A stretch of 64,000 nucleotides of DNA, taken from the NCBI RefSeq assembly GCF_030580865.1, contig NZ_JAUQSY010000002.1, forward strand, positions 186,001 to 250,000, written 5' to 3'. How positions within the stretch are numbered: position 1 is the stretch's first letter; every line of letters begins with the position of its first letter. The DNA comes from Hymenobacter aranciens (GTDB taxonomy: Bacteria > Bacteroidota > Bacteroidia > Cytophagales > Hymenobacteraceae). The notes under the pieces are model-generated. The model saw only the letters and a program-made list of their open reading frames with translations. It ran no database searches and was not told the origin of the DNA. The position numbers were made by a program, and so were the translations under genes. This document shows, piece after piece, positions 1 through 64,000 of the stretch.

Positions 1-93
1 TTGCTGGAAATAGATTTCTGGCGGCGGCTGCCGCAGCGGCTGGGCATTCCGGCACTGCGCAAAATCACCGAGCCGGAAGTGGAGCCGGCGTAA
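1..93 (+). CDS. 3' end of an unidentified protein (partial)
   Basis: Frame 1 is open from the window edge to TAA at 91-93, giving 30 residues that end in ITEPEVEPA. The fragment is too short to recognise. It is followed directly by a hairpin and then by the rpsO promoter, which fits the end of an upstream transcription unit. Product unknown. Confidence 0.5.
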   Translation: MLEIDFWRRLPQRLGIPALRKITEPEVEPA

Positions 94-144
94 TTTCCTT
101 GTCTTGTCATCCTGAGCGTAGGGAAAAATGACGGGACAAGGAAA
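94..144. repeat. Inverted repeat, degenerate REP-like element / possible terminator
   Basis: TTTCCTTGTC (94-103) pairs perfectly with 135-144. The interior carries GTCATCCTGAGCG, the core of the long REP-like palindromes at 29982 and 44698, so this looks like a shortened copy. It lies one base after the stop codon of the partial upstream gene and could end its transcript. Confidence 0.55.
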
Positions 145-156
145 TCCAACAGCCTC

Positions 157-187
157 TTTCATTCCCCAAAAAAACACCGTACCTTTG
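157..187 (+). promoter_or_regulatory. rpsO promoter, Bacteroidota type
   Basis: TACCTTTG at 180-187 matches the TAnnTTTG -7 consensus. TTTC at 157-160 is a -33-like element 19 bp upstream. Transcription from here would give a leader of roughly 75 nt containing a small ACCCC/GGGGT hairpin (192-208) followed by two T-runs; whether that hairpin regulates rpsO is unknown. Confidence 0.6.
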
Positions 188-267
188 CGGCACCCCGAAC
201 TATGGGGTAAAACGTTTTTTATTTTTTCATCTTTAAATCCAAGACGGGAGTAGCCTCCTATCAACCG

Positions 268-543
268 ATGATTCTTACCACCGAAGCTAAACAGGCTCTT
301 TTCGAAAAAAACAGCCTGCAACACGTGAAAACCGACACTGGGTCGGCCGAATCGCAAATCGCTCTGTTCACGCACCGCATCAACCACCTGACGGAGCACC
401 TGAAAGTGAACAAGAAAGACCACAGCACCCGCCTGGGCCTGCTGAAGCTGGTTGGTAAGCGCCGTAGCATGCTGAATTATCTGCAGAATACGGAAATCAA
501 CCGTTACCGCGCGATTATCAAGGAGCTGGGCATCCGTAAGTAA
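268..543 (+). CDS. rpsO: 30S ribosomal protein S15
   Basis: The 91-residue product is the usual length for S15, the small-subunit protein that binds the central domain of 16S rRNA. The family core is visible, including the [10 protein letters not shown] stretch (about 23-32), [11 protein letters not shown] (35-45), DHSTRLGLL (51-59) and [10 protein letters not shown] (63-72). ATG at 268 is the only sensible start. It has its own promoter at 157-187 and a strong terminator immediately downstream. The order rpsO then pnp matches the arrangement in many bacteria, including E. coli. Confidence 0.97.
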
Positions 544-556
544 GCCCAAATTAAGA

Positions 557-596
557 GAGTAGGGGACCTTCAGCCGAAGGTTCCCTACTCTTTTTT
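557..596 (+). terminator. Intrinsic terminator after rpsO
   Basis: A 14-bp stem (557-570 with 577-590, one G-U pair) has a six-base loop and is followed by six T. It separates rpsO from pnp, so read-through into pnp should be limited. Confidence 0.85.
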
Positions 597-621
597 ATGC
601 TATTTCCGAAACGGGGGAACG

Positions 622-718
622 TTAGACATGAGACGGGGGAAACCGGCACGGTGCCGGGCTGCCCTGCTCGCCAAGCTGCCGGTTCCCACGTTTTTTCGCT
701 GCCACGTCTCATGTCTGA
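622..718 (+). promoter_or_regulatory. Structured pnp leader that buries the start codon
   Basis: AGACATGAGACG (624-635) is perfectly complementary to 705-716, and that right arm contains the first ATG of pnp (711). Inside it, 637-648 pairs with 677-687 with one bulged A, and a small CGGCAC/GTGCCG hairpin sits at 644-656. The inner stem is followed within three bases by six T (691-696), so the leader could act as an attenuator, as an RNase III-type cleavage substrate, or as a translational lock. E. coli pnp is autoregulated through RNase III cleavage of a leader stem; any such role here is inference. Confidence 0.55.
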
Positions 719-2873
719 ACTCCCTATGTCCCAACCCACCGTCATTACCAAATCCGTGACGCTGCCCGACGGCCGCGCCATCACCATCGAAACCGGCAAG
801 CTGGCCAAATTCGCCGACGGCGCCGTCGTGGTGCGCCTCGGCGACACCATGCTGCTCGCTACCGTCGTTTCGGCTCCCAGCCAGCGCGAAGGCATCGACT
901 TCCTGCCGCTGTCGGTTGATTACCAGGAGAAATTCGGCTCGGCCGGCAAGATTCCCGGCTCGTTCCAGCGCCGCGAAGGCCGCCTGAGCGATTACGAAAT
1001 CCTGATTTGCCGCCTCGTCGACCGTATCCTGCGCCCGATGTTCCCCAAGGACTATCACTACGAGGTGCAGGTGATGATTTCGCTGATTTCGGCCGATAAA
1101 GAGGTGCAGCCCGACGCCCTGGCCGCCCTGGCCGCCTCGGCCGCTATTGCCATCACCGACATTCCCTTCGCCGGCCCGATTTCGGAAGTGCGCGTGGCTC
1201 GCATCGACGGCAAGCTGCAAATCAACCCCAAAACCTCCGACCTGGCCCGCGCCGACATCGACCTGATGGTGGGTGCCACCGGCGACTCGGTAGCCATGGT
1301 GGAAGGCGAAATGAAGGAAGTGAGCGAGGAAGAAATGGTGGAAGCCATCAACTTCGGTCACGAAGCTATTAAAGCCCAGGTGGCTATGCAGCTGGAGCTG
1401 GCTGCTGCCGTCGGCCGCACGCCCGACGCCCAGCCCCGCGAGTATCCCAAGTACGAGGAAAACGACGCGCTGAAAAAGCTCATCCACGAAGGCATTTATA
1501 AAGGTGCTTACGACGTGGCCCGCGGTGGCAACACCAGCAAAGCCGGCCGCAAGGAAGGCTTCTCGGGCGTTAAAAAAGCGTTCCTCGATAAGCTGATTGC
1601 CGAGCAGCCGGAGCTGGACATGAAGATGTTCAGCCGCTACTACGGCTCGGCCGAGAAGAAAGCCATCCGCGACATGATGGTGAAGGAGCGCGTGCGCCTC
1701 GACGGCCGCCAGCTCACCGAAATCCGTCCTATCTGGTCGGAAATCAACTACCTGCCGGGCGCGCACGGCTCGTCCATCTTCACCCGCGGCGAGACGCAAA
1801 GCCTCACCACCGTGACGCTGGGCACCAAGCTCGACGAGCAAATCATCGACCAGCCCCTCACCAAGGGCTACTCGAAATTCATGCTGCACTACAATTTCCC
1901 CGGTTTCTCGACCGGCGAGGTGAAGCCTAACCGGGGTGCCGGTCGCCGCGAAATCGGTCACGGCAACTTGGCCCTGCGCTCGCTGAAGCAAGTGCTGCCC
2001 TCCGACGAGGAAAACCCCTACACCATCCGCATCGTGTCGGACATCCTGGAGTCGAACGGCTCTAGCTCGATGGCCACCGTATGCGCCGGCTCGCTGGCGC
2101 TGATGGATGCGGGCGTGAAAGTGCGCTCGGCCGTGGCGGGCATCGCCATGGGCCTCGTGCAGGATAAGGAAACCGGTGAATACGCCGTGCTTTCGGACAT
2201 TCTGGGCGACGAGGACCACCTCGGCGACATGGACTTCAAGGTCACCGGCACCGAGAAAGGGATTTGCGCCTGCCAGATGGATATCAAAATCCAGGGCCTG
2301 AGCAACGAGATTCTGACTGCCGCGCTACACCAGGCCCGCGAAGGCCGCCTGCACATCCTGCGCGAGATGGCCAAGACCATCAACGCCCCCGCGCCGGAGC
2401 TGAAGCCCCACACCCCGCGCTCGCACAAAATGCTCATCGATAAAGAGTTTATCGGTGCCGTTATCGGGCCGGGCGGCAAGGTTATCCAGCAGATTCAGAA
2501 GGATACCAACGCCACGGTTATCATCGAGGAGAAGGACGAGAAGGGCCACGTGAGCATCTACGCCTCCAACCAGGAAGACATGCAGGGTGCCATCGACCGC
2601 ATCCGGGCCATCGCGGCGCAGCCGGAAGTGGGCGAAACCTACAAAGGCAAGGTGCGCAGCATCCAGCCCTACGGTGCCTTCGTGGAAATCATGCCCGGCA
2701 AGGACGGCCTGCTGCACATCTCGGAGGTGACGCACGAGCGCATTGCCACGCTGGAGGGCCTGCTGGAAGTGGGTCAGGACATCGACGTGAAGCTGGTGGA
2801 CATCGACAAGAAGACGGGCAAGTACCGCTTGTCGCGCAAAGTGCTGCTGCCGAAGCCCGAAGCTGCTAACTAA
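711..2873 (+). CDS. pnp: Polyribonucleotide nucleotidyltransferase (PNPase)
   Basis: This is the phosphorolytic 3'-5' exoribonuclease of mRNA turnover. Domains run in the usual order: first RNase PH fold, helical linker, second RNase PH fold, a KH domain around '[14 protein letters not shown]', and an S1 domain beginning near '[15 protein letters not shown]'. The product is 720 residues, normal for the family. The frame is open back to 597, but conserved sequence starts only near [15 protein letters not shown] 711 and ATG 726 are both plausible; 711 was chosen, and the extra 38 upstream residues look like translated leader. There is no clear Shine-Dalgarno sequence. The start lies in a long leader stem (622-718). 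Two hairpins of one repeat family follow the stop. Confidence 0.97.
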
Positions 2874-2880
2874 GAACGTT

Positions 2881-2988
2881 GTGGTAGGACGAATTCCGCG
2901 CAGCGGTTCGTCCTACCACTCTGACGTTGCACAATGAATCTGGACGATAAAGTGGTAGTACGAACCCTTCGGGGATTCGTACTACCAC
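2881..2988. repeat. Two tandem copies of a GTGGTAGkACGAA hairpin
   Basis: 2881-2893 pairs with 2907-2919 and 2952-2964 pairs with 2976-2988, both 13 bp and perfect. The arms of the two hairpins differ by one base, so they are diverged copies of one element placed after pnp. They may help end or protect the pnp transcript. Confidence 0.75.
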
Positions 2989-3128
2989 ATCGGCCATTCG
3001 ACCCCCAACTTCCGCCGCGAACTTTCGTTACTCGGGAACGGTTGTTCCCCGTTGACTTTCGGGCTAGCTCGGGGACGAATTTTCTCCCACTGCCTTCCCC
3101 TTAAAAATATCGTTCTTATACCGCTACA

Positions 3129-3992
3129 ATGAGACAGCTAAAAATCAGCAAGCAGATTACCAACCGCGAAAGCCAGTCGCTGGATAAGTATCTCCAGGAG
3201 ATTGGTAAGGTGGACCTGCTGACGCCCGACGAAGAGGTAACCCTCGCGCAGCGCATCCGCGACGGGGACCAGCAGGCGCTGGAAAAGCTGACCAAGGCCA
3301 ACCTGCGCTTCGTCGTATCGGTGGCCAAACAATACCAAAACCAGGGTCTTAGCCTCGGTGACCTCATCAACGAGGGCAACCTTGGCCTTATCAAGGCCGC
3401 TAAGCGTTTTGATGAAACCCGCGGCTTTAAGTTCATCTCCTACGCCGTGTGGTGGATTCGCCAGAGCATCCTGCAAGCCCTGGCCGAGCAGAGCCGCATC
3501 GTGCGTCTGCCCCTGAATCGGGTGGGCTCGCTGAATAAAATCAGCAAATCCTTCTCGGAGCTGGAGCAGAAATTTGAGCGCGAGCCCTCGCCCGAGGAAA
3601 TCGCCGAAGTGCTGGAGCTGACCACCTCGGAAGTGGTGGACACGCTGAAAATCTCGGGCCGCCACGTTTCCGTGGACGCGCCGTTCGTGCAGGGCGAGGA
3701 AAACCGCCTGCTCGACGTGCTCGAAAACGAGGACGAGGAATCGCCGGACATGGGCCTGATGAACGACTCGCTGCGTAAGGAAGTGCAGCGCGCGCTCTCG
3801 ACCCTTACCAAGCGTGAGGCGGACGTGATTACGCTCTACTTCGGGCTGAACGGCGAAGCTGCCCTGACACTCGAGGAAATCGGCGAGAAGTTCAACCTGA
3901 CCCGCGAGCGGGTGCGCCAGATTAAGGAAAAGGCGATTCGTCGCCTGCGCCACACCTCGCGCTCCAAGGCTCTGAAGCCGTATTTGGGGTAA
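3129..3992 (+). CDS. rpoD: Primary sigma factor of RNA polymerase (RpoD/SigA family)
   Basis: The 287-residue protein is the short Bacteroidota form of the housekeeping sigma factor and lacks the long region 1.1. Region 1.2 ([20 protein letters not shown]), region 2 ([21 protein letters not shown], then [15 protein letters not shown]), region 3 and region 4 are all present. The region 4 helix-turn-helix is [22 protein letters not shown] near the C-terminus. Factors of this group recognise TTTG/TAnnTTTG promoters, which fits the -7 boxes seen across this window. ATG 3129 gives the expected N-terminus [12 protein letters not shown]. Monocistronic, with a terminator after it. Confidence 0.96.
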
Positions 3993-4015
3993 TTCTGGTT
4001 AGTTTTGTGAAGTTG

Positions 4016-4046
4016 AAAAACCCCGGCCAGTAGGTTGGGGTTTTTT
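4016..4046 (+). terminator. Intrinsic terminator after the sigma factor gene
   Basis: AAAAACCCC (4016-4024) pairs with GGGGTTTTT across a 12-base loop and ends in a run of six T (4041-4046). Confidence 0.75.
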
Positions 4047-4070
4047 GTACAAGTAGAGCCAAACAGAACG

Positions 4071-4169
4071 TGTCATGCTGAACGCAGTGAAGCATCTTCT
4101 CACGTTTTAACGAGGCAGTAACTCAATTCTTCTGGCGTGAGAGGATGCTTCACTGCGTTCAGCATGACA
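4071..4169. repeat. REP-like palindrome, TGTCATGCTGAAC variant
   Basis: Two arms of about 34 bp (4071-4104 and 4136-4169) are near-perfect inverted copies around a 31-base centre. The arm tip TGTCATGCTGAACGCAG is clearly related to the TGTCATCCTGAGCGCAG tip of the element at 29982. It lies between a terminator and trxB. Confidence 0.8.
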
Positions 4170-4221
4170 GGTATCATCTGATAACATTCAAGACGGCAAG
4201 CTAAAGCTTACCGCACATACA

Positions 4222-5157
4222 ATGTCCGAACACATTAAATGCCTCATCATCGGCTCGGGCCCGGCTGGCTACACCGCCGCCATCTACGCCGCCCGCGCCA
4301 ACATGAAACCCGTGATGTACATGGGCCTGCAGCCCGGTGGCCAGCTCACCATCACTAACGACGTAGAGAATTTTCCTGGTTATCCTGACGGAGTTATGGG
4401 TCCGCAGATGATGGAGGACTTGAAGAAGCAGGCCGAGCGGTTTGGCACCGACATTCGCTACGGCATTGCCACGGCGGTGGACTTTTCGGGCCACCCGCAC
4501 AAGGTGACCATCGACGAAAAGACGGAGCTGACGGCCGACGCCGTCATCATCGCTACTGGTGCTTCGGCCAAGTGGCTGGGCATTCCCTCGGAGGCTAAGC
4601 TGAATGGCTCGGGCGTATCGGCCTGCGCGGTGTGCGACGGGTTTTTCTACCGGGGGCAGGAGGTGGCCATCGTGGGCGCCGGCGACACGGCGGCGGAGGA
4701 AGCCACGTATTTGGCTAACCTCGCCAGCAAGGTGACGATGATTGTGCGCAAGCCGGAGATGAAGGCCTCGAAAATCATGCAGCAGCGCGTGCTCGACAAC
4801 CCGAAAATCGAGGTGCTGTTCAATACCGTGACGGATGAAATTTTGGGTGAGCACGCCGTGGAAGGCGTGCGGGTGAAAAACGTGTTGAGCCACGAAACCC
4901 GCGAGATTCCGCTGACGGGTTTCTTTGTGGCCATCGGGCACGAGCCGAACTCCAAAATCTTCCAGCCCTACCTGCACCACGACGAGCAGGGCTACCTCAA
5001 AACCCTGCCCGGCACCAGCAAAACGAACGTCGATGGCGTGTTTGCCTGCGGCGACGTGCAGGATTTTACTTACCGCCAGGCCGTGACGGCCGCCGGCACC
5101 GGCTGCATGGCTGCGCTGGATGCGGAAAGGTACCTAGCCTCGCTTGGCGTGCATTAG
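4222..5157 (+). CDS. trxB: Thioredoxin-disulfide reductase
   Basis: NADPH- and FAD-dependent flavoprotein that reduces thioredoxin in the cytoplasm. The 311 residues match the low-molecular-weight bacterial form. The FAD-binding GSGPAGYTAA lies at 11-20, the redox pair is C135-A-V-C138, the NADPH-binding GAGDTAAEEA follows, and the C-terminal FAD motif is FACGDVQDFTYRQA. ATG 4222 starts directly at the beta strand before the first glycine motif, as expected. Monocistronic, flanked by palindromic repeats. It may supply reducing power alongside the bacillithiol pathway suggested by bshB1 nearby. Confidence 0.96.
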   Translation: MSEHIKCLIIGSGPAGYTAAIYAARANMKPVMYMGLQPGGQLTITNDVENFPGYPDGVMGPQMMEDLKKQAERFGTDIRYGIATAVDFSGHPHKVTIDEKTELTADAVIIATGASAKWLGIPSEAKLNGSGVSACAVCDGFFYRGQEVAIVGAGDTAAEEATYLANLASKVTMIVRKPEMKASKIMQQRVLDNPKIEVLFNTVTDEILGEHAVEGVRVKNVLSHETREIPLTGFFVAIGHEPNSKIFQPYLHHDEQGYLKTLPGTSKTNVDGVFACGDVQDFTYRQAVTAAGTGCMAALDAERYLASLGVH

Positions 5158-5161
5158 AATA

Positions 5162-5237
5162 GGTGTCAGGTTTTTGGTGTTGGGTATTAGGTCATCTGAC
5201 ATTGAACCCAATACCTAATACCAAAAACCTAACACCC
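5162..5237. repeat. Imperfect A+T-rich inverted repeat
   Basis: Arms of about 30 bases built from GGTTTTTGGT and GGGTATTAGG blocks face each other around a short centre (ATCTGACATTGA). It belongs to the class of palindromes seen at 6440, 54975 and 56574 and could act as a terminator for trxB. Confidence 0.6.
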
Positions 5238-5288
5238 AAACAGGTTTTTTCACTTCGTCAGCTTGCCTGACGATTTGCTTTTCTGCTT

Positions 5289-6434
5289 TTGCAACTACTG
5301 AAAATAACCACCCTGCGCCCGGTGCTGCTCCTGACTGCCCTGCTGCTGTTGCTGCTGGGCGTGGTGCAGCCGGCGCTGGCGCAGCGGCGCAAGCCGCCGC
5401 GCCCTAAGGCCCGCGCCGGTAATACCAACGGCAAGGGCGACTTCTTCCGCATCAAAACGCCCACCATGCGGTACGTGCGGCCGGATACCACCACTATTAT
5501 CGAGACGGAAGAGCTGCCCGAGGAAGACTCGGACGCCATGAAGTCTATTTACTTCAACCCGGCCAAGGAACTGAGTATCGTGAGCGAAGACACGACGACG
5601 CTGGACCTGGGCAACCAGGAAATCGTGGAAATGTCGGAGGAAGTGCTCATCGACTCCAGCTGGATTAAGGTGGCGGGCTACTATTCCATCTGGGACACGC
5701 GGGTGGTGAACCCGTACCGCACCGATGGCCGCCGCATTAAGGACACGCTGGAGCTGAAGCTGACCGACCCGCCCCGGGAGCGGTACGCCAAGATGCCGCT
5801 GCACACGACGCCCATTACGTCGGGTTTTGCCTTCCGGGGCTACCGCTGGCACTTTGGGGTTGATTTGGACCTCGAAACTGGCGACTCGGTGAAGGCCGTG
5901 TTCGACGGGGTGGTGCGGATGAACAAGTGGGACGGTGGCGGCTATGGCAACTATATCCTGGTACGGCACTACAACGGGCTGGAAACCATTTATGGGCACC
6001 TGAGCAAGGCGCTGGTGCCGGTGGGTACGTTCGTGAAGGCCGGGCAGCTCATTGGGCGGGGCGGCAGCACGGGGCGCAGCACGGGTTCGCACCTGCACTT
6101 TGAGGTGCGCTACGAAGGGAATCCGATTGACCCGACGCTGCTCTATAACTTCCCGGGCTACGAGCTGCGGGGGGACAATTTTACGATTACCTCGGCCCTG
6201 TTTAACTATTACAACCGGGCGCTGCGGGCCAAGCGCAGCAGTGGCGGTGGCAGCAGTGGTTCAAGGAGCAGCGGGCAGCCCTCGGGGGCGCGCCGCACCG
6301 TCACGCACACCATCCGCAAGGGCGATACGCTGTCGGAAATCGCGGAGAAGTACGGGGTAGGGCTGAGCACTATTAAGCGCCTGAACCCGGGGCTGAAGAC
6401 CTTGCAGTTGGGGAAGAAAGTGCGAATCAAATAA
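5289..6434 (+). CDS. Secreted M23 metallopeptidase with C-terminal LysM domain
   Basis: Probable peptidoglycan endopeptidase (LytM/M23 fold, zinc). A hydrophobic signal segment spans residues 11-31 (VLLLTALLLLLLGVVQPALA). A long acidic linker is followed by the M23 domain with the metal motif H188-x3-D192 and the catalytic H268-x-H270 (SHLHFEV). After a Ser/Gly-rich linker, a LysM domain at about 337-380 (THTIRKGDTLSEIAEKYGV) should bind glycan. The best start is TTG at 5289, because no ATG precedes the signal peptide; this start is less certain than the rest. The 381 residues are normal for such two-domain hydrolases. Likely used in wall remodelling or cell separation. Confidence 0.9.
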   Translation: MQLLKITTLRPVLLLTALLLLLLGVVQPALAQRRKPPRPKARAGNTNGKGDFFRIKTPTMRYVRPDTTTIIETEELPEEDSDAMKSIYFNPAKELSIVSEDTTTLDLGNQEIVEMSEEVLIDSSWIKVAGYYSIWDTRVVNPYRTDGRRIKDTLELKLTDPPRERYAKMPLHTTPITSGFAFRGYRWHFGVDLDLETGDSVKAVFDGVVRMNKWDGGGYGNYILVRHYNGLETIYGHLSKALVPVGTFVKAGQLIGRGGSTGRSTGSHLHFEVRYEGNPIDPTLLYNFPGYELRGDNFTITSALFNYYNRALRAKRSSGGGSSGSRSSGQPSGARRTVTHTIRKGDTLSEIAEKYGVGLSTIKRLNPGLKTLQLGKKVRIK

Positions 6435-6439
6435 CAGTT

Positions 6440-6526
6440 ATCAGTTGCTCGTTGCCCGTTGTTAGCTAAGTTGTAACAACGGGCAACAGGGCCTGACAAC
6501 TGACAACGAATAATGAACAACTGATA
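6440..6526. repeat. Nested inverted repeat between the M23 gene and bshB1
   Basis: An inner perfect 14-bp stem (6451-6464 with 6474-6487) is enclosed by outer arms ATCAGTTG (6440-6447) and CAACTGAT (6519-6526). It is A+T-richer than the flanking genes. Likely an intergenic palindrome, with possible terminator function for the peptidase gene. Confidence 0.65.
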
Positions 6527-6527
6527 G

Positions 6528-7247
6528 ATGAAACTCGATATCCTGGCTCTGGGTGCCCACCCCGACGACGTAGAAATGTCCGCTGCCGGCACGCTGCTGG
6601 CGGCCGCTGCCGCTGGCAAAACTATTGGCATCGTCGACTTCACGCGGGGCGAGCTGGGTACCCGCGGCACGCCCGAAACCCGGGCGGCGGAAGCGGCGGC
6701 GGCCAGTAAAATCCTGGGTTTGAGCGTGCGCGAAAACCTGGGCCTGCCCGATGGCTTCTTTCGCAACGACCGGGAGCACCAGCTGCCGCTCATTGCCGCG
6801 CTGCGCCGCTACCAGCCCGACGTGGTGCTCTGCAACGCCATTACCGACCGCCACCCCGACCACGGCCGCGCTGCCCAGCTGGCCGTGGATGCCTGCTTTC
6901 TGAGCGGCCTGCGCATGATTGAGACGCTGGACGAAAACGGCCAGCCGCAGGCTGCCTGGCGGCCCCGCGTGGTGTACCACTACATTCAGGACCGGGCCAT
7001 TGCGCCGGCTTTCGTGGTGGATATCACCGAGTATTGGCCCGGTAAGTGGGCTTCCATTCAGGCGTATAACACTCAGTTTTTCAACCCCGACCTCAATGCG
7101 CCGCAGACGTATCTGTCGAGCCAGGAGTTCGGTCGCTTTATGGAGGCGCGGGCGCGGGAATACGGGCACATGATTGGGGCCGAGTTTGGCGAAGGCTACA
7201 CGGTGGCGCGGCCGGTGGGCGTGAAGCAGGTGACGGACTTACTGTAG
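6528..7247 (+). CDS. bshB1: Bacillithiol biosynthesis deacetylase BshB1
   Basis: PIG-L/LmbE-family zinc deacetylase that removes the acetyl group from GlcNAc-malate in bacillithiol synthesis. Metal-binding AHPDDVE lies at 9-15 and the second metal/catalytic motif ITDRHPDHGRAA at about 105-116. The C-terminal part (QAYNTQFFNP, then EFGRFMEARAREYGH) is typical of BshB1 rather than of mycothiol deacetylases. 239 residues is the usual length. ATG 6528 follows a palindrome closely. The other bacillithiol genes (bshA, bshC) are not in this window. The TAG stop is contained in the palindrome at 7243-7320. Confidence 0.93.
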   Translation: MKLDILALGAHPDDVEMSAAGTLLAAAAAGKTIGIVDFTRGELGTRGTPETRAAEAAAASKILGLSVRENLGLPDGFFRNDREHQLPLIAALRRYQPDVVLCNAITDRHPDHGRAAQLAVDACFLSGLRMIETLDENGQPQAAWRPRVVYHYIQDRAIAPAFVVDITEYWPGKWASIQAYNTQFFNPDLNAPQTYLSSQEFGRFMEARAREYGHMIGAEFGEGYTVARPVGVKQVTDLL

Positions 7248-7320
7248 CGCGAACTTTGTAGTTCGCGTTCCTGCGCCGTTAAAGCCGTTCTGGGACGCGA
7301 ACTACAAGGTTCGCGCTACA
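7243..7320. repeat. GTAGCGCGAAC palindrome containing the bshB1 stop codon
   Basis: 7243-7267 and 7296-7320 are 25-base inverted copies with a single mismatch. The left arm begins TGTAG, whose TAG is the bshB1 stop. The element at 23426-23501 has the same architecture and also includes the stop of its upstream gene. Confidence 0.8.
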
Positions 7321-7323
7321 CAT

Positions 7324-7359
7324 AAAAAAGGGCATCCCGGTACTGGGATGCCCTTTTTT
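7324..7359. terminator. Bidirectional terminator between bshB1 and the minus-strand lipoprotein
   Basis: AAAAAAGGGCATCCC pairs perfectly with 7345-7359 across a six-base loop, giving an A-run on one side and a T-run on the other. It can end transcripts from both convergent genes. Confidence 0.9.
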
Positions 7360-7376
7360 ATGTGCCGAAGCCTGAC

Positions 7377-8897
7377 TCAACGCCGCGCCGCTGACTTGGC
7401 TACGATGGCACTCACGCGGGCCTCGCGCCGGGCCGAGTGCTGCAGGTAGTGCGTCAGCTTGGCGCGCATGCTGGTGTCGGTATCGGGCGACAGTACGGGC
7501 TTCTGGAAGCCGTCGAGCAGGAATGAGAAGTCGGTGCCCTTGAGCTGGGTGACGCCGTGGCAGCCCTGGCAGCCGCCGGCGGTGAGCAGCTGGCCTTTCA
7601 GCAGGGTGTTGGCGCCGTTGTCGAAGGGTGTGCCAATGCCGCTGCCGTGGAAGTTGGCCAGCGTCGAATCCGATTCGACCACGTAGTTGGCCAGGAAGTA
7701 GTTGGAAGTGTTGGTATTGCCGGTAGGGGTGCCCTGCACGCCCGTCAGGCGGTAGTTGAGCCACACCGAGTTTGGGTTTAGGGCCTTCAGCTTGCGGTGG
7801 GCGGCGGCGGTGGCATAGTTCGTTACCGGCTCAATGGGGTGCAGGCGCTTGTAGGGCTGCATGTAGGGTGGTATCTCGCTGCCGTTGCTGTTGAGCAGCG
7901 ACAGGCCCATGTTTTCCTTTTCCACGTCGATGTGCTCCCAGGTGGCAAACACGAAATCGGGGAAATTCACGGTTTTGTGGATGATGTGCATACCCACGAG
8001 GGCAAACGTGGCGTTGTCGTAATACACCTGCGTGCCCTTGGTGCGGTAATATATAACCTTGCGGGTGAAGAACTTGGTGGCATCCTCCGCCGGTGTGAGC
8101 ATGCGCCAGGCCGTCTTGATTTCGATGGTGCCCTGGCCCTGGCCGCCCTGGGCCGGGGCGCCGCCGCAGGGCAGGCACAGTACGCCGGGCACCGCCACGG
8201 TGTCGCAGCTGCTGGTAGCGCCCTTGTAGTAAGCCTTGTACTTCTTGATGTGCACGGCCGTGGTATCGGCGGCCGCCTGCAGCTTAGCGGGGGTGTTGTA
8301 ATTGGTGCCGATGTAGTTATACTCGGCGCGGTTCACCTTGGCCTGGTAGAGCACCATGCGGTTGCCGCCGGGCTGGCCCACCTGCCCATACAGGTCGCAG
8401 GAGCCGATTTCGTTGTTCTCGTCGAGGTTGTTGAACAGCGTGAAGCTGGGCTGGGCCGGGCCCGGGTAGGGCAGGGGCATCTTGCCAAAGCTGTAGTGCG
8501 GCGCCGCGTCGAAGGGCAGCACGGTGTAGGGCTGGTTGGGCAGCAGCTCGGTGCGGTGGGCGTAGGTTTCCCACACGGCCAGCGTGGCGTCGGGCTTCCT
8601 GAAATTCCAGGTAACCGTATCGGTGGGCGTGGCGCGCAGCTTGCTAGTGTTGTACGACGACTGCCAGTTCAGCGCGAAGAACTCGGCCCAGGCAAACTCG
8701 GCCAACTGCTGCGGCGTGGCGTCAGCCGGCAAATCCTGCGGCGGCAGGGCCGCGATGGTGATGTTGAACGCCGTGGTATCGACCGCGGCGGGCGCGGGGG
8801 CTTGCACGGTGTCGGTTTCGGTCTTGGTAGTGCTACCAGTACCGCAGCTGGCGAGCACACAGGCGCCGCCCAGCAACAAGGGAATCAGCTTTTTCAT
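7377..8897 (-). CDS. Lipoprotein with one C-terminal c-type haem motif
   Basis: Function not established. The 506 residues begin with a lipoprotein signal (MKKLIPLLLGGACVLASC, lipid cysteine about 18), so the protein should sit in the membrane facing the periplasm or the surface. A single haem-binding C443-QG-C446-H447 lies near the C-terminus. A conserved-looking block, GTIEIKTAWRML then ALVGMHIIHKT and FATWEHID, resembles uncharacterised cytochrome c-like proteins known from several phyla (recalled, not searched). The upstream gene encodes a same-size protein with the same plan, so the two are probably an ancient duplication and one operon. A role in electron transfer or periplasmic oxidation is inference. 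Confidence 0.85.
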   Translation of the reverse strand: MKKLIPLLLGGACVLASCGTGSTTKTETDTVQAPAPAAVDTTAFNITIAALPPQDLPADATPQQLAEFAWAEFFALNWQSSYNTSKLRATPTDTVTWNFRKPDATLAVWETYAHRTELLPNQPYTVLPFDAAPHYSFGKMPLPYPGPAQPSFTLFNNLDENNEIGSCDLYGQVGQPGGNRMVLYQAKVNRAEYNYIGTNYNTPAKLQAAADTTAVHIKKYKAYYKGATSSCDTVAVPGVLCLPCGGAPAQGGQGQGTIEIKTAWRMLTPAEDATKFFTRKVIYYRTKGTQVYYDNATFALVGMHIIHKTVNFPDFVFATWEHIDVEKENMGLSLLNSNGSEIPPYMQPYKRLHPIEPVTNYATAAAHRKLKALNPNSVWLNYRLTGVQGTPTGNTNTSNYFLANYVVESDSTLANFHGSGIGTPFDNGANTLLKGQLLTAGGCQGCHGVTQLKGTDFSFLLDGFQKPVLSPDTDTSMRAKLTHYLQHSARREARVSAIVAKSAARR

Positions 8898-8957
8898 CTG
8901 AAAAAGAAGGGTAAAAGGTGGAAAATAAGGAAGAGTTGGTGGGGCAGGCGGCCGGTT

Positions 8958-9051
8958 ACCGGTCCGACGCCTCAGGCGTCGGACCGGTTGGGCTTTCGCA
9001 CCGATGTGGTTCCAATGTCAACCGGTCGAACGCCTAGGGCGTCGGACCGGT
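8958..9051. repeat. Two hairpins of the GGTCCGACGCC family
   Basis: 8958-8971 with 8975-8988 is a perfect 14-bp stem with a 3-base loop. 9021-9034 with 9038-9051 is the same stem with one mismatch. A third relative is at 21568-21596. They fill the gap between the two haem lipoprotein genes and might set the relative expression of the operon. Confidence 0.8.
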
Positions 9052-9058
9052 GGGCGAG

Positions 9059-10537
9059 CTACTTTGCTTGTTTCGCGTGCTGCTGGCGCAGCAGCATGGC
9101 CTGCAGCTGCGGGGCCGTCACCTGCCGGGCCCGGGTCGGAATCGACCACAAAAAGTCCGTTTCCAGGTTGTTCTGAAAGAACTTCGGGTCGCCGGCGCCG
9201 ATGAAGCCGCCGGGCACGTAGTCGTTGTTGGGCCAGGCGGCCATGCGGTGGCAGCTCATGCAGTTTGAGAAAACGCCGAACCAGGTGGTCGTCGAGTCGC
9301 CGCGGCCGTTGGGCACGGTGCCGGTGAGGTTGGTTTCGAGGTAGGGATTGTACACCACCAGGGGCTGGCCGCCCACAGCCATGCCGCCCGAGTAGATGTT
9401 GGGCGGGGCCACCATGTAGTAGGCCGCCAGCATGTCATAGTTGTTCCAGGGCTTGCGCAGGCTGCGGGGCCGGTCGTTGCCGAAGTTGGAATCGTGGTGG
9501 TTGGGGCTCCACCAGAAGGTTTGCCAGGTCCAGTTGCTGATTTCCTTGCCTGTGACGTGCATACCCATGAGCAGCGCGTAGTTGCCGGCCTTCACCATCA
9601 CCTTGATGGCTTGGGGGCTGCCCTGGTCGTGGCGGCCCACTTCATCGCCCGACGAGTCAGCGAACGTGCTGTAGTTCTTCGCCTCCTCCGCGGTGATTTT
9701 AATGTGGTAAAACTCATCCAGCGACACCACCGGCATGTCCAGCAGCTCGCCGTTGCAGCGCATGCGGGCCGTGGTGCCGACTTTCAGCTTGCCGGTGGGG
9801 TCCACTATCACGCCCTGGCGCCAGGTGTGGGGCTCGGGCTGGGTGAGGTTGGTGGTGGCTTGGGTCACGGCCCCGGCCCAGTAGGGAATCACCGTCGGCC
9901 GGTCGCCGCTGATGAACTGAAAAACCGGCTTGAGGGCAAACGACTTAGCGTCGGTGCTGTCTTTCGAGGTCTGCAGGCCCAGCTGGGCCAGCGGCGTGCC
10001 AGCCTGTACCAGCTGCCGGTATTTCTGCCCCAGCACGGCGCTGTCGTAGAGCTGGTTGTTCCAGATAAAGTGCGCCAGGCTGGGCGAGTAGCGGTTAAAG
10101 GCCACCGGCCGCTCGGCCACATCCACCGGGATGCGGGCTTTGTGGCCCTTGGCGTGCGCCATGTGGAAAAACTGCTGCGGCGAGTTGAAGTCGCGTAGCG
10201 TCAGGCGCGGCCCGCCCACCTGCTCAAACAACTCGTGGCCCGAGTACCAGTTTTCCCAGATGGGCAGCCCGTTGGGCGCCGTGGTGTTGATGGATTCCCA
10301 GATGTCCCAGGCGTGGGCGCGGATGGCGGGCATGTCCTGCCGCTTTATCCACTCGTTTACCCGGGCGGCCGAAGTGGGGAAGCTGCGCACTCGGGGCGCG
10401 TGGTAGGCCTGCCCGGCATCGGGCTGGTCGAGGGCGGCCGGGCCGTCGGCAGTGGCGGGGTTGGAGGAGGTGGGCGCGGTGTGCTCGCAAGCAACCAGCA
10501 GCCCCAGCGCCAGTACGGCGGGGTAGGGGTATCTCAT
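9059..10537 (-). CDS. Second lipoprotein with one C-terminal c-type haem motif
   Basis: The 492-residue product starts with a lipoprotein signal peptide ending LLVAC (cysteine about 17). One haem motif, C426-MS-C429-H430, lies near the C-terminus. It shares size, layout and local patterns with the next gene downstream (YALLMGMHVTGKE here, FALVGMHIIHKT there). The C-terminal segment after the haem includes an FLWSIPTRARQ stretch. It is the first gene of a likely two-gene operon driven by the strong promoter at 10625-10654. The family is unrecognised beyond its general resemblance to uncharacterised cytochrome c-like proteins; the substrate or partner is unknown. Confidence 0.85.
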   Translation of the reverse strand: MRYPYPAVLALGLLVACEHTAPTSSNPATADGPAALDQPDAGQAYHAPRVRSFPTSAARVNEWIKRQDMPAIRAHAWDIWESINTTAPNGLPIWENWYSGHELFEQVGGPRLTLRDFNSPQQFFHMAHAKGHKARIPVDVAERPVAFNRYSPSLAHFIWNNQLYDSAVLGQKYRQLVQAGTPLAQLGLQTSKDSTDAKSFALKPVFQFISGDRPTVIPYWAGAVTQATTNLTQPEPHTWRQGVIVDPTGKLKVGTTARMRCNGELLDMPVVSLDEFYHIKITAEEAKNYSTFADSSGDEVGRHDQGSPQAIKVMVKAGNYALLMGMHVTGKEISNWTWQTFWWSPNHHDSNFGNDRPRSLRKPWNNYDMLAAYYMVAPPNIYSGGMAVGGQPLVVYNPYLETNLTGTVPNGRGDSTTTWFGVFSNCMSCHRMAAWPNNDYVPGGFIGAGDPKFFQNNLETDFLWSIPTRARQVTAPQLQAMLLRQQHAKQAK

Positions 10538-10571
10538 CGGTTTGCAGAAAAAAAGTGGAACAGCTTAGCCG

Positions 10572-10615
10572 ATGACATAAGACAGGGCCTGCACTGGGCA
10601 AGCGCTTTATGTCAT
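10572..10615 (-). promoter_or_regulatory. Inverted repeat at the start of the haem-lipoprotein transcript
   Basis: ATGACATAA (10572-10580) and its perfect inverse (10607-10615) are separated by 26 bases. They begin just downstream of the predicted transcription start from the promoter at 10625-10654. This could be a repressor operator or an RNA hairpin in the leader. Confidence 0.45.
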
Positions 10616-10624
10616 TGGATGACC

Positions 10625-10654
10625 CAAATGTAGAGCTTGTAATTGGATATGCAA
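10625..10654 (-). promoter_or_regulatory. Promoter of the haem-lipoprotein pair
   Basis: Read on the minus strand, TTG (10654-10652) is followed after exactly 19 bases by TACATTTG (10632-10625), a full match to the TAnnTTTG class. The first gene starts about 90 bp downstream. A+T content is locally raised. Confidence 0.65.
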
Positions 10655-10763
10655 TAGCCTGAGAAAATTTTTTCCCAAAGCCCGGCAGCTGCCGCCCACG
10701 GTCAGGAGTTGTCGACCGGCGAAACCTCCCCCGCTTCTCTTCCTGAAAGCGGGGCGGGGCGCT

Positions 10764-12680
10764 TTACAGCGGCACCCGCACCTGCACCCGGGTGCCGCGT
10801 CCCGGGGCGGCTTCCAGCCGCACGCTGCCGCCCAGCAGGGCCACGCGGTTGCGCAGGCTGGGCAGGCCGATGCCGGCGCTGGGGGCGGCGGGGTCGAAGC
10901 CCCGGCCGTTGTCTTCGGCGCGCAGCACGAGCCAGCCAGGCAGGGTTTCGACCTCCAGGGTGGCCTGGGTGGCGTGGGCGTGCTTTATCACGTTCTGGGT
11001 CAGCTCCTGGGCCAGGCGGTAGGCGGCCACCTGCAGGTGCTCGGGGACGGGGTATTCCTCGTCGAGATGGACCAGGCACTGCCAGTACAGGCCGGGGGAC
11101 TTGAGCTTGTGGCAGATATCGTGCAGGGCGGCGGCCAGGCCGAAGTCGGCCACGATGCCGGGCGTGAGCTCGTGCGACAGGGTGCGGGCCTGCCGGATGG
11201 CGTCGCTTAGCAGGCCGGTGGCCTGGCGCTGCATGGCGGCCAGCTCGGGCACGGCCTTGAGCGCCGGGGCCAGGCCCAGCTGGTCAAACTGCAGCTTCAC
11301 GGCGTAGAGCAGCTGGCCCACGCCGTTGTGCAGGCTTTCGGCGATGCGGCGGCGCTCCTCCTCCTGGGCCGTGAGCACGGCCTCGATGCGGGCCTGCTGC
11401 TGCGTCAGGCGCAGGTGCAGGTTTTCCTCGGCCAGGCGCTGGCTTTCGGCCTCGGTCTGCTTGCGGGCGCTGATGTTGAGCGTGGTCGTGACCAGGCCGT
11501 CGCCGAGCCGCACAAATGACGCGGAGTACCACTGGTTGCGGTCTTCGTAGGGATAAAAGTACTCCAGCTGCTGCGGCACGCCGGTTTCCACCACCTCGCG
11601 CATCTGGTCGAGCAGGCCGCTGGCCCGCACGCCCGGAAATTCCTCGGCGTAGAGCTTGCCCACTAAATCGGTGCGGCCCGATTCCCGGGTCAGCTCCTGG
11701 TTCACGGAGGCCATGCGGAAGTCGAGCACCGTGCCGTCGGCCCCGCGCACGGCTTCCAGCACGGTCATGCCCACCAGGGTAGTGTCGTAGATGGATTGCA
11801 GCACGTCGCGGCTGGCGCGCAGGGCCTGGGTGCGCTCGGCCACCTGCTGCTCCAGCGAGGCCGTGAGGGCCTGCAGCTCGGCCTCGGCCTGCTTGCGGGC
11901 GCTGATGTCGGTGGCGGCTCCAAACCATTCTACAATCTCACCTTGCTCGTCGAGCACCGGCACAGCGCGCGAGTACACCCAGGCCACCCGGCCATCGCCC
12001 TGCACCACGCGGTGCTCCAGCTCAAACACCTGCTTGCTGGCAATGGCCGTGGCTACAGCCGCCGCAATAGTGGCCCGGTCGTCGGCAAACGAATACTGCT
12101 CGGCCCAGGTGCTGCTGGGCGTGGGGGCCGCGCTCTGAAAGTGTTGCCCGTCCATGTACAGCAGCTGCTGCCAGTCGGGGCTCATGCGGTAGAGCGTGTC
12201 GGAGCTGGCCGTCACGAACAGCCGGAACTGCTCCTCGGAGGCCCGCAGGGCGGCGTCGGCGCGGGCCTGGCGGGCGTCTTCGGCCAGGTGCCGCTCGTGG
12301 ATGTCGGTGGCCGCGCCCACCCACTGGCTGATGCGCCCCTGGGCGTCGCGCACGGGCTTCGAGCGGATTTGAAACCAGCGGTATTCCCCGCTGGCGCTGC
12401 GGATGCGGTGTTCCTGCCGCAGCGTGCTGCCTTCGGCCAGGGCCTGCTGGTAGCGGCTCATCGACGGCCCCCGGTCGGCGGGGTGCAGGGCCTGCAGCCA
12501 GCCGTCGGCCACGGCCTCGGCCGGCGTCTGGCCGGTGTAGTCGTACCAGCGCTGGTTATACCAGTCGGGGCTGCCGTGCGCGTCGGTGCGCCACAGCAGG
12601 TCGGGCACCAGCTCGGCCAGCGCCCGGAAGCGGGCCTCGGCCTCGGCGGCAGTCAGGGAAGCAGATTCTTCGTCGTTCAT
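10764..12680 (-). CDS. PAS-domain sensor histidine kinase, HisKA_3 (NarL-partner) type
   Basis: Cytoplasmic sensor kinase of 638 residues without obvious membrane spans. Three PAS/PAC-like units are visible: about 15-130 (FRALAELVPDLLWRTDA), 150-265 (FRLFVTASSDTLYRMS) and 285-400. A coiled segment leads to the phosphoacceptor box RRRIAESLHNGVGQLL with H451. The C-terminal HATPase domain shows DNGRGFDP and GIGLPSLRNRVALLGG. The residue after the histidine is Asn, where Asp is usual in this family. No response regulator gene is adjacent. ATG 12680 starts a typical N-terminus (MNDEESASLTAAEAEARFR). The signal is unknown; PAS domains often bind haem, flavin or small ligands. Confidence 0.9.
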   Translation of the reverse strand: MNDEESASLTAAEAEARFRALAELVPDLLWRTDAHGSPDWYNQRWYDYTGQTPAEAVADGWLQALHPADRGPSMSRYQQALAEGSTLRQEHRIRSASGEYRWFQIRSKPVRDAQGRISQWVGAATDIHERHLAEDARQARADAALRASEEQFRLFVTASSDTLYRMSPDWQQLLYMDGQHFQSAAPTPSSTWAEQYSFADDRATIAAAVATAIASKQVFELEHRVVQGDGRVAWVYSRAVPVLDEQGEIVEWFGAATDISARKQAEAELQALTASLEQQVAERTQALRASRDVLQSIYDTTLVGMTVLEAVRGADGTVLDFRMASVNQELTRESGRTDLVGKLYAEEFPGVRASGLLDQMREVVETGVPQQLEYFYPYEDRNQWYSASFVRLGDGLVTTTLNISARKQTEAESQRLAEENLHLRLTQQQARIEAVLTAQEEERRRIAESLHNGVGQLLYAVKLQFDQLGLAPALKAVPELAAMQRQATGLLSDAIRQARTLSHELTPGIVADFGLAAALHDICHKLKSPGLYWQCLVHLDEEYPVPEHLQVAAYRLAQELTQNVIKHAHATQATLEVETLPGWLVLRAEDNGRGFDPAAPSAGIGLPSLRNRVALLGGSVRLEAAPGRGTRVQVRVPL

Positions 12681-12736
12681 TGCGGGCCTCTACGGCACTT
12701 GGTAGCGCTACCGTTGCGGCTAAGTGGGCGGGCAAC

Positions 12737-13027
12737 TTACAACACTTCCACTACTTTGCCATACACCAGCTTGGTCCAGCCGTTCACGTGGCCCTTGTTA
12801 TTGCCTATCTGGCAGCCTTTGTCGGCGTTTTTGGCCTTTACGAGGTGCGTGAAAAACCGGCCGGCCACCTTGCAGTACACGATGTCGCCCACCGCCACTT
12901 CCTCCCAGCTGGCCGGGGCCAGCCGGTGCTCCTGGTTCGATTTGATGAGCGGCACCATCGAGTGGCCCTTTTCCTTCGTCACGAAGGATTCGCCCCGGGC
13001 TAGGCGCTCCATCTTGAAGTTCTTCAT
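12737..13027 (-). CDS. Small S24/S26 peptidase-like protein
   Basis: A 96-residue protein counted from the internal ATG at 13027 (MKNFKMERL); the frame is open further upstream only through a TTG, and that extension looks like translated repeat. The segment GHSMVPLI (21-28, Ser23) followed by VGDIVYCKV and FFTHLV (His61) resembles the Ser motif and following strand of LexA/S24 and signal peptidase folds. Those enzymes usually pair Ser with Lys, while ER-type signal peptidases use Ser and His as seen here. There is no DNA-binding domain and no membrane anchor, so it is neither a LexA repressor nor a normal signal peptidase. It could be a phage-derived remnant. Confidence 0.7.
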   Translation of the reverse strand: MKNFKMERLARGESFVTKEKGHSMVPLIKSNQEHRLAPASWEEVAVGDIVYCKVAGRFFTHLVKAKNADKGCQIGNNKGHVNGWTKLVYGKVVEVL

Positions 13028-13047
13028 GCAGCAAAAATAGCTGGGCC

Positions 13048-13208
13048 GCTGGCGCGAGTTTAGCGCAGCGTAACTCGTGCCACACATTCGGGCGAGGCTG
13101 CGCCTCGCAATAGCGCGACCCGCCAAGAGGATTCTACTGGCGCTACCGGGGAGGCGCAGCCTCCCATGATAATCGGCACGAGTTACGCTGCGCTAAACTC
13201 GCGCCAGC
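13048..13208. repeat. Long palindrome with 34-bp perfect arms
   Basis: 13048-13081 and 13175-13208 are perfect inverted copies. The 93-base centre itself contains a smaller GAGGCTGCGCCTC palindrome and its relative GGAGGCGCAGCCTCC. The element starts about 20 bp upstream of one minus-strand gene and ends 8 bp from the stop of the next. It has no coding capacity of its own and may be a MITE or REP-type element. Confidence 0.8.
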
Positions 13209-13216
13209 TCTGCCAG

Positions 13217-13570
13217 CTACCCGCGCCCCACCCGCCCCAGGTGCGTATCCTGAAAGCCGCTGCCGTATTTCATCCCGTAGCCCAGTAGCCGGTCGAAGGC
13301 GCTGTGGCCCAGCAGCACGGCGCCCGCCAGTAGCAGCAGTGGCTGCCCCAGCAGCCAGCCGGCCAGCCCCACGGCCACGGCCAGCCCCTTGTGATGAAAC
13401 AGATTGTAGCTCGCCGCGCCCACCCGCGGCCCGGCCAGGTAGCCCAGCATGCTCAGGTCGGGGAGCAGGAAGGTGGTCGGCAGCACCCACCAGGCGAAGG
13501 GCAGGTGGATGAATACGGCCACGGCCAGCAGCAGCTCGGCCAGCTCTTCGATTTTCAGGAGGGTTTTCAT
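13217..13570 (-). CDS. DUF4260 family small membrane protein
   Basis: The 117-residue product has about four hydrophobic segments (LLLAVAVFIHLP, TFLLPDLSMLGYLAG, GLAVAVGLAGWLLG, LLLLAGAVLLGHS). The features GPRVGAASYNLFHHK and a C-terminal FDRLLGYGMKYGSGFQDTH are characteristic of the DUF4260 family as I recall it. ATG 13570 (MKTLLKIEE) was chosen over an upstream in-frame ATG because family proteins start at this lysine/leucine-rich segment. Function unknown. It sits alone between two long palindromes. Confidence 0.85.
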   Translation of the reverse strand: MKTLLKIEELAELLLAVAVFIHLPFAWWVLPTTFLLPDLSMLGYLAGPRVGAASYNLFHHKGLAVAVGLAGWLLGQPLLLLAGAVLLGHSAFDRLLGYGMKYGSGFQDTHLGRVGRG

Positions 13571-13653
13571 GGGACAGCGGTGATGGGAAATGATGCCACA
13601 AAATTCCGCCGGGCCTGCCGCTGGTTTCGTTAACAAAAGCTAAGAAATGCAGT

Positions 13654-13768
13654 CGGCCAACCTCACCCCCCGGCCCCCTCTCCAAAAGAGAGGGGGAGCC
13701 TGACGCCTACTAACGTAAGCGCCGAACCGGTGCCCCCCTCTCTTTTGGAGAGGGGGGCAGGTTGGCCG
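13654..13768. repeat. Nested palindrome with CCCCCTCTC/AAAAGAGAGG hairpins
   Basis: Outer arms CGGCCAACCT (13654-13663) and its inverse (13759-13768) enclose two internal hairpins, each made of a CCCCCTCTC-type arm and its complement around AAAA or TTTT. The right half is a near-inverse of the left half. Non-coding. Confidence 0.75.
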
Positions 13769-13789
13769 CCCGCGCCGCCAGAACGAAGG

Positions 13790-14374
13790 TCACCCCCGCG
13801 CCACCCGCGCCCGAATCCGGCTCAGCGACACCGCCGTTATCCCCAGGTAGTTCGCCACCAGGTGCTGCGGCACCCGCTCCAGAATCTTCGTCTTGCCGCT
13901 GCTTAATAAGGCCCGGTAGCGCTCCTCGGGCGAGAGCAGGAGCTGCTCCGTCAGCCGGGCGTCAGTGCCCAGCAGATGGTACTCGGCCACCAGCCGCCCA
14001 AACCGCTCGTACACCGGCCACTCGTCATACAGCCGCCGCAGCACGGCGTAGTCGAACGTCAGCAGCTCGCAGTCCGTCAGGGCCTGGATGTTGAGCTGGC
14101 TGGGCTGCCCCGTCAGGCAGCCGGGGTAGTCGCCCAGCAGGTGGTTTTCGAAGAAGAAGTAGGTCGTGCGCTCCTCCCCATCGGCCCGTAGGTAATACAG
14201 CCGGCAGGCCCCGCGCAGCAGCAGCGCCAGCTCGGGCCGCCGCTGCCCCGCCGCCACGAAGTGCGTACCCCGCGCCAGTGTTAGCGGCCGCAGCGCCGGG
14301 GCCAGCGCGTCCCACTCGGGGTCGGTGAGCGTGGGGATGAAGCGTTGCAGGTAGGCGCGGAGGGGGTGGAGCAT
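13790..14374 (-). CDS. Crp/Fnr-family transcriptional regulator
   Basis: The 194-residue protein has an N-terminal cyclic-nucleotide-binding fold (about 25-120, with FVAAGQRRPELALLLRGACR and a YFFFENHLLGDY turn). The C-terminal winged helix ends NYLGITAVSLSRIRARV, the recognition helix region. The start was set at ATG 14374 (MLHPLRAYLQ) instead of an ORF start inside the repeat upstream. No cysteine cluster for an Fe-S centre is present, so it is not an Fnr-type oxygen sensor. Bacteroidota carry many such paralogues with unknown effectors. The azoreductase gene lies upstream in the same direction across a palindrome, so co-transcription is possible but uncertain. Confidence 0.9.
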   Translation of the reverse strand: MLHPLRAYLQRFIPTLTDPEWDALAPALRPLTLARGTHFVAAGQRRPELALLLRGACRLYYLRADGEERTTYFFFENHLLGDYPGCLTGQPSQLNIQALTDCELLTFDYAVLRRLYDEWPVYERFGRLVAEYHLLGTDARLTEQLLLSPEERYRALLSSGKTKILERVPQHLVANYLGITAVSLSRIRARVARG

Positions 14375-14399
14375 GGGGGCAAAGGTCGCGGGTGCTGGC

Positions 14400-14470
14400 C
14401 TGAACGCAATAAGTCCCAGCTGCAACTCCGGGATTAATCGGAAGCCACGGCTGGGACTTATTGCGTTCAG
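14400..14470. repeat. Perfect 21-bp-arm inverted repeat
   Basis: 14400-14420 and 14450-14470 are perfect inverted copies around a 29-base centre. The element occupies nearly the whole gap between the azoreductase stop and the Crp-like gene and probably terminates or stabilises the azoreductase message. Confidence 0.85.
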
Positions 14471-14479
14471 AAACTGGTT

Positions 14480-15076
14480 TTACACGGCCACGCTATCAAT
14501 ACCTTTTTGCAAAGCAGTGGGCTCGAGCTCCGGGAGTTTGAGCCCTTCGGCCCGGGCCACGGTCACGTCGGTCATACCCAGAAAGCCCAGCATCCAGTGC
14601 AGGTAGGGGGTGGCAAAATCGTAGGGCTGCATGGGGCCCTCGGAGTAAACGCCGCCGCTGGCCACGGCCAAGTACACCTTCTTGCCCTTGATAAGCCCCT
14701 CGGGCCCGGTGGCGGAGTAGCGGAACGTGAGGCCCGCCCGGGTGAGGTGGTCGAGCCACGACTTGAGCGACGAGGGGACGTTGAAATTGTAGAACGGCAC
14801 TCCAATCACGAGTACGTCGGCCGCCAGCACCTGCGCAATGGCCTCATCGGAGTGGCGCACGGCCTCCTGCTGCTCGGGCGAGCGGCCTTCGGCGGGCGTG
14901 AAGTAGGCCTGCAGGTGCGCCTCCTCGAGGTGTGGAAACGGCTGGGTGGCCAGGTTGCGCACCACCACGGTGCTGCCGGGCTGCGCGGCCCGCAGCTTGT
15001 TGATGATGCCCTGGCTGAGGCGGGTGCTGTACGACTCGGCGCCCCGGGCGCTGGCAATGACTTGCAGAATCTGCAT
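14480..15076 (-). CDS. azoR: FMN-dependent NADH:quinone oxidoreductase / azoreductase
   Basis: Flavodoxin-like enzyme of 198 residues that reduces quinones and azo compounds with NADH. The N-terminus MQILQVIASAR and the SYSTRLSQ phosphate loop bind FMN. VIGVPFYNFNVPSSLKSWLDH (about 91-111) is the family hallmark, followed by GLIKGKKVYLAVASGGVYS. Length is normal. It is divergent from an HxlR regulator gene, the usual arrangement for quinone- or electrophile-responsive control (for example hypR and yodB systems in Firmicutes). Two operator-like palindromes lie between the genes. Probable role: detoxification of quinones or electrophiles. Confidence 0.9.
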   Translation of the reverse strand: MQILQVIASARGAESYSTRLSQGIINKLRAAQPGSTVVVRNLATQPFPHLEEAHLQAYFTPAEGRSPEQQEAVRHSDEAIAQVLAADVLVIGVPFYNFNVPSSLKSWLDHLTRAGLTFRYSATGPEGLIKGKKVYLAVASGGVYSEGPMQPYDFATPYLHWMLGFLGMTDVTVARAEGLKLPELEPTALQKGIDSVAV

Positions 15077-15152
15077 AAAAAAAATGGGGGAGTGGGATAG
15101 TGAAATGCGCCCGCCGCCCGGGACCCTCCGGCCCCGGCGCTTAGCTGGTACG

Positions 15153-15245
15153 CTGGTTACCCCAAGTAATCAGCTGCCCTTTTGTTCGTAACTTGCGTCA
15201 ACTACCGATTACGCCGCCGTAGTCTGATTACCGGTCGGTAATCAG
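15153..15245. promoter_or_regulatory. Two operator-like palindromes between azoR and the HxlR gene
   Basis: Site 1 is CTGGTTAC-N5-GTAATCAG (15153-15173). Site 2 is CTGATTACC-N4-GGTAATCAG (15224-15245) with perfect 9-bp arms. Both are followed by CTG, and their centres lie about 71 bp apart. Repetition of one dyad in a divergent promoter region next to a repressor gene suggests binding sites of the HxlR protein at 15283-15645. Inference from pattern only. Confidence 0.6.
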
Positions 15246-15282
15246 CTGTGCCAGTCTCATTCATCCCTTTCTCCCCGCTGCC

Positions 15283-15645
15283 ATGCCCAAGTCCGAACTC
15301 CACCAGTGCGCCCACACCATGCAGGGCCTGCGCAATTCCCTGCTGGTGGTCAACAGCAAGTGGAAGCTCCTGATTTTGGTGGCGCTGCAAACCGGCACCC
15401 GGCACTTCCGGGGGCTGGAGCGCAGCGTGCCGGGCATCTCCACCAAAGTGCTGGCCAAGGAGCTCAAGGATTTGGAAGCCCACCACTTCATTGCCCGCAC
15501 GGTGCATTCCGGCCCGCCGGTGGTGGTGGAGTACGAGGTGCTGCCCTACGCCCGCACGCTCGACCCGGTGATTGAGGTGCTGAAGGCCTGGGGTATCCAG
15601 CATCAGCAGCGGCTGGAGGCGGGGGAGGCATCGTCCGCCGCATAA
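15283..15645 (+). CDS. HxlR-family transcriptional regulator
   Basis: The 120-residue single-domain winged helix protein carries the family pattern: HTMQGLRNSLLVVNSKWKLLIL, then GTRHFRGLERSVPGISTKVLAKELKDLE and a beta wing. HxlR proteins bind DNA as dimers and often sense electrophiles through a conserved N-terminal cysteine; one is present at residue 9 (HQCAHTM). It is divergently arranged with azoR, which is its likely target. A second HxlR gene at 23498-23851 shares the motif ISxKVLAKELKDLEA, so the two may be paralogues with different targets. Confidence 0.92.
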   Translation: MPKSELHQCAHTMQGLRNSLLVVNSKWKLLILVALQTGTRHFRGLERSVPGISTKVLAKELKDLEAHHFIARTVHSGPPVVVEYEVLPYARTLDPVIEVLKAWGIQHQQRLEAGEASSAA

Positions 15646-15683
15646 ACCTCACCCCCTGACCCTCACAACACCTCCCAGGGTCT

Positions 15684-15812
15684 GTGGACAGTGGTGCGAT
15701 AAGTAACGCGAAACTCCGTTTCCGCGACGAGCGCAGCGAGTATCTAACGTTTGGAACTCGCTGCGCTCGTCGCGGAAACGGAGTTTCGCGTTACAGAATG
15801 AGAACTGTCCAC
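15684..15812. repeat. Long perfect palindrome, 39-bp arms
   Basis: 15703-15741 and 15756-15794 are perfect inverted copies with a 14-base loop. An outer pair GTGGACAG/CTGTCCAC (15684-15691, 15805-15812) extends it. It lies between the convergent HxlR and monooxygenase genes and ends six bases before the monooxygenase stop. It could end both transcripts, although it has no T-run. Confidence 0.85.
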
Positions 15813-15817
15813 ACAGC

Positions 15818-17377
15818 TTAGTCCAGCCCGGCCCGGCCACCAAACCAGCGGGCGGCGGCCTGTTGGAGTTCGCTGCCCGCCGGGGCGTGGTCGGCCGCCC
15901 AGGCCACAAAGCCATCGGGGCGAATCAGGGCGGCGCTTAGGCCCAGGTCGGCTTTGGTCCGGCCCGCCACATACTGCAGCTGGTCGCCGAACTCACCCGC
16001 CAGGGCTTGCAGCGACGCATTCGAGTCAAAATCAAGCAGCATTCCCCGCCCATCGCGCAGGAGCTCGCCCATCGTCGTGCCGTCTTCGAATTCAAAGTTG
16101 GGCACGCTGCGGCCGGCCAGCGGGTGGTCGCCGCCGAGCGGGTAATGCGTGGCGATGCCCCACACCCGGCCGGCAAAATAAGTGGCCCCATCGCGCGTGT
16201 TCAGCAGGTCGCGCACAATGGCTTGCAGGGCGCGGGCCTGGGGGCCGGGGCGCATAATGGCCACCTGTGCCCGCGACCAGTCCAGCACCTTGGCCCCAAC
16301 AGGGTGCCGTTCGATGGTGTAGCTGTCCAGCAAGCCCGCTGGTGCGTGCCCCTGAATGGTGGCGGCCAGCTTCCAGCCCAGGTTCATGGCATCGCCCAGC
16401 CCCAGGTTGAGCCCCTGGCCGCCCAGAGGCGAATGAATGTGCGCGGCATCGCCGGCCAGCAGCACCCGGCCGTGGCGGTAAGTGGTGGCCTGCCGGGCCC
16501 GGTCGGTCCAGGTGGTGGCCGTGTGCAGGGCGCTGATGGTAACGTCAGTGCCCGAGATGCGGCGCAGCACCGCCTGCACGTGCTCGCGCGTGACGGGCTG
16601 GCCGGAGTCCCGGAAGGCCCCGCCGTCAAAATCCTGCAGCATCACGTAGCCCGGCTGCGATTGCAGGTACATGCCGGTGGGGGGCAGGTTGCGGCCGGGC
16701 CGGAGCTTCTCCGGGTCGGCAATGTCAACCTGGGTGGTGTAGCCGGTGAACTCCGGCTCGGTACCGGCAAACTCAAAGCCGCCGGCCTTGCGGACCACGC
16801 TGCGGCTGCCATCGCAGCCCACGAGCCACTTTCCGGCGAAAGCGTGGTCACCGGCCTGCACCGTCACCCCGTCCGCCGTTTGCTGAAAGTCCGTCATCCC
16901 AAGCCCGCGCCGGATGGCTGCTCCCAGCGTTTCGGCGCGGCGGGCCAGCACCGCTTCCAGCTCCGCCAGCTCCGTCATTAGGCTGGTTTCGGTCGAGCTG
17001 GGCAGGCGGTACGGCCACTGCGAGGGGTCGATGTCGCCGGCATGAAAGGGAATCCCGGCGAAGTGCCCCACCTGCCGGCGGGCCCCTTCGCCGTTGTGTT
17101 GGTGGGGGTTTTTAAATCGTTTATGCAGCTCCAGCTCCTGGAACAAGCCCCGGCGGTCGAGCGCTTCAATGGAAAGCGCATTCAGCCCCCGGACGCCGAA
17201 CGGCAGCTGCTTCAGGGGCGACGACGGGCTTTCGGCCTGTTCCAGCACCAGCACCGAGCAGCGGCGCAAAGCCAGCTCACCGGCTAGGAATAGCCCGACC
17301 GGCCCGGCGCCGGCAATAATGACATCGTACCCCGACTGGCTTGGGGCGGATTGCGGGCTTTCGAGGGGAGTTTTCAT
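15818..17377 (-). CDS. FAD-dependent aromatic-ring monooxygenase (PheA/TfdB-like)
   Basis: Group A flavoprotein hydroxylase of 519 residues. The FAD motif AGAGPVGLFLAGELA lies at 22-36, the DG motif LVGCDGSRSVVRKAGG in the middle, and the GD motif LAGDAAHIHSPLGGQG around 290-305. The C-terminal thioredoxin-like domain after about 390 is typical of phenol hydroxylase-like and polyketide-tailoring enzymes and of rifampicin/tetracycline monooxygenases. Substrate cannot be told from sequence. It lies 27 bp downstream of an AraC-family gene on the same strand and is probably co-transcribed with it or controlled by it. Degradation or detoxification of an aromatic compound is the likely role. Confidence 0.88.
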   Translation of the reverse strand: MKTPLESPQSAPSQSGYDVIIAGAGPVGLFLAGELALRRCSVLVLEQAESPSSPLKQLPFGVRGLNALSIEALDRRGLFQELELHKRFKNPHQHNGEGARRQVGHFAGIPFHAGDIDPSQWPYRLPSSTETSLMTELAELEAVLARRAETLGAAIRRGLGMTDFQQTADGVTVQAGDHAFAGKWLVGCDGSRSVVRKAGGFEFAGTEPEFTGYTTQVDIADPEKLRPGRNLPPTGMYLQSQPGYVMLQDFDGGAFRDSGQPVTREHVQAVLRRISGTDVTISALHTATTWTDRARQATTYRHGRVLLAGDAAHIHSPLGGQGLNLGLGDAMNLGWKLAATIQGHAPAGLLDSYTIERHPVGAKVLDWSRAQVAIMRPGPQARALQAIVRDLLNTRDGATYFAGRVWGIATHYPLGGDHPLAGRSVPNFEFEDGTTMGELLRDGRGMLLDFDSNASLQALAGEFGDQLQYVAGRTKADLGLSAALIRPDGFVAWAADHAPAGSELQQAAARWFGGRAGLD

Positions 17378-17404
17378 GCCGCAAAGTTCCGGCCGGCTCC
17401 CGCG

Positions 17405-18223
17405 TCAGGCTTGTACAAACGCGACAAAATCGGGGCTGGCGGCCGGCGGCCCGTTCCGGGCTTTCCGCGCAAAGGCCGCCGGCGTAGTGCCGCTGTAGCG
17501 CTTGAACTCCTTGCTTAGGTGGGCCTGGTCGGTATAGCCCAGCTCCTGCGCCAGGCCGGCCAGGTTGGTCGTCGGGTGCAGCAATAAGTGGTTGCGCACC
17601 TGCTCGAAGCGCATCAGGCCCGACACGTCTTTCACCGTGTAGCCCGCCGCCTGCTTAAACTTCCGCTCCAGGGTGCGCACCGTGGCGTGGGCCGCCGCCG
17701 CTACCCGGCTTACCGGCAGCGTGCCGTGGGCCTCACTCATCGCCACGCCCGCTTTGGCCAGCAGCCGGTCGCCCGCCAGCGGTGGCCGGGCCTCCAGGAA
17801 ATACTGGCTTACCTGCGCCAGGGCTTCGGCTACCTCTCCGGCCCGCATGCACGCGGCCAGCCCGACGTGCAGCCGGGCCAGGGGATGCTCGATAACCCGC
17901 ACGCCGCCCTTACCGGCGGGCAGGCCCAGCAAATCGAACACCGTCCAGGGAAAGCACCGGACCCCAATGATTTCGAAGCGGTTTTGCGCCAAAAAAAGCG
18001 CCGGCTGCTGGAGCAGCCCCATCATAAACGGGGAGGGCAGGGGCTGCCAGCCGCCCGGGGTAGCCAGGCGGCAGCCGCTGCCGAAATGGAAGATGATTTC
18101 CGCGTAGCCATCCGGCTGCACCTCAAACTCCGAGAGCTGTTCCCCCAAATTCATCCGGTTATACCAAAAGCACTTGATGACATCCCGGAGCGCGGCCGGC
18201 GGTTCAAATTCCTGGTGCTGCAT
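17405..18223 (-). CDS. AraC-family transcriptional regulator
   Basis: About 272 residues from ATG 18223 (MQHQEFEPPAAL); ATG 18247 is an alternative start. The N-terminal part (FWYNRMNLGEQLSEFEVQPDGYAEIIFHFG) resembles the cupin-like sensory domain common in Bacteroidota AraC proteins. The C-terminal double helix-turn-helix includes HATVRTLERKFKQAAGYTVK and the signature GYTDQAHLSKEFKRYSGTTP. A TACTTTGC box lies on the minus strand about 50-60 bp upstream of the start. The downstream monooxygenase is its probable target. It is divergent from the ATPase/nuclease cassette. Confidence 0.9.
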   Translation of the reverse strand: MQHQEFEPPAALRDVIKCFWYNRMNLGEQLSEFEVQPDGYAEIIFHFGSGCRLATPGGWQPLPSPFMMGLLQQPALFLAQNRFEIIGVRCFPWTVFDLLGLPAGKGGVRVIEHPLARLHVGLAACMRAGEVAEALAQVSQYFLEARPPLAGDRLLAKAGVAMSEAHGTLPVSRVAAAAHATVRTLERKFKQAAGYTVKDVSGLMRFEQVRNHLLLHPTTNLAGLAQELGYTDQAHLSKEFKRYSGTTPAAFARKARNGPPAASPDFVAFVQA

Positions 18224-18377
18224 GGGGGATGGGGTAGTAGCGGGCATGGGAAGGCGGGAGCCGGTGGGCGGCCGCAAAGTACGGGGCTCACGTCGCGTCA
18301 GTCAGTGTCGGGATGAAGCGGGGGAGGGAGGGGCGGCCGGGCCGGAGCATTGGGGAGTGGGTTAGTAATACCGACAC

Positions 18378-18385
18378 TATCTTTG
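18378..18385 (+). promoter_or_regulatory. -7 box of the ATPase/nuclease cassette
   Basis: TATCTTTG is a full TAnnTTTG match 21 bp before the ATPase ATG, implying a very short leader. No -33 TTTG is found at the ideal spacing; a TTG at 18350-18352 is 25 bp away. The cassette therefore seems to have its own promoter. Confidence 0.55.
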
Positions 18386-18406
18386 TCAGGGGCACAATTG
18401 GCAGAT

Positions 18407-19669
18407 ATGAGCAAGTTAAAAGTTCAAAACTTTGGACCCATCACCTCCGGTTTTACCGAAGGCGACGGCTTCATGGATTTTCGCAAAGTCACCGTTTTTA
18501 TCGGTAACCAAGGCACGGGCAAAAGCAGCGTAGCAAAACTGTTTTCTACCTGCAGCTGGCTGGAAAAGGCGTTGTTTCAAGGCCGGATTACCTCAGATTA
18601 TGTAATAAAGTATAATCGATTCGTCAAGGAATACTGCGCTTACCAAAACCTCAAGAATTACTTTCGGGACGATACCATAATTGAATACCGGGGCCGTGCC
18701 TATACAATTATCTATCGCGACCGAAAGCTGGAAATTCATGCCATGCTACCCCATGCGCCAGCTTATCAGGTGCCGCAGGTAATGTATGTGCCAGCCGAGC
18801 GCAATTTCCTGAGTGCAGTAGACGACCCTGATAAATTAAAAGGATTGCCCAAGTCACTAGTGACTTTTTGGGATGAGTTACGCCAAGCGCAACGCGAAAC
18901 GCCGACCGATTTTGTGCTTCCGATTGGCAATGCCCGCTTTGTGTTTGATAAGTCAAATAAAATTGCGCGTCTCGTCGGGCACACCAGCGGCAATGTTTCC
19001 TACCGGCTTCGTCTTTCGGAGGCATCCAGCGGCTTTCAATCCTTTGTGCCTCTTTTGCTGGTGTCGCGCTACCTGGCGGGTTCTATTTCTCGGGAGTACG
19101 ACCCTTCCCGTAGTGAGTTGAGCGGCGAAGCTCTCCAGAAACTACGCGCCCAAATTGCTCAGATATTGGCAAATGATAAGCTTGTTCCCGAAGTACAACA
19201 ACGTGCTTTAGAGGAATTGTCTTCCCAGTTTCGTAATGAAACGTTCCTCAATATTGTGGAAGAGCCCGAACAAAATCTGTTTCCGAAATCGCAGCAGATT
19301 ATGCTCTACCAGTTGCTGGAATTTGCGAACACTACGCCGGGTAATGCTTTAGTGCTTACGACGCACAGCCCATACATTATCAACTACCTCACGTTGGCTA
19401 TCAAAGCCGAGGAAGTACGTCGGGAAGTTGGTGCCGCTGCCCAATCGGCCAGGCTTCTAAAAAAGCTGGAGGCAATAGTGCCCAAGCAGGCAGCAGTGGC
19501 AGCTACCGATGTAGTGGTGTACGAATTAAACGAGCTAGGACAAATTGCGGAGTTGCCGACCTATGACGGTCTGCCTTCCGACGAAAATGACCTGAACGAG
19601 GCGTTAGGTGAGGCCAATGCTCGTTTCTCAGACATGGTAGAAATCGAGCTGGCCGCTGAAAATGGCTGA
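18407..19669 (+). CDS. ABC-type AAA ATPase of a probable two-gene defence cassette
   Basis: The 420-residue protein from ATG 18407 (MSKLKVQNFGPI) resembles SMC/RecF-type AAA proteins (AAA_15/AAA_21). Walker A is GNQGTGKS at 33-40, a YVPAERNF block follows at 128-135, an ABC-signature-like LSEASSGFQSF lies at 203-213, Walker B is LNIVEEPEQNLFP at 281-293, and the H-loop is TTHSPY at 318-323. Unlike OLD nucleases it has no C-terminal TOPRIM domain. The downstream gene overlaps its end by 8 bp and encodes a candidate nuclease. Base composition is clearly A+T-richer than neighbours: 20 of 60 bases are G or C at 18601-18660, against 41 of 60 at 22261-22320. That suggests horizontal transfer. A defence role is inferred from architecture and context. 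Confidence 0.8.
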   Translation: MSKLKVQNFGPITSGFTEGDGFMDFRKVTVFIGNQGTGKSSVAKLFSTCSWLEKALFQGRITSDYVIKYNRFVKEYCAYQNLKNYFRDDTIIEYRGRAYTIIYRDRKLEIHAMLPHAPAYQVPQVMYVPAERNFLSAVDDPDKLKGLPKSLVTFWDELRQAQRETPTDFVLPIGNARFVFDKSNKIARLVGHTSGNVSYRLRLSEASSGFQSFVPLLLVSRYLAGSISREYDPSRSELSGEALQKLRAQIAQILANDKLVPEVQQRALEELSSQFRNETFLNIVEEPEQNLFPKSQQIMLYQLLEFANTTPGNALVLTTHSPYIINYLTLAIKAEEVRREVGAAAQSARLLKKLEAIVPKQAAVAATDVVVYELNELGQIAELPTYDGLPSDENDLNEALGEANARFSDMVEIELAAENG

Positions 19670-20192
19670 TTTCCTCACCGGCTTTTGCCAGAATGGTAGT
19701 CCCTCCGACACTATTCTGGCCGACCCTCTTTTCGGTATCTGCGACGACCCCACCCCACCGGGCGCAATCCCAACGCCTGCTTATATCAACACTGACCTGA
19801 CTAAAAAAGCAACCTGGATTGCAAGAGTTAATAACAGTGCTGGCTACGAGGTCACCTTCAAAGCTGTTGACCATTGCATCTTAGTGCTCAAAGCAAATGG
19901 CCAGTTACAAAAGCGCTGTGATGGCATCTTGCTCTATAATGCGCACATTGTTTTTGTAGAATTGAAAGAGCAGAAAGACCCTGGTCGAAAATGGGCTTCA
20001 GAAGGTGCCGAGCAAGTAAAGCAAACTATCAAAGATTATCAGGCCGCGCATAGTACCGAAGGCTTGACTGTGCGAGCCTATGTGGCTAATCGTATCCAGC
20101 CAAACGCTCAACAGTCGCATTTCAGCATCATCCAGAATTTCAGAAAAACTCTCCGAATTGCCCTGCGAATAGAAGGTGCAATTGACCTCTGA
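19662..20192 (+). CDS. Small PD-(D/E)XK nuclease-like partner of the ATPase
   Basis: The 176-residue product begins 8 bp inside the end of the ATPase gene, so translation is probably coupled. A core strand pattern, KRCDGILLYNAHIVFVELKEQ split as D87-x12-E100-L-K102, fits the catalytic D...ExK of PD-(D/E)XK nucleases. E63 in the preceding strand and the helix containing Q118 fit the same fold. There is no signal peptide or membrane segment. The family is otherwise unrecognised. It shares the A+T-rich composition of the ATPase gene. The likely arrangement is an ATPase that senses or gates a nuclease effector, but no experiment or search supports this yet. Confidence 0.7.
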   Translation: MADFLTGFCQNGSPSDTILADPLFGICDDPTPPGAIPTPAYINTDLTKKATWIARVNNSAGYEVTFKAVDHCILVLKANGQLQKRCDGILLYNAHIVFVELKEQKDPGRKWASEGAEQVKQTIKDYQAAHSTEGLTVRAYVANRIQPNAQQSHFSIIQNFRKTLRIALRIEGAIDL

Positions 20193-20235
20193 ATCCCACC
20201 CCCGCCCCACCATCGAATAGCTACCAGCGAAACAC

Positions 20236-20272
20236 AAAAAAGCCCCGCCTGCCAAACGCAGCCGGGGCTTTT
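20236..20272. terminator. Bidirectional terminator after the cassette
   Basis: AAAAAAGCCCCG (20236-20247) pairs with CGGGGCTTTT (20263-20272). T-runs occur in both directions, so it can serve the nuclease gene and the convergent gene at 20289. Confidence 0.85.
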
Positions 20273-20288
20273 CATTTTTAACCTCAAT

Positions 20289-20972
20289 CTACACCGTCTT
20301 CCCATCATCCTCCTTCGGCCCTTGCCCGGCGTCAATCACCTGCCGGGCCTTCCAGTAGGCCTTCACCAGGTCGGGGAGGGCGCTTTCTAGGTTGGGCACC
20401 CGCACATCGAGGCCTTTAATGGCCTTCTTCGCCTCCTTCATAAACTCCACGTAGTCGTCGCGCAGCAGGCTTTTGGCATTGATTTGCTCGTGCGGCGTGC
20501 CCACCATCGGCTTATACAGCTTGATTTCGTCATCCAGCTTTTTAATCTGGTCCCCCGTCACCATTTCCCCGGCCAGGTCATCAGCCAGGGCCACGGCCTG
20601 CTTGTGCAACTCTTCGAGCGCCGCCACCTGCAACGAGTCGCGCATCTTATCCAGTTTGGCAAACGTGTACTTCGCCATTTTCTTCAGGCCAGGGTAGTCG
20701 CCATCGTGCGCCAGCGCCTTTATCCCCTTAATGATGGGCAGTGCTGCGTTGAGCGTCTTGATTTCGGCCTTGTCCTTGTTGGCGGTATAGCCTTCGCTGC
20801 TCAGGCCGCTCACTTTTTGCAGCTTCGCATCGATGCCGGCCAGCGCCGTATCGAGGCGGGAGTAGTCGGGCACCATCTTCGGATAGAGCGCCTCCCATTG
20901 CGGGCGCGCCGCCTCCAGCAGCTTGCGCACCTCCTTGGTCATGGTCCAGTAGTTTACTTCGTCGTCTGTCAT
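20289..20972 (-). CDS. Helical hypothetical protein
   Basis: Unrecognised 227-residue protein starting MTDDEVNYWTMTKEVRKLLE. It is rich in Lys, Asp, Glu, Ala and Leu with long heptad-like stretches (ALEELHKQAVALADDLAGE; IKKLDDEIKLYKPMVG), so it should be mostly alpha-helical, with coiled-coil potential. There is no signal peptide or transmembrane segment. Codon composition is closer to the host than that of the neighbouring defence-like cassette. It faces the cassette tail to tail across a shared terminator, so a functional link is not implied. Confidence 0.75.
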   Translation of the reverse strand: MTDDEVNYWTMTKEVRKLLEAARPQWEALYPKMVPDYSRLDTALAGIDAKLQKVSGLSSEGYTANKDKAEIKTLNAALPIIKGIKALAHDGDYPGLKKMAKYTFAKLDKMRDSLQVAALEELHKQAVALADDLAGEMVTGDQIKKLDDEIKLYKPMVGTPHEQINAKSLLRDDYVEFMKEAKKAIKGLDVRVPNLESALPDLVKAYWKARQVIDAGQGPKEDDGKTV

Positions 20973-21112
20973 GGTAAATAATGGGGTTGTAACTGGTGAA
21001 AGAGAAGCACCTACCTGGCTTTATTGCCAGTTAGGTGGCCAAATGTACTGAAAGGTTTGAAATAACCTATGCCGCTCACCAGCTACTGCTTAACTTTTTT
21101 TTGCCAGACCAG

Positions 21113-21311
21113 CCAATTTCTGCCTCCAAGTAGGATATTCTGGCAACCGAGTTGGATGCGCGTGTAGTCGAGTAGGATATTCTGGCAGTCGAGTTGGATA
21201 TTCTCCGTCCCCAGCCGCATTTCCGGGCTCCAAGTAGGATATTCTGGCAACCGAGTAGGATGCGCGGGTAGTTGAGTAGGATATTCTGGCACGCGAGTAG
21301 GATATTCCCCT
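21113..21311. repeat. 21-bp tandem repeat with a 104-bp higher-order duplication
   Basis: TAGGAT or TTGGAT recurs at 21131, 21152, 21173 and 21194, then at 21235, 21256, 21277 and 21298, an exact 21-bp step within each group. A shorter degenerate unit ending CTCCAAG precedes each group (near 21113 and 21215). The two groups match unit for unit (gGATATTCTGGCA, then GATGCGCG, then gGATATTCTGGCA), so a five-unit block of about 104 bp was itself duplicated. The period equals seven codons, and the minus-strand frames are open as a result, but no credible protein start or function is seen. Confidence 0.85.
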
Positions 21312-21372
21312 TAGCATCGCCGAAGTGCAAGCTCAAATAGGGCAGGGGCAAGCTTCCGAAAGCTCCCTTTCT

Positions 21373-21380
21373 TACCTTTG
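21373..21380 (+). promoter_or_regulatory. -7-like box TACCTTTG upstream of the ABC-F gene
   Basis: A full TAnnTTTG match in the sequence CTTACCTTTGCCCCC. The first annotated downstream gene starts 450 bp away at 21831. The first ATG after it (21404) reads ATG AAG TAA. It may drive a long leader for the ABC-F gene or a short non-coding RNA. Confidence 0.35.
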
Positions 21381-21830
21381 CCCCCGTAGAAACCACCCTA
21401 CTCCGATGAAGTAAGCCCCCAAGCCCGACCACTCCTGGCCCCCGCGCCGCGCTCCTGAAGCCCGCCGCCCGCCACTGTGTCACCCAGTTGCCCCCGCCGC
21501 CCGGCGGCGCGGCCACGTCGCTTGGTCTTATGTAATTCATCGCCTGCCAACCATTCGGGTATCTCCCCGGTCCGACGCCCCCGGCGTCCGACCGGTTGCC
21601 ATCTGCGCCAGTCGCGCCGGCCGCCGCTGGCGCGCGTCTCCGACGCGTGCCGACTGGCCCGGCGTCTCCCGACGCCCCAGTCGCGCCGGCTGGCCCCGCC
21701 TGCCCGATGCACCCAGGATTGCAGCACCCGCCAGTCGTTCTGGATAACGAGCCTGAGGCTCGGACCCAATCGGCACGCGTCAGAGACGCGCGCCAGCCGC
21801 GGCCAGCCCCGCCCTCATTCCCCCCGCTCT
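21381..21830. other. Repeat-rich non-coding leader before the ABC-F gene
   Basis: No convincing gene is present. The stretch contains a GGTCCGACGCC-type hairpin (21568-21596, related to 8958-9051) and several partial copies of CGCGTCTCCGACGCG and GCGCGTCAGAGACGCGC motifs, giving many short palindromes. The open frame running into the ABC-F gene from 21477 reads as Arg/Pro-rich low-complexity sequence and is not taken as coding. Confidence 0.6.
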
Positions 21831-23429
21831 ATGACCCTCACCGTCCACCACCTCCACTACCAGCACCCCGACCGTCAGCCCCTGTTCCACGGCCTCAGCT
21901 TCACCCTCAACCCCGGCGACAAAGCCGCCCTCGTCGGCCCCAACGGCGTCGGCAAAAGCACCCTGCTGCGCCTGCTGGCCGGCCAGCTGCCGCCCACCGC
22001 CGGCACCATCACCACCGCCGAAAGGCCTTATTACGTGCCCCAGCACCTCGGCCAGTTCGACCACCTCACCCTCGCCCAGGCCCTCGGCGTGGCCGACCAG
22101 CTGCACGCCCTCCACGCCATCCTGGCCGGCGACGCCGCGCCCGAGCACTTCGCCACCCTCGCCGACGACTGGGAGCTCGAAGACCGCATCCGGGCCGCCC
22201 TCGCGCCCTGGCAGCTGCCGCCCGGCCTAGCCCTCCGGCAGCCCCTGCACACCCTCAGCGGGGGCGAGAAAACCAAAGTCTTCCTGGCCGGCCTCCAGCT
22301 GCAGGCCCCCGGTCTCGTGCTGCTCGACGAGCCCAGCAACCACCTCGACACCACCGCCCGCGCCCGGCTCTACGACTTCATCCACACCACCAAAGCCACC
22401 CTGCTCGTCGTCAGCCACGACCGCGCCCTGCTCCGCCAGCTGCCCCTCACCCTCGAGCTCGGCCCCGCCGCCCTCACCACCTACGGCGGCAACTACGACT
22501 TCTACCACGCCCAGCAGGCCACCCAGCTCCAGGCCCTGCAAGCCCAGGCCGCCGAGCAGGCCAAAGCCCTCCGGCAAACCCAGCAAAAAGCCCGCGCCGT
22601 GGCCGAGCAGCGCCACAAGCTCGACGCCCGCGCCCCCGCCCAGGGCGCCAAAAAGGGCCTGCCGCGCATCGTGGCCGGCCACCTCCAGCGCCAGGCCGAG
22701 CGCAGCACCGCCCAGCTCCAGGCCACCCAGGCCAGCAAAATCAACGACTTAGCCGATAACCTCCACCAGCTGCGCACCCAGCTGCAGGCCCGCCAGCCCC
22801 TGGCCCTGCAGCTGCCCGCCTCCCCGCTGCCCCCCGGCAAGCTCCTGCTCGACGCCCAAGGCCTCAACCACGCCTATGCCCCCGGCCAGCCGCCGCTCTG
22901 GCCCGCGCCGCTCACGTTCCAGCTCCGCGCCGGCCAGCGCCTGCGCCTGGCCGGCCCCAACGGCAGCGGCAAAACCACCCTGCTCCGCCTGCTGCTGGGC
23001 CAGCTCCCGCCCACCCACGGCCAGCTCACCCGCGCCCCTTTCGCCGCCCTCTACCTCGACCAGGAATACTCTCTCATCGACCATAACCGGACGGTGCTGG
23101 AACAAGTGCAGCGCTACAACGCCCGCCACCTGCCCGAGGCCGAGCTGGGCACCCGCCTGCACCAGCACCACTTCCCCCGCGAGCGCTGGCTCAGCTCCTG
23201 CGCCACCCTCAGCGGCGGCGAGAAGCTCAAGCTCCTGCTCTGCTGCCTCGCCGTCAGCCATGCCGCCCCCCACCTGCTCGTGCTCGACGAGCCCACCAAC
23301 AACCTCGACCTGCCCAGCCAGCAGGTGCTCACCCGCGCCGTGCAGGCCTTCACGGGCACCGTGCTGGTTATTTCGCACGATGAGGTGTTCATTGAAGAAA
23401 TCGGCGTGACGGGCACGCTGGAACTGTAG
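21831..23429 (+). CDS. ABC-F family ATPase (ribosome-associated type)
   Basis: Soluble protein of 532 residues with two ABC domains and no membrane spans. Domain 1: Walker A GPNGVGKST, signature LSGGEKTK, Walker B LVLLDEPSNHLD. Domain 2: GPNGSGKTT, LSGGEKLK, LLVLDEPTNNLD. A charged helical linker rich in Gln and Lys between them (QAAEQAKALRQTQQKARAVA) is the P-site tRNA interaction motif region of ABC-F proteins. The family acts on the ribosome in translation control or antibiotic protection; which applies here cannot be told. ATG 21831 (MTLTVHHLHY) was chosen because upstream residues are low-complexity. Its TAG stop lies inside a palindrome. Confidence 0.9.
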   Translation: MTLTVHHLHYQHPDRQPLFHGLSFTLNPGDKAALVGPNGVGKSTLLRLLAGQLPPTAGTITTAERPYYVPQHLGQFDHLTLAQALGVADQLHALHAILAGDAAPEHFATLADDWELEDRIRAALAPWQLPPGLALRQPLHTLSGGEKTKVFLAGLQLQAPGLVLLDEPSNHLDTTARARLYDFIHTTKATLLVVSHDRALLRQLPLTLELGPAALTTYGGNYDFYHAQQATQLQALQAQAAEQAKALRQTQQKARAVAEQRHKLDARAPAQGAKKGLPRIVAGHLQRQAERSTAQLQATQASKINDLADNLHQLRTQLQARQPLALQLPASPLPPGKLLLDAQGLNHAYAPGQPPLWPAPLTFQLRAGQRLRLAGPNGSGKTTLLRLLLGQLPPTHGQLTRAPFAALYLDQEYSLIDHNRTVLEQVQRYNARHLPEAELGTRLHQHHFPRERWLSSCATLSGGEKLKLLLCCLAVSHAAPHLLVLDEPTNNLDLPSQQVLTRAVQAFTGTVLVISHDEVFIEEIGVTGTLEL

Positions 23430-23501
23430 CGCGGACGTTGTAGTCCGCGAGTGTGAACGTTTGCGGTTGTTCAGACTCGCGGACTACAACGTCCGCGCTA
23501 C
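23426..23501. repeat. Perfect 27-bp-arm palindrome containing the ABC-F stop codon
   Basis: 23426-23452 and 23475-23501 are exact inverted copies. The left arm begins GTAGCGCGGAC, whose TAG ends the ABC-F gene; the right arm reaches the last codon and stop of the convergent HxlR gene. Related to 7243-7320. Confidence 0.85.
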
Positions 23502-23851
23502 TGCGGCCCCGTCTCATCCAGCCGCTGCTGGTGCTGCATGCCCCAGTCGCGCAGCATAAAAATCACCGGGTCCAGCGTCTCGGCGTAGGGCAGCGCCTCG
23601 TAGTCCACCGCCACCGGCGGCCCTGGGTGCACCGTGCGCTTCAGCAGCTGCTGTGCCTCCAAATCCTTGAGCTCCTTGGCCAGCACCTTCGAAGAGATGC
23701 CCGGAATGCTGCGCTCCAAATCCCGAAACCGCCGCACGCCCGAGCGCAGCGCCATCAGTATCGGCAGCTTCCACTTACCGTTGATGATGGCCATGGCATT
23801 GCGCAGAAAAGGCATGGCCGCAATGCAGTGCGTATTCGAGTGTTCCAGCAT
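23498..23851 (-). CDS. HxlR-family transcriptional regulator (second copy)
   Basis: A single winged-helix protein, 117 residues from ATG 23851 (MLEHSNTHCIAAM). Motifs are NGKWKLPILMALRSGVRRFRDLE and SIPGISSKVLAKELKDLEAQ, closely similar to the HxlR protein at 15283-15645. A cysteine at residue 9 lies at the position often used for redox sensing. An ATG at 23878 would add nine residues. No divergent partner gene is present, since a 120-bp gap separates it from a DUF4112 gene on the same strand. Its target is unknown. Confidence 0.9.
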   Translation of the reverse strand: MLEHSNTHCIAAMPFLRNAMAIINGKWKLPILMALRSGVRRFRDLERSIPGISSKVLAKELKDLEAQQLLKRTVHPGPPVAVDYEALPYAETLDPVIFMLRDWGMQHQQRLDETGPQ

Positions 23852-23970
23852 GGTAACGAGGGGCAAAGACCGGCGCAAAGGTACGCCCCGCTTACCCGCA
23901 GGTTAGCAGCCGGGCCCTGGGCACCCTCACCAGCGCGCCGAAGGTGCCGGGCGGGGGCTTGGGCCGCCGG

Positions 23971-24471
23971 CTACTGCTGCAGCCACTGCCAGCCCGCCCG
24001 CAGCAGCACCGCGCTGCCCCAGCCCACCAGCCCCAGCAAGACAATAAAGCCCAGCAGCAGCAGCGCTACCAGCCCGCGCCCGCTGCCCTGGTGCCGGCCC
24101 TCGGCGTAGTGGCGGCGCAGCAGCTCCACGTTGCGCTCGTTGCTCTTGTAGGCAAAGTCGAAGATGTTGCCCAGCAGCGGAATGGCCCCCACGACGGTAT
24201 CGAGCAGAATATTAAGTGCCATGCGCACCACCACCGCGCCGCTGGCGCCGTGCCGCAGCATCGTCAGCAGCAGGCTCACCGATACGGCCGTGGTGCCCAG
24301 GTCGCCGAGCACCGGAATGAAGCCCAGAATAGGGTCGAGCCCGAAGCGGAAGTTGGTGCCGGGCAGGCGAAACTGGCTGTCGAGCAGGCGCGAGATGCGC
24401 GCCACGTGGCGCAGGCGCGGGTCGGCATCGAAGGCGGCCGGGGGCGGGGTAAGGCGGTCGGGGAGGGGCAT
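23971..24471 (-). CDS. DUF4112 membrane protein
   Basis: The 166-residue protein shows the family signature RLLDSQFRLPGTNFRFGLDP followed by ILGFIPVLGDLGTTAVSV and ALNILLDTVVGAIPLLGNIFDFAYKSNERN. Three to four hydrophobic segments are likely, the last at the C-terminus (LVALLLLGFIVLLGLVGWG). Function unknown. ATG 24471 gives the expected short N-terminal tail. It may be co-transcribed with the HxlR gene downstream. Confidence 0.9.
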   Translation of the reverse strand: MPLPDRLTPPPAAFDADPRLRHVARISRLLDSQFRLPGTNFRFGLDPILGFIPVLGDLGTTAVSVSLLLTMLRHGASGAVVVRMALNILLDTVVGAIPLLGNIFDFAYKSNERNVELLRRHYAEGRHQGSGRGLVALLLLGFIVLLGLVGWGSAVLLRAGWQWLQQ

Positions 24472-24873
24472 GGAGAAGGAGATTAGCGGGATGCTATACG
24501 AGTCAGGTGGTCAGAACGACGTAGAGGGCGGGGCTTGGCTAACTCCTACCTGCGGTGGCCCCCGCCCGCTCGCGGTCGCGCAATCAAAATAGCGCTTAAC
24601 GCCAATGTTTTTTTACTGTCAATGCTTGTTTTTTAACCAGTGGCCGGACGGGGAATCCTCCGCTCAAGCGCCCATTGGTGCGCACTAGGCGCCCCAAGCG
24701 TGTCGGATAAGTGTATAAGCCGCCTTCCCAGGCAGCCGCCGGGAAGGGGAAACAAGGGCCGGAACCCCGCCTTTGGATGAACATTTGCGGGGTATGGCCC
24801 GGCATTGGGCCGTGTCCGGAGCCCCTGTTGCGGCTCCCATCCCGCCCGTTCCCCGTTTCCCCCAGTCCCACCC
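24472..24873. other. Intergenic region without a gene, upstream of the CHU-domain gene
   Basis: Divergent promoter region of about 400 bp. It contains T-rich runs near 24605-24635 and an ACCCCGC/GCGGGGT dyad around 24763-24795. A segment near 24528-24585 (GGGGCTTGGCTAA, then GGCCCCCGCCC) resembles 27597-27650, just beyond the next gene. No tRNA or conserved ORF was seen. Confidence 0.5.
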
Positions 24874-27594
24874 ATGAACCTATTCGTTACCCGCCTGGCG
24901 GGGCTGCGCCGCCGCGGTGCGGCCGCTGGTGCCCTCGTTATTCTGCTGCTCACCCTGGCCGGGGCCGTCCGCGCTCAGGCGCCCTGCGTGGCCATTGCCG
25001 GGGCCGACCGCGACATCTGCTCGGGCCAGACCACGGCCTTGGGCGTGGGCCCGGTGGCCGGCTTCACCTACCGCTGGAGCCCCACCACCGGCCTCAATAA
25101 CCCCAACATTGCCAACCCCACGGCGCGGCTCTTCAACCGGGCGGCCACGCCGGTGGTGCGCTCCTACACCCTCACCGTGACCGGCACGGCCACGGGCTGC
25201 ACCGCCACCAGTACCGTCAACATCACCGTGAAGCCCGGGCCCGTGGCCGACCCCGGCCCCAACCGCACGGTGTGCTCGGGGCAGGTGTTTATGGTGGGCA
25301 CGCCGGCCATCCCCGGCTACACCTACCAGTGGCCGGTGGGCAACGCCCAGGCCGGCCTCAGCATCGACAATCCCAACCTGGCCCAGCCCACCTACACCGC
25401 CACCAACCCCAACCAGGCCTCCTTTTTCCGCAACGTGCTGCTGCGCGTGACGGCCCCCAACGGCTGCGATACGCTGGTGACGCTGGTCGTGACGGTGCTG
25501 CCCGCCATCAGCGCCCAGGCCGGGCCCGACGTGAGCCTATGCGCCGGCACGCCCACCACCATCGGCACCCCCGCGCAGCCCGGCTTCACCTACAGCTGGA
25601 GCCCCGCCACCGGCCTCAGCAGCCCCACCGTGGCCAACCCCACCGTGACCCAGGCCAACCCCGGCAGCGCCCCGCTGGCCACCACCTACACCCTCACCGT
25701 GACCAACGCCGCCGGCTGCACCGCCACCGACCAGACCGTGGCCACCGTATATCCGCCCGCCGTGGCGCCGGCCGCCCCGGCCGTGGCCGTGTGCGCCGGC
25801 CAGGCCGCCACCCTGGCGGCGGGCGCCGCGCCGGTGCCCGGCACCACTTACAGCTGGAGCCCCGCCACCGGCCTCAGCAACCCCAATGTGCTCAGCCCTA
25901 TGCTCACGCTGGCCACGCCCGGCAGCTACACCTACACCCTCACCGCCAGCGTGGCCCCGGTAGGCGGCACCGCCTGCACCGCCACCACCACTGTACCGGT
26001 GACCATCGCGCCGCGGCCCGTGGCCCAGGCCGCGCCCAACGGCCCGGTCGCGTTTTGCGCCAATGACACCCGGCCGCTGGGCGGGGCCGCCGCCGAGCCG
26101 GGCATCACGTACCGCTGGCGCCCCGCCACCGGCGTGGCCGACCCCACGGCGCCCACTACCACCATTACCCTCCCCAACACCACCGCCGCGCCCCTCACCA
26201 CTACGTACACACTGGTAGCCACCTCGGCCGCCGGCTGCGCCGACTCCAGCCAGGTGAGCGTGACCGTGAACCCCGTCGCCGTAGCCGATGCCGGGCCCGC
26301 CGCCACCCTCTGCCCCGGCCTGGCGACCACGCTCGGCACGCCCGCGCAGCCCGGCTACACCTATAGCTGGAGCCCCGCCACCGGCCTCGACGATGCCACC
26401 GCCGCCCGCCCCCGCCTCACGGCCACCAATCCCACCGCCGCGCCGCTGGTGCTGAAATACTACCTGACGGCCACCCCCGCCGGCAGCGGCGCCGCCTGCC
26501 CCGGCCGCGACTCGGTGCTGGTGACCATCAACCCGGCGCTGGCGGCCGTCATCAGCGGCCCGGCCGTGCTCTGCGACCTCAGCCAGCCGCAGCAATACGA
26601 GGTGACGTCCGCGCCGGCCGGCACCACCTACCAGTGGAGCGTGACGGGCGGCAGCCTCGTCGCGGGCCAGGGCACGGCGCGGGTGACGGTGCAGTTTGCG
26701 CCGGGCACGAGCTACGGCTTGAGCGCCACGGCTACGTCGAGCCAGGGCTGCGCCAGCGCGCCCGGCGCCCTGGCCATCCGCTACGAGCCGGCCCGCGTGG
26801 AGCTGGCCGTGGCCTCCGTCGACGCCGCTTCCAACAGCTCGCTTACCATCGGCTTCGCGGCCGGGGGCAGCAACCCGGTGCAGGTGCTGCGCCGCGTGGC
26901 GGGCCAGGGCAGCTTTGCGGCCGTGGGCACCGCCTCGGCCACTGCCACGTCCTTCACCGATACCAGCGTCGATGCCGCCGCTAATTCCTACGAGTACCGC
27001 CTCGACCTGACCGATGCCTGCGGCACCGTGTTCAGCAGCAGTCTGGCTCAGACTATCCGCCTGCAGGCCAGTGCCACGGCCGGCTCCGGCGGCCGCGACG
27101 CGGGCACCATCACCCTGAGCTGGAATGCCTACGTGGGCTTTCCAGTGCAGGAATACCGCCTCTACCGCAGCCTCGACGGCGCCGTGCCCGAGCTGCTGCG
27201 CACCGTGCCGGGCAGCACCCTGCAGGCCAGCCTGCCGGCGGGCGCGGGCTTCAGCCAGCAGTTTCGGGTGGTGGCCGTGAGTGCCGCCGCCCCGGCTCTG
27301 CAAGCCGGCTCCAACACGGCCAGCGTCAGCTTCGCCAATGCCGTGCACACCTACAACGTCATCACGCCCAATGGCGACCAGCTCAACGACGTGCTGGTGG
27401 TCGACAACATCAGCCTCTACCCCGGCAACCGCCTGCGCATCTTCAGCCGCTGGGGCCGCGAGGTGTATGACGCCACCAACTACCAGAACAACTGGGGCAC
27501 TGACCCCGGCCTGGCGCCCGGTCTGTACTATTACCTGCTCACGCTGCCCAGCGCTGGCACCACCATGAAAGGCTGGGTGGAGGTAGTGAAGTAG
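24874..27594 (+). CDS. Large secreted Ig-like repeat protein with gliding-motility (CHU) C-terminal domain
   Basis: A 906-residue T9SS type B cargo, probably exposed on or released from the surface. The signal peptide (residues 1-34) ends at AVRAQ. About six cysteine-initiated modules of roughly 80-90 residues follow, each with a CxG start and a YSWSPATGL-like core (for example CAGTPTTIGTPAQPGFTYSW). A PKD-like module (YEVTSAPAGTTYQWSV) and two fibronectin-like stretches come next. The C-terminal CHU domain is ITPNGDQLNDVL, then RLRIFSRWGREVYD and a final MKGWVEVVK. ATG 24874 is the start that precedes the signal peptide. Repeat units share high nucleotide identity, which could permit recombination. 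A role in adhesion is inferred. Confidence 0.92.
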   Translation: MNLFVTRLAGLRRRGAAAGALVILLLTLAGAVRAQAPCVAIAGADRDICSGQTTALGVGPVAGFTYRWSPTTGLNNPNIANPTARLFNRAATPVVRSYTLTVTGTATGCTATSTVNITVKPGPVADPGPNRTVCSGQVFMVGTPAIPGYTYQWPVGNAQAGLSIDNPNLAQPTYTATNPNQASFFRNVLLRVTAPNGCDTLVTLVVTVLPAISAQAGPDVSLCAGTPTTIGTPAQPGFTYSWSPATGLSSPTVANPTVTQANPGSAPLATTYTLTVTNAAGCTATDQTVATVYPPAVAPAAPAVAVCAGQAATLAAGAAPVPGTTYSWSPATGLSNPNVLSPMLTLATPGSYTYTLTASVAPVGGTACTATTTVPVTIAPRPVAQAAPNGPVAFCANDTRPLGGAAAEPGITYRWRPATGVADPTAPTTTITLPNTTAAPLTTTYTLVATSAAGCADSSQVSVTVNPVAVADAGPAATLCPGLATTLGTPAQPGYTYSWSPATGLDDATAARPRLTATNPTAAPLVLKYYLTATPAGSGAACPGRDSVLVTINPALAAVISGPAVLCDLSQPQQYEVTSAPAGTTYQWSVTGGSLVAGQGTARVTVQFAPGTSYGLSATATSSQGCASAPGALAIRYEPARVELAVASVDAASNSSLTIGFAAGGSNPVQVLRRVAGQGSFAAVGTASATATSFTDTSVDAAANSYEYRLDLTDACGTVFSSSLAQTIRLQASATAGSGGRDAGTITLSWNAYVGFPVQEYRLYRSLDGAVPELLRTVPGSTLQASLPAGAGFSQQFRVVAVSAAAPALQAGSNTASVSFANAVHTYNVITPNGDQLNDVLVVDNISLYPGNRLRIFSRWGREVYDATNYQNNWGTDPGLAPGLYYYLLTLPSAGTTMKGWVEVVK

Positions 27595-27747
27595 GAGCGG
27601 GGCTTGGCTAATGCCGACCTTCGGCTGCCCCCGGCCTCGCATCAACATGCTATGGCGCCGTATGGCGTAGCGGCCGTGCTTTGCAGAAAAATAGCCCCGC
27701 CTCGCGCGGGCTGGCCTCCTGCCCGCTTTTCTCACCCGCTATTCTGC

Positions 27748-27831
27748 ATGAAGATTTCCTATTCACTTTGGACCAAAGCCTTGGCTTTGGTTGCCATTCT
27801 GGTGCTGGCGCGGTTCGTCAATCCGATGTAG
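27748..27831 (+). CDS. Possible 27-residue membrane peptide
   Basis: ATG 27748 opens a short frame, MKISYSLWTKALALV then AILVLARFVNPM, which could form one transmembrane helix after a Lys-containing start. It lies alone between the CHU gene and a histidine kinase gene. No homologue is known to me, and chance is a real alternative. Confidence 0.3.
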   Translation: MKISYSLWTKALALVAILVLARFVNPM

Positions 27832-27916
27832 GCGCTGCCGCGTGGGGGTAGCCCCTTTGGAGCCGCGCCCGCGCAGTATCTTTCGCTTGCCCCACCCATC
27901 GGCGGGGGTAGTTGCT

Positions 27917-29974
27917 ATGTCAAGAATAGTTGGTTGCTTGCTGGTGCTACTGAGTTTGGGCGGTTCGCTGCGGGCGCAGTCGGGGCGGGGTAGCCTGCCG
28001 CCCGCGCCCGACAGCCTGCGCGCCCGGCTACAATCCGCGCGCACCCCCGCCGCCCGGCAGGCCGCCCAGCTGCGCGTGGCCGCCGCCTACGCCGCCGCCG
28101 TCGATTCGGTGGGCACCATGGCCTATGCGCAGGCGGCCGCCGCCCTGGCCCGCTCGCGCGCCGACTCGGCCGCCCTGGGCCGGGCGCACAGCCTGCAGGG
28201 CTTTCTGCTGCTGCAGCTGGGATTCCCTACCGCCGCCGCCCCGCTACTGCAGCGCGCCGAACGCCAGCTAGCCACCGCCCCGCTGGCCTGGCAGGCCGAC
28301 AACCACGGCTACCTGGCCTGGCTGCTGGGCGATACTGACCAGCCCGCCCCCGGCATGCGCTACCTGCGCCGCGCCTACGCCGAGTATGGCCGCCTGGGCA
28401 ACGCGGCCGCGCAGGCCGAGTTGTCGGGCACGGCCACTGTCATCTACCTCTACCAGGGCCGCGGCGACTCGGCGGCCTACGTGCTGCTGCGTGCCGCCCG
28501 CCAGCAGCACCGCCTGGGCCTGGCCCAGGAAGAAGCCAATACCCTGGGCACGCTGGCTACCGTGCTGCACCAGCTCGACCGCCTGCCCGAGGCCGAGCGC
28601 TACGCCCGCCAGGCCCTGGCCACCCTGCTTCGCCTCGGCAACGAGCCCTACCAGGCCCCCGTGTACCAAACCCTGGGCAACATCGCCTGGGCCCGCCACC
28701 GCCCCGCCGAAGCCGTGCCGCACTACCGGGCGGCCATCCGGCTGCTGCGCAAGCTCAATCAGGAAGGCAACCTCGTTCCCACTTACGGCAGCCTGGCCGG
28801 CGCCCTCAGCGACCTCGGGCAGGGCGACTCGGCCATCTACTACCAGACCAAGGCGTTGCGGCTCACCCAGCAGCTGGGTCTGAGCACCCAGGCGGCCGTC
28901 GAGATGAGCTCCCTGGCTTATATATACGCCCATCTGCGCCGCTGGCCCGAGGCCGAGCGCTGGGCCCGCGCCAGCCTGGCCGCCCAGGGCACCAAGCTGC
29001 TGCAGAACGAGCGCCCTCTGCTGGTGCTGGCCCAGGCCGCCGAAGCCCGCCGCGATTTCCGCGAAGCCCTGCGCTACGAGCGCGAGGTGCGCCGCCTGGC
29101 CGCCGCCCGCGCCACCCGCGAAAGCCAGGAGCTAGTGCAGAAAGAGCGCGCCCGCTTCGAAACCGACCGCGCCGAGCAGCAGGTGGCCCTGCTTACGGCC
29201 CGTACGCAGGTGCAGGCCGACCAGCAGGAACTCGAACGCCTGCGCTACCAGCGCCAGCTGCTGGGCCTGGCCGGCACCCTGTTGCTGCTATTATTGCTGG
29301 GCGGCACCGCCCTGTGGTACGTGCGCCGCCGCCAGGCCCGCCGCGAAGAGGCCCTGCGCAACCGCCTCGCCGCCGACCTGCACGACGACGTGGGCACGCT
29401 GCTCTCCCAAATCAGCCTGCAAAGCGGCCTGCTGCAGGAAGGCCTCGCCGACCCCGCCGCCCAGCGCCAGCACCTGAGCCAGATTACCGAGGCCAGCCGC
29501 TCGGCCGTGCGCCAGCTCAACGACGTGGTGTGGAGCCTCGACGCCCACAACGACAACCTCCAGCAGCTCGCCGACCGCCTCCGCGACTACGCCTACGAGG
29601 TGCTGGAGCCCACCGGCGCCCAGGTGCAGGTGGAAGTGCCCGAGCACCTGCCCGCCCTCACCCTGCCCGTGCTGCTGCGCCGCAACCTCTACCTTATCTA
29701 TAAGGAAAGCCTGCACAATATCCTCAAGCACGCGGCCACCGCCACCCACATCCATATTCGCCTCCAGCTGCAAGGCTCGCTGCTCCGGCTTACTATCGAC
29801 GATAATGCCCCGAGCCTGGTGTTGGCTGACGGTGAGATTAGCCGCCCCGCCCGCCGCTCCGGCCACGGCCTGCGCAACATGCAGGCCCGCGCCGAAGCCA
29901 TTGGCGGCCAGCTCACCAGCGCCCCGCACCCTGATGGAGCTGGTTTCGGGGTGCAGCTGCGGGTGCCGATGTAA
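27917..29974 (+). CDS. TPR-containing membrane sensor histidine kinase (HisKA_3)
   Basis: A 685-residue kinase of the Bacteroidota NarL-partner group. The signal peptide ends at LRAQ (about 21). Tetratricopeptide repeats fill roughly 45-380, for example 'AEANTLGTLATVLHQLDRLPEAERYARQAL'-like units. A coiled-coil rich in Glu and Arg precedes one membrane helix (LLGLAGTLLLLLLLGGTALW), then the phosphoacceptor box with H489 (AADLHDDVGTLLSQ) and a HATPase domain ending GHGLRNMQARAEAIGG. The sensor part should lie in the periplasm. A TATCTTTC box about 45 bp upstream is a promoter candidate. The LuxR-type regulator at 30137 is its obvious partner, separated by a REP-like palindrome. Confidence 0.93.
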   Translation: MSRIVGCLLVLLSLGGSLRAQSGRGSLPPAPDSLRARLQSARTPAARQAAQLRVAAAYAAAVDSVGTMAYAQAAAALARSRADSAALGRAHSLQGFLLLQLGFPTAAAPLLQRAERQLATAPLAWQADNHGYLAWLLGDTDQPAPGMRYLRRAYAEYGRLGNAAAQAELSGTATVIYLYQGRGDSAAYVLLRAARQQHRLGLAQEEANTLGTLATVLHQLDRLPEAERYARQALATLLRLGNEPYQAPVYQTLGNIAWARHRPAEAVPHYRAAIRLLRKLNQEGNLVPTYGSLAGALSDLGQGDSAIYYQTKALRLTQQLGLSTQAAVEMSSLAYIYAHLRRWPEAERWARASLAAQGTKLLQNERPLLVLAQAAEARRDFREALRYEREVRRLAAARATRESQELVQKERARFETDRAEQQVALLTARTQVQADQQELERLRYQRQLLGLAGTLLLLLLLGGTALWYVRRRQARREEALRNRLAADLHDDVGTLLSQISLQSGLLQEGLADPAAQRQHLSQITEASRSAVRQLNDVVWSLDAHNDNLQQLADRLRDYAYEVLEPTGAQVQVEVPEHLPALTLPVLLRRNLYLIYKESLHNILKHAATATHIHIRLQLQGSLLRLTIDDNAPSLVLADGEISRPARRSGHGLRNMQARAEAIGGQLTSAPHPDGAGFGVQLRVPM

Positions 29975-29981
29975 TAAGAAA

Positions 29982-30081
29982 CTGTCATCCTGAGCGCAGC
30001 GAAGGAACTTCTCACGGCAGAACGATTAGATTACCGCGTCGTCCAAGCGGATAAGTTCCTTCGCTGCGCTCAGGATGACAG
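29982..30081. repeat. REP-like palindrome, TGTCATCCTGAGC type
   Basis: 29982-30010 and 30053-30081 are perfect 29-base inverted copies around a 42-base centre. It lies between the kinase and its response regulator gene and may give them different expression levels. Confidence 0.9.
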
Positions 30082-30124
30082 AAGGTCGCATTAACATGCG
30101 ATACCGCCGCATACCCGCGGTCAA

Positions 30125-30132
30125 TACCTTTG
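30125..30132 (+). promoter_or_regulatory. -7 box TACCTTTG directly before the response regulator
   Basis: A full TAnnTTTG match only four bases from the regulator ATG. If active, the transcript would be leaderless or nearly so. The same TACCTTTGC sequence precedes rpsO and the TolC-like gene. Confidence 0.45.
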
Positions 30133-30136
30133 CCCC

Positions 30137-30763
30137 ATGCAAATCTCTCTGGCCATTGTCGAAGACCAGCCCGCCATCCGGCAGGCACTTAGCACCTACC
30201 TCTGCGCCCAGCCCGAGTTCAAGTGCGTGCTCGTGGCCGAGTCGGTCGAGGAGCTGCTGGCCGCTCTGGATTCCGGGGAGGGCATTGCCCCCCAGATTAT
30301 TCTGTCCGATATCGGCCTGCCGGGCATCACCGGTATTGCGGGCATTCCGCTCGTTCGGCAGCGGCTGCCGCAGGCTGAGGTGGTACTGATTACCGTGTAT
30401 CAGGACGCCGACCGGGTGTTTCAGGCGCTGTGTGCCGGTGCGGTGGGCTACCTGGTGAAAACCACGCCGCTGTCCGAAATCAAGCAGGCCCTGCTGGATG
30501 TGCGGGCCGGCGGCTCGCCGATGTCGTCGGCGGTAGCGCGGCACGTGGTGCGCTACTTCCGGCCCGCCCCAGCCGCCCAAAGCCCTCTCACGGCCCGCGA
30601 GGAGCAGATTGTGCAGGCCATCGAGCAGGGCCTGAGCTACAAGCTGGTGGCCGACCGCCTCGGCATCAGCCTCAACACCGTGCGCGCCCACATCCGCACG
30701 GTGTACGAAAAGCTGCAAATCAGCTCCAAAGGCGAGTTGATGGCCCGCCAACGCGCCCGCTGA
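30137..30763 (+). CDS. NarL/LuxR-family response regulator
   Basis: The 208-residue protein has a receiver domain with acidic pair E9/D10, phosphoacceptor D58 (ILSDIGLPG), the switch Thr in VVLITVYQD and Lys in YLVKTTP. The C-terminal LuxR helix-turn-helix (about 145-200) reads LTAREEQIVQAIEQGLSYKL then ISLNTVRAHIRTVYEKL. It pairs with the TPR histidine kinase just upstream and is a DNA-binding transcription regulator. The target is unknown. Confidence 0.94.
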   Translation: MQISLAIVEDQPAIRQALSTYLCAQPEFKCVLVAESVEELLAALDSGEGIAPQIILSDIGLPGITGIAGIPLVRQRLPQAEVVLITVYQDADRVFQALCAGAVGYLVKTTPLSEIKQALLDVRAGGSPMSSAVARHVVRYFRPAPAAQSPLTAREEQIVQAIEQGLSYKLVADRLGISLNTVRAHIRTVYEKLQISSKGELMARQRAR

Positions 30764-30793
30764 GCCAGCGCGGCGTCTAGCATCTTTATGCTA

Positions 30794-30824
30794 TTGCGCC
30801 CGGTTGGGCAGGCCGGTACTTTTG
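30794..30824 (+). promoter_or_regulatory. Promoter of a possible short transcript
   Basis: TTG at 30794-30796, then 20 bases, then TACTTTTG at 30817-30824, a full -7 match. A terminator follows about 95 bases downstream and no conventional gene lies between. Confidence 0.5.
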
Positions 30825-30829
30825 CTGTT

Positions 30830-30943
30830 ATTGACTACAGCCCCGCCGTGATGGCGTTTTTGACTTGGCTGTCAGTCCGCCAGCATTGGCTTTTCTCTCT
30901 TTTTTTCTGCTGAATGGCCCGTGCAGTTGACACGGGCTTTTTT
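30830..30943 (+). ncRNA. Candidate short RNA, or mRNA for a 20-residue peptide
   Basis: The segment is bounded by the promoter at 30794-30824 and the terminator at 30917-30943, predicting an RNA of about 110 nt. Inside is ATG 30851 to TGA 30913, a 20-residue frame MAFLTWLSVRQHW then LFSLFFC, hydrophobic and possibly membrane-active. Either reading (regulatory RNA or small peptide) is possible; neither family is known to me. Confidence 0.35.
30917..30943 (+). terminator. Intrinsic terminator of the short transcript
   Basis: GCCCGTG (30917-30923) pairs with CACGGGC (30931-30937) across a 7-base loop, followed by six T. Confidence 0.8.
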
Positions 30944-31062
30944 CTTGGGAATGTGCCAATTGGCAGTATATCAATTAGGCATGCCTACCTGTTTCGATAG
31001 AAAAAAACGGGCGGCCAAAAAAAATATCCTATTACGAGAATACGAGTTTCGAAAATCTTGCG

Positions 31063-31137
31063 TATGTTTGGGCCGTTGACCAGGGGTAGACTGGTTAGCA
31101 TTCCCCGGAAAAGCCCGCGCCATTGGCGCGGGCTTTT
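31063..31137 (+). ncRNA. Second candidate short transcript (about 60-65 nt)
   Basis: TATGTTTG at 31063-31070 is a full -7 box; no good -33 element was found. Only about 40 bases later comes the terminator stem 31109-31121 with 31125-31137, a perfect 13-bp hairpin with a 3-base loop and a T-run. The intervening sequence can form an ACCAG/CTGGT hairpin. It has no coding capacity. Confidence 0.3.
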
Positions 31138-31138
31138 T
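31109..31138 (+). terminator. Strong intrinsic terminator, 13-bp perfect stem
   Basis: AAAAGCCCGCGCC pairs with GGCGCGGGCTTTT across ATT and runs into further T. A+T-rich flanks on both sides could let it work in both directions. Confidence 0.85.
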
Positions 31139-31237
31139 TGGTTAAGTTGTTTTGGGACGAAAAAAACAGGTCCCAAAGGCGAAGCCTGTGGCCGCAATAC
31201 GCCACCGCCGGAACGGGCAAAAGCTATTTTTTTTAGC

Positions 31238-31268
31238 TTGCCTGCTGCCGAAAATTCGCGTAAATTTG
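31238..31268 (+). promoter_or_regulatory. Upstream promoter candidate P1 for parC
   Basis: TTG (31238-31240), 20 bases, TAAATTTG (31261-31268). It would give a leader of about 155 nt for the topoisomerase gene, or drive a separate small RNA. Confidence 0.45.
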
Positions 31269-31369
31269 ACCGACAGGCGCAGGTTGTCGAAAACGGCAAG
31301 GTCGGAAAGCAAGGAGGGGTTGGCTAATATTTTTGGGAACTTTCTGCCCGGCTTCTTTCCTTTCGACTA

Positions 31370-31398
31370 TTGCGCTCCGCGCTCCCAACGGTACTTTT
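31370..31398 (+). promoter_or_regulatory. Proximal promoter candidate P2 for parC
   Basis: TTG (31370-31372), 18 bases, TACTTTTG (31391-31398), with the GTG start 33 bp downstream. This short leader is more typical for the genome than P1. Confidence 0.5.
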
Positions 31399-31430
31399 GA
31401 CAGCAACTCGGCTGATATTCCCTTTCCCTC

Positions 31431-34427
31431 GTGGCAACTCCTGATACTCCCACTCCCGATTCGCAACAACCCGATTTCCTCCAGCCCGGTGACTCCCTGG
31501 ATTTTGATTTGACGGCCAGCACTGCGCCCGCCGACCCGGCCGAAGCCAGCGCCGCCAACTCCCCGGTTGAGGAAGGCCCGCGTGACCTCTTCGGCAACCC
31601 CACCGGCTCCATTTCGGAGCTGCCCGACGAGCTGCTGGCCGCCGAAGCCGAGCAGGCCGCCGAGGAGGAGCAGGCCGCCGCCCTGGCCGCCGCCGAGGAA
31701 GTCGCCATTGAGGAAAAGTTTGCCCCCGGCGAGGTCATTCACGACGTGGCCTCGGTGCGCGGCATGTACCAGAACTGGTTTCTGGATTATGCCAGCTACG
31801 TGATTCTGGAGCGCGCCGTGCCGGCCATTGAAGACGGCTTCAAGCCGGTGCAGCGCCGCATCATGCACGCCATGAAGGAGATGGACGATGGCCGCTTTAA
31901 CAAAGTGGCCAACGTCATCGGCCAGACCATGCAGTACCACCCCCACGGCGACGCCTCCATCGGCGACGCCATGGTGAACCTGGGCCAGAAGGACTTACTC
32001 ATCGAAACCCAGGGCAACTGGGGCGACGTGCGCACCGGCGACAGCGCCGCCGCCGCCCGCTACATCGAAGCCCGGCTTTCGAAGTTTGCCCTCGACGTGG
32101 TGTTCAACGCCGACACCACCGAGTGGCAGATGAGCTACGACGGCCGCAAGCGCGAGCCCACCACGCTGCCCGTGAAGTTCCCGCTGCTGCTGGCGCAGGG
32201 CGTGGAGGGCATCGCCGTGGGCCTGAGCACCAAGATTATGCCCCACAACTTCCGGGAGCTGTGCAAGGCCAGCATCGACGTGCTGCGGGGCCGCGAGGTG
32301 CAGCTGTTTCCAGACTTCCCGACCGGTGGCCTGTGCGATATTACCAACTACAACTCGGGCGTGCGCGGGGCCAAAATCCGCTTGCGCGCCACCATCGAGA
32401 AGGTTGATAAAACCTTGCTCATCATCCGCGATATTCCCTACGGCACCACCACCACGGCGCTGATGGAGAGCATCGTGAAGGCCAGTGAGGCGAATAAAAT
32501 CAAAATCAAAAAGGTGGTCGACAACACGGCCGCCGACGTGGAAATTCAGGTGCAGCTGCCGCCCGGCGTCAGCCCCGACCTGACGATGGACGCGCTCTAC
32601 GCCTTCACCGACTGCGAAATCAGCATTTCGCCCAACACCTGCGTCATCATCGACGACAAGCCGCGCTTCGTGGGGGTGGAGGACGTGTTGCGCCAAAGCA
32701 CCCGCGCCACGCTGCGCCTGCTGGAGCGCGAGCTGGAAATCCGCCAGGACGAGCTGCAGGAAAAGTGGCACAACGCCTCGCTGGAGAAGATTTTCATCGA
32801 AAACCGCATCTACCGCAAAATCGAGGAGTGCGAAACCTGGGAGCAGATTCTCGAAACCATCGACACGGGCCTGAAAAAGTACGTCCGTATCGAAGGCGAG
32901 AAGCCCAAGGCCAACGACCTGCGCATCGTGCTGCGCCGTCCCATCACGGAAGACGACCTGACGCGCCTGACCGAAATCCGCATCAAGCGCATCTCAAAAT
33001 TCGACGGTTTTAAGGCCGACGAGTACATCCAGCGCCTCGACGCCGAGCTGGCCGAAGTGGCCGACCACCTGGCCAACCTCACGCGCTACGCCATCAATTA
33101 CTTCGAGGGCCTGCTGAAAAAGTACGGCGCCGGCCGCGAGCGTAAAACCCAGCTCCGTACCTTCGATGTGGTTACGGCCCAGAAGGTTGCTATCGCCAAC
33201 CAGAAGCTGTACGTGAACCGGCAGGACGGCTTCGTGGGCTTCGGGCTGAAGAAGGACGAGAAGGCCGAGTTCGTCTGCGACTGCTCCGACCTCGACGACA
33301 TCATCGCCATCAAGCGCGACGGTACGTTTATGGTAACGCGCATCGCTGAAAAGACCTTCGTGGGCAAGGACGTGCTGCACGCCGGGGTGTACAATAAGAA
33401 CGACGACCGGCTGGTGTACAACATGATATACCTCGACGGGGCCAGCGGCATCAGCTTCGCCAAGCGCTTCCTCGTTACGGGCATCACCCGCGATAAAACC
33501 TACGACCTGACCAAAGGCACCAAGGGCACCAAAGTGCTATACCTCACCGTTAATCCTAATTCGGAATCGGAAATCGTGAGCATTCAGCTCTCCGACAAGG
33601 CTCCGGCCCGGGTGAAGCAGTTCGACTTTGATTTTGCCGACCTCGGCATCAAGGGCAAGGGCTCAATGGGCAACATCGTGACCAAGCAGCCGATTAAGAA
33701 AGTCACTCAGAAAGCCGTGGGCGACAGTACGCTGGGTGGCCGCGAGGTATTCTTCGACAGCGTGGTGGGCCGCCTCAACCACACCGGCCACGGCCGCTAC
33801 CTAGGCACCTTCGACACCGAGCATCATGTGCTGGTGGTGTTTAAGGACGGCTCCTACGAGCTGACTGCGCCCGACCCGGCGCTGCATTTCGACGTGGCTA
33901 ATATTGTGCTGCTGCGCAAGTTCGACCCCGAACTGGTGCTCTCGACCGTGCACATGGATGGCGAGTCGAAGCTCAGCTACGTGAAGCGCTTCCGCATCGA
34001 AACGCTCACGCTGGCCAAGCGCTTCAGCTTCATCAGTGAGGCCAAGGGCAGCAAAATGCTGGCCGTGACAGCCAACCCCGAGCCCGAAATCGAGGTGAAG
34101 CTGCAGCGCGACAAAAAGGCCGACAAGGAAACCGAGCACATCAAGCTGCACGAGTTTATCGACGTGAAAGGCTGGAAGGCGCAGGGCAACAAGCTGAACT
34201 ACTATAAAATCCACGGCCTAACCCTGCTTACCGATGAGGGCCCCGAGCCGCAGCGCCGCGAAGTCAAGAAGCGCGGCCCGGCTGCCCCGCCCAAGCCCGG
34301 CGAACCTACTGATACACCCGCGCCAGCCGAAAACAACGGTCCCGTGGACGTGACGGCCGAGGAAGTGGCCCAGGCCCGCGAGCTGCTCAGCAGTAAGCGG
34401 CCGAAGGCGCAGTTGGGGCTGTTCTAG
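31431..34427 (+). CDS. parC: Topoisomerase IV / gyrase subunit A
   Basis: Type IIA topoisomerase A subunit, 998 residues, which cleaves and rejoins DNA. The winged-helix core shows FKPVQRRIMHAM and YHPHGDASIGDAM; the catalytic tyrosine is Y211 (AAARYIEARL). The length and the degenerate C-terminal beta-propeller, without a clear gyrase GQRGGKG box, favour ParC over GyrA. The start is GTG 31431, because no ATG lies in frame before the conserved part. An acidic Ala/Glu-rich extension of about 105 residues precedes the core and a Pro-rich tail follows it. Two promoters precede the gene and an unusually long terminator follows. parE is not in the window. Confidence 0.88.
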   Translation: MATPDTPTPDSQQPDFLQPGDSLDFDLTASTAPADPAEASAANSPVEEGPRDLFGNPTGSISELPDELLAAEAEQAAEEEQAAALAAAEEVAIEEKFAPGEVIHDVASVRGMYQNWFLDYASYVILERAVPAIEDGFKPVQRRIMHAMKEMDDGRFNKVANVIGQTMQYHPHGDASIGDAMVNLGQKDLLIETQGNWGDVRTGDSAAAARYIEARLSKFALDVVFNADTTEWQMSYDGRKREPTTLPVKFPLLLAQGVEGIAVGLSTKIMPHNFRELCKASIDVLRGREVQLFPDFPTGGLCDITNYNSGVRGAKIRLRATIEKVDKTLLIIRDIPYGTTTTALMESIVKASEANKIKIKKVVDNTAADVEIQVQLPPGVSPDLTMDALYAFTDCEISISPNTCVIIDDKPRFVGVEDVLRQSTRATLRLLERELEIRQDELQEKWHNASLEKIFIENRIYRKIEECETWEQILETIDTGLKKYVRIEGEKPKANDLRIVLRRPITEDDLTRLTEIRIKRISKFDGFKADEYIQRLDAELAEVADHLANLTRYAINYFEGLLKKYGAGRERKTQLRTFDVVTAQKVAIANQKLYVNRQDGFVGFGLKKDEKAEFVCDCSDLDDIIAIKRDGTFMVTRIAEKTFVGKDVLHAGVYNKNDDRLVYNMIYLDGASGISFAKRFLVTGITRDKTYDLTKGTKGTKVLYLTVNPNSESEIVSIQLSDKAPARVKQFDFDFADLGIKGKGSMGNIVTKQPIKKVTQKAVGDSTLGGREVFFDSVVGRLNHTGHGRYLGTFDTEHHVLVVFKDGSYELTAPDPALHFDVANIVLLRKFDPELVLSTVHMDGESKLSYVKRFRIETLTLAKRFSFISEAKGSKMLAVTANPEPEIEVKLQRDKKADKETEHIKLHEFIDVKGWKAQGNKLNYYKIHGLTLLTDEGPEPQRREVKKRGPAAPPKPGEPTDTPAPAENNGPVDVTAEEVAQARELLSSKRPKAQLGLF

Positions 34428-34460
34428 CACTGGATTAGCGTCGGCTGGCCGCGCTTGGGT

Positions 34461-34522
34461 AAAAGCCTTACCGCTGCCCCAAATCAGATATTTCTGATTT
34501 GGGGCAGCGGTAAGGCTTTTTT
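34461..34522 (+). terminator. Terminator with a perfect 28-bp stem after parC
   Basis: 34461-34488 pairs with 34493-34520 without mismatch around TATT, with A-runs before and T-runs after. It can work in both directions. The stem is far longer than the other terminators in the window. Confidence 0.9.
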
Positions 34523-34994
34523 ATGCCGGTATCGGCAACTGTTAGCTGGCGGCTAAGCGGTAAGCGGTTGGGGGTAGTGCCGGCGTACCCCGCTCCCAAT
34601 TGGTTTACGCAGGGGTAGGCTGTTTATTGGAGCAGTGGGACGTTATTACATTTTCAGGGAATACTCTGATGCGGTGAAAAGAGGTGTGTTTAGCAGCCTC
34701 GTTTGTTGCGAGAAGTATAATAATGCAGTCGGGTTTCTCCCGCTCAATGTCACAAACCGAGTGGTTTTTGCAAAAAACTCGCGTGTAATCGTCGAATTAA
34801 CGTATTGATGGACAGTCGATAAATATTTAGCCTATTCGATAAATACCAAAAACGGGGGGGGGTAAACAGGACGAAACTACGTGTCTGATTTAAGGCCTGT
34901 TCTTCCTTTTTTTGCGCTTGCGAACCTCGGAATTTTGTGCTGTTGGGAGAAAGAGAGGCGTATCTTGGCGCTTCACCATTTTCTCCCTATTGCC
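34523..34994. other. A+T-rich intergenic region with a G9 tract
   Basis: No gene was found. It has a direct repeat TCGATAAATA (near 34817 and 34838) and nine consecutive G at 34854-34862, about 130 bp before the next ATG. A TATCTTGG box at 34961-34968 with TTTG at 34934-34937 is a weak promoter candidate for the gene at 34995. G+C content falls sharply here and stays low to about 36130. Confidence 0.55.
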
Positions 34995-35771
34995 ATGCTG
35001 TTTCGCTCGTCATTTCCCGTTTCGTTTCGTCTGTTCGTGTTGCCCTTGGTGCTGGGTGCCGGAGCTGTGGCCGCCCAGCCCGCTGCCGCCCCGCCCGACA
35101 CGGCCCGCAGCTACCGCCACCACCTGGGCCTGACGGCCAGCCCGCAGCTCGACCAGTTCTTCACCGCCAACCGCTCACTGCCCATTGGCCTGCTTTATCG
35201 GCACCAGACGCGGCCTAGCCGGGCTTGGCGGGTGCGGGTAGTAGGGAGGTATGATTTCGACCAAGGGACAGCACCGCTGCTGGTTGGTAGAGCGTACGAA
35301 ACCAGTATACTTCAATCAGAATTCGCTGGTGGGTTAGAAAGGAATGTGCGACTAAGTCCGCGCTGGCAAGCGTACGCAGGAGCGGAAACAGGAGTACGTT
35401 ATAGTGCTTGGCGTACGCGCTATAAAGAATACACAACCAACGTTGAGGTCTTTAATCCTGGCTATCCTTCAACCCGAACCACGGTTGTACTTGATGGTAT
35501 TAGAAAAGAACAGCTATTAGGCATGTTTCTGCAACCCTATGCTGGTATAAGATACCAATTAGCTAGGTGCATAAGTGCGGAAATAGAAAGTGCATTTCCT
35601 TTTTATTTTTATAGATTCACCTATAAAGAGAATGCTAAAGCCTATGATACAAAGACTGGTCTTGATTTATTTGGAGCAGGACCAATTGGTGTCAAAGGCG
35701 ACAATACTTTTTATAAGTTCAGCGGCAAGTATCTACCAATTTGCAGAATTCACCTCGTTTACCTTTTTTAA
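34995..35771 (+). CDS. Hypothetical outer-membrane beta-barrel-like protein
   Basis: A 258-residue product from ATG 34995 (MLFRSSFPVSFRL) with a signal peptide ending near VAAQP. Downstream residues alternate in a beta-barrel manner (WRVRVVGRYDFD; RWQAYAGAETGVRYSAW; LQPYAGIRYQLARCISAEIE) and the chain ends in LVYLF, a terminal aromatic as in many outer-membrane proteins. No family is recognised. The 3' two thirds are very A+T-rich (15 of 60 bases are G or C at 35581-35640), unlike the 5' end, suggesting a mosaic origin. Confidence 0.7.
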   Translation: MLFRSSFPVSFRLFVLPLVLGAGAVAAQPAAAPPDTARSYRHHLGLTASPQLDQFFTANRSLPIGLLYRHQTRPSRAWRVRVVGRYDFDQGTAPLLVGRAYETSILQSEFAGGLERNVRLSPRWQAYAGAETGVRYSAWRTRYKEYTTNVEVFNPGYPSTRTTVVLDGIRKEQLLGMFLQPYAGIRYQLARCISAEIESAFPFYFYRFTYKENAKAYDTKTGLDLFGAGPIGVKGDNTFYKFSGKYLPICRIHLVYLF

Positions 35772-35782
35772 CCAAACATTTC

Positions 35783-37678
35783 ATGAAAGCAAAACACTCC
35801 TTTGTTGGACTATTATTTTGGCTACTGACAGCTTTTTGCAGTAGCTCCGTCTCAGCACAAACTGGAACGTGGTCGATTGGTCTGCCAAGTGCAGTTTGTG
35901 CGGGACAAGAAACACAACTCCAATTGAACGTTGGAACTGACATCACTGCAGCCAACTATGTAACAGTAGATGGTGGAAACGTGATAGCCGGACCATCTAA
36001 AAACGGCAACGTTATTAGCTTGACGGTGCGTTGGGGTAATCAGAATGACCGCGGGTCAGTCGTTGTTAATTTAACACGTACGGTTACTAATCAAGATGGT
36101 ACCACTAGCACAGTTCCAGTTGATTCTAACCCTACCAATTGCGGCCTGCGCAACTTCTATTCGCGTGCTCCACAGCAGATAAACGGCACCAGTACCTACA
36201 GCCTGCCTCTATGCAGTGGCGGTTCACCCATCACCCTGTCCGTGCCGGTAGAAACCTACACCGGCATCCCCTCCGAAACCATTGCCGACTAGACATGGAT
36301 AGTGTCCAATACTTGGACGGTTGCCGGCAGCGGGGTGTCAGCATTCAACGGGCCATCTCAACCGGCCCCGGCGGGCTACCAAATGTACCGGGCGGGCCGC
36401 AGCATTAATGTCACGCCCGCTGTGGGCGAAGGCGACCGGGTAGTTGTTGCACGTTTCTACTCGCGCTATTGCAGTGAAACGTATTCGCCCGGCAACCCGC
36501 TGGTGAGCCTGCCCCGGCAAATTCAGTTTGTGCGCGAACCCACGCTCACTGTTTCGAACGTGCCGGCTACGGTGCGCTGCGGCAACCGCACGGCATTTAC
36601 CCCCTCCGTTTCGGCCAGCCAGGCGGTGGCGGTTTCCTACGCCTATTCGGTGGGCACTGGCTGGACAACCGGCTCGGTGAAAAACGGACCTATTATGGTA
36701 ACGCCCAGTGGCACGAATGGGACGACGCTTACCATCACGCCGACTTATAATTGTGGCGGTACGTCGGTACCCGGAACACCCAAAGCAGTAGCCATTGGGT
36801 TTGACGCTACCCAGCCCGTGCCTACGCTCGTAACCATCCCCGAACTGTGCCCTGGCCAGCGGAAAATAATCGTCGCCACCCAAGTGCCCGGTGCCAGCAG
36901 CTACACCTGGAGCGGCGTCAGCGCCCCGCTCACACTCACGCAGAATAATCCGACGGACTGGTTTGCCTATATCACGGCCCCGGCCAACCTGACTACATCC
37001 GTAAGGCCGGTGGTGCGCGTGACCGCCAACAGCGCCTACGGCTGTGCAGCCACCTATTCGGAAGCGCCGGTGAAGGCAGGCTATGGCAATTCGTACCTGG
37101 ATATCTATCCGGCCCCGGTGAATGTGCAGGGCGTGCCCACGGTGTGTGCCAACAGCGTGCTAACCTACCGGCTACTGGAATCGCAAGCCATCGGTACCAA
37201 TACAGAGCTGGAATGGACCGCTTATAACTGCACCATTCTGACGGACCTGACCTATGGCGCGCCGCCCGTAATTCAGGTACAGGCCCCATCCTACAACCCG
37301 GGTCAGAATGGCTTTTGGGTTAAGCTGCGCTATAAAGACGGTTGTGGCGAATATCGATTGCCGTATCCGGTAAATGGTACGTGGCAGCCCACTATTTTCG
37401 CAGGCAACAGCATCAACGGGCAGCCTTGCTCCGCCGGGCCAGACAACCCGCGTCCCACGGCCTACCCCAGCCCCGCCAACGAAAGCCTCACGCTGAAAAA
37501 CCTGCGCGGCACTGCCGAACTCTACAACGCCCAAGGCCGTGTAGTGCGGCAGCAGCAACTGCCCGCAGTGGGCCCCGCTACCCTCGACATCCGCGCCTTG
37601 CCAGCAGGACTTTACTACCTGAAGGGAATGGATGCCACCGGCCAGGCCGTGCGGCAAACGGTGCAGGTGCAGCACTAA
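35783..37678 (+). pseudogene. T9SS-sorted secreted protein interrupted by an in-frame amber codon
   Basis: ATG 35783 opens a secreted protein (signal peptide MKAKHSFVGLLFWLLTAF to VSAQ). The frame runs to TAG at 36290-36292 and then continues, in the same frame, to TAA at 37678. Read across, it would be 631 codons and would end in a T9SS type A sorting domain (YPSPANESLTLKNLRG to GLYYLKGMDATGQ). The middle has PKD/Ig-like cysteine-containing modules (PTVCANSVLTYRL). The sequence around the stop (ETIAD-stop-TWIVSNTWTV) would fit a Trp codon changed to TAG. The first 350 bp are A+T-rich and the rest is host-like. This is a genuine nonsense mutation, a sequencing error, or two separate ORFs. Confidence 0.7.
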
Positions 37679-37731
37679 GCCATTCGTCCATCTTAGCTGC
37701 CGGGGAGGTTTCCATACGGGAGCCTCTCCGG

Positions 37732-37760
37732 TTTGCTGTTTCAGGCTGGTTGTATCTTTA
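37732..37760 (+). promoter_or_regulatory. Promoter candidate for the delta-60 repeat protein
   Basis: TTTG (37732-37735), 17 bases, TATCTTTA (37753-37760, one mismatch to TAnnTTTG); the ATG follows 28 bp downstream. Confidence 0.4.
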
Positions 37761-37787
37761 AACTCCAACTACTCATCCACCTCAGTT

Positions 37788-40340
37788 ATGAACCGTTTGC
37801 CATTGCTGGCCGCGCTGCTACTCCCGGCGCTGCTGACCCTGACGGCCCCCGCCCAGGCCCAAAACCCGCGTATCGACCCCAGCTTCTTACTCACCAATAT
37901 GTACCGGCCAGCCAGTGGCACCGGGGCCCTGCAATTGCGCGATGGCAGCCGAGTGGTAGTGGGGAATTTCACCCGCGCCGAGGGGCAGGCCACACTCTCG
38001 GGCCTGGTGCGCTACCTGCCCTCCGGCGTGCCCGATGTGGTGTTCAACACGGCAATAGAGACGATGGGCATCGCGATAACCAGCATGGCGGAGGCCGCCG
38101 ATGGCCGGCTCCTGCTGGGCGGGCTGGGGGGCATCACGCAGAGTGGTCGGGTTTTGCCGCCGCTGGTGCGCCTCAATGCTGATGGCACCCGCGACGCGAC
38201 GTTTCAGGTGCCGACGCCGAATCCTCAGAGCGGCCACGTGACGGCCCTGCTGGTGCAGCCCGATGGCAAGCTGCTGGTGGGTGGCAACCTGAGCTTTATG
38301 GGCCTAAGCACTGGCCTGGCCCGCCTCAACCTTAACGGGACGCTGGATACCAGCTTTCAACCCCAGCTAACAGCCGGAGTGCTGACAGGGGTGCGCAGCC
38401 TAGTGCAGCAAGCTGACAGTAAACTGGTTGTAGCCGCTTACGTACAGCCTGCAGGCAGCCAGAACGGCACCTTCGAGCTGCTGCGCCTGCTGGCCAATGG
38501 CACCCAGGATACCAGCTTCCAGCCCGCCTTGGCGCCGGGCGTGGTGCTGGCGGCCGTGGCTCTGCAGCCCGATGGCCAGCTGCTGTTGGGCTCGGTTAGC
38601 GGCCCAGTGCTGGCGGGCGGCACGGCTTCTTTGGCGCGTCTGAGCCCGACTGGCCAAGCCGATGCCACATTCGCACCCCCCACCCAGCTGGTACCGAACA
38701 CGCTGGCCGTCATGCCTACGATGGCCGTACAGGCCGATGGGCGCATTGTGCTCACGAATAACGGGGCCATGGTTACCGGCCAGCAGCCCGTGGCCCGGCT
38801 GCTGCCTTCCGGCGCCTACGACCCCAGCTGGAGCGTACCCCAGGCGCCGGCCGATATATTCCCCTTCGCCTCCACGGTGCAGCTGCTGCCCGGCGGGCAG
38901 GTGCTGACGGCTGGCCAGCTGCTGCGCCTGGGCGATGCCCACGGCCTGGCGCGCGGGGCAGCCGTGCTCAATAGCACCGGCCAGCCGCAGTCCTCGTTTG
39001 CCCCGCTGCTGCAGGAAAGCGGCGCGGTGCACGATGTAACCCAGCAGCCCGACGGCCGGCTGGTGGCCGTGGGCGACTTCTCGGAGGTGAACGGCACGGC
39101 CGTGCGTCAGATTGCCCGCTTCCAGCCCGATGGGCAGCTCGATACCACGTTTTGCCGCTTGGCGCGCCTCACCGGCGGGCTGCCCCTGCAGGTGCTGGCC
39201 CAGCCCAACGGGACGGTGCTGGTGGGCGGCCGGTTTGAGGCCGTGGGCGGTAGCGCGCGCGTCGCGCTGGCCCGACTGCTGCCCGATGGGCAGCTTGACG
39301 CCGCCTTTGTGCCGCCTCTGCTGGGGGCGGTGGGTACTGCCGGGAGCAGTTCGGTGACGCTGCTGGCCCGCCAGCCCAACGGCGCGGTGTTGGCGGCGGG
39401 CTCCATGCGCCAGGCTGGAATAGCCAACCGCACCTTCCTGCGCTTCGACCCCAGCGGCCAGCCCGATGCCAATTTTCAGCCATCACCAACGCTGATTCCC
39501 AATAGTCTGTTGGTGCAGCCCGATGGCAACATTGTGGTGGGCACGACGGGACCGCAGCCGCTACGGCGCCTGTGGCCCGATGGCTCGCCTGACCCGACGT
39601 TTACGCCGCCTGTATTCACCGTGCCCAGCGGCGTGTTGCGCGTGTCGGCTCTGGACCGCTACGCCGATGGGCGCCTGTTGCTGGCCGGCCGGTTTGCGCA
39701 GGTGGGCGGCGCGGCTACCACTAATGTGGCCCGCCTGCTGCCCGATGGCTCCGTCGATGCCAGCTTTGCCAGCCAGGTGTTTCAGCTGGATGGTCGGGTG
39801 ACCAGCGTGGCCATTCAGCCCAACGAGCGGGTACTGCTGGCGGGCTCGCCACAGTTTATTCCCACGGCCACCACCAATTCGCTGTACCGCCTGCTGCCCG
39901 ATGGCAGCGCCGATGCCTCGTTTGACGCCACGCAGGGGCCGGTGTTCGGTAGCCGCAACCAGGGCACAGCCCGGGTGCTGGTGCAGGCCGACGGCGCCAT
40001 TGTGGCCGCCGGGGCGTTTGAAACCGTGGCCGGGCTGCCCATCGGCGGCCTCGTGCGCCTGCTCGACCCCAACGTGCTGGCCGTGCGCGCCGGGCAGACG
40101 GCCGGGCAACTGCAGGCCTGGCCGGTGCCGGCCCACGAAACCCTGCAGGTGAGCTGGCGGGCTGGCATTCCGGCCCGCCGGGCGCAGCTGCTCGATAACC
40201 TAGGCCGCGTGGTGCAGACGGTCGAGCAGCCCGCGCCGGGCCTGCGGCTGGCTACGGCCGGTCTGGCGCCGGGCCTGTACCTTCTGCGCGTAGACTATGT
40301 TGCTGCCAACCCGGGCTTTCGCCGCATTGTGGTGGAGTAA
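37788..40340 (+). CDS. Delta-60 repeat protein with T9SS type A sorting domain
   Basis: The 850-residue product from ATG 37788 has a signal peptide ending APAQAQ. About fourteen delta-60 (DUF5122) repeats of roughly 50-55 residues follow, each with an xxDxxF strand (TLDTSFQP, QLDTTFCR, SADASFDA) and a QPDGxxLxGG-like turn; these probably fold as a beta-propeller. The last 80 residues (LQAWPVPAHETLQVSW, then GLAPGLYLLRVDY) form a T9SS type A tail, so the protein should be exported and anchored or released. Function unknown. A likely relative in design is the kelch-like protein at 49207. Confidence 0.9.
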   Translation: MNRLPLLAALLLPALLTLTAPAQAQNPRIDPSFLLTNMYRPASGTGALQLRDGSRVVVGNFTRAEGQATLSGLVRYLPSGVPDVVFNTAIETMGIAITSMAEAADGRLLLGGLGGITQSGRVLPPLVRLNADGTRDATFQVPTPNPQSGHVTALLVQPDGKLLVGGNLSFMGLSTGLARLNLNGTLDTSFQPQLTAGVLTGVRSLVQQADSKLVVAAYVQPAGSQNGTFELLRLLANGTQDTSFQPALAPGVVLAAVALQPDGQLLLGSVSGPVLAGGTASLARLSPTGQADATFAPPTQLVPNTLAVMPTMAVQADGRIVLTNNGAMVTGQQPVARLLPSGAYDPSWSVPQAPADIFPFASTVQLLPGGQVLTAGQLLRLGDAHGLARGAAVLNSTGQPQSSFAPLLQESGAVHDVTQQPDGRLVAVGDFSEVNGTAVRQIARFQPDGQLDTTFCRLARLTGGLPLQVLAQPNGTVLVGGRFEAVGGSARVALARLLPDGQLDAAFVPPLLGAVGTAGSSSVTLLARQPNGAVLAAGSMRQAGIANRTFLRFDPSGQPDANFQPSPTLIPNSLLVQPDGNIVVGTTGPQPLRRLWPDGSPDPTFTPPVFTVPSGVLRVSALDRYADGRLLLAGRFAQVGGAATTNVARLLPDGSVDASFASQVFQLDGRVTSVAIQPNERVLLAGSPQFIPTATTNSLYRLLPDGSADASFDATQGPVFGSRNQGTARVLVQADGAIVAAGAFETVAGLPIGGLVRLLDPNVLAVRAGQTAGQLQAWPVPAHETLQVSWRAGIPARRAQLLDNLGRVVQTVEQPAPGLRLATAGLAPGLYLLRVDYVAANPGFRRIVVE

Positions 40341-40427
40341 TGGCGGGCGATTCGACTGGGGTGGACTTACCTTGCGACCCAGCCCGGCCGCGCAACCTCT
40401 GACGCACGGCCGCGTTTGCTTACGCCA

Positions 40428-41378
40428 ATGCGTGGAATAATCTGGTTACGACAGTGCGGGAGAAACCTGACCGGCCTGCTGGCGCTATTGCTGCTGGCCA
40501 TACCTGCCGCCGAGGCCCAGCACTGGTACAACCGCAAGGCCGAGAAGCGCATCAAGCCCGCCGTCGTCACCATTAAGCCGCCGACCGACCCGCCCGCCGT
40601 ACGCGAGGCCCTGGCCGAGGCCAAAAAGCTGCAGGGCCAGTTCAAGGATTCGGAAGCGCTGGCGCAGTTTCAGGAGATATTGAAAATCAATCCCAAACAT
40701 TTTAAGGCGTTGTGCGAATCGGCGGTGCTCAGCGTGCGCATCGGCGCCCGCTACTCCGACGAAACCCGCAAAAGCGCCTATTTCGATGCCGCCCGCCGCT
40801 ACGCCGAGCGCGCGATGTTGCTGCAGCCGGAAGCCGGCGAAAGCAGCTACGCCGTGGCCCTGGCCATGTTCAATCAGGCCACGCTGCGCACGGCCCGCGC
40901 CCGCCTGCAGGCCTTCCGCGACCTGCGCCCCTACGTGTACCTGGCCACCGAAAAGCTGCCGAAGTCGCCCGAAGCCTGGCAGTTGCTGGGCCGCTGGCAG
41001 TTCCGGGTGGCGCACTATAACCTGCTGGAGCGCGCCTACAGCAAAGTAGTATTGGGTGGCGTACCCGGCGGCGGCGATAGTCGCGCCGCCATGGCTTCGC
41101 TGGAAAATGCCCGCGTGCTCGACCCCAAGCGCCTGCAGTTCTGCTACGATTTGGCTCGCATGTACCACTATCAGGGCCGCCGCCGCCGGGCCATCGCCGT
41201 GCTACACGAAGCCGAAAAGATAGTGCCCACCACCAGCGACGAGCTGGTAGTGAGCCGTCTGTGCCGCCAGATGCTCAAGCCCTTGGTGCGCAAAGACCAG
41301 CGCAAGCGCCGCCGCGAAGCCCGCCGCCAGCCCCAGACAGTGGCCGTGCCCGATTCCAGCGCCGCCCGTAGCAAGTAG
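40428..41378 (+). CDS. Exported TPR protein (RMD1-like)
   Basis: 316 residues from ATG 40428 (MRGIIWLRQ); a TTG four codons upstream is less likely. The signal peptide ends at AEAQ. The body is helical, with tetratricopeptide-like repeats (SEALAQFQEILKINPKHFKA, then AAMASLENARVLDPKRLQFC and YDLARMYHYQGRRRRAIAVL). The C-terminus is very basic (RKDQRKRRREARRQ). It resembles TPR proteins related to regulator of microtubule dynamics, whose bacterial role is unknown. The next gene also encodes an exported TPR protein. Confidence 0.8.
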   Translation: MRGIIWLRQCGRNLTGLLALLLLAIPAAEAQHWYNRKAEKRIKPAVVTIKPPTDPPAVREALAEAKKLQGQFKDSEALAQFQEILKINPKHFKALCESAVLSVRIGARYSDETRKSAYFDAARRYAERAMLLQPEAGESSYAVALAMFNQATLRTARARLQAFRDLRPYVYLATEKLPKSPEAWQLLGRWQFRVAHYNLLERAYSKVVLGGVPGGGDSRAAMASLENARVLDPKRLQFCYDLARMYHYQGRRRRAIAVLHEAEKIVPTTSDELVVSRLCRQMLKPLVRKDQRKRRREARRQPQTVAVPDSSAARSK

Positions 41379-41389
41379 GAGCGGGGCCG

Positions 41390-41397
41390 TACTTTTG
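41390..41397 (+). promoter_or_regulatory. -7 box TACTTTTG before the TPR lipoprotein gene
   Basis: A full TAnnTTTG match 15 bp from the ATG at 41412, just after the stop of the preceding TPR gene. No clear -33 element. Confidence 0.45.
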
Positions 41398-41411
41398 GGC
41401 CCGCTTAGGTT

Positions 41412-42593
41412 ATGGTGCATCAGGTAGTGAATCGGTTTTTGTTATGGATAGCGCTGCCCCTGGCTGGCGCGGGCGGCCTCCTGGCCTGCCAGTCCTCGCC
41501 CGAAGAGCAGCCCGATACCTTCGTAAACCTGGCCACCGTGCAGAGCGGCCCCCGCGTGCAGGCCGACGAGCTCGACGGCGCCATCCGCCGCGAGCCGCGC
41601 AACACCGCCCTGCTAGCCCGCCGCGCCACCCTGCGCCTGGCCGCCGGCCAGCCCAGCGCCGCCCTGCGCGATGTGTCCGCTGCCATCGACATTGACGACA
41701 ACGACGGCCAGCTTTACTTTCTGAAAGCCCGCGCCCTGCGCGCCCTGGGCCGCCTGCCGGAAGCCCTGGCCGCCGCCCGGCAGGCCGCCAGCCACGGCTT
41801 CACCGCGCCCGAATTGCCGCTGCTGGTGGGCGAAACCCACTTGGCCGCCCGCAACTATGCCGCCGCCCTCGACAACTTCGACCGCACCCTGCGCCTCGAC
41901 CCCGACCAGCCCGCCGCGCTGTTCTACAAGGGCCTGGCCTACGCTGCCACCGGCGATACGTCCACGGCCGTGCAGTACCTCGAAGATGCCCACAACCGCG
42001 AGCCGCGCCAGCCCGAAATCCTGCACCAGCTGGCTTTCCTGCTCAACGCCTGGCGCCTGCCCGCCGATGCCGCCCGCTTCGCCTCGCTAGGCTTGCGGCT
42101 CGATTCCACGTCCGGCCTGCTGCACTACGACTACGGCCGGCAATTCGAACTGCGCACCCCGCCCCGCGCCGACAGCGCCCTCTGGTACTACCGCCGCGCC
42201 CTGCAGCTCGACACCAGCGTGTACCGGGCCGATTATCGCGTGGCGCTGGCCGCCACGACCAACGGCCAGCGCCCCGCCAGCATCATCCCGCACCTGCAGC
42301 GCGCTCTGCGCCGCAACCCCCGCCTGCCCCAGGCCCGCGCCCTGCTCGGCGAAGCTCTCGAAGCCCAGGGCAAGCTGCCCGAAGCCCTCGCGCAATACCG
42401 TCTGCTGGTGGCCGAAAACCCTGGCAACCAGCACTGGACTTTCAAAGTGTGGAAGATAGGGGAGAAGGTGCGAATGCTGCTGCCCGACAGCCTGCGCCCC
42501 GCCCCGCGCTACTACTACCGCCGTCCGGTGGCCCTGCCGACCCGGCCGGCCCCAGTAACGCCGATTGCGCCGTTGCGGCCCAACGCGAACTAA
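41412..42593 (+). CDS. TPR lipoprotein
   Basis: The 393-residue product starts with a lipoprotein signal (LPLAGAGGLLACQSS, cysteine about 26). At least six TPR units follow, for example 'AALDNFDRTLRLDPDQPAAL' and 'ALLGEALEAQGKLPEALAQY'. The C-terminal tail is Pro/Arg-rich. It is probably anchored in the outer or inner membrane on the periplasmic side as a scaffold. The gene follows another exported TPR gene by 33 bp with its own -7 box and precedes thrS. Partner unknown. Confidence 0.85.
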   Translation: MVHQVVNRFLLWIALPLAGAGGLLACQSSPEEQPDTFVNLATVQSGPRVQADELDGAIRREPRNTALLARRATLRLAAGQPSAALRDVSAAIDIDDNDGQLYFLKARALRALGRLPEALAAARQAASHGFTAPELPLLVGETHLAARNYAAALDNFDRTLRLDPDQPAALFYKGLAYAATGDTSTAVQYLEDAHNREPRQPEILHQLAFLLNAWRLPADAARFASLGLRLDSTSGLLHYDYGRQFELRTPPRADSALWYYRRALQLDTSVYRADYRVALAATTNGQRPASIIPHLQRALRRNPRLPQARALLGEALEAQGKLPEALAQYRLLVAENPGNQHWTFKVWKIGEKVRMLLPDSLRPAPRYYYRRPVALPTRPAPVTPIAPLRPNAN

Positions 42594-42748
42594 TTGCCGT
42601 CTTGCGAACGTCCTGCCTCACGGCTGAGCCCCTGCGAAACCCAGCGCCTGACCCTGCGCAACCCTGCGAGAAATTCACCAGCCAACAGCCCAAACTATTC
42701 AATGGGTGCTAACTTGCGCCCACTTTGCGCCTACCGCAAACCATTCCT

Positions 42749-44689
42749 ATGCTCAACATCACCCTCCCCGACGGTTCCGTCCGTGAGCTGCCCGTCGGCA
42801 GCACGGGCTACGACCTGGCCGCTGGCATCAGCGAAGGCCTGGCGCGCAACGCCTTGGCCGTGCGCGTCAACGGCGAAATCCGCGACCTCCACCGGGCCCT
42901 GCCCGATACCGCCACCGTTGAAATCCTGACCTGGCGTGACGAAGGCGGCAAGTCCACTTACTGGCACTCTTCGGCCCACCTCATGGCCGAAGCCCTCGAA
43001 GCCTTGTACCCCGGCGTGAAGCTGGCCATCGGCCCGGCCATCGAAAACGGCTTCTACTACGACGTGGACCTGGGCGAAGGCCGCAGCATTTCCAGCGAAG
43101 ACTTCCCGGCCATCGAGAAGAAAATGCTGGAGCTGGCTAAGAACAAAAGCAAGTACGAGCGCCGCGAAGTGCCCAAGGCCGAGGCCATTGCCTACTTCAC
43201 CGAGAAAGCCGACCCCTACAAGCTGGAGCTGCTCGAAAACCTCGAAGACGGCAACATCACCTTCTACACCCAGGGCGGTTTCACCGACCTTTGCCGCGGC
43301 CCGCACATCCCCGACACCGGCACCATCAAGGCCGCCAAGCTGATGAACGTGGCCGGCGCCTACTGGCGCGGCGACGAGAAAAACAAGCAGCTCACCCGCC
43401 TCTACGGCATCACGTTCCCCAAAGCCACCGAGCTGGCCGAGTACCTCGAACGCCTCGAAGAGGCTAAGCGCCGCGACCACCGCAAGCTGGGCAAGGAGCT
43501 GAAGCTGTTCACGTTCTCGGAGCGCGTGGGCGCGGGCCTGCCGCTGTGGCTGCCCAAAGGCACCGCCCTGCGCGAGCGGTTGGAGCAGTTCCTGCGCAAG
43601 GCCCAGGTGAAGGCCGGCTACCTGCCCGTTGTGACCCCCCACATCGGCGCTAAAGAGCTGTACGTGACCAGTGGCCACTACGAAAAGTACGGGGCCGACT
43701 CGTTCCAGCCCATCAAGACGCCCAACCCCGGCGAGGAGTTCTTCCTCAAGCCGATGAACTGCCCGCACCACTGCGAAATCTACAAATCGGAGCCCCGCAG
43801 CTACCGCGACCTGCCCGTGCGCCTCGCCGAGTTCGGCACCGTGTACCGCTACGAGCAATCGGGCGAGCTGCACGGCCTGACGCGGGTGCGCGGCTTCACG
43901 CAGGACGACGCCCACATCTTCTGCCTGCCCGAACAGGTGAAAGAGGAATTCCAGAAGGTTATCGACCTGGTGCTGTATGTCTTCAAAGCCCTGGGATTCT
44001 CCGACTTCACGGCCCAGATTTCGCTGCGCGACCCCGAGAACACCACCAAGTACATCGGCTCGGATAAAAACTGGGCCCTGGCCGAAGCCGCCATCACCGA
44101 ATCGGCCGCCGAGAAGGGGCTGACCACCGTGACCGAATTGGGCGAGGCCGCCTTCTACGGCCCCAAGCTCGACTTTATGGTGCGCGATGCCCTGGGCCGC
44201 CGCTGGCAGCTCGGTACCATCCAGGTCGACTACAACCTGCCCGAGCGCTTCGAGCTGGAGTACGTGGCCCCCGACAACACCAAGCAGCGCCCGGTGATGA
44301 TTCACCGCGCCCCGTTTGGCTCGCTCGAGCGCTTCGTGGCCGTGCTCATCGAGCACTGCGCCGGTAACTTCCCGCTGTGGCTCACGCCCGAGCAGTTCAT
44401 CATCCTGCCGATTTCGGATAAGTTCATCGACTACGCCAAGCAGGTGAAAGCCCAACTGGAAGCCGCCGACCTGCGCGGCACCGTGGACGCCCGTGACGAG
44501 CGCATCGGCCGCAAAATCCGCGACGCCGAAATGAGCAAAATCCCGTACCTGCTGGTAGTGGGCGAGAAGGAAGCCGAAGCTGGCCAGGTCGGCGTGCGCA
44601 AGCACGGCGAGGGCGACCTTGGTGCGATGAACGTGGCTGCTTTCGTGGCCAGCGTGCAACAGCAGATGGCCGAGGCAATGGCGCAGTAA
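42749..44689 (+). CDS. thrS: Threonine--tRNA ligase
   Basis: Class II synthetase of 646 residues. N-terminal TGS domain ([13 protein letters not shown]), editing domain with [12 protein letters not shown] and [10 protein letters not shown], catalytic core with the zinc-binding [20 protein letters not shown] and [10 protein letters not shown], motif 3 [11 protein letters not shown], and a C-terminal anticodon-binding domain. ATG 42749 starts exactly at the TGS domain. It heads the conserved thrS-infC-rpmI-rplT cluster but is separated from infC by a REP-like palindrome and a promoter. No T-box-like leader was recognised upstream. Confidence 0.97.
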
Positions 44690-44697
44690 TGTGTCAT

Positions 44698-44821
44698 AAA
44701 AGAACGTCATCCTGAGCCGAAGGCGAAAGGACCTCGCCCGCTTCTCTGTGGTAGTAATCATTTACTATTGCATGAGGCGTGGGCGAGGTCCTTTCGCCCT
44801 CGGCTCAGGATGACGTTCTTT
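44698..44821. repeat. REP-like palindrome with 41-bp arms between thrS and infC
   Basis: 44698-44738 and 44781-44821 are inverted copies with a single mismatch, centre 42 bases. The arm contains GTCATCCTGAGC as in the elements at 94, 4071 and 29982. A T-run after the right arm could allow termination of thrS transcripts. Confidence 0.9.
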
Positions 44822-44844
44822 TTTACTGTTCTTTAGGGTAAAGC

Positions 44845-44875
44845 TTGCCTTTCCGGAGAAAAACCCCGATATTTG
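44845..44875 (+). promoter_or_regulatory. infC operon promoter
   Basis: TTG (44845-44847), 20 bases, GATATTTG (44868-44875, one mismatch). It would start a leader of about 65-70 nt before the proposed infC start and uncouple infC-rpmI-rplT from thrS. Confidence 0.5.
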
Positions 44876-44947
44876 CCCCCTGATTGCCCGGGCGTGCCCG
44901 AGCCATCCGCCTTAGAATCATAGTCTGACACTTTTTTCGCTACAGCC

Positions 44948-45622
44948 ATAGCAACCCCGAATCGCCGTTACGTGCCCCGCCAACAGGTGGAGGAGCCGTT
45001 CAAAATCAATCAGAAAATCACCGCCCGCGAAGTTCGCCTCGTGGGCGACAACGTGGAGCAGGGCATCTATCCGATTGACCAGGCCCGCAAAATGGCCCAG
45101 GAGCAAAACCTCGACCTCGTTGAGATTTCGCCCACGGCCACGCCGCCCGTATGCCGCGTCATCGACTACTCGAAATTCAAGTACGAGCAGAAGAAGAAAA
45201 CCCGCGAGCTGAAGGCCAAGCAAACCAAAGTTGTCATCAAGGAAATCCGTTTCGGGCCCAACACCGACGACCACGACTTCGCCTTCAAAGTAAAGCACGC
45301 GCAGGAATTTTTGCGCGAAGGCGCGAAAATCAAGAGCTACGTGCACTTCGTGGGCCGTAGCATCGTGTTTAAGGAGCGCGGCGAAATCCTGCTGCTCAAG
45401 TTTGCCCAGGCCCTTGAGGACCTGGCCAAAGTAGAGCAACTGCCCAAGCTCGAAGGCAAGCGCATGTTCCTCTACCTCGCGCCGAAAGCGGCCGTGGTAG
45501 CCAAGGCCGCTGCTGCCACCTCGAAACCCGCTGACAAAGGCGACGCCAAACCCGAGAAAAAAGCCCCGAAGCCCGCCGACGCCGACACCAAGGCCGAAGC
45601 AGCAGCGCCGGACGCCGAATAG
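44948..45622 (+). CDS. infC: Translation initiation factor IF-3 (AUA start proposed)
   Basis: IF-3 dissociates ribosomes and proofreads start codons. N-domain ([20 protein letters not shown]), then [18 protein letters not shown] linker, then C-domain ([28 protein letters not shown]). A Lys/Ala/Pro-rich tail of about 40 residues follows. Conventional calling would use GTG 44972, but in-frame sequence upstream reads ATA GCA ACC CCG AAT CGC CGT TAC GTG, that is [18 protein letters not shown], which looks like a natural IF-3 N-terminus. No ATG, GTG or TTG is available there. E. coli infC starts at AUU and is autoregulated by its own proofreading, so AUA 44948 is proposed here by analogy. Confidence 0.93.
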
Positions 45623-45701
45623 ACTTTACCGGTTGCGGATGGCTGCCCAGCATAGTGCTTGTCAGCGACCTCAACAATCAACAACCAACCAATTCCCTAC
45701 C

Positions 45702-45896
45702 ATGCCGAAGGTAAAAACCAAATCCGGTGCCAAGAAGCGCTTTGCGCTCACCGGAACGGGCAAAGTGAAGCGTAAGCACGCTTTCAAATCCCACATCCTC
45801 ACCAAGAAGAGCACCAAGCGCAAGCGCGGCCTCACGCACACCGGCCTCGTTAGCAAGGCCGATATGAATCGCGTGGCTCAAATGCTGAACATCTAA
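45702..45896 (+). CDS. rpmI: 50S ribosomal protein L35
   Basis: A 64-residue basic protein, [20 protein letters not shown] onward, with the family stretch [23 protein letters not shown] 45702 was chosen over an in-frame upstream ATG because L35 begins MPK. Second gene of the infC operon, 79 bp after infC. Confidence 0.96.
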
Positions 45897-45960
45897 TTTC
45901 CAACCAGGCTTCCGGCTTTTTTAAGACATAAGTCGCCGGCTGCCAAAAACAACTAAGGTT

Positions 45961-46305
45961 ATGCCAAGGAGTGTAAACCACGTGGCCTCGCGCCACCGCC
46001 GTAAGAAAATCATGCGTTTGGCGAAAGGCTATTATGGCCGTCGCAAAAACGTGTGGACCGTAGCCAAGAACGCCGTTGAAAAAGGCCTCACCTACGCTTA
46101 CCGCGACCGGAAAGTTAAGAAGCGCGAGTTCCGCGCCCTCTGGATTCAGCGTATCAACGCCGGCGCCCGCGAGCACGGCCTGAGCTACTCGCAGCTGATG
46201 GGCGGCCTGAAGAAAGCCGGCATCGAGCTGAACCGTAAGGTGCTGGCCGACCTGGCTCTGAACCACCCCGCTGCTTTCAAAGGCATCGTGGAGAAGGCTA
46301 AGTAA
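45961..46305 (+). CDS. rplT: 50S ribosomal protein L20
   Basis: A 114-residue protein starting [18 protein letters not shown] with the family features [21 protein letters not shown] and [20 protein letters not shown]. It binds 23S rRNA early in 50S assembly and represses its own operon in other bacteria. The 64-bp rpmI-rplT gap has a small CCGGC/GCCGG pairing potential, but no clear rRNA mimic was identified. The operon ends at the terminator just downstream. Confidence 0.97.
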
Positions 46306-46325
46306 GCTTCCCGCTTTAAAATTTG

Positions 46326-46361
46326 AAAAGGCTGTGCCCTGCGGGGGTGCAGCCTTTTTTT
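46326..46361 (+). terminator. Terminator of the infC-rpmI-rplT operon
   Basis: AAAAGGCTG (46326-46334) pairs with CAGCCTTTT (46350-46358), extended by CCC/GGG inside, followed by further T. Confidence 0.85.
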
Positions 46362-46429
46362 GTGTCAGGTGAATTCCGTGTATTGGTTTTCCCGGTCACT
46401 GCGCATTACTTTCTCAGTTTCTTTGCCCC

Positions 46430-47713
46430 ATGACATCCGCTACTCCTGCTTCCCGCCTGCGCTCCATCGTCAGCGGCTCCATTGGCAATTTGGTCGAATG
46501 GTTTGACTGGTATGCGTACTCGGCCTTTGCGCTGTATTTCGCGCCGGTGTTCTTCCCGAAAGACAACGAGACGGCACAGCTCCTCAATACGGCGGCCATT
46601 TTTGCGGTAGGCTTCCTGATGCGGCCGCTGGGCGCGTGGCTGCTGGGTATCTACGCCGACCGGCACGGGCGGCGGGCGGCGCTGCTGCTCTCGGTGCAGC
46701 TGATGGCGGGCGGTTCGCTGCTTATTGCCTGCACGCCCTCTTATGCCCGCATTGGGGTGGCCGCGCCGGCGCTGCTGCTGCTGGCGCGGCTGGTGCAGGG
46801 CATCAGCGTGGGTGGGGAGTATGGTACTTCGGCCACCTACCTGAGCGAGATGGCGGGGGCGAAGCACCGAGGCTTCTGGTCGAGCTTTCAGTATTTGACT
46901 TTGATGGGTGGGCAACTGCTGGCGTTATCGGTGCAGCTCGGCCTGCAGGCGCTGCTGACGCCCGCGCAACTCGACGAATGGGGCTGGCGGGTGCCCTTCG
47001 TGATTGGAGCCATTGCGGCCGGGGCGGCGCTCTACCTGCGCACGCACATGGATGAAACAGCCGCCTTCGTGCGGCAGCAGGAGCCGACGGCAGCCCCGCG
47101 TCGTAGCCAACTGCAGGTATTGTGGCAATACCCGGGAGCCGTGCTGACGGTGGTGGGCCTCACGCTGGGCGGCACGCTGGCCTTCTACACCTTCACTACC
47201 TACGCCCAGAAATTTCTGGTGAATAGCAGTGGGTTCAGCAAGGCGCAGGCCACCAGCATTTCCTTTGTGGTGATGGCGGCGGCTTTGCTGTTCCAGCCCC
47301 TGCTGGGGGCAGTTTCGGATAAAATCGGGCGGCGGCCGGTGCTGCTGTTTTTCGGCATTGGGGCTACGCTGGGGACGGTGCCACTGCTGCGCCTGCTGGC
47401 CCACACGACCGATGCGGGCGTTGCCACCGGGCTGCTCATTGCCGCGCTGTTCGTGGTGGCGGGCTACACCTCCATCAATGCAGTGGTGAAGGCCGAGCTG
47501 TTTCCCACCGAAATCCGGGCGCTGGGCGTGGGGCTGCCCTACGCGCTGACGGTGGCTGTTTTCGGCGGTACGGCCGAATTCGTGGCGCTCTATGCCAAAG
47601 ACCAGGGCGCGGAGGAATGGTACTACTGGTACGTGGCGGGTTGCGCGCTGCTGTCGCTGGTAGTGTATTGGCGCATGGGCGAGACGCGCACGGCCGGGCG
47701 AATGGCAGATTAA
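46430..47713 (+). CDS. MFS transporter, metabolite:H+ symporter (MHS) family
   Basis: A 427-residue inner-membrane carrier with about 12 helices. The N-terminus GNLVEWFDWYAYSAFALYFA and the loop 2-3 motif GIYADRHGRRAAL are typical of the MHS family (KgtP, ProP, ShiA relatives). RLVQGISVGGEYGTSATYLSE is the helix 4-5 signature. The second loop motif is DKIGRRPVLL. The likely substrate is an organic acid or osmolyte such as 2-oxoglutarate or proline; it cannot be fixed from sequence. The stop overlaps the convergent small gene at 47710 by four bases. A TTTCTTTG box (46418-46425) lies just before the ATG. Confidence 0.92.
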   Translation: MTSATPASRLRSIVSGSIGNLVEWFDWYAYSAFALYFAPVFFPKDNETAQLLNTAAIFAVGFLMRPLGAWLLGIYADRHGRRAALLLSVQLMAGGSLLIACTPSYARIGVAAPALLLLARLVQGISVGGEYGTSATYLSEMAGAKHRGFWSSFQYLTLMGGQLLALSVQLGLQALLTPAQLDEWGWRVPFVIGAIAAGAALYLRTHMDETAAFVRQQEPTAAPRRSQLQVLWQYPGAVLTVVGLTLGGTLAFYTFTTYAQKFLVNSSGFSKAQATSISFVVMAAALLFQPLLGAVSDKIGRRPVLLFFGIGATLGTVPLLRLLAHTTDAGVATGLLIAALFVVAGYTSINAVVKAELFPTEIRALGVGLPYALTVAVFGGTAEFVALYAKDQGAEEWYYWYVAGCALLSLVVYWRMGETRTAGRMAD

Positions 47714-47949
47714 CTTCCTTTCTGAGACTTTCGCTCGCGGCTAACCCACACGACCCACAAAAGTCCTCCGCTTACTATATACAGCAACCAGACAGGTCTG
47801 TGAGCGGTTTTACCAGTTCGGTATCCTACGGGGCTAGCACCTGTGCTATGATTATATTGCCCAAGTGCTCCACAAATAGCTAGTGCGAGAGCTATAGCAA
47901 GGAGCATCGTTCGGCCGTATTTATTCAGCCAGTTTCTCAGCCATTGCAT
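47710..47949 (-). CDS. Small hypothetical membrane protein
   Basis: A 79-residue frame with two hydrophobic segments (TMLLAIALALAICGALG at about 14-30; VWLLYIVSGGLLWVVWV at about 53-69) and a basic end (SRERKSQKGS). ATG 47949 lies 9 bp after the kynA stop on the same strand, so it may be the last gene of that transcript. It is more A+T-rich than its neighbours. No family recognised; chance is possible but the topology is convincing. Confidence 0.45.
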   Translation of the reverse strand: MQWLRNWLNKYGRTMLLAIALALAICGALGQYNHSTGASPVGYRTGKTAHRPVWLLYIVSGGLLWVVWVSRERKSQKGS

Positions 47950-47958
47950 AGTTGCTCG

Positions 47959-48945
47959 CTACCGCCCGGCCACTTCCTCCAGCACACTCTCCACCCAGCT
48001 TTTGCCCCAGTCTTCGAGTTCCTGGGCGCTCCAGAGCTGCGGGTAGAAAATGCGGCGCTGAAACTTGGGGGGCAGGTAGCTGCGCCAGTTGGTGCCGCCG
48101 GTGGCGGGCACGTCGGCGGGGTTGCGCTGCAGGTAGCGCACGGCCGACTTGAAGTGCATCAGCGGCCAGTTGATGTTGACGTTGACGTCGAGCTGCTTGA
48201 GGGCACGGAGGAGGCGCGGGTGGTGGCGGTCTTCCTCCGGGAGGCGTTGCACCACTGCCCACACGTTGCCGTCGCGGTAGGCGCGGGCGTGGGCCAGCAG
48301 CTCGGCCGAGTATTTGCGCTCGAACTCGATTAGGGTGAGGGCTTTGGCGCCGGTTTCTTCAATGGTGGCGCCAGCCTGCCAGTAGATGCAGCCGAACATC
48401 TTTTCGTCGTCGGGTGTCTGGCCCAGGGCCTTGCGCTTCTCGGCGTCGGTGAGGTTTTCGAGGGCCGTGCTGGCCAGCTCAATCATGCGGTACTGCACGC
48501 TCTGGAAGCCCGAGGCCGGCATCAGGCTCATGCGGAACTGCAGAAACTGCTGCTTGTCCATGCCATCGACCATCACGTCAAACGAGTCGATGAGATTCTC
48601 GAAATAGCGGTTGATGCGGCCGATGCGCAGCACGATTTCCTGCAGCGTAGGCTCGCGCAGGAGGCTGATTTGGTCGTACTCGCAGAGGCAGAGCTTAAAA
48701 TACAGCTCCGTAATCTGGTGGTACATGATGAAAATCCGCTCGTCGGGAATGTTGGTGAGCGGGCGCTGGAGGCTGAGCAGGGTGTCGAGCTCGATGTAGT
48801 CCCAGTAGTTGACGTACTTGGCGTGGTAGAGGCCTTCGAGATAGGCGGCCAAATCCTGGCCATCGGGGGCGTATTTCTCCTGGAGGCGGCGCAGCTGGGT
48901 GAGGACGGCCGGGGAGAATTCGTCCGAAACGGGGTGGGCGGACAT
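47959..48945 (-). CDS. kynA: Tryptophan 2,3-dioxygenase
   Basis: Haem enzyme opening the indole ring of tryptophan to N-formylkynurenine, the first step of the kynurenine route. The 328 residues from ATG 48945 (MSAHPVSDEF) include YWDYIELDTLLSLQRP, FIMYHQITELYFKL, SFDVMVDGMDKQQFLQFR, PASGFQSVQYRMIEL, and a C-terminal ATGGTNWRSYLPP, all family signatures. An in-frame extension to 49104 is hydrophobic and atypical, so it was excluded. Other kynurenine genes are not in the window. Confidence 0.92.
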   Translation of the reverse strand: MSAHPVSDEFSPAVLTQLRRLQEKYAPDGQDLAAYLEGLYHAKYVNYWDYIELDTLLSLQRPLTNIPDERIFIMYHQITELYFKLCLCEYDQISLLREPTLQEIVLRIGRINRYFENLIDSFDVMVDGMDKQQFLQFRMSLMPASGFQSVQYRMIELASTALENLTDAEKRKALGQTPDDEKMFGCIYWQAGATIEETGAKALTLIEFERKYSAELLAHARAYRDGNVWAVVQRLPEEDRHHPRLLRALKQLDVNVNINWPLMHFKSAVRYLQRNPADVPATGGTNWRSYLPPKFQRRIFYPQLWSAQELEDWGKSWVESVLEEVAGR

Positions 48946-49206
48946 GAGGGGAGGGAAGAGGGTGAGCGGGAGGGATAGGTGGGTGGGCGGCAAATATCGG
49001 TAAAATACGAAGGATATTAAAGCAAGCTTAAGGAGCAAGGCCGACCCCCGACTGATTAAGCCGCAAATCAGCAGCCTGTAAGGTCGATAGTTCAGACATT
49101 TCATGGGAGAATTTTCCGGCCCCGGGTGAGGCCCGCCAATGCGGGAGAAGCCTTTTTGCCGTCGCTGCGGTCTTCGCGGCAGAGCTATTCACCCAGACCC
49201 TGTGCT

Positions 49207-52200
49207 ATGACGCCTATTCCTGATTTCGCGAAGCGTTTTTTCTCTCATCAGCTACGTTCCGCCTTGCGCTGGAGCATCGGGTTGGCCCTGCTGGTGCCGC
49301 TGGGACAAGCCGCCGCGCAGGTGGCCCCGCTGAAAGTGTGGGACCGCCGCTTCGGCGGCACCTCTACCACGTGTAGCGGGGCCGACGAACTATTTACCCT
49401 GGTAGCGACCGCCGACGGCGGGAGCCTGCTGGGCGGGCGTTCCAGCTCCGACGCGGTGGGCGACAAATCGGAACCCAACCGGGCGTTTGGCGCTGACTTC
49501 TGGGTCGTGAAGCTTGATGCGCAGGGTAATAAGCAGTGGGACAAGCGCTTCGGCGGTACTCAGATTGAGACCCTGACGGCCATCCAGCCCACGCCCGACA
49601 GCGGGTACCTGCTCGGCGGCTACGCCGATTCGGGGGTGGATGGCGACGTGTCGCAGCCCGGACGGGGCGCCAACGACTACTGGCTGGTGAAGATTGACGC
49701 GCAGGGCAATAAGCTATGGGACACGCGCTATGGGGGCAGCGGCCAGGATTACCTGCTGGCCATCCAGCCCACGCCCGACGGGGGCTACCTGCTCGGCGGC
49801 TCGTCGCGCTCGGGCAGCAACGGTGATAAAACCGAGCCCAGTCGCGGCGACACTGATTATTGGGTGGTGAAAGTAGACGCGCAGGGCGCCAAGCTGTGGG
49901 ACCACCGCTTCGGGAGCCCCGGGGAAGACTATTTCCGGAGCCTGCGGGTGACGCCCGACGGCGGCTGCCTGCTGGGCGGCGACTGCCTGGCGGGGCAGGG
50001 CGGCGACAAATCGGAGCCCAGCAAGGGTTACAACGACATGTGGCTGGTGAAGCTGGACGCGCAGGGTACCAAGCAGTGGGACAAGACTCTGGGTAGTAAT
50101 GGATTCGATGGGCTGGGAGATTTGCGTGTGCTGCCAGGGGGCGGCTACCTGGTAGGTGGCTCCTCATCGGGAGGTATCGACGGTGATAAGTCGGAGGCTG
50201 GCCGGGGCAACGGCGACATGTGGCTGCTGCGCCTCGACGCCGCCGGCACCAAGCTCTGGGACCACTGCTACGGCGGCGCCAGCGGCGATGGCATGGCGAG
50301 CCTGCTGCTGGCAGCCGACGGGGGATACCTGCTGGCCGGTAATTCCCAATCGGACGTGGGCGGCGACAAAACCGAGCCGAGCCGGGGCAGCGGCGACTAC
50401 TGGGCCGTGAAAACCGATGCACAAGGCATTAAGCAGTGGGATAAGACCTTCGGCGCGACCCTGAACGACAACCTGTACGCGGCGCAGCAGGCGGCCGACG
50501 GCAGCTACCTGCTGGCGGGCTTTACCGCCTCGCCGGTGGGTGGCGACAAAACCCAGGGCTGCTGGGGCAACGTCGATTACTGGGTGGTGAAGATGAGCGC
50601 GCCACCTGGTAGCCTGACCATCGGCACCGGCACGCTGGCCAGCCCAACCAGCATTCCGGCCGGTACCTATACCGCGATTACGGTGACGGGTACGGGCGTG
50701 GCCGAACTGGCTGGCAATGTGATAGTGAATACCGGCCTGACGGTGAGCGGCACGCTGCTCACCGCCTGCCGGCAACTGACGGGCAGCGGCAGCTTCACGC
50801 TGGAGGCCGGCGCCACGCTCGGTATCTGCGACGCAGATGGCATTAGCGGCAGCGGTAGCAGCGGGGCCGTGCAGACCACCGGGCCGCGCTCCTTTTCGCC
50901 CGAGGCCAGCTACCTCTACAATGGTACGGCGGCCCAACGCACCGGCAGTGGCCTGCCCGCCCAGGTGCGCAGCCTCACCACTACCAACGCGAATGCTCTG
51001 ACGCTAAGCGGCGCCGTGAGTGTGGCCCGCACGCTGGCGGTGGCCGGCACGGGCAACCTCGTCACGAATGGCGTGGCACTGACGCTGCAGAGCAGCACCA
51101 CCGGTACGGCCCTGCTGACCAACCTGGGCACTGGCCAGGTGAGCGGCAACCTGACGGTGCAGCGCTACCTCGACCCCACGCTGAACGCGGGCCTGGGCTA
51201 CCGCCACCTGACTGCTCCCGTGCGCGGGCAAACGGTGGCCGCATTGGGCTCCGGCGGTACCTCGCTGGTGGCGAACCCCGCCTACAATACCTCGGCCACG
51301 CCAAACCTGGTGACGCCTTTCCCCTCGGTGTACTATTACGACCAGGACCGGCTGGCTACGGTTACTAGCAATCTGTCGGCTTTCGACAAAGGCTGGGTGT
51401 CGCCCGCCGCCCTCACTGCGGTGGCCCCGGTGGGCAGCCGCGGGTTTACGGCGCAACTGCCCGGGGGCAGCACGCTGGCCTTTACCGGCGAGGCGGAGCA
51501 GGGCAGCACCAGCGTTGCGCTGGTTCGCAACGCCGGCCCCACGGCCGCCGATGCGGGCTGGAATTTCGTGGGTAATCCCTACGCGTCGCCGCTGGACTGG
51601 AGTACCATTGGCGCCAGCCAGCGCCCGAACGTGGACGCGGCCGTGTACGTGTTCGAGAGCACCACGCAGTACGGCGGGCAATACCGCAGCTACGTCAACG
51701 GCCTGGGTGGCGGCAACCCGCTCATCGGTAGCAGTCAGGGCTTTTGGGTGCGGGTAAGCGCGGGCCAAATCGCCGGTTCGCTCAACCTGACCAATGCCAA
51801 CCGCGTGAGCGACTACACTGACCAGGCTTCGGTGCGCCGGGGCGCGGCCGACCTACGCCCGCAGGTGCAGCTGAGCCTGGCTGGCTCTGGCAGTTCGGAT
51901 GAGCTATACCTCTACGCCCAGGCTGGCGCCACGGCCGACGTAGACGGCGAGTTCGACGCCACCAAGCTGGCCAATTCTACGGGCCTGAACCTGGCTTCTC
52001 TCAGCGCCAGCGGCCAGCCGCTGGCCATTGATGGCCGCCCGGATTTCACTGCGGCTACCAGCATTCCGCTCTTTGTGGGCGTGCCCGGCGCCGGCCGCTA
52101 TACCTTGCGGGCCGCCCGTCTCGCCAACCTGCCCGCCGGCCTGACACCTTATCTGCGCGACCAGCAAACCGGCACGGTGCAGAACCTGAGCCAGCAGCCC

Positions 52201-52539
52201 GACTACACCTTCCAGCTCAGCGCCGCTACTGCCGACGGGCGCTTCGAGCTGTTGTTCGCGCCACCGGCAGCCCTGGCTACGGCCCCGGCCAGCTTCAGCG
52301 CGCAGGTGGCGGTGTTCCCAAACCCGGCTGCCAAGGTCGTGTTCGTGGAGTTGCCCGCCGCCCTGACCCGCTCGGCCGTGACAGCATTGCTGGTAGATGC
52401 GCTAGGGCGCACCGTGCGGACGCAGTCGCTGACGGCGGCTGCTACGCCGTTCTCGCTGGCAGGGATAGCCGCCGGCGTGTACGCTCTGCGACTGCAAACG
52501 GCGCAAGGCACCCTGACCAGAAAACTGACGGTGGAATAA
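49207..52539 (+). CDS. Secreted repeat protein with T9SS type A sorting domain
   Basis: A 1110-residue product from ATG 49207 (MTPIPDFAKRFFS) with a signal segment ending GQAAAQ. Seven repeats of about 55-58 residues start at a QWDKRFGG-like strand and contain YLLGGxSxSGxxGDKxEPxRG and DYWVVKLDAQG; they probably form a beta-propeller. A long beta-rich region follows (GNLTVQRYLDPTLNAGLGYR; NFVGNPYASPLDW), typical of T9SS cell-surface proteins. The C-terminal sorting tail is VAVFPNPAAKVVFVEL to GIAAGVYALRLQTAQG. Repeat DNA is highly similar between units. Function unknown; surface binding is a guess. Confidence 0.9.
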   Translation: MTPIPDFAKRFFSHQLRSALRWSIGLALLVPLGQAAAQVAPLKVWDRRFGGTSTTCSGADELFTLVATADGGSLLGGRSSSDAVGDKSEPNRAFGADFWVVKLDAQGNKQWDKRFGGTQIETLTAIQPTPDSGYLLGGYADSGVDGDVSQPGRGANDYWLVKIDAQGNKLWDTRYGGSGQDYLLAIQPTPDGGYLLGGSSRSGSNGDKTEPSRGDTDYWVVKVDAQGAKLWDHRFGSPGEDYFRSLRVTPDGGCLLGGDCLAGQGGDKSEPSKGYNDMWLVKLDAQGTKQWDKTLGSNGFDGLGDLRVLPGGGYLVGGSSSGGIDGDKSEAGRGNGDMWLLRLDAAGTKLWDHCYGGASGDGMASLLLAADGGYLLAGNSQSDVGGDKTEPSRGSGDYWAVKTDAQGIKQWDKTFGATLNDNLYAAQQAADGSYLLAGFTASPVGGDKTQGCWGNVDYWVVKMSAPPGSLTIGTGTLASPTSIPAGTYTAITVTGTGVAELAGNVIVNTGLTVSGTLLTACRQLTGSGSFTLEAGATLGICDADGISGSGSSGAVQTTGPRSFSPEASYLYNGTAAQRTGSGLPAQVRSLTTTNANALTLSGAVSVARTLAVAGTGNLVTNGVALTLQSSTTGTALLTNLGTGQVSGNLTVQRYLDPTLNAGLGYRHLTAPVRGQTVAALGSGGTSLVANPAYNTSATPNLVTPFPSVYYYDQDRLATVTSNLSAFDKGWVSPAALTAVAPVGSRGFTAQLPGGSTLAFTGEAEQGSTSVALVRNAGPTAADAGWNFVGNPYASPLDWSTIGASQRPNVDAAVYVFESTTQYGGQYRSYVNGLGGGNPLIGSSQGFWVRVSAGQIAGSLNLTNANRVSDYTDQASVRRGAADLRPQVQLSLAGSGSSDELYLYAQAGATADVDGEFDATKLANSTGLNLASLSASGQPLAIDGRPDFTAATSIPLFVGVPGAGRYTLRAARLANLPAGLTPYLRDQQTGTVQNLSQQPDYTFQLSAATADGRFELLFAPPAALATAPASFSAQVAVFPNPAAKVVFVELPAALTRSAVTALLVDALGRTVRTQSLTAAATPFSLAGIAAGVYALRLQTAQGTLTRKLTVE

Positions 52540-52562
52540 CCTGCCTGGGCTAGCCAAAATTG

Positions 52563-52591
52563 AAAGTCCCGACCAACAAGTCGGGGCTTTT
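52563..52591 (+). terminator. Terminator after the T9SS repeat protein
   Basis: AAAGTCCCGAC (52563-52573) pairs with GTCGGGGCTTT (52580-52590) with one G-U pair and a six-base loop, ending in four T. Confidence 0.75.
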
Positions 52592-52720
52592 CTACACCTC
52601 CTCCCTCCGCAAAGCCCACGCAAGCCCAGGCGGTGCCGCAGAAATAAAAAATGGTGCGGTACTTTGCACGGCAGACGTGTAAATAATAGGCTGACGGCCG
52701 GCTATAGGCGAAAGTAGAGT

Positions 52721-53401
52721 ATGGCAGAAAAATCCAGTATTTTCGATATGATTGGCCCGGTGATGATTGGGCCCAGCTCCTCGCATACGGCGGGCGTGGT
52801 GCGCATTGCGCGGGCGGCCATCCGCATCCTGGGCAGCCTGCCCACCGAGGCCACCGTGACGTTCTACAACTCCTTCGCCCGCACCTACGAAGGCCACGGC
52901 TCGGACCGCGCCATCGTGGCCGGGCTGCTGGGCTATGCCACCGACGACACGCGCATCCGCACGGCGTTCGAGCACGCGGCCGAGACAGGTTTGCAGTACA
53001 CGTTTCAGAGCGTGGGCAATGCTTCGACGATGCACCCGAACACGATTAAGCTCAATTTGCTGGATAGCAATACCGGCCGCCGGGTGGAGGTGATTGGGCA
53101 GAGCCGGGGCGGGGGAGTCATCCGCATTGTGGAGGTGGACGGCTTTCCGTCGGATTTTTCGGCCTCGCTGCACACCCTGATTATTGACGCCGATGACGTG
53201 CCGGGCTCCATTGCCTTTATTGCCTCGGTCATTGCGCACGACGACTGCAACATCGCCACCATGTTCGTGTCGCGCAAGGGCAAAAACGACGCGGCTCGGC
53301 AATTTATCGAAATGGACAGCCCGATTAAGGAAATCACGCTGGCCTATTTGCGTCAGCTAAGCTGGGTGCACCAGATAATCTACATTCCGACCCTGGACTA
53401 G
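52721..53401 (+). CDS. sdaAB: L-serine dehydratase, iron-sulphur type, beta subunit
   Basis: The 226-residue chain corresponds to the N-terminal half of fused serine dehydratases, which convert L-serine to pyruvate and ammonia. The signature FDMIGPVMIGPSSSHTAGVVRIA lies at 8-30, and a C-terminal ACT domain (DVPGSIAFIASVIAHDDCNI) follows at about 155-220. The alpha subunit carrying the Fe-S cluster is not adjacent and must be elsewhere on the chromosome if the enzyme works. A TACTTTGC box lies about 60 bp upstream. Start ATG 52721. Confidence 0.92.
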   Translation: MAEKSSIFDMIGPVMIGPSSSHTAGVVRIARAAIRILGSLPTEATVTFYNSFARTYEGHGSDRAIVAGLLGYATDDTRIRTAFEHAAETGLQYTFQSVGNASTMHPNTIKLNLLDSNTGRRVEVIGQSRGGGVIRIVEVDGFPSDFSASLHTLIIDADDVPGSIAFIASVIAHDDCNIATMFVSRKGKNDAARQFIEMDSPIKEITLAYLRQLSWVHQIIYIPTLD

Positions 53402-53405
53402 CCTG

Positions 53406-53413
53406 TACCTTTG
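53406..53413 (+). promoter_or_regulatory. -7 box TACCTTTG before the TolC-like gene
   Basis: A full TAnnTTTG match starting five bases after the sdaAB stop and 24 bp before the ATG at 53437. No -33 TTG at ideal spacing. Confidence 0.45.
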
Positions 53414-53436
53414 CGGTGATACTCCTGACCAGCTTC

Positions 53437-54969
53437 ATGAAAACAACGAATAAGCGGACCAGCCGCCGGGCGGCGCTGGCCGGCGCGCTGCTGGCGGGCC
53501 TGCTGGCCGCGCCGGTTGCGCAGGCCCAGACGGCCCTCGGCGGCGCCCCCGCCGCGGCCGCGCCCACCGGGCCCTGGACTTTACAGGCCGCCATCGACTA
53601 TGCCCTGGCCCACAACCTGAACGTGCGCCAGAGCCAGCTTTCGGCCCAGAACAACAAGGCCGTGCTCACCCAGAGCAAGGCCGCGCTGCTGCCCACGCTC
53701 AACCTCAACGGCACCCAAACCTGGAACTACGGCCGCAACGTGAACCCGCTCACGTATGAGTACGAAAATCAGACGATTCGCTCGAATAACTTCTCGGCGC
53801 AGTCGCAGCTGGTGCTGTTTCAGGGTTTCCAGCTGCGTAACACAATTAAACGCAACGACCTCGACTACGAGGCCAGCCTGCGCGATATCGACAAGGCGCG
53901 CAATGACCTGGCATTGAACGTGGCGTCGGCGTATTTGCAGCTGCTGCTGAGTGAGGAGCTAATTAAGTCGAACCAGTCGCGGGTGGCCAGCTCGCAGGCG
54001 CAGGTGGCCCGCACCCAGATTCTGCTGAAAGCGGGCAGCGTGGCCGAAAGCAATTTGCTCGACAGCCAGTCGCAGCTCGCCTCGGACGAGTCGAACGTCA
54101 TTACGGCTACCAACCAGCGCGACATTGCCCGCCTCAACCTCGTGCAGCTGCTGAACCTCGACGGCTCGGCCGCTGCTACCTTCCAGGTCGATGCGCCGCA
54201 GCTGGCCGACCCGGACGCCGAAGCGCCATATGCGCTCGACCTCAACCAGACCTTCGAAACGGCCGCCGGCACGCTGCCCGAAATCAAGGCCGCCGAGCTG
54301 CGGGTGCAGAGCGCCCGGCGCGGTATCGACCTGGCCCGCGGCGGCTACTACCCGCGCCTGAGCTTGTTTGGCTCGGTCGTAACGGGCTTTTCGTCGTCGG
54401 GCACCTCGCGGGTGCTGACAGGCGACTCCACGGCTACTGTACTGCCTGTTTATCAATACGACCCGCTGAACCCTGGCGGTACGCCCACGCTCACCAATTT
54501 CGCCGTAGTGGGCCCCACGCAGGCTAATTATAAATTCCTGCCGTCAGGGTTTTTCGACCAGCTGAGCGACAACGTGGGGCGCACGGTGCAGTTTGCCCTC
54601 ACCATCCCGGTGCTCAATGGCTTGCAGGTGCGCACGGGTGTGCAGCGTGCCATCATCAATGAGGAAGCAAACCGTTTGCGCGCCGAGCAGGCCCGCCTCA
54701 CGCTGCGCCAGAGCATCGAGCAGGCCTATGTGGATGCCCGCGCCGCCCAGCAGCAGTACGCCGCCGCCAAGCGCCAGGTGGCAGCCCTTACGCTCTCGCA
54801 ACGCAACGCCGAAATCCGCTTCAACAACGGCCTGCTCAACGGCACCGATTATAACATTGCCAAAAACAACCTGACCTTCGCCGAGTCGAACCGCATTCAG
54901 GCCAAGTACAGCTTCATCTTCCGGCGCAAAGTGCTGGACTTTTATCAGGGCAAACCACTTACTCTTTGA
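53437..54969 (+). CDS. TolC-family outer-membrane efflux protein
   Basis: A 510-residue product from ATG 53437 (MKTTNKRTSRRAA) with a signal peptide ending VAQAQ. Two OEP repeats are visible: WTLQAAIDYALAHNLNVRQS with LLPTLNLNGTQTWNYG, and later LPEIKAAELRVQSARRGIDLARGGYYPRLS. Long helical segments (EQARLTLRQSIEQAYVDARA) fit the TolC tunnel. It forms the outer-membrane channel for efflux or secretion. The adaptor gene follows 86 bp later across a palindrome, so the two are probably one export unit. The GTG at 53416 was rejected because the signal peptide starts at 53437. Confidence 0.92.
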   Translation: MKTTNKRTSRRAALAGALLAGLLAAPVAQAQTALGGAPAAAAPTGPWTLQAAIDYALAHNLNVRQSQLSAQNNKAVLTQSKAALLPTLNLNGTQTWNYGRNVNPLTYEYENQTIRSNNFSAQSQLVLFQGFQLRNTIKRNDLDYEASLRDIDKARNDLALNVASAYLQLLLSEELIKSNQSRVASSQAQVARTQILLKAGSVAESNLLDSQSQLASDESNVITATNQRDIARLNLVQLLNLDGSAAATFQVDAPQLADPDAEAPYALDLNQTFETAAGTLPEIKAAELRVQSARRGIDLARGGYYPRLSLFGSVVTGFSSSGTSRVLTGDSTATVLPVYQYDPLNPGGTPTLTNFAVVGPTQANYKFLPSGFFDQLSDNVGRTVQFALTIPVLNGLQVRTGVQRAIINEEANRLRAEQARLTLRQSIEQAYVDARAAQQQYAAAKRQVAALTLSQRNAEIRFNNGLLNGTDYNIAKNNLTFAESNRIQAKYSFIFRRKVLDFYQGKPLTL

Positions 54970-54974
54970 TTTAA

Positions 54975-55047
54975 TTATGAGTTTTGAGTTATGAATTATG
55001 AGTTGCTGTTCTGTTGAAACTCATAATTCATAACTCAAAACTCATAA
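54975..55047. repeat. A+T-rich perfect palindrome between TolC-like and adaptor genes
   Basis: 54975-55004 and 55018-55047 are perfect 30-base inverted copies with a 13-base loop. The adaptor ATG starts nine bases after the right arm, so the hairpin could affect its translation. Confidence 0.9.
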
Positions 55048-55055
55048 CTCCGCTC

Positions 55056-56474
55056 ATGAACAACAACCGTTTACTCTATATCCTGCTCGGCGTCGTGGTG
55101 GTGCTGCTGGCGGGGTTTGCCATTGCTAAAAAACAGGGTTGGGTGGGCCAGCCGACCGGCACCGAGGTACTGGTGGCCAAGGCCGCCACGGCCAATATCG
55201 TGGAGAAAGTCAGCGCCTCGGGCAAGGTGCAGCCCGAGAATGAAGTGAAAATCTCGCCCGACGTGTCGGGCGAAATCATCGAGCTGTATGTGCAGGAGGG
55301 CGACTCGGTGAAGAAAGGCCAGCTGCTGCTCCGCATCCGGCCCGACAACTACCAGGCCGTGGTGAACATGCAGAATGCCCAGGTGGGCACCCAGCGCGCC
55401 AACGTGGCCCAGGCCCAGGCGCGCCTGCAGCAGCTGCTGGCCTCGGCCAAGCAAACCGAGCTGACCTACCGCCGCAACGCCTCGCTCTACAAGCAAAAGG
55501 TGATTTCGCAAGCCGACTACGAAGCCAGCCAGGCCGCCTACAATGCCTCGCAGGAGGAAATCAACTCGGCCCGCCAGCAAATCCGGGCCGCCCAGAGCAC
55601 CGTGAGCAGCGCCAGCGCCTCGCTCGACGAAGCCCGGCGCAACCTGGACAAAACCACCATCTACTCGCCCGTGAGCGGCACCGTGAGCAAGCTCAACGTG
55701 AAAAAGGGTGAGCGCGTGGTGGGCACCACCCAGATGGCCGGCACCGAAATCATGCGTATTGCTAACCTCAACAACATGGAGGTGCGGGTGAATGTGAATG
55801 AGAATGATATCATCAACGTGCAGCTTGGCGACTCGGTGGAGGTGGAAGTGGACAGCTACACTAGCAAGGACGAAAAATTCCGCGGCCTCGTCACCAACAT
55901 CGCCAACACCGCCAAGGACGCCCTCACGGCCGAAGCCGTGACGGAGTTCGAAGTCCGAATTCGCCTGCTGCCCGAAAGCTACCAGCACCTCGTGCGCCAG
56001 GTAAACGGCCAGACCGTAGTACCGTTCCGCCCCGGTATGACGGCCTCGGTCGACATCATCACCGACCGCAAGGCGGGCGTGCTCAGCGTGCCCCTGGCGG
56101 CCGTCACCACCCGCTCCGACTCGGCCATGCAGAAAGACAGCGAGCAGCAGCGCGGCGGTAGCGCACCCGGCTCGGGCCGCCGCCCCGGCACGGCCACGGT
56201 AGAAGAGCCCAAAGGCAAAGCCGCCAAGCCCGAAATCGAAGAAGTCGTCTTCGTGGTGCGCGAGGGCAAGGCCATCCTGACGCCCGTCAAAACCGGCATC
56301 AGCGACTTCGAGCGCATCGAAATCCTCAGTGGCCTGCAAGTGGGCCAAGAGGTAGTGAGCGGGCCTTTCCGCGCCGTTTCGAAGACGCTGAAGGACGGCA
56401 CCCGGGTGGTGATTAAGGACGAGAAGACCTTAAACAAGGAAGCGCTGAAGGACGAGCCGGAAGGCGGCAAGTGA
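55056..56474 (+). CDS. Efflux periplasmic adaptor subunit (MacA/HlyD-like)
   Basis: A 472-residue membrane-fusion protein from ATG 55056 (MNNNRLLYILLG) with one N-terminal membrane helix (LYILLGVVVVLLAGFAIA). The lipoyl half-motifs are VSASGKVQPENEVKISPDVSGEI and TIYSPVSGTVSKLNVKKGERV, separated by a long alpha hairpin rich in Gln and Ala. A beta-barrel domain and a membrane-proximal domain follow. It links an inner-membrane pump to the TolC-like channel upstream. In most MacA systems a MacB ABC transporter follows; here a large palindrome and gpsA come next, so the pump must be encoded elsewhere. Confidence 0.9.
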   Translation: MNNNRLLYILLGVVVVLLAGFAIAKKQGWVGQPTGTEVLVAKAATANIVEKVSASGKVQPENEVKISPDVSGEIIELYVQEGDSVKKGQLLLRIRPDNYQAVVNMQNAQVGTQRANVAQAQARLQQLLASAKQTELTYRRNASLYKQKVISQADYEASQAAYNASQEEINSARQQIRAAQSTVSSASASLDEARRNLDKTTIYSPVSGTVSKLNVKKGERVVGTTQMAGTEIMRIANLNNMEVRVNVNENDIINVQLGDSVEVEVDSYTSKDEKFRGLVTNIANTAKDALTAEAVTEFEVRIRLLPESYQHLVRQVNGQTVVPFRPGMTASVDIITDRKAGVLSVPLAAVTTRSDSAMQKDSEQQRGGSAPGSGRRPGTATVEEPKGKAAKPEIEEVVFVVREGKAILTPVKTGISDFERIEILSGLQVGQEVVSGPFRAVSKTLKDGTRVVIKDEKTLNKEALKDEPEGGK

Positions 56475-56476
56475 GA

Positions 56477-56801
56477 ACGAAACTCCCCTCCTTGGAAAGG
56501 AGGGGATGTTTCAGCGCAGCTGAAACGGGGGTGGTTCGCCCGTCCGCGCCGGTTGGGCTTTCGCGCCGAATTAGCCGTTAAAGGTGGAGAGTTAAAAGTT
56601 AAAAGGCCATAGTTGTGCTTTTTAACTTTTAACTCTCCACCTTTAACGGCACTACCAAACGGCTGCTGGCTGCCAGTCTCCCGCAAAATCCGTTCTTTTA
56701 CATCGTTCGGGTGCCGTTCTGGCGGCGCGACCGATTCAACCACCCCCGTTTTGCCTGCGGCAAAACATCCCCTCCTTTCTAAGGAGGGGAGTTTTTCGTT
56801 C
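56477..56801. repeat. Nested palindrome block filling the adaptor-gpsA gap
   Basis: A block beginning AACGAAACTCCCCTCCTT (from about 56477) reappears inverted at about 56737-56801, with internal hairpins of its own (CTCCTT/AAGGAG; GTTTCAGC/GCTGAAAC). Between the outer blocks sits a perfect 31-bp-arm palindrome (56574-56604 with 56620-56650). A motif near 56549 (CGGTTGGGCTTTCGC) also occurs near 8985. No gene is present. Confidence 0.8.
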
Positions 56802-56819
56802 TATTCCATTTCCCCACCC

Positions 56820-57809
56820 GTGGAAAAAATTGCCATGCTCGGCGGCGGCTCCTGGGCCACCGCACTCACCAAAATCCTGTCTGAAAACGGTGCCCGCGTC
56901 GATTGGTGGCTGCGCTCGAAAGAAGACGTGCAGCACTTGCTGCGCACCCGCCACAACCCGCGCTACCTTTCGGCGGTGCAGTTCGACCTCAACCGCGTGT
57001 ACCCAACTACTGACCTCGAAGAAGCCATTGAGGAGGCTGATTGGCTGGTGCTGGCCGTGCCGGCCGCCTTCGTGCAGCCGGTGCTCGATAAGCTCGACCG
57101 CGACGCGCTTAAGCATAAGAAAGTCATTTCTGCCATCAAGGGCATGATTCCGGGTAAGAACATTCTGGTGACGGACTACGTGGCCGAGCGGTTCAAACTG
57201 GCACGCACGCAGCTGGGCGTCATTGCCGGGCCCTGCCACGCCGAGGAAGTGGCCCTCGAGAAGCAGAGCTACCTCACTATCGGCTCGCCCGATGCGGCGC
57301 TGGCCCAGCGCTTCTGCGAGCTGCTGCGCAACCGCTACGTGCGCGCCCACCCCGCCACCGACCTCGACGGCATCGAATACTGCGCGGTGATGAAGAACAT
57401 CATCGCCCTCACCGGCGGCATTGCCCACGGCGTGGGCTACGGCGATAATTTCCTGGCCGTGCTGGTGAGCAATGCGGTGCAGGAAATCCGCCGCTTTCTG
57501 CAGGCCATCAGCCCGCAGCCGCGCGATTTATCGGGCTCGGCCTACCTCGGCGACTTGCTGGTGACGGCCTATTCGCAGTTTTCGCGCAACCGCACCTTCG
57601 GCGGCATGGTGGGACGCGGTTACTCGGTGAAGTCGGCGCAGCTGGAAATGAACATGATAGCCGAGGGCTACTACGCGGTGAAAAGCATCTTCGAGCTCAA
57701 TAAGAAGCTGGGGGTGCACATGCCCATCACCTCAGCGGCCTACCGGGTGCTGTATGAGAAGGTGGCCCCGCCGGTGGAGATGGAAATTCTGAAGGAACAG
57801 CTGCGGTAG
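56820..57809 (+). CDS. gpsA: Glycerol-3-phosphate dehydrogenase, NAD(P)+
   Basis: The 329-residue enzyme reduces dihydroxyacetone phosphate to sn-glycerol-3-phosphate for phospholipid synthesis. Motifs are the nucleotide-binding AMLGGGSWATALTKIL, the GPCHAEEVALEK block around 130-141, and YCAVMKNIIALTGGIAHGVGYGDN (catalytic Lys in MKN). SAYLGDLLVTAYSQFSRNRTFG is near the C-terminus. The start is GTG 56820 (MEKIAMLGGG), since no ATG lies upstream of the Rossmann strand outside the palindrome block. Confidence 0.94.
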   Translation: MEKIAMLGGGSWATALTKILSENGARVDWWLRSKEDVQHLLRTRHNPRYLSAVQFDLNRVYPTTDLEEAIEEADWLVLAVPAAFVQPVLDKLDRDALKHKKVISAIKGMIPGKNILVTDYVAERFKLARTQLGVIAGPCHAEEVALEKQSYLTIGSPDAALAQRFCELLRNRYVRAHPATDLDGIEYCAVMKNIIALTGGIAHGVGYGDNFLAVLVSNAVQEIRRFLQAISPQPRDLSGSAYLGDLLVTAYSQFSRNRTFGGMVGRGYSVKSAQLEMNMIAEGYYAVKSIFELNKKLGVHMPITSAAYRVLYEKVAPPVEMEILKEQLR

Positions 57810-57811
57810 CC

Positions 57812-57982
57812 TTGCAAGGTGTTCACAATGGCATTCTGGTTTACGGCCTTATGCTGCTGGGTGTCTTTATAGTCGTGGGCTGTGTATTAGCTGCTCTTAC
57901 TTTGCTGATTGTGGGTCTTGTCAAGTGGGGCAGGCGTCATTTGAGCCACAGTACAAAGAGTCTGAAGAACAACAATAAGTGA
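57812..57982 (+). CDS. Possible small membrane protein (56 residues)
   Basis: TTG 57812, or ATG 57851 for a 43-residue form, opens a frame ending at TGA 57980-57982. It holds a long hydrophobic segment (MLLGVFIVVGCVLAALTLLI, then VGLVKWGRRH) and a basic hydrophilic tail (STKSLKNNNK). The positive-inside pattern suggests one or two membrane spans. It starts three bases after gpsA and ends 18 bp before the ATG of the HAD-like gene. All three elements of this patch are A+T-rich relative to gpsA. No family known. Confidence 0.45.
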   Translation: MQGVHNGILVYGLMLLGVFIVVGCVLAALTLLIVGLVKWGRRHLSHSTKSLKNNNK

Positions 57983-58000
57983 TTGATTGCGATTGCCAGA

Positions 58001-58477
58001 ATGCAGGTTCCAGTTATTTTACTAGAGTTTGATGGGGTGCTGGTAACCACACCTATTTGGCGGCCGGTAGAACTGTTGGCAGATGGATTTATGAAGTTCA
58101 ATGAGAAGGCCGCTGGTAACTTGAATCGCATTATTGAGTTGACTGGGGCGGAATTGATTCTCACAACCACTCACCGCATCACATACGGCATAGATGAATG
58201 GTGCCGCTTGCTAGCAACAAGAGGAATCAGGGCACCCCGCATTTCTAAAATAAACGAGGCCGCTACGATAAGCGCAATGAGTAAGCGGGCAGCGGAAATC
58301 GAAGCCTGGGTCACAAAATGCGGCGTTAAGAACTATGTTGTAATTGACGATGACTCGTCAATTAATGGATTGCCCGATTTTATAAAGAATAGATTCGTGC
58401 AGACAAAGCCGATGCTTGGTTTAGATGACGAATCGGCTAGAAAAGCTCTGGGTATTTTACGCTCCAGGATTAATTAG
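58001..58477 (+). CDS. HAD-like protein (Swiss Army Knife RNA repair HAD type)
   Basis: 158 residues from ATG 58001 (MQVPVILLEFDGVL). The N-terminal motif I reads E9-F10-D11-G12, where HAD enzymes have DxDG; the nucleophilic Asp is replaced by Glu. Motif II is in LILTTTHR and motif III/IV in YVVIDDDSSI. The size and the W-x-P after motif I (TTPIWRPVELL) recall the HAD domain of SAK RNA-repair proteins and related small HAD proteins of phages and bacteria. Base composition is clearly A+T-rich, as in the small frame upstream, which suggests acquisition. Activity is doubtful without the nucleophile. Confidence 0.75.
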   Translation: MQVPVILLEFDGVLVTTPIWRPVELLADGFMKFNEKAAGNLNRIIELTGAELILTTTHRITYGIDEWCRLLATRGIRAPRISKINEAATISAMSKRAAEIEAWVTKCGVKNYVVIDDDSSINGLPDFIKNRFVQTKPMLGLDDESARKALGILRSRIN

Positions 58478-58502
58478 CCAATAATTACGCCTAGAAAAAA
58501 AT

Positions 58503-59375
58503 ATGAAAATAGTCGGTTTCACCTTCGTTCGCAACGCCATTACCTACGACTACCCGGTCCTGGAGAGCATCAACTCGCTGCTGCCGCTTTGCGACGAAGT
58601 CATCGTCGCCGTCGGCAATTCTGCCGACGACACGCTGGGGCTGATTAAAAACATCAACTCCCCCAAAATCCGCATTATCGAAACCATTTGGGACGACTCC
58701 TTGCGCGAGGGCGGCCGGGTACTGGCCGTGGAAACCGACAAGGCGCTGGCCGCCGTGCCCGCCGATGCCGACTGGGCCATTTACCTGCAGGCCGACGAGG
58801 TGCTGCACGAGGCCGACTACCCGGCCATCCGGGCCGGGATGGAGCGCTGGAAGGATAATAAAAGCGTAGACGGCCTGCTGTTTAACTACCGTCACTTCTA
58901 CGCTTCCTACGACTACGTGGGCGACTCCAAACGCTGGTACCGGCGCGAAATCCGCATCGTGCGGCCGGGCATTGGCGTGTATTCGTACCGCGATGCGCAG
59001 GGCTTCCGCCGGGGCGACAACCAGAAGCTGCGCGTGAAGCTGCTCGAAGCCAGCGTGCACCACTACGGCTGGGTGAAGCCGCCGGCCGCCATGCAGCGCA
59101 AGCAGGAAACCTTTAATAAGCTCTGGCATTCGGATGAGTGGGTGGCTGAGAACGTGGCGTCGGCCGCCGAGTTCGACTACAGCCAGATTGACTCGCTGCA
59201 GCACTTCACCGGCACCCACCCGCGGGTGATGGAGGAGCGCATCCGCCAGCAAAACTGGCGCTACGACCACGACATGAGCCGCAACCGCCTGCGGCTGAAA
59301 GACCGGCTGAAGCACTTAATAGAGCAGCTGACGGGCTACCGCATCGGCGAATACCGTAATTACAAGCTGGGGTAA
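58503..59375 (+). CDS. Family 2 glycosyltransferase
   Basis: A 290-residue GT-A fold enzyme. The N-terminal IVGFTFVRNAITYDYPVLESI and CDEVIVAVGNSADDTLGLI bind the nucleotide sugar. The metal-binding acidic motif is YLQADEVLHE (about 93-102). A basic/aromatic middle (RRWYRREIRIVR pattern) and a C-terminal helical part follow (RLKDRLKHLIEQLTGY). There is no membrane helix. It probably adds a sugar to a cell-surface glycan. The gene stands alone, not in a recognisable polysaccharide cluster. Confidence 0.85.
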   Translation: MKIVGFTFVRNAITYDYPVLESINSLLPLCDEVIVAVGNSADDTLGLIKNINSPKIRIIETIWDDSLREGGRVLAVETDKALAAVPADADWAIYLQADEVLHEADYPAIRAGMERWKDNKSVDGLLFNYRHFYASYDYVGDSKRWYRREIRIVRPGIGVYSYRDAQGFRRGDNQKLRVKLLEASVHHYGWVKPPAAMQRKQETFNKLWHSDEWVAENVASAAEFDYSQIDSLQHFTGTHPRVMEERIRQQNWRYDHDMSRNRLRLKDRLKHLIEQLTGYRIGEYRNYKLG

Positions 59376-59408
59376 TTTCGCCCGCCTTCAATTCTTAAAA
59401 CCGACCAT

Positions 59409-59816
59409 ATGGGAGCCTGGGGCCACCGCAATTTTGAAAACGACGCCGCGCTGGATTTTCTGGCCGAGTTCCGGCAGTCGCCCTCGGAGGTGGCGCTGGT
59501 GGAGGCGCTGACCATCGTCGTGGAGATGGGCGAGGACGAAGAATACATCGACGCTGATGAGGCCGGGGCCGCCCTGGTCGCGGCCGAGCTGGTGGCCGCT
59601 GCCCGGCAGTGCCCCGCCGCGGACTTCCCGGCCGATGTGGCCCCGCTGCTCGTTGCGCTGGACACCGCCGAGGATGAAGACCTGCTGGAGCTGGCCCAGG
59701 ACGCCGTGGCGCAGGTGTTGCGTAAATCGGAATTGCAGAAGCTGTGGGCCGAAAACGGCGAACCTAACGAGTGGCAGGCCGTGCAGCAGGATTTGCTGGT
59801 GCGGCTGGCGGAGTAA
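59409..59816 (+). CDS. DUF4259 family protein
   Basis: A 135-residue acidic protein beginning MGAWGHRNFENDAALDFL, the hallmark of the DUF4259 family (MGAWGxxxFENDxAxD). Further blocks are GEDEEYIDADEAGAALVAAELVA and a C-terminal KSELQKLWAENGEPNEWQ. Cytoplasmic; function unknown. It is followed after 3 bp by the EamA-like gene, so the two are probably co-transcribed. Confidence 0.9.
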   Translation: MGAWGHRNFENDAALDFLAEFRQSPSEVALVEALTIVVEMGEDEEYIDADEAGAALVAAELVAAARQCPAADFPADVAPLLVALDTAEDEDLLELAQDAVAQVLRKSELQKLWAENGEPNEWQAVQQDLLVRLAE

Positions 59817-59819
59817 GCG

Positions 59820-60251
59820 ATGATGAACTGGCTACCGCTGGCGCTGCTCACGGCTTTGTGCCTGGCGCTCTATAATTTCTTTATCAAGCTGGCCTCGTCG
59901 CACTTGCCGGCGGCGGTGGGCGCGGTGGTGCTGCAGCTGGTGGCGGCTGCGTTGGGCGGCCTCTGGCTGCTGCAGCTCAAGTGGCAGGGGCAGCCGCTGC
60001 CGGTGAGCAGCAAAGGCTTGGGGCTGGCGGTGCTGGCGGGCCTGGGCGTGGGGCTGGCCGAAATCCTGACGTTCGTGGTATTCAAGCGCGGGGTGCCGTC
60101 GTCGGTGGGCACCCCGGTAATCGTGGGGGGCTCGGTGCTGCTGACGGCGGTGCTGGGGCTGCTGTTCCTGCGCGAGGCGCTGACTGGCGCGCAGCTGGCC
60201 GGGCTGGGCCTGATTGTGGTGGGCATTGCGCTGCTGGCGCGGGGGCACTGA
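59820..60251 (+). CDS. Single EamA-domain membrane protein (DMT superfamily)
   Basis: 143 residues with five hydrophobic helices: LALLTALCLALYNFFIKLA, AAVGAVVLQLVAAALGGLWL, GLAVLAGLGVGLAEILTFVV, PVIVGGSVLLTAVLGLLFL and LAGLGLIVVGIALLA. The motif FLREALTGAQLAGLGLI near the end is typical of EamA transporters. Only one of the usual two EamA repeats is present, so it should act as a dimer. Substrate unknown. ATG 59820 or 59823. Confidence 0.88.
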   Translation: MMNWLPLALLTALCLALYNFFIKLASSHLPAAVGAVVLQLVAAALGGLWLLQLKWQGQPLPVSSKGLGLAVLAGLGVGLAEILTFVVFKRGVPSSVGTPVIVGGSVLLTAVLGLLFLREALTGAQLAGLGLIVVGIALLARGH

Positions 60252-60443
60252 GCCCGGCCGGGCGGGTAGTTTTTTTGGTGCCCAAAACCAGTCTGTTCGC
60301 GGGTAAGATTCGGGCTTTCGGGTGTGAAAACCTCGTTTTTTCCGAAACTTCTGCCACCTTTGCCGGTAATGCACGGGGCCCGGCGCGGCTCCCTCCGAAT
60401 CTGTCTTTTTTCAACTTTTTCTTAACCAACAACCTTATTTATC

Positions 60444-62087
60444 ATGAGCGAGCATCAAGCTAGCACTGGCAACGGCACGGGAACGGCCGTCACCGGCGCG
60501 GGCAGCGCCGAAGACCAGCGCACCGCCGTCGGCGAGGGCGCCCAAACCCTTACCACCCGCCAGGGCCACCCCGTGGTGGACAACCAGAACGTGCGCACCG
60601 TGGGCAGCCGCGGGCCGACGACCCTGGAAAACTACCACTTCCTCGAGAAAATCAGCCACTTCGACCGCGAGCGGACGCCCGAGCGGGTGGTGCATGCCCG
60701 CGGCGCCGGTGCCCACGGCACGTTCGAGGCCTACGGCACGGTGGGCGACGAGCCCATTGCCAAGTACACCCGCGCCAAGCTCTTCAATACCAAGGGTAAG
60801 GAAACGCCGGTGTTCGTGCGCTTTTCGAGCGTGATTCACGGCGGGCACTCGCCCGAGACGCTGCGCGACCCGCGCGGCTTCGCCACCAAGTTCTACACCG
60901 AGGATGGCAACTGGGACCTGGTGGGTAACAACCTGAAAGTGTTCTTCATCCGCGACGCGATGAAGTTCCCCGACATGGTGCACTCGCTGAAGCCCGACCC
61001 GGTGACCAACCGCCAGGACGGCGGCCGGATTTTCGACTTCATGTCGCACCACCCCGAGGCGCTGCAGATGATTACCTTCCTGTTTTCGCCTTGGGGCATT
61101 CCGGCCAACTACCGCGAGATGGAAGGCTCGGGCGTGAATACCTACAAGTGGGTGAATGCGGCCGGCGAGGCCCAACTCATTAAGTACCACTGGGTGCCGC
61201 AGCAAGGCGTGCGCAACCTGACCCAGCCCGAGGCCGAAGCCATTCAGGCCAAGGACTTCAATCACGCCACCGGCGACCTCTACGATAACATCAAGGCCGG
61301 CAACTTCCCCAAGTGGGAGCTGTGCGTGCAGATGATGCCCGACGGCGAGCACAACGAGCTGCCCTTCGACCCGCTGGACGATACCAAAATCTGGCCCGAA
61401 GACCAGTTCCCGTACCTACCCGTGGGCATGATGACGCTGAATAAGAACCCCGAGAACTACTTCGCCGAAGTGGAGCAGGTGGCGTTCGGCACCGGTGTGC
61501 TGGTGGACGGCCTGGATTTCTCGGACGACAAGATGCTGCAGGGCCGCACGTTCTCGTACTCGGATACCCAGCGTTACCGCGTGGGTGCCAACTACCTGCA
61601 ACTGCCCATCAACGCGCCCAAGAAGCACGTGGCCACCAACCAGCGCGACGGCCAGATGACGTACCACGTGGACACCGCGCCCGGCCAGAACCCCCACGTC
61701 AACTACGAGCCCAGCCGCCTCAACGGCCTCAGCGAGTCGGCCCCCGCCGGCAAGGAGCACGAGCCCGCCTACGAGGCGCGCCTGGTGCGCCAGAAGCTGG
61801 AGCGCCACGGCGACATCGACTTCCAGCAGGCCGGTGACCGCTACCGCCGCCACACCGACCGCGAGAAGGACGACCTCATCAACAACCTGGCCGACAACCT
61901 GAAAGGGGCCGATAAGTCGGTGCAGGACAAGATGGTGGAGCTCTTCACGAAGTGCGACGCCGACTACGGCCGCCGCGTGCGCGAAGGCATCGACAAGGCT
62001 ATGGCTGAAAAAGCCGGCATGAATGGCCACGGCCACGCCGAAGTAGGCGTGCGCTCGGCTGGCACGCAGAAGCCGTCTATGGCTTAG
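60444..62087 (+). CDS. Haem catalase
   Basis: Monofunctional catalase of 547 residues that destroys hydrogen peroxide. Catalytic histidine H84 lies in [20 protein letters not shown], the conserved [13 protein letters not shown] follows, the distal Asn is in [12 protein letters not shown], and the proximal haem ligand is Y372 in [14 protein letters not shown]. Size and the short C-terminal region match the small-subunit clade. An extra Gly/Ala/Thr-rich N-terminus of about 35 residues precedes the core. A CACCTTTG box at 60353-60360 may be the promoter. A strong terminator follows. Confidence 0.95.
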
Positions 62088-62112
62088 GTTTTAGCTGTTA
62101 GCTTGAATTCAG

Positions 62113-62147
62113 AAAGCGCCGTCCCAGGTTGGGGCGGCGCTTTTTTT
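62113..62147. terminator. Terminator between catalase and the convergent membrane protein gene
   Basis: AAAGCGCCGTCCC (62113-62125) pairs with GGGGCGGCGCTTT (62131-62143) with one G-U pair, followed by seven T in total. It overlaps the stop of the minus-strand gene at 62146. Confidence 0.85.
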
Positions 62148-63894
62148 ATGGTAGTTGAAAGCCTTTGGGCAGGCGGTAAATTTCCACTTCCGGGTTGCGA
62201 TAGGCGGGCGGGAATGGGTATTTCGGCTGGAAGTAGCCGCGTTGGTTGGGGAAGGCCAGCACGTAGGCGTAGGGGGTGGCGGGCCGGGCGGCGGCGGCGA
62301 AGCGCCAGCGGCGGGCGGGCGTCAGGGCGTGGCCGAAGAAGCGGAAGTAGAGGTTGTGCAGCGGCTCGGGGGCCAGCACCGGGCCGGGCGGCTGGGCGGC
62401 CAGCCATTCGAAGCCGGCCTGGTAGGCGGCCACGGGGCGCTGGTTGCGTCGGTTGAGGCGCTCGACAGTATAGGTTTGGTAAACAATGAAAATTAACACA
62501 CTGACTAGTAGCATGGCTTGCGACCAGCGACGGGCCAGGTGGCTTAGCGGGCGGCGCAGCCACCAGTCGGCCAGCAGCGCTACGAGGATGAAGAAGAAAA
62601 ACGCTTTGTAGAGAAAAACCCGCTCGGGGGGGAATACGCGCTGCATTACCACCAGCGCGTAGGGACTGATGGTGAACCACAGGGCTGGTTTGCCCAGGCG
62701 GTGGAATCGGGAAGTTGTGCTGGCCGGGTAACGCAGTAGTAAGTAGCCGAAGCTTAGCAGCCCCGCCAGTGTCAGGACGGCGCCGATGCTGCGCTGCCCG
62801 GCGAGAAGGCCTTCATTGAACCACAGATAGGCCGGCAGGCCGGTCCAGAACTCGGCGGCTGGGCGGGGGGCCACGAAGCCGTTGCCGGTCAGTACGTCGA
62901 GGCCGGAAACGAGCAGGAGGGGGGAATAGAGCAGCGTTGCGCCGAGGATGGTCAGCGTTCCGATGGCAATGGCTTGCGCCAATTCCGGCCAGCGTTTTTG
63001 CCGCAGAAAGACCAAGCCCAGCCACGAAAATGCCGCCACCAGCACGTAGGCGAACGAGGGGATAGTGTAGCTGCCCAGCACGCCGCCCACCAGCAGGGCG
63101 GCCCAGGCGGCGCGCCGGGCGCGGGCATTGCTCAGGGCCAGGGTGGCAAAAAACACCAGTCCGGCCAGGGTGATGAGCAGCCAGTAGCCGCGGGCAGCGC
63201 TGGCGTTGTACAAGCTCAGCTGTAGCCAGCTGAATAAAAACGTGGCAACTGCCGCCACTCGGAAATTGCTGACGCGCAGCAGGCTGCCAAACAACAGCAC
63301 CGTGCCAAGGGTGCTGATGAGCAGCACCGGCAGCCGCATGCACCACCAGAAATTCGGACTCAGCAGATAAAGCCAGCCGCTGATGGTGTTAGACAGCACG
63401 TGGTTGTTGGGAATCGGGTAGTAGGCGCTGGTAGCCAGCAGGCCCGGCCGCACGAAAAACTCATACGAGGCTAGCTCTTCGCCGTGCAGTGGTTTGGTGA
63501 GGCTGAAGTAAGTGCGCAAGGCCGTCAGGAAGCCCAATAGTAGCCAGAATAAGGCACGCTGTTGGCCGGGCAAGCGCTGAAAGCAAGCGGTTATTCCGCT
63601 GGCAACGGCCTTGACTTCCCACCCCAGTAACTGCCACTCACGGCGGCCGGTTGCCCGGCGCGACAACGCAAGGAGTGCGCCACCCGCCAGTGCGACTACC
63701 ACCTCCAACCGCACTAACAAGTGGCGGAGCTCGGCCGCCTGCACCGGCCGGATGTGCCACTGCATGTGCTGCGTGATGTGGTCGAGCGCCTGAATGGCGG
63801 GCAGCGTCGCCTGGTGTAGCAGCAGTGCCGCGTAGCCGGCCGTCAGCAGCAGGAGCAGCAGGCCCACTTGCAGAAAATAACGGAAGGGTGGCAT
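62146..63894 (-). CDS. Polytopic membrane protein, GT-C (GT39-like) type
   Basis: 582 residues with about a dozen hydrophobic helices. An acidic motif in the first large extracytoplasmic loop (PLHGEELASYEFF, about 135-147) and the preceding helix (LFWLLLGFLTALRTYFSLT) resemble GT-C glycosyltransferases of the mannosyltransferase/GT39 group. NNHVLSNTISGWLYLLSP follows and also recurs in that group. A C-terminal soluble part of about 100 residues ends EVEIYRLPKGFQL. The substrate is unknown. ATG 63894 shares a base with the TGA of the gene upstream (TGATG), so translation is probably coupled. Confidence 0.75.
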   Translation of the reverse strand: MPPFRYFLQVGLLLLLLTAGYAALLLHQATLPAIQALDHITQHMQWHIRPVQAAELRHLLVRLEVVVALAGGALLALSRRATGRREWQLLGWEVKAVASGITACFQRLPGQQRALFWLLLGFLTALRTYFSLTKPLHGEELASYEFFVRPGLLATSAYYPIPNNHVLSNTISGWLYLLSPNFWWCMRLPVLLISTLGTVLLFGSLLRVSNFRVAAVATFLFSWLQLSLYNASAARGYWLLITLAGLVFFATLALSNARARRAAWAALLVGGVLGSYTIPSFAYVLVAAFSWLGLVFLRQKRWPELAQAIAIGTLTILGATLLYSPLLLVSGLDVLTGNGFVAPRPAAEFWTGLPAYLWFNEGLLAGQRSIGAVLTLAGLLSFGYLLLRYPASTTSRFHRLGKPALWFTISPYALVVMQRVFPPERVFLYKAFFFFILVALLADWWLRRPLSHLARRWSQAMLLVSVLIFIVYQTYTVERLNRRNQRPVAAYQAGFEWLAAQPPGPVLAPEPLHNLYFRFFGHALTPARRWRFAAAARPATPYAYVLAFPNQRGYFQPKYPFPPAYRNPEVEIYRLPKGFQLP

Positions 63895-64000
63895 CAGCGG
63901 GTCGAGGCGTAGATGTTAACCAGCTCGTCGTGATACGCCAGGCGGTACGAAAACGGAGCGGAGTGTTTCGGCTGATTTTTAACGACCAGATAGTCGTAGT
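63894..64000 (-). CDS. 3' end of an unidentified gene coupled to the GT-C-like gene (partial)
   Basis: On the minus strand the frame entering from the window edge reads YDYLVVKNQPKHSAPFS then YRLAYHDELVNIYASTR and stops at TGA 63896-63894, which overlaps the next ATG by one base. A C-terminal segment of this style (YDYLVV, then LVNIYA) also fits the soluble tail of a GT-C-like protein, so a paralogue of the downstream gene is possible. Too short to assign. Confidence 0.55.
   Translation of the reverse strand, partial: YDYLVVKNQPKHSAPFSYRLAYHDELVNIYASTR

Follow-up and report, generated by a model that had tools for sequence, protein, structure and literature searches.

We found that infC, the gene for translation initiation factor IF-3 (IF3), very probably starts with an AUA codon in Hymenobacter aranciens, judging from comparison of related sequences. 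The gene lies in the window, by which we mean the whole stretch of 64,000 nt that was analysed (GCF_030580865.1, NZ_JAUQSY010000002.1:186,001-250,000, forward strand), and the proposed initiation codon occupies positions 44948-44950 of this stretch. We consider it likely that the fuller picture holds as well, namely that ATA is the infC start, that IF3 limits its own synthesis through it and that a Shine-Dalgarno sequence (SD) aids initiation in most of the genus. The unexpected part is that the infC SD is conserved in the relatives and lost in the species of the window.

The product of the frame (ATA to stop, 44948-45622; all features given here lie on the + strand) is identified as IF-3 by TIGR00168 (189.5 bits, cut-off 60), and PDB IF-3 chains match it too (best 6.4e-45); it is the single infC match in its own genome. 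The 5' neighbour is thrS (42749-44689; TIGR00418, 724.8 bits), and rpmI (L35; 45702-45896; TIGR00001) and rplT (L20; 45961-46305; TIGR01032) follow on the 3' side, giving the order thrS-infC-rpmI-rplT, which is also the order in E. coli. Both 3' neighbours start with ATG and served as control genes: the start is ATG in 50 of 50 cases for rpmI, which the pattern located in 50 of 66 loci, and in 66 of 66 for rplT, located in all of them.

Read directly, the infC frame runs from an in-frame TAG stop (44921-44923) through TCT GAC ACT TTT TTC GCT ACA GCC to ATA 44948-44950, and then through GCA ACC CCG AAT CGC CGT TAC to GTG 44972-44974, its first standard start. ATG, GTG and TTG are all absent from the frame between this stop and this GTG, and ATA 44948 is the sole ATN codon there. 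The reading confirms what the earlier note had claimed, that the frame reaches upstream to ATA without passing a standard start. The listing of open reading frames, which uses standard starts, opens the frame at GTG 44972 (216 aa), a codon that we judge to be an internal Val codon.

Conservation of the ATA codon was followed through 120 genomes of the genus, of which 119, the window's included, gave a match (G090 gave none); the start region of all 119 matches was read. The aligned start site is ATA in every one of the 119, so that AUA as the infC start, proposed in the earlier note, is now well supported by comparison. One locus, L162, whose N-terminus is shorter by one residue, was for that reason aligned with a one-codon offset and left out of the tree, which thus comprises 118 sequences. 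On this tree ATA shows 0 changes at any of its positions, and codons 2-50 show a mean of 12.6 third-base changes. Codon 17 (CCG) is the only one of codons 2-50 that is also free of third-base changes, and the Ile codons 20 and 24 have changed once and seven times, respectively; since codon 20 changed just once and codon 17 never, an unchanged codon is by itself no proof. At codons 2 and 4-8 the amino acid is kept in 118/118 sequences, and the third base of each codon changed 2 to 19 times. Retention of these amino acids while third bases vary indicates that the codons lying between ATA and GTG are translated across the genus in general. Between the upstream stop and ATA there is no ATG, GTG or TTG in 95/119 genus genomes, and as far as the codon preceding the VEEP motif all three are absent in 54/119, an ATG occurring somewhere between the upstream stop and VEEP in 8/119. 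Two loci titled Hymenobacter, L059 and L061, have ATC at the start site; they belong to the named loci, which overlap the genus genomes and were kept out of the counts.

Strength of the SD was expressed as pairing with the 16S tail of the genus, and values of -7 kcal/mol or lower were called strong. This tail, GGATCACCTCCTTTCT, has an exact match in 11 of 31 genus genomes and none in the draft assembly of the window (G000), whose 16S was not found. A strong SD stands directly before ATA in 107 of the 119 genus genomes (median -10.3 kcal/mol), against 0/119 mock segments, 0/50 rpmI and 0/66 rplT starts. The other 12 have a weaker SD or none, and the weakest of all 119 is the window itself (+1.9 kcal/mol), followed by L162 (+0.4), L160 (-1.1) and L165, L170, L175 and L190 (-2.9 each). 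The site of the genus SD, of AGGAGG or AAGGAG type, corresponds to 44937-44947, where it is missing in H. aranciens; in an alignment of 34 chosen leaders (row L017 out of register), the AGGAGG-bearing stretch of close relatives is shorter and altered in the window. As read from one assembly, then, the species of the window has lost an SD kept by most of its genus relatives, and its own start is therefore less certain than theirs. L162, from genome G094 and with the shortened N-terminus, is a second genus genome without an SD before ATA; its loss is possibly independent of that in the window. As to the missing 16S rRNA gene of G000, the assembly is 99.13% complete and the gene was probably lost in assembly.

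Other genes gave no comparable signal. Among first-ATG open reading frames of at least 150 aa, whose start positions were assigned mechanically, pairing of -7 kcal/mol or lower was found in 16/270 over 400 kb of G019 (mock 23, thus no SD excess), in 7/171 over the window together with a further 186 kb from the same contig (250 kb in all; mock 13) and in 2/41 in the window alone (mock 6). In 26 genomes chosen from the genus and its sister genus, no SD was found before rpsU in the 25 that were scored (lowest -0.9), L310 being read by eye, nor before rpsR in 26/26 scored (lowest -2.3 at the first listed start and -3.3 at a later in-frame ATG). Absence of SDs from rpsU and rpsR in these 26 sampled genomes (L288-L339) differs from the published picture for many Bacteroidia.

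The leader of infC has features of its own. The sequence GATATTTGC (44868-44876) is a -7-like element of a probable infC promoter. All 119 genus genomes have a match to a permissive pattern of this kind between -115 and -70, with some anchors wrong; in the leader analysis as a whole, promoter pattern and hairpin alike, at least L112, L123 and L162 were wrongly anchored. Directly 3' of the element a leader hairpin is predicted (44882-44907; MFE -10.7 kcal/mol, z -1.1). Of 110 distinct genus leaders, 70 had z at or below -1; the start region reached this in 2 of 110 and has no structure excess (mean z +0.24). The hairpin recurs after the promoter element across the genus with differing sequences, and possibly has a role in mRNA stability. 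Judging from these folding predictions, a start region with no excess of structure, together with a 5' hairpin, may help initiation without an SD. The gap between thrS and infC also contains an inverted repeat (44703-44817) with 32-base arms and one mismatch. A 30-base part of it is found exactly at 6 places in the same genome, and its 13-base core is absent from the loci of other genomes (339 loci compared). The inverted repeat resembles a strain-specific repeat element or a terminator. A known RNA leader was sought and rejected: cmscan of 40000-50000, with hits up to E 1, gave four weak Rfam hits, none of them an L20 leader, and those near infC, which overlie the inverted repeat, belonged to three microRNA families, none of which reached its gathering score.

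Beyond the genus, 25 further genomes of the family were searched and the locus was found in 24, where starts were read by eye. The start codon is ATA in 9, ATC in 8 (L212 and L213, counted here, could be ATT), ATT in 7 and ATG in none; in four of the 24 (L212, L213, L225 and L226) an ATG occurs further downstream of the AUH codon. The six loci read from the sister genus g5 (L203, L206, L207, L211, L216 and L217) have ATC without an SD, and no start codon at the position equivalent to GTG 44972, which shows that an AUH start without an SD is not unique to the species of the window. For wider sampling we relied on automatic classes, which count every ATG, GTG or TTG between stop and core as available, internal ones included. 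By this rule an ATG was available in 4/24 parsed loci of the family, 8/26 of the order, 3/28 of the class and 4/22 of the phylum, and only ATH in 5/24, 12/26, 11/28 and 14/22, respectively. Parsed loci made up 26/27 for the order, 28/29 for the class and 22/27 for the phylum, 7/107 being unparsed overall, and the class sample was a selected one: of the 58 genomes that matched, it drew on the 30 with the best scores. Some members of the order (L230, L237, L238 and L244) have a plausible ATG start, and the non-ATG trait is thus common, not universal.

Could translation have moved to GTG 44972 after loss of the SD, leaving the ATA segment as a relic? The window does have GTG there, as do 53 of the 119 genus genomes, and its SD is the weakest of all. 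We nevertheless regard such a move as quite unlikely. Sister genus g5 retains its SD-less AUH codon and lacks a start codon where the window has GTG; nor does GTG 44972 itself have an SD ahead of it, as judged by eye. Codons 2-8 encode the same amino acids as in the relative L003, with two synonymous differences, which are too few changes for a test. As a start shared by the genus, GTG 44972 is rejected: 66/119 genomes carry another codon at the site (ATC 37, ATT 17, GTA 6, GTT 3, ATA 2 and GTC 1), Ile being encoded in 56 of them and a different Val codon in 10. ATG at this position in relatives, which the earlier note had named as a finding that would speak against an AUA start, was looked for in all 119 genomes and seen in none.

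A different objection accepts AUA as the start and holds that it is kept solely as a weak start giving a fixed low output of IF3, with no feedback. Conservation cannot separate low output from feedback, and in PMC13009471, S. aureus reporters of other genes (cvfC1, ccpN and citZ) with AUA or AUU reach about 10% of AUG, with values as high as 30% for ccpN in rich medium. Still, AUA, AUC and AUU all occur at this one site across the family, with ATG in 0/24, as expected if the class of codon matters, and the E. coli infC gene displays feedback; fixed low output alone appears rather unlikely to us. For the start codon, chance or an error in sequencing or assembly can be dismissed as practically negligible, since the same ATA is present in 119/119 genus genomes.

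We thus prefer an AUA start subject to IF3 feedback. IF3 disfavours initiation on codons besides AUG, GUG and UUG, and the initiation codon read here would belong to the class that it discriminates against. An AUA start would therefore make IF3 synthesis follow free IF3 inversely: where free IF3 is plentiful, less initiation would occur at AUA and IF3 synthesis would fall; where it is scarce, synthesis would rise. We infer from sequence that initiation takes place at ATA in the cell, and by analogy with the AUU codon of E. coli the IF3 level likely controls it. A strong SD would probably hold the 30S subunit over the weak AUA codon in most of the genus, and in this way the SD probably offsets that weakness in relatives of the window. 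In the species of the window, where the SD is gone, initiation would depend on the codon and on what is left of the leader, and its rate would presumably be lower.

A bolder and more tentative extension, to which we give somewhat less than an even chance, is that infC is doubly gated in Hymenobacter and much of its order, by an AUA, AUC or AUU codon rejected by IF3 and by a strong SD in a lineage whose anti-SD is described as hidden. If so, infC, not rpsU or rpsR, would be an SD-reading gene of the genus that reports the level of IF3 and also what share of the 30S subunits has its 16S tail free, and the species of the window would be a naturally occurring mutant that has lost the SD gate and kept the codon gate.

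These observations would bring a classic feedback circuit into a phylum with a different mode of translation initiation, and they supply the exact codon along with a natural series of relatives. Gene callers limited to ATG, GTG and TTG would be expected to misplace infC starts of this kind, as the listing of open reading frames does here, and surveys that take annotated starts as their reference could in this way miss the SD. Why an SD-avoiding lineage keeps the SD of infC can readily be addressed by comparing the 107 genus genomes that have a strong SD with the 12 in which it is weaker or absent.

A preprint on bacterial genes preferring non-AUG starts reportedly names infC. Among the matches listed, judged by titles and openings of abstracts in a search whose scope lay outside most subscription papers and all of bioRxiv, we found no paper on infC start codons in Bacteroidota, and by word counts infC is not mentioned in the main text of PMC9976891 or in PMC8710568, PMC10783764 and PMC6847099. 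The sole report of an AUA infC start in the literature searched is PMC13009471, in which Ribo-Ret places the start of S. aureus infC at AUA and an extended SD is predicted there; its authors suggest autoregulation. The earlier note had presented AUA as an independent version of the E. coli logic; such independence is not supported, since infC frames lacking ATG are common in the sampled phylum and a start of this kind is already known from that report. S. aureus infC resembles the window in gene and in codon, and its predicted extended SD resembles that of most genus relatives of the window. S. aureus relies on SDs generally, whereas the species of the window has no infC SD and belongs to a class described as not using SDs.

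For that class, PMC9976891 states that the 16S tail of Bacteroidia ribosomes is hidden by bS21, bS18 and bS6, so that SDs are ignored, that in certain orders SDs are present at rpsU, at rpsR and at several further genes for ribosomal proteins, and that rpsU is autoregulated through its SD. The rpsU gene of Bacteroidia and the infC gene of the window's genus relatives are alike in keeping a strong SD at a translation-machinery gene in an SD-avoiding lineage. They differ in that the gene here is infC with a non-AUG start, in that the sampled rpsU and rpsR genes of the genus and sister genus have no SD, and, in the window itself, in that the strong SD of the rpsU type is lacking (+1.9 kcal/mol). 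The other precedent is E. coli infC, with an AUU start and IF3 autocontrol (Butler et al. 1987). It differs from the window in having AUU instead of AUA, in belonging to a distant phylum and in that feedback has been shown there and is inferred here; it shares with the window the same gene, a non-AUG start of the AUN class and the same gene order.
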